Part shown: in pieces, positions 1 through 6,389 of the stretch
Layout: the number at the start of each line of letters is the position of its first letter
Position numbering within the stretch: position 1 is the stretch's first letter
Source: Clostridia bacterium
Lineage (GTDB): Bacteria > Bacillota_A > Clostridia > Christensenellales > UBA1242
Direction: 5' to 3'
Assembly: GCA_017466005.1 (NCBI GenBank)
Contig: JAFTUZ010000048.1
Span: 1 to 6,389 of the forward strand
DNA length: 6,389 bases
The notes under the pieces: model-generated
What the model was told of the DNA's origin: nothing
The model's database searches: none
Seen by the model: the letters and a program-made list of their open reading frames with translations, nothing else
Program-made: the position numbers and the translations under genes

Positions 1-1
1 G

Positions 2-253
2 CTACATAGTTCTGCTTTAATTATGCAAATGTGTTTCAGTTTTGCGTATATGCTTATACCATTAGTAATTATATTTAGTATTGTAACTTTATGTGTCGGC
101 AATAAAAAAGAAGTAGAAGAAATATTATACGATGAAGAAATGGAACTTCAAAATAAAATTGATTACAATATAAGAATGATTTTGAAATTAACTCAAGATA
201 GGGTGTTTACTTTTGAAGAAGCAAGGAAATTGATATTTGAGCAATTAAAATAA
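2..253 (+). CDS. 3' part of an unrecognised membrane protein
   Basis: The reading frame is open to the left edge of the window (from base 2), so the gene probably begins upstream. ATG codons at 23 and 29 exist, but neither has a Shine-Dalgarno sequence before it, so I do not take them as the start. The visible part has one strongly hydrophobic segment (from about FAYMLIPLVIIFSIVTLCVG) followed by about 50 mostly charged residues rich in Glu and Lys that look helical and soluble. This fits a C-terminal membrane anchor with a cytoplasmic tail, or the last helix of a larger membrane protein. I do not recognise the family and assign no function. It ends at TAA 251-253, directly before an intrinsic terminator, so it is the last gene of its transcription unit and independent of valS. 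Confidence 0.55.
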   Translation, partial: LHSSALIMQMCFSFAYMLIPLVIIFSIVTLCVGNKKEVEEILYDEEMELQNKIDYNIRMILKLTQDRVFTFEEARKLIFEQLK

Positions 254-256
254 AAC

Positions 257-288
257 AAAAAATCTATTGGTTTTCAATAGATTTTTTT
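257..288 (+). terminator. Intrinsic terminator after the first gene
   Basis: A perfect 13-bp stem pairs 257-269 (AAAAAATCTATTG) with 275-287 (CAATAGATTTTTT) around a five-base loop (GTTTT). A run of seven T lies at 282-288, and the matching A run makes it potentially usable in both directions. It begins four bases after the stop codon at 253 and separates the first gene from the valS unit. Confidence 0.85.
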
Positions 289-365
289 ATTATGCAATGG
301 TGTATTTTATGCAATATTTAATATTGTTAAATTGGTTTATAAAAGTATTATTTATATATAAAACA
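289..365. other. AT-rich spacer, no gene seen
   Basis: Between the terminator and the valS promoter I see no credible coding sequence, RNA gene or strong repeat. A 68-codon frame at 267-473 starts inside the terminator hairpin, runs across the promoter and has a low-complexity Leu/Phe/Tyr composition, so it is treated as chance. Confidence 0.6.
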
Positions 366-394
366 TTGACAAAAGTGCTGAATATTGTTAAAAT
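366..394 (+). promoter_or_regulatory. Sigma-A promoter of valS, extended -10
   Basis: A perfect -35 TTGACA (366-371) is followed by a 17-base spacer and a -10 TAAAAT (389-394) with one mismatch to TATAAT. A TG dinucleotide at 386-387, one base before the -10, adds an extended -10. Transcription would start near 401, giving a leader of about 80 bases. That is too short for a complete T-box riboswitch, and no conserved T-box antiterminator sequence is visible, so valS here seems not to be controlled by uncharged tRNA in the way common in Bacillota. Confidence 0.8.
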
Positions 395-482
395 ATACCT
401 ACTATTATTTTTACGGTTTAAATTAAGTGTATTTTGTTTAGCAAAATATATTTTTTATTTAAACTTATATTAAGGAGATTTT

Positions 483-2891
483 ATGTTAGATAAAAAATAC
501 GATTTTAAAGAAAAAGAGCATAAATGTCAGAATATTTGTGAAGAAAAAGATGTTTATAAATTTAATTTAAACTCTGAAAAACCAAGTTATAAAATAGATA
601 CACCACCTCCAACTATTAGTGGTAAATTGCACACAGGGCATATGTTTAGTTATGTTCATATAGATGCAATTGCTAGATATAAAAGAATGAGTGGTTATAA
701 TGTATTTTTCCCATTAGGTTTTGATGATAATGGTTTGCCAACAGCAAGATATGTAGAAAAGAAATATAAAATTAAAGCCGACCGTATGGACAGAAACGAA
801 TTTATAGAACAATGTTTGAAAGAAACTGCAATTATGGAACCTGAATTTCATTCGTTCTTTAAATCTTTAGGGTTTAGTTGTGGCTTTAAAAAAACATATT
901 CTAGTATAGAAAATGAAACCCAAAAAATTAGTCAATTAAGCTTTTTAGACCTTTACAAAAAAGGTGAAATTTATCGTAAAAAATCTGCAACTTTATGGTG
1001 TCCGGAATGTAAAACTGCTATTGCTCTTTCTGAACTTGAAAGTGAAGAAATTCCAAGTAAAATGAATTACATTTATTTTAAAGTTAAAGAAACAGGCGAA
1101 AATTTAGAAGTTATGACAACAAGGCCAGAACTTTTAAGTGCGTGCGTTTGTGTGTTTGTACACCCAGAAGATAAAAAGCGTGCAAATTTAGTTGGTAAAA
1201 CTGCAATTTCTCCATACTACAATAAAGAAGTTCCTATTATTGCTAACCCAGATGTTTTAATAGATAAAGGAACTGGTGTTGTTATGTGCTGTACTTTTGG
1301 TGATGAGGCTGATATGCAATGGCAAAAAACCTACAACTTGCCAATTTTAGAAGCAATACTTCCTAACGGTACAATGAGCGAACTTGCTTTAGAATTTGCT
1401 GGCTTAAAAGTTAAAGAAGCTCGTGAGCAAATAATTGAAAAATTAAAAGAGTTAAAACTTTGCTATAAGCAAGAAGATACAGTTCACATTGTATCAACTC
1501 ATGAACGTTGCCACCACGAAGTAGAAATTTTAACAAAGCCACAATGGTTTATTAAACTTTTAGACCATCAAAAAGAAATTTATGAAATGGGTGACAAGGT
1601 AGAATGGCGACCAGAAACAATGAAAAAGCGTTTTTTAAACTGGGTAGATGGTTTAAAATGGGATTGGTGTATTTCTAGACAAAATCCTTTTGGTGTAAGT
1701 TTTCCTGTTTGGTATTGTAAAAAATGTGGAAAAATTCATTTAGCAGATGAAAGTGAGTTGCCAGTTAATCCATTAAAAACGCAACCAAATGTTACTTGCG
1801 AATGTGGTTGCGGTGAATGGCTTCCTGAAGTTGATGTTATGGATACATGGGCTACAAGTTCGCTAACCCCACAAATTTGTATGAATATGGAAACAGGGTT
1901 TGGTTTGGATGGTTCTCATCTTCCTATGGATTTAAGGCCAAACGCACACGATAATATTAGAGTTTGGGACTTTTACACCATAGCAAAATCTTTACTTCAC
2001 TTTGGAAAATTGCCATGGACAAATGTTATGATATCTGGCTTTGTGGTAGATGAAAAAGGTGATAAAATTAGTAAAAGTAAAGGTAATGAAAAAGAAACAC
2101 CTGTTCAAATTGTTGCAAACCGTTCGGCAGATGTAACAAGATATTGGGCTTGTAATATGTCGCTTGGAAAAGATGGTGTGTTTTCACTTGATGAATTTAC
2201 TAGTGGTGCAAAACTTGTTCAAAAAATTTGGAATGCTTCTAAATTTGTTTTAATGTTTAAAGAAGGTGCCCCTAAAACCCAACCAAAACTTTTGCCAATG
2301 GATAAATGGATTTTAGAATGTTTAAAAGAAACACAACACAATTTTGAAAACCAAATGGCAAAATATGAAATGGGTCTTGCTTTAAAAGAGGTAGAAAAAC
2401 TTTTCTGGAATTTCTGTGATAACTATATAGAAATTGCAAAAAACCGTTTATACAAGCCAGAAATTTATGGAGAAGAAGCAAAACAAAGTGCACAATATGC
2501 AAGTTTGTTTGTGTTAAAAGAATTGTTAAAGATGTTTGCTTGTTATATGCCACACATAACAGAAGAAATTTATATGGATAGTTTTGCAAAAGAAGATGGC
2601 AACACATCTATTCATACATCAACATACAACAAACTTGAAGGCGATGTGGATAAACAATTACTTGAATCTGGTTTTGATGTTGTAGAAATTGTTTCTGCAA
2701 TTCGTGGTGAAAAATCTAAAAATAATGTATCACTTAAAAACGCAGTAGAAAAATTGGTTGTTAAAGGATACTCTGATTTTGTAAAAGAAAACGAGCAAGA
2801 TATAATTGCTGTTGGTAATGTTTTAAACATAGAATATCAAGATGGTGAAAAGGAAGTAAATGTTACTTTGGCACCAGCAGAAGAAAAATAA
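483..2891 (+). CDS. valS: Valyl-tRNA synthetase, archaeal type
   Basis: Class I cytoplasmic aminoacyl-tRNA synthetase that charges tRNA-Val with valine using ATP and edits mischarged threonine. The 802 residues show, in order: the HIGH signature as HTGH (50-53) after IDTPPPTISGKL; the segment GFDDNGLPT (79-87); a CPEC zinc-ribbon half (173-176); the CP1 editing domain with TTRPELL (212-218) and GTGVVMCCTFGDEAD (263-277); WDWCISRQ (393-400); a second cysteine cluster (C412, C415, C439, C441, C443); DVMDTWATSSLTPQ (451-464); KMSKS as KISKS (528-532); and a helical anticodon-binding domain from about 605 to 745. GFDDNGLPT instead of the bacterial GTDHAGIAT, and CCTFGD in the editing domain, mark the archaeal type also known from Rickettsia. 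The long C-terminal coiled coil of bacterial ValRS is absent. Start ATG 483 has AAGGAG five bases upstream. Monocistronic: its own promoter lies before it and a terminator directly after it. Confidence 0.95.
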   Translation: MLDKKYDFKEKEHKCQNICEEKDVYKFNLNSEKPSYKIDTPPPTISGKLHTGHMFSYVHIDAIARYKRMSGYNVFFPLGFDDNGLPTARYVEKKYKIKADRMDRNEFIEQCLKETAIMEPEFHSFFKSLGFSCGFKKTYSSIENETQKISQLSFLDLYKKGEIYRKKSATLWCPECKTAIALSELESEEIPSKMNYIYFKVKETGENLEVMTTRPELLSACVCVFVHPEDKKRANLVGKTAISPYYNKEVPIIANPDVLIDKGTGVVMCCTFGDEADMQWQKTYNLPILEAILPNGTMSELALEFAGLKVKEAREQIIEKLKELKLCYKQEDTVHIVSTHERCHHEVEILTKPQWFIKLLDHQKEIYEMGDKVEWRPETMKKRFLNWVDGLKWDWCISRQNPFGVSFPVWYCKKCGKIHLADESELPVNPLKTQPNVTCECGCGEWLPEVDVMDTWATSSLTPQICMNMETGFGLDGSHLPMDLRPNAHDNIRVWDFYTIAKSLLHFGKLPWTNVMISGFVVDEKGDKISKSKGNEKETPVQIVANRSADVTRYWACNMSLGKDGVFSLDEFTSGAKLVQKIWNASKFVLMFKEGAPKTQPKLLPMDKWILECLKETQHNFENQMAKYEMGLALKEVEKLFWNFCDNYIEIAKNRLYKPEIYGEEAKQSAQYASLFVLKELLKMFACYMPHITEEIYMDSFAKEDGNTSIHTSTYNKLEGDVDKQLLESGFDVVEIVSAIRGEKSKNNVSLKNAVEKLVVKGYSDFVKENEQDIIAVGNVLNIEYQDGEKEVNVTLAPAEEK

Positions 2892-2922
2892 AAAAGTTCC
2901 CTTTAATTAAAGGGGCTTTTTT
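2891..2922 (+). terminator. Intrinsic terminator after valS
   Basis: The core stem pairs 2898-2904 (TCCCTTT) with 2909-2915 (AAAGGGG, one G-U pair) around the loop AATT. One bulged T (2897) separates it from an outer AAAAAG/CTTTTT stem, and six T follow the C at 2916. It starts at the valS stop codon and should end the valS transcript. The genes downstream then need their own promoter or readthrough. Confidence 0.8.
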
Positions 2923-2925
2923 GGT

Positions 2926-2952
2926 CTATAAAACATAGTGTTTGCATACAAT
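2926..2952 (+). promoter_or_regulatory. Possible sigma-E (sporulation) promoter of yqfC
   Basis: CATACAAT at 2945-2952 is an exact match to the -10 consensus of sigma-E, the mother-cell sporulation factor (CATACA-T). Upstream, CTATAAA (2926-2932) supplies the ATA core of the sigma-E -35, but the 12-base spacing is slightly short and the rest of that box is poor. Known biology supports it: yqfC and yqfD belong to the sigma-E regulon in Bacillus subtilis. A start near 2959 would leave a very short leader beginning within the ribosome binding site (2958-2964), which is a point against. No good sigma-A promoter is seen in the same gap. Confidence 0.42.
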
Positions 2953-2969
2953 TTTGCAAGGGGGCAGAT

Positions 2970-3242
2970 ATGTTTTATAGCGAACTTGTAAAAAAACTTG
3001 GTATAGAAGAAACGGTAAGTTCTTTTTATAGTGTTAATTTTGCAAATACTGGTTTATCTATTCAGGGTAACGTAAAAATAATTTTGTTTAGTGCTACAAA
3101 AATAGTTTTAAAATATGGTAAACAAACTTTGTATATTTATGGCAATAATTTAAAACTTAACAACCTAAGCAAAACCGAAATTGGAATAAAAGGAACAATA
3201 ATTTGTACAAGTTCGGTGGAGGTGAGTATTGGGCAAGATTAA
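2970..3242 (+). CDS. yqfC: Sporulation protein YqfC (YabP/YqfC family)
   Basis: A 90-residue soluble protein with no signal peptide or membrane segment. Its pattern fits the YabP/YqfC family: a short N-terminal helix (SELVKKLGIEETV), then a run of beta strands (LSIQGNVKIILFSATKIVL, TLYIYGNNLKLNNLS, EIGIKGTIICTSSVEV). The length matches Bacillus YqfC, just over 90 residues. In Bacillus the gene is expressed in the mother cell under sigma-E; the biochemical role is not known. ATG 2970 follows AAGGGGG at 2958-2964. The last 14 bases overlap yqfD in another frame, and the ribosome binding site of yqfD lies inside this gene, so the two are probably translationally coupled. The identification rests on family pattern plus the yqfD neighbour, which together are strong. 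Confidence 0.85.
   Translation: MFYSELVKKLGIEETVSSFYSVNFANTGLSIQGNVKIILFSATKIVLKYGKQTLYIYGNNLKLNNLSKTEIGIKGTIICTSSVEVSIGQD
3218..3231 (+). promoter_or_regulatory. Ribosome binding site and TTG start of yqfD
   Basis: GGAGGTG (3218-3224) lies inside the 3' end of yqfC, with GGAGG six bases before the TTG at 3229. This strong Shine-Dalgarno sequence decides the TTG start: the yqfD frame has no ATG or GTG nearby, and the protein then begins GKINWYGKVTF, as expected for the N-terminus of the family. Confidence 0.75.
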
Positions 3243-4368
3243 TTGGTATGGCAAAGTTACATTTGTAATAGAAGGTGCAAATTTTGTTTTACTTTTAAAC
3301 GAATTAAACAAGCAAAATATACAAGTTTTTTCTGCCAACAGAATTAGTGCTACTAAATTAGAATTTTGCGTAAGTGGTAAATATGTTGCAAAGGTAGTTG
3401 CTTTACTTAAAGATAAATGTTATACTGTATTGCAAGAAAAAGGTTCGGGATTGGTTAAATTAACAAATTCTTTTACAGCTAGGTGGGGGATTTTGGTTGG
3501 TGGTTTAGTGGGCTTTTTTCTGTGTGTTTTTTCTACAATGTTTGTTTGGAATGTTAATGTTGTAGATGATAAAAGTTTGCTTTATAACAATATGTGTAAA
3601 GTGCTTGCCGAAAACGGAATGGGAAAAGGCTCGTTTTTACCTAGTTATGATTGTAATAAGGCAGAAATTTTGTTGCTTGAAAATATTGAAAACTTAAGTT
3701 TGGTTTCTGTTTCTACCAGGGGTGGTAGTTTGCTTATTAACTACACAACAAAAACTACAGCAACAGAAATAGAAGAAGATTTTCAGGTTAAAAACATTGT
3801 TGCAAAGCAAGATGCTGTTATTGCAAGTATAGTTGTTTCTAGTGGAACGGCACTGGTTAAAGAAGGCGATGTTGTAAAACAAGGTCAAATTTTAATTGCT
3901 GGCTATAAAGAAAATGAAGAAGGGGAAAAAGTAGAGTGTTTTGCTAGTGGTTATGTTAATGGTTATGTTTTTAAAAGCGTAACAACACAATTTCCGATAA
4001 ATAAAATTGAATATGTAAGAACGGAAGAATTTGTTGTGCATAACAAACTTTATTTGGGCGATACTTTAATACACGAAATTATTCCACAACATAATTTTGA
4101 GCATTTTGAAACAGAGCAAACAGTTAGTTATATTTCAAATATTATTCCACTAAAACAAGAAACTACAAAAATTTATAAAACAGAAGGTGTGGAAGTTAGG
4201 CAAAGTTTTGAAGAGCAAAAACAAAACGTTATAGACCAAACAAGAATGCTTGCGTTAGAGCAATGTAATAACACAGATAATATAATAAACGAAAGTGTTG
4301 CTACAAACTTTGTTGCAGATATTTGGTTTGTAACTTACACAATAAAAATAAAGGAAAAAATAAGTTGA
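3229..4368 (+). CDS. yqfD: Sporulation membrane protein YqfD
   Basis: A 379-residue membrane protein of the YqfD family (usual length about 390-400), linked to the mother-cell stage of sporulation; its molecular function is not known. The N-terminal soluble part (about 1-85) resembles the family start and is followed by one transmembrane helix at about 86-108 (WGILVGGLVGFFLCVFSTMF) and a large domain presumed to lie across the membrane. Inside it, NIVAKQDAVIASIVVSSGTA and EGDVVKQGQILIAGY (189-226) form the hallmark lipoyl-like hairpin also found in secretion adaptor proteins. The C-terminal third is rich in Glu, Lys and Thr and less diagnostic. It starts with TTG inside the end of yqfC, and its TGA stop (4366-4368) overlaps the TTG start of ybeY, so yqfC, yqfD and ybeY form one coupled unit. 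phoH, which normally follows yqfD in Bacillota, is missing. Confidence 0.9.
   Translation: MGKINWYGKVTFVIEGANFVLLLNELNKQNIQVFSANRISATKLEFCVSGKYVAKVVALLKDKCYTVLQEKGSGLVKLTNSFTARWGILVGGLVGFFLCVFSTMFVWNVNVVDDKSLLYNNMCKVLAENGMGKGSFLPSYDCNKAEILLLENIENLSLVSVSTRGGSLLINYTTKTTATEIEEDFQVKNIVAKQDAVIASIVVSSGTALVKEGDVVKQGQILIAGYKENEEGEKVECFASGYVNGYVFKSVTTQFPINKIEYVRTEEFVVHNKLYLGDTLIHEIIPQHNFEHFETEQTVSYISNIIPLKQETTKIYKTEGVEVRQSFEEQKQNVIDQTRMLALEQCNNTDNIINESVATNFVADIWFVTYTIKIKEKIS
4351..4367 (+). promoter_or_regulatory. Ribosome binding site and TTG start of ybeY
   Basis: AAGGAA (4351-4356) stands eight bases before TTG 4365-4367, which overlaps the yqfD stop in the arrangement TTGA. This site decides the start: an upstream in-frame TTG at 4323 would add 14 basic, Asn-rich residues (VCNLHNKNKGKNK) not expected in YbeY and has no Shine-Dalgarno sequence. 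Confidence 0.75.
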
Positions 4369-4862
4369 AAGTTACCATACAATTAATTAATCAAACAGAA
4401 GAAAATTTGTTAGATTGTAAAGATTTAAAAAAAATTGCCAAAAATGCCCTTTTGGTTTGTAATCAAAAAAAGGCAAAAGTTAGTTTGAGTGTATTTTATG
4501 TTAATGAAGATAAAATACAAGAGATTAATAAAGATTATAGAAATAAAGATAAGGCAACAGATGTTATTTCTTTTAGAATGATAGATAACCCTGATAATTT
4601 TGTTTTATGCAAAAAGAATTTTCCTGTGGATTGGGATTATGCAGATAAATGTCTTTATATTGGCGAAATTTTTATTTGTAAACAAGTGGCTGAAAAGCAA
4701 GCGGAAGAATGGAAGCATAGTTTGAACCGAGAAGTGGCAGAGTTATTTGCGCACGGAATGTTGCATCTTTTAGGGCACGACCACGAAGAAGAGCAGGAAC
4801 GCCAAAAAATGAAAGAAAAAGAAGTTTTGATTTGCAAAAAGTTAGACAAATTTGTTTTGTGA
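4365..4862 (+). CDS. ybeY: rRNA maturation endoribonuclease YbeY
   Basis: A zinc-dependent single-strand endoribonuclease of the UPF0054 family, needed for 16S rRNA 3'-end maturation and ribosome quality control in the cytoplasm. With the TTG start it has 165 residues, within the normal 150-170. The metal site is complete: HGMLHLLGHDH (130-140) gives the three ligands H130, H134 and H140. The second family signature, YRNKDKATDVISF (58-70), includes the conserved arginine R59, and YIGEIFIC (98-105) corresponds to the conserved GDI strand. The start overlaps the yqfD stop, and the gap to the cdd-like gene is only seven bases. In most Bacillota phoH and pgpH lie just upstream and dgkA just downstream; here all three are absent. 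No anomaly is visible in the protein. Confidence 0.95.
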   Translation: MKVTIQLINQTEENLLDCKDLKKIAKNALLVCNQKKAKVSLSVFYVNEDKIQEINKDYRNKDKATDVISFRMIDNPDNFVLCKKNFPVDWDYADKCLYIGEIFICKQVAEKQAEEWKHSLNREVAELFAHGMLHLLGHDHEEEQERQKMKEKEVLICKKLDKFVL

Positions 4863-4869
4863 GGTTATA

Positions 4870-5262
4870 ATGGAAGAAACTGTTGTTCAAAAGTTAATTG
4901 AAAAAGCAAAAGATTGCGTACAAAATGCGTATTGTCCTTATTCAACATTGCCAGTAGGTGCGTGTGTGCTTACTCAAAACGGAATGTTGTTTGGTGGGTG
5001 TAATATAGAAAATGTGGCGTTTGAATGTTGCTGTGGTGCAAGTGAAGTTGCACTTTTAAAAGCGGTTAGTGAAGGTTGTACAAACATAACCGCACTTGCA
5101 ATTTATTGTGAAGATGAAATGCCACTACCATCGGGTAAAGAAAGGCAGTTATTGCGTGAGTTTTCTAGTAGAGCAACAGTAATTTGTGCTAGCAAAACAG
5201 AAACATTACAGTTTGGTATAAACGAGTTATTGCCTTTTCCAAAAGAGCAATCAGATATATAG
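4870..5262 (+). CDS. cdd: Cytidine deaminase homologue lacking the zinc site (probable pseudoenzyme)
   Basis: An intact 130-residue protein of the small, tetrameric cytidine deaminase family, whose active members deaminate cytidine and deoxycytidine in pyrimidine salvage. Family features are clear: AYCPYSTLPVGA (20-31), the nucleoside-binding GCNIEN (43-48, with N45 and E47), ALLKAVSEG (61-69), RQLLREF (92-98) and the end ELLPFPK. The catalytic motifs are replaced. The family CAE box reads GAS at 56-58, so zinc ligand C53 of B. subtilis becomes G56 and the catalytic E55 becomes S58. The PCGAC box reads PSGKE at 87-91, so C86 and C89 become S88 and E91. It should bind no catalytic zinc and probably has no deaminase activity. 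There is no frameshift or internal stop, and conserved stretches flank both changes. ATG 4870 follows GAGG (4861-4864). An upstream in-frame TTG at 4852 would overlap ybeY and is rejected. The cdd symbol marks homology and locus, not activity. Confidence 0.85.
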   Translation: MEETVVQKLIEKAKDCVQNAYCPYSTLPVGACVLTQNGMLFGGCNIENVAFECCCGASEVALLKAVSEGCTNITALAIYCEDEMPLPSGKERQLLREFSSRATVICASKTETLQFGINELLPFPKEQSDI

Positions 5263-5267
5263 ATTTA

Positions 5268-5349
5268 GGGGGCAAAAGCAACTTTCACTTGCGAAAGTTT
5301 AAACGCCCCGCCGGGGCGTTTTGCAAACCCTGTTTGCGCTTTTGCCCCC
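5268..5349. repeat. 82-base GC-rich four-way-junction palindrome
   Basis: A perfect 12-bp outer stem pairs 5268-5279 (GGGGGCAAAAGC) with 5338-5349 (GCTTTTGCCCCC) and encloses three perfect hairpins. Hairpin 1: AACTTTC (5280-5286) with GAAAGTT (5293-5299), six-base loop. Hairpin 2: AAACGCCCC (5301-5309) with GGGGCGTTT (5313-5321), loop GCC. Hairpin 3: GCAAAC (5323-5328) with GTTTGC (5332-5337), loop CCT. Only single T residues (5300, 5322) separate the hairpins. By hand count 46 of 82 bases are G or C, far above the surroundings. The fold could be a structured RNA, a small palindromic mobile repeat (REP or MITE-like) or a complex terminator; hairpin 2 is followed by four T (5319-5322, three of them in its own stem). 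It is not a tRNA: the anticodon loop and CCA-side features are absent. It begins five bases after the cdd-like gene and ends 35 bases before era. Confidence 0.8.
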
Positions 5350-5373
5350 ATACATAATAAAATAATCATACTT

Positions 5374-5387
5374 AAGGAGAAAATATG
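5374..5387 (+). promoter_or_regulatory. Ribosome binding site and ATG start of era
   Basis: AAGGAG (5374-5379) lies five bases before ATG 5385. A possible -10 (TAAAAT, 5358-5363) precedes it, but only a weak -35 (TTGCGC, 5334-5339, 18-base spacer) can be paired with it, and this falls within the right side of the palindromic element. I therefore do not call a promoter. Confidence 0.7.
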
Positions 5388-6278
5388 AGTTTTCGTTCAG
5401 GCTTTATAGCAGTTGTTGGTAAACCAAATGTAGGTAAATCTACTTTAATAAATGCTTTAATTGGTAAAAAAGTATCTATTGTTTCACCAAAACCACAAAC
5501 AACCAGAAATAAAATTTTAGGTGTACTATCTACAAAAGAATATCAAGCAGTTTTTGTAGATACACCAGGCATACATAAATCTAAAACCGAACTTGACCAA
5601 TATATGCAAAAAAATATAGATACCGCCACCCAAGATGTAGATTTGATAATTTATGTGATGGACGGTAGCCATAATTTTGCTGAAGATGACCTTGACACTT
5701 TAAAAAAATATTGCAATGGTAAAATTCCAGTTTTTGCTGTGGTAAATAAAATGGATTTAAGTTCGCCGGAAGCTGTTTTTCCAAGATTAAGTGTTTTAAA
5801 TGATATAAAAGGTTTAGAGCAGATTTTTTGCATATCTGCACTTCAAAAAAAGAATTTAGAACCTTTGCTTAATGCTAGTTTGGAAAAATTGTCTGATAAT
5901 GTTAAATATTTTCCAGATGACGTTATTACCGATAAAGGTATGGGGTTTACTATTGCCGAATTAGTGCGTGAAAAAATTTTGTGGCATATAAACGATGAAA
6001 TCCCACACGGTGTTGGTGTTGTGGTAGAGCAAATAGTAAGTAATCCAAACACCGAAGTTATAACCGCCACAATATATTGTGAACGTGAGGGGCATAAAAG
6101 TATTATAATAGGTGCCAAAGGTGCAAAAATAAAAGAAATTGGACAAGAATGCAGACTTGCATTAGAAAAAATGCTTGATAAAAAAGTCAGCCTAGAGTTG
6201 TGGGTTAAAGTAAAAGCAAATTGGCGTAACCGAGAAGGCCTTTTAAGTGAAATAGGTTATGCAACAGAAGAAGAATAA
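5385..6278 (+). CDS. era: GTPase Era
   Basis: An essential-type GTPase that binds the 3' end of 16S rRNA and guides 30S subunit maturation; it acts on the ribosome and in part at the membrane. The 297 residues match the usual length of about 300. The GTPase domain is complete: G1 GKPNVGKS (12-19), the Era-typical PKPQTTRNKILG (35-46) holding the switch I threonine region, G3 DTPGIHK (59-65), G4 NKMD (121-124) and G5 SAL (151-153). The C-terminal KH domain follows from about 205, with IIIGAKGAKIKEIG (240-253) carrying the GxxG loop, and ends with LWVKVKANWRN near 280. In most Bacillota era directly follows or overlaps cdd; here 122 bases with the four-way palindrome separate them, so era may be transcribed apart from the yqfC unit. 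It works in the same process as YbeY. No odd residues are seen. Confidence 0.97.
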   Translation: MSFRSGFIAVVGKPNVGKSTLINALIGKKVSIVSPKPQTTRNKILGVLSTKEYQAVFVDTPGIHKSKTELDQYMQKNIDTATQDVDLIIYVMDGSHNFAEDDLDTLKKYCNGKIPVFAVVNKMDLSSPEAVFPRLSVLNDIKGLEQIFCISALQKKNLEPLLNASLEKLSDNVKYFPDDVITDKGMGFTIAELVREKILWHINDEIPHGVGVVVEQIVSNPNTEVITATIYCEREGHKSIIIGAKGAKIKEIGQECRLALEKMLDKKVSLELWVKVKANWRNREGLLSEIGYATEEE

Positions 6279-6292
6279 TTAAAAAATATTTG

Positions 6293-6317
6293 CACACTCT
6301 AATACAAAAGGAGTGTG
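6293..6317 (+). promoter_or_regulatory. Hairpin covering the ribosome binding site of the last gene
   Basis: CACACTC (6293-6299) is perfectly complementary to GAGTGTG (6311-6317), with an 11-base loop and possible wobble extension on both sides. The right arm contains part of the Shine-Dalgarno sequence (AAAGGAG, 6307-6313) and reaches to two bases before ATG 6319. If formed, it would reduce translation of the downstream gene. There is no T run after it, so it is not a terminator. Confidence 0.5.
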
Positions 6318-6318
6318 T

Positions 6319-6389
6319 ATGAATAAAAAACAAAAACAAGAATGGCAGGAAGAATTAGAATCTTTATGCTGGGCACGCTTTTGCGAAAC
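6319..6389 (+). CDS. 5' part of an unrecognised gene after era
   Basis: ATG 6319 follows AAAGGAG with five-base spacing, and the frame stays open to the right edge, giving 23 complete residues (MNKKQKQEWQEELES, then LCWARFCE). The start is very hydrophilic and helical, with two Cys and two Trp; no signal peptide or membrane segment is visible. In Bacillota era is usually followed by the small gene yqzL or by recO. The visible N-terminus does not resemble RecO, which begins with a beta strand of the type GIVL, and does not match the YqzL sequences I know. It lies 40 bases after era and is probably cotranscribed with it. Too little is visible for a family call. Confidence 0.6.
   Translation, partial: MNKKQKQEWQEELESLCWARFCE

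Follow-up and report, generated by a model that had tools for sequence, protein, structure and literature searches.

The window, i.e. the whole stretch of 6,389 nucleotides analyzed here, encodes a homologue of cytidine deaminase (Cdd) that has lost its three zinc cysteines and its catalytic glutamate. In agreement with the original prediction, a maintained pseudoenzyme, and not gene decay, is well supported by the existence of a zinc-less family in which the catalytic residues are lost across a clade, by purifying selection, by the retention of ribose-binding residues, and by a confident Cdd fold. Judging from comparative sequence data, the cdd of this operon was probably made zinc-free and catalytically dead in place, in an ancestor of the lineage, and was selected for a non-catalytic job. 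A well-kept Cdd that is stripped of its catalytic residues and lies beside ribosome-maturation genes suggests a second, non-enzymatic job.

The zinc-less Cdd homologue of the window

The gene order of the window is valS, yqfC-like, yqfD, ybeY, pseudo-cdd, and era, with the 3' end of ybeY 7 nt upstream of pseudo-cdd (Table 1). The pseudo-cdd product is a single domain encoded by one short ORF, with no second active domain. It contains the Pfam deaminase domains PF00383 and PF08211, matches the NCBIfam model NF004064 at 93 bits (cut-off 74, E 1.5e-26), matches TIGR01354 at 90.6 bits, under the cut-off of 113.65, and matches PDB chains with E-values down to 3.5e-22. Homology to Cdd is far above chance. 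Structure prediction, which had been proposed as a check, returned a confident Cdd fold.

Table 1. Features of the window discussed in the text (positions are those of the window).
Feature	Position	Strand	Basis and remarks
yqfC/YabP-like gene	2970..3242	+	PF07873
yqfD, 5' of ybeY	3229..4368	+	PF06898; synteny
ybeY (16S rRNA maturation RNase)	4323..4862	+	PF02130/TIGR00043; HGMLHLLGHDH motif intact; listed start is a mechanical TTG within yqfD, and the true start may be further in
pseudo-cdd (zinc-less Cdd homologue), 130 aa	4870..5262	+	ORF/translation (start ATG 4870, stop TAG 5262), Pfam, NCBIfam, fold
NIEN, residues 45-48	5002..5013	+	N45/E47 are the retained counterparts of ribose-binding Asn42/Glu44
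GASEVA, residues 56-61	5035..5052	+	occupies the C-A-E-R-T-A site of intact Cdds; first zinc Cys, catalytic Glu, and Arg all missing
KAVSEG, residues 64-69	5059..5076	+	S67/E68 better conserved in zinc-less than in intact Cdds
PSGKERQ, residues 87-93	5128..5148	+	occupies the P-C-x-x-C-R-Q site; second and third zinc Cys gone
era (ribosome-assembly GTPase)	5385..6278	+	NF000908, 342 bits

Both active-site motifs of the window protein align without gaps to solved Cdds in HMMER, where a CNCAERTA-type box reads CCGASEVA and a PCGACRQ-type box reads PSGKERQ. The alignment bears out the predicted replacement of the zinc cysteines (C53>G56, C86>S88, and C89>E91) and of the catalytic glutamate (E55>S58), and reveals a further substitution, R56>E59, that the original prediction did not include. 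The NIEN, VGA, KAVSEG, and RQLLREF motifs are all present as described. Furthermore, L27 occupies the aromatic position 24, where 85 of 91 intact sequences have F or Y.

An error of assembly is a very unlikely cause of the motif changes, since 29 other genomes and more than 100 protein clusters show like changes. The protein does contain the ten cysteines counted earlier, for which a metal or redox role had been considered. That role is not supported and was dropped because C53-C54-C55 is not conserved: in two zinc-less groups position 53 is cysteine in 19% and 32% of sequences, position 54 is mostly Ser, and position 55 is mostly L, F or A.

Distribution and annotation of the zinc-less family

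A single-sequence search recovered 64 relatives of the window protein, and a genome scan recovered 10 loci in records of uncultured Clostridia, Clostridiales and, once, Christensenella, two of them from deer gut. The profile search yielded 167 proteins, 105 of which, including that of the window, lack all four catalytic residues (P0020, P0150, and P0153 among the 105 are without part of a motif), while 59 keep all four and 3 keep one. Among the last, P0149 retains only the last zinc cysteine and P0115 and P0125 only the first; these are possibly intermediates or independent losses.

The taxonomic family of genome G001 was surveyed in a sample of 197 genomes and then in 309. Zinc-less proteins scored 154-201 bits and others at most 116 in this family. 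A zinc-less protein was found in 29 of the 309 genomes, with the motif read in each of the 29, and was not seen in the other 280. The assemblies of the 29 genomes measure 0.7-1.4 Mb.

Many relatives carry the precomputed Pfam label PF26947, and several relatives carry the source annotation "cytidine deaminase". Four zinc-less or nearly zinc-less proteins were scanned with NF004064; the cut-off of 74 was passed by the window protein and by P0149 (108.8) and missed by P0107 (73.8) and P0093 (51.6). Zinc-less proteins can thus pass the cytidine deaminase cut-off of this model, which calls for caution in annotation. A search of the literature by title or abstract opening, in which subscription journals are thinly covered, found no report of an inactive bacterial Cdd.

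Conservation and selection

Conservation was examined in 84 non-redundant zinc-less sequences (128 reduced by an 85% identity filter), a set that was collected with zinc-less queries and carries no information on their frequency. The ribose-binding Asn is present in 83/84 and the Glu in 84/84, and A57 is present in all 84. Two residues of the KAVSEG motif are more frequent in zinc-less than in intact sequences, namely S67 (83/84 versus 59/91) and E68 (78/84 versus 40/91). At the former zinc positions the commonest residues are G/S/D/E, S/T/N, and E/T/V, respectively. Most sequences carry G, V or M in place of the catalytic Glu and V, T or I at position 24, and E or D replaces Arg56 in 69/84.

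According to the accessible part of a study of a related, tetrameric CDA (PMC9897663), docking has Asn42 and Glu44 form hydrogen bonds to the ribose and puts residue 24 in contact with the base side, mutants with two or three zinc cysteines changed to His are fully inactive, and activity is lost in 10 mM EDTA. Because the Asn/Glu pair is kept while the zinc ligands, the catalytic Glu, and position 24 have changed, the zinc-less proteins would hence retain a ribose pocket with altered chemistry and base recognition.

Homologue collection and dN/dS estimation, also proposed as a check, indicated strong purifying selection and not near-neutral change in the computable pairs. NG86 gave dN/dS of 0.016-0.092 for 7 of 14 zinc-less pairs, the other 7 being saturated (e.g. 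dN/dS was 0.131/1.73 for the window and L001, and 0.049/1.047 for L075 and L077). These ratios are rough because dS exceeds 1 in all 7 finite pairs and some pairs have a common member; YN00 yielded values for 2 of the 14. Intact Cdd pairs gave dN/dS of about 0.06-0.20 in 7/8. Though rough, the values do not fit neutral drift.

Phylogeny and origin

A tree of 72 rows chosen by hand was built without the active-site columns and has few columns. According to this tree, 26 of 27 zinc-less rows form one clade (98/84), the sister of which comprises the intact P0155 and P0159 together with P0149; the loss in P0149 may be separate from that of the main zinc-less clade. The zinc-less clade is itself nested in a 46-row clade (98/98), in which the intact rows with known context, P0155 and P0159 left aside, are Cdds beside ybeY and era in 17/17 cases. 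It is from the tree that the last intact stage before loss of the active site would be read. Similar grouping was observed in a wider, midpoint-rooted quick tree of 90 hand-chosen rows, likewise with few columns, where 39 of 40 zinc-less rows grouped (SH-aLRT 87), with P0155, P0159, and the locus Cdd L173 nearest; under the midpoint root, 1 of 20 locus rows fell with the zinc-less clade and 19 on the opposite side. A single main origin among the Cdds linked to ybeY and era has the support of the 72-row tree.

At the level of the order, 396 genomes were scanned, 144 of which had a match at E 1e-25, and motifs were read in G001 and at the 29 next-best loci. All 29 next-best loci were intact and 26 of them were flanked by ybeY and era. 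Of 70 ybeY loci examined in the order, a set that shares some genomes with the previous one, 20 had a Cdd beside ybeY, intact in 20/20 cases and with era beyond in 19. The intact Cdds of the order reach 148 bits, just under the lowest zinc-less score of 154. Since the locus Cdds examined in the order are intact and no intact Cdd of the family was found close to ybeY or era, the cdd of this slot was most likely stripped of its active site at its original position, with the intact Cdds of sister genomes lying elsewhere.

Genomic context

The zinc-less loci surveyed comprise that of the window and 29 others. ybeY lies upstream at 30/30, within 133 nt at 29 and at about 1.1 kb in L083, and H-x3-H-x5-H is kept in all 30 YbeYs. 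era lies downstream at 18 of the 27 loci with enough sequence to judge and was not found at the other 9, each of which has 1 kb or more of downstream sequence (the remaining three, L001, L006, and L067, have less than 600 nt); the downstream ORFs in L002, L008, L072, and L083 are unlike era. Within the family, ybeY is near 39/39 zinc-less rows (20 of these rows being paired copies of 10 loci), and neither ybeY nor era was found near an intact Cdd in any of 73 rows within the limits used, some of these loci ending early.

The persistence of ybeY as a neighbour after era leaves would favor YbeY over Era as a partner. In the accessible text of one report, Era and intact Cdd of S. aureus did not interact in two assays (PMC6738653). 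The zinc-less protein is not indispensable for YbeY, because 280 of 309 family genomes show none and ybeY and era abut directly at 8/8 family loci without the zinc-less gene. The predicted tie to the ribosome-maturation genes is favored so far as synteny goes; conserved gene order may reflect inheritance, not function. As described in parts of PMC10582724 and PMC6738653, cdd is a frequent neighbour of era and ybeY, and the Era review (PMC10582724) counts the meaning of the link between cdd and era among the unanswered questions.

Fused genes were also observed. YbeY and intact Cdd share one stop-to-stop frame in L152 (1105-2022), L201 (2587-3495), L237 (1456-2484), L238 (1489-2424), and L240 (1468-2412), apparently YbeY-Cdd fusions within the order and a hint of a link between the two proteins. 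YbeY and Era lie in single open frames in L150, L160, L162, L196, and L209, a fusion type that has already been described (PMC10582724). The accessible portion of the same review names YbeY-Era and RNase III-Era fusions and does not mention YbeY-Cdd.

Nucleoside metabolism of the zinc-less genomes

A Cdd above the TIGR01354 cut-off was found in 0/29 zinc-less genomes versus 39/168 of the other sampled genomes. These relatives therefore lend no support to the earlier suggestion that the protein pairs with an active Cdd encoded at another locus, and this candidate was rejected. At E 1e-4, further TIGR01354 matches occur in G019 (two) and G055 (two) only; the one that was read, the weaker match L091 of G055, has an intact site. 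All 29 zinc-less genomes have a PF00383 match, some having just dCMP-deaminase-like or other family members. The weak matches L021-L024 (in G003, G004, G009, and G010) are ORFs for deaminases in which the CAE and PCxxC boxes are intact; they hit ComEB and an anti-phage dCTP deaminase model, under both cut-offs, and are called dCMP-deaminase-like on this basis.

Pyrimidine-nucleoside phosphorylase (TIGR02644, E 1e-10) was found in 0/29 zinc-less versus 26/29 intact-Cdd genomes, uncorrected for kinship, the latter being the best-scoring 29 of the 39 above the Cdd cut-off; 11 of the 26 matches reach the model's own cut-off. Conversely, dCMP-deaminase-like matches were counted in 23/29 zinc-less versus 4/29 intact-Cdd genomes, again uncorrected for kinship and judged by eye from a match span of at least 339 nt, with four ORFs read as sequence. 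Taken together, the contrasts for TIGR01354, TIGR02644, and dCMP-deaminase-like matches, uncorrected for kinship or for incomplete assemblies, suggest a loss of nucleoside breakdown that preceded or accompanied that of deamination.

Comparison with known systems

The window protein resembles the B. subtilis type of Cdd (TIGR01354, NF004064/PRK05578) in fold, length, ribose Asn/Glu, and the ybeY/era slot, and differs from the tetrameric zinc Cdds in lacking the zinc cysteines, the catalytic Glu, and the aromatic residue at position 24, and in having an acid for Arg56. The C-terminal domain of E. coli Cdd is zinc-free and is fused to an active domain in the same chain, and ADAT3 retains its zinc ligands without the Glu. 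The former is likewise derived from Cdd and lacks zinc, whereas the window protein is free-standing and not joined to an active domain. The likeness to ADAT3 is that of a deaminase-fold protein without catalysis that is maintained by selection; however, ADAT3 pairs with the catalytic ADAT2, and the 29 zinc-less genomes show no Cdd above the cut-off. ADAT3 serves as the structural subunit of the eukaryotic tRNA deaminase (in part after PMC7713142). The literature on YbeY-Era association and fusion (PMC10582724, PMC6738653) describes the same neighbourhood as in the window and, in its accessible parts, does not mention an inactive version of Cdd.

Proposed function and alternative explanations

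In the preferred reading, a cdd between ybeY and era would have lost its zinc ligands and catalytic Glu in the ancestor of the lineage, and catalysis may have become dispensable once pyrimidine-nucleoside breakdown was lost. The resulting pseudo-Cdd presumably continues to form oligomers and to bind a ribose-bearing ligand in its former pocket, and base recognition has probably changed with the loss of the aromatic residue at position 24. The weakest step, plausible but tentative, is that it serves YbeY as a ligand-responsive or structural subunit in the maturation of 16S rRNA; such a role would be the most economical reason for the protein staying in its slot. It is unlikely that the Cdd of ybeY-era operons also takes part, without catalysis, in maturing the 3' end of 16S rRNA, with the ribose pocket sensing a nucleoside or the rRNA 3'-terminal nucleoside and gating YbeY or Era. 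If true, the loss of pyrimidine-nucleoside breakdown in this lineage would have left this second role alone and would reveal why cdd travels with era.

A dead Cdd could instead be a nucleoside or nucleotide sensor unconnected with the ribosome, which would recognise a ribose-bearing metabolite and control some metabolic target, its proximity to ybeY being inherited only. Retention of the ribose Asn/Glu would suit such a sensor, the slot position can be inherited because intact Cdds occupy the same slot in related groups, and part of the Era review describes era as often neighboured by other metabolic genes (PMC10582724). This explanation is nevertheless rather doubtful, as adjacency to ybeY outlives the departure of era, the protein has no known regulatory domain or target, and pocket positions 24 and 48 drift. 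It is improbable that the protein is a repurposed enzyme that runs a new reaction in the old pocket through the acidic E59/E91, whether metal-independent or with another metal. Consistent with such an enzyme, an acid replaces Arg56 in 69/84 zinc-less sequences and E91 stands for Cys89 in 31/84, but a common new active site should be invariant, and the two zinc-less groups differ at 56, 58, and 88 as well as at 91 (E versus mostly T/V).

Still less probable is a role like that of ADAT3, as structural partner to an active deaminase within the same cell. Residues of neighbouring subunits do line the pocket in tetrameric Cdd, according to part of PMC9897663, and every zinc-less genome has some PF00383 protein, although these are in part dCMP-deaminase-like or other members alone; against this stand the 0/29 genomes with a Cdd above the TIGR01354 cut-off and the restriction of further matches, of which L091 was read as intact, to G019 and G055. 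A decaying gene whose frame happens to have stayed open, or a spacer that serves translational coupling of ybeY and era, is hardly credible. The close spacing to ybeY, and often to era, would fit a spacer, but none is necessary because ybeY and era abut directly at 8/8 family loci without the gene, and the low dN/dS of seven pairs and the near-invariant residues in 84 diverse sequences are at odds with decay. With respect to the preferred pseudoenzyme, its loss of catalytic residues and its kept slot beside ybeY make a non-catalytic role of Cdd directly testable, because the residues were removed naturally and the protein was retained.

Intergenic element between pseudo-cdd and era

A cloverleaf-like, three-armed inverted repeat, consisting of an outer stem and three hairpins, is located at positions 5268-5349 of the window (MFE -49.7 kcal/mol, z -7.15) and had no match in Rfam. 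By eye, no such element is present in L066, and a copy search with the L001 element sequence found only weak pieces elsewhere. At the same position L001 has the same architecture with other arm sequences (z -7.0), and G001 C21:8905-8987 (L248) has the same outer stem with three arms by eye. The element is possibly a repeat or mobile element, the arms of which change while pairing is kept.
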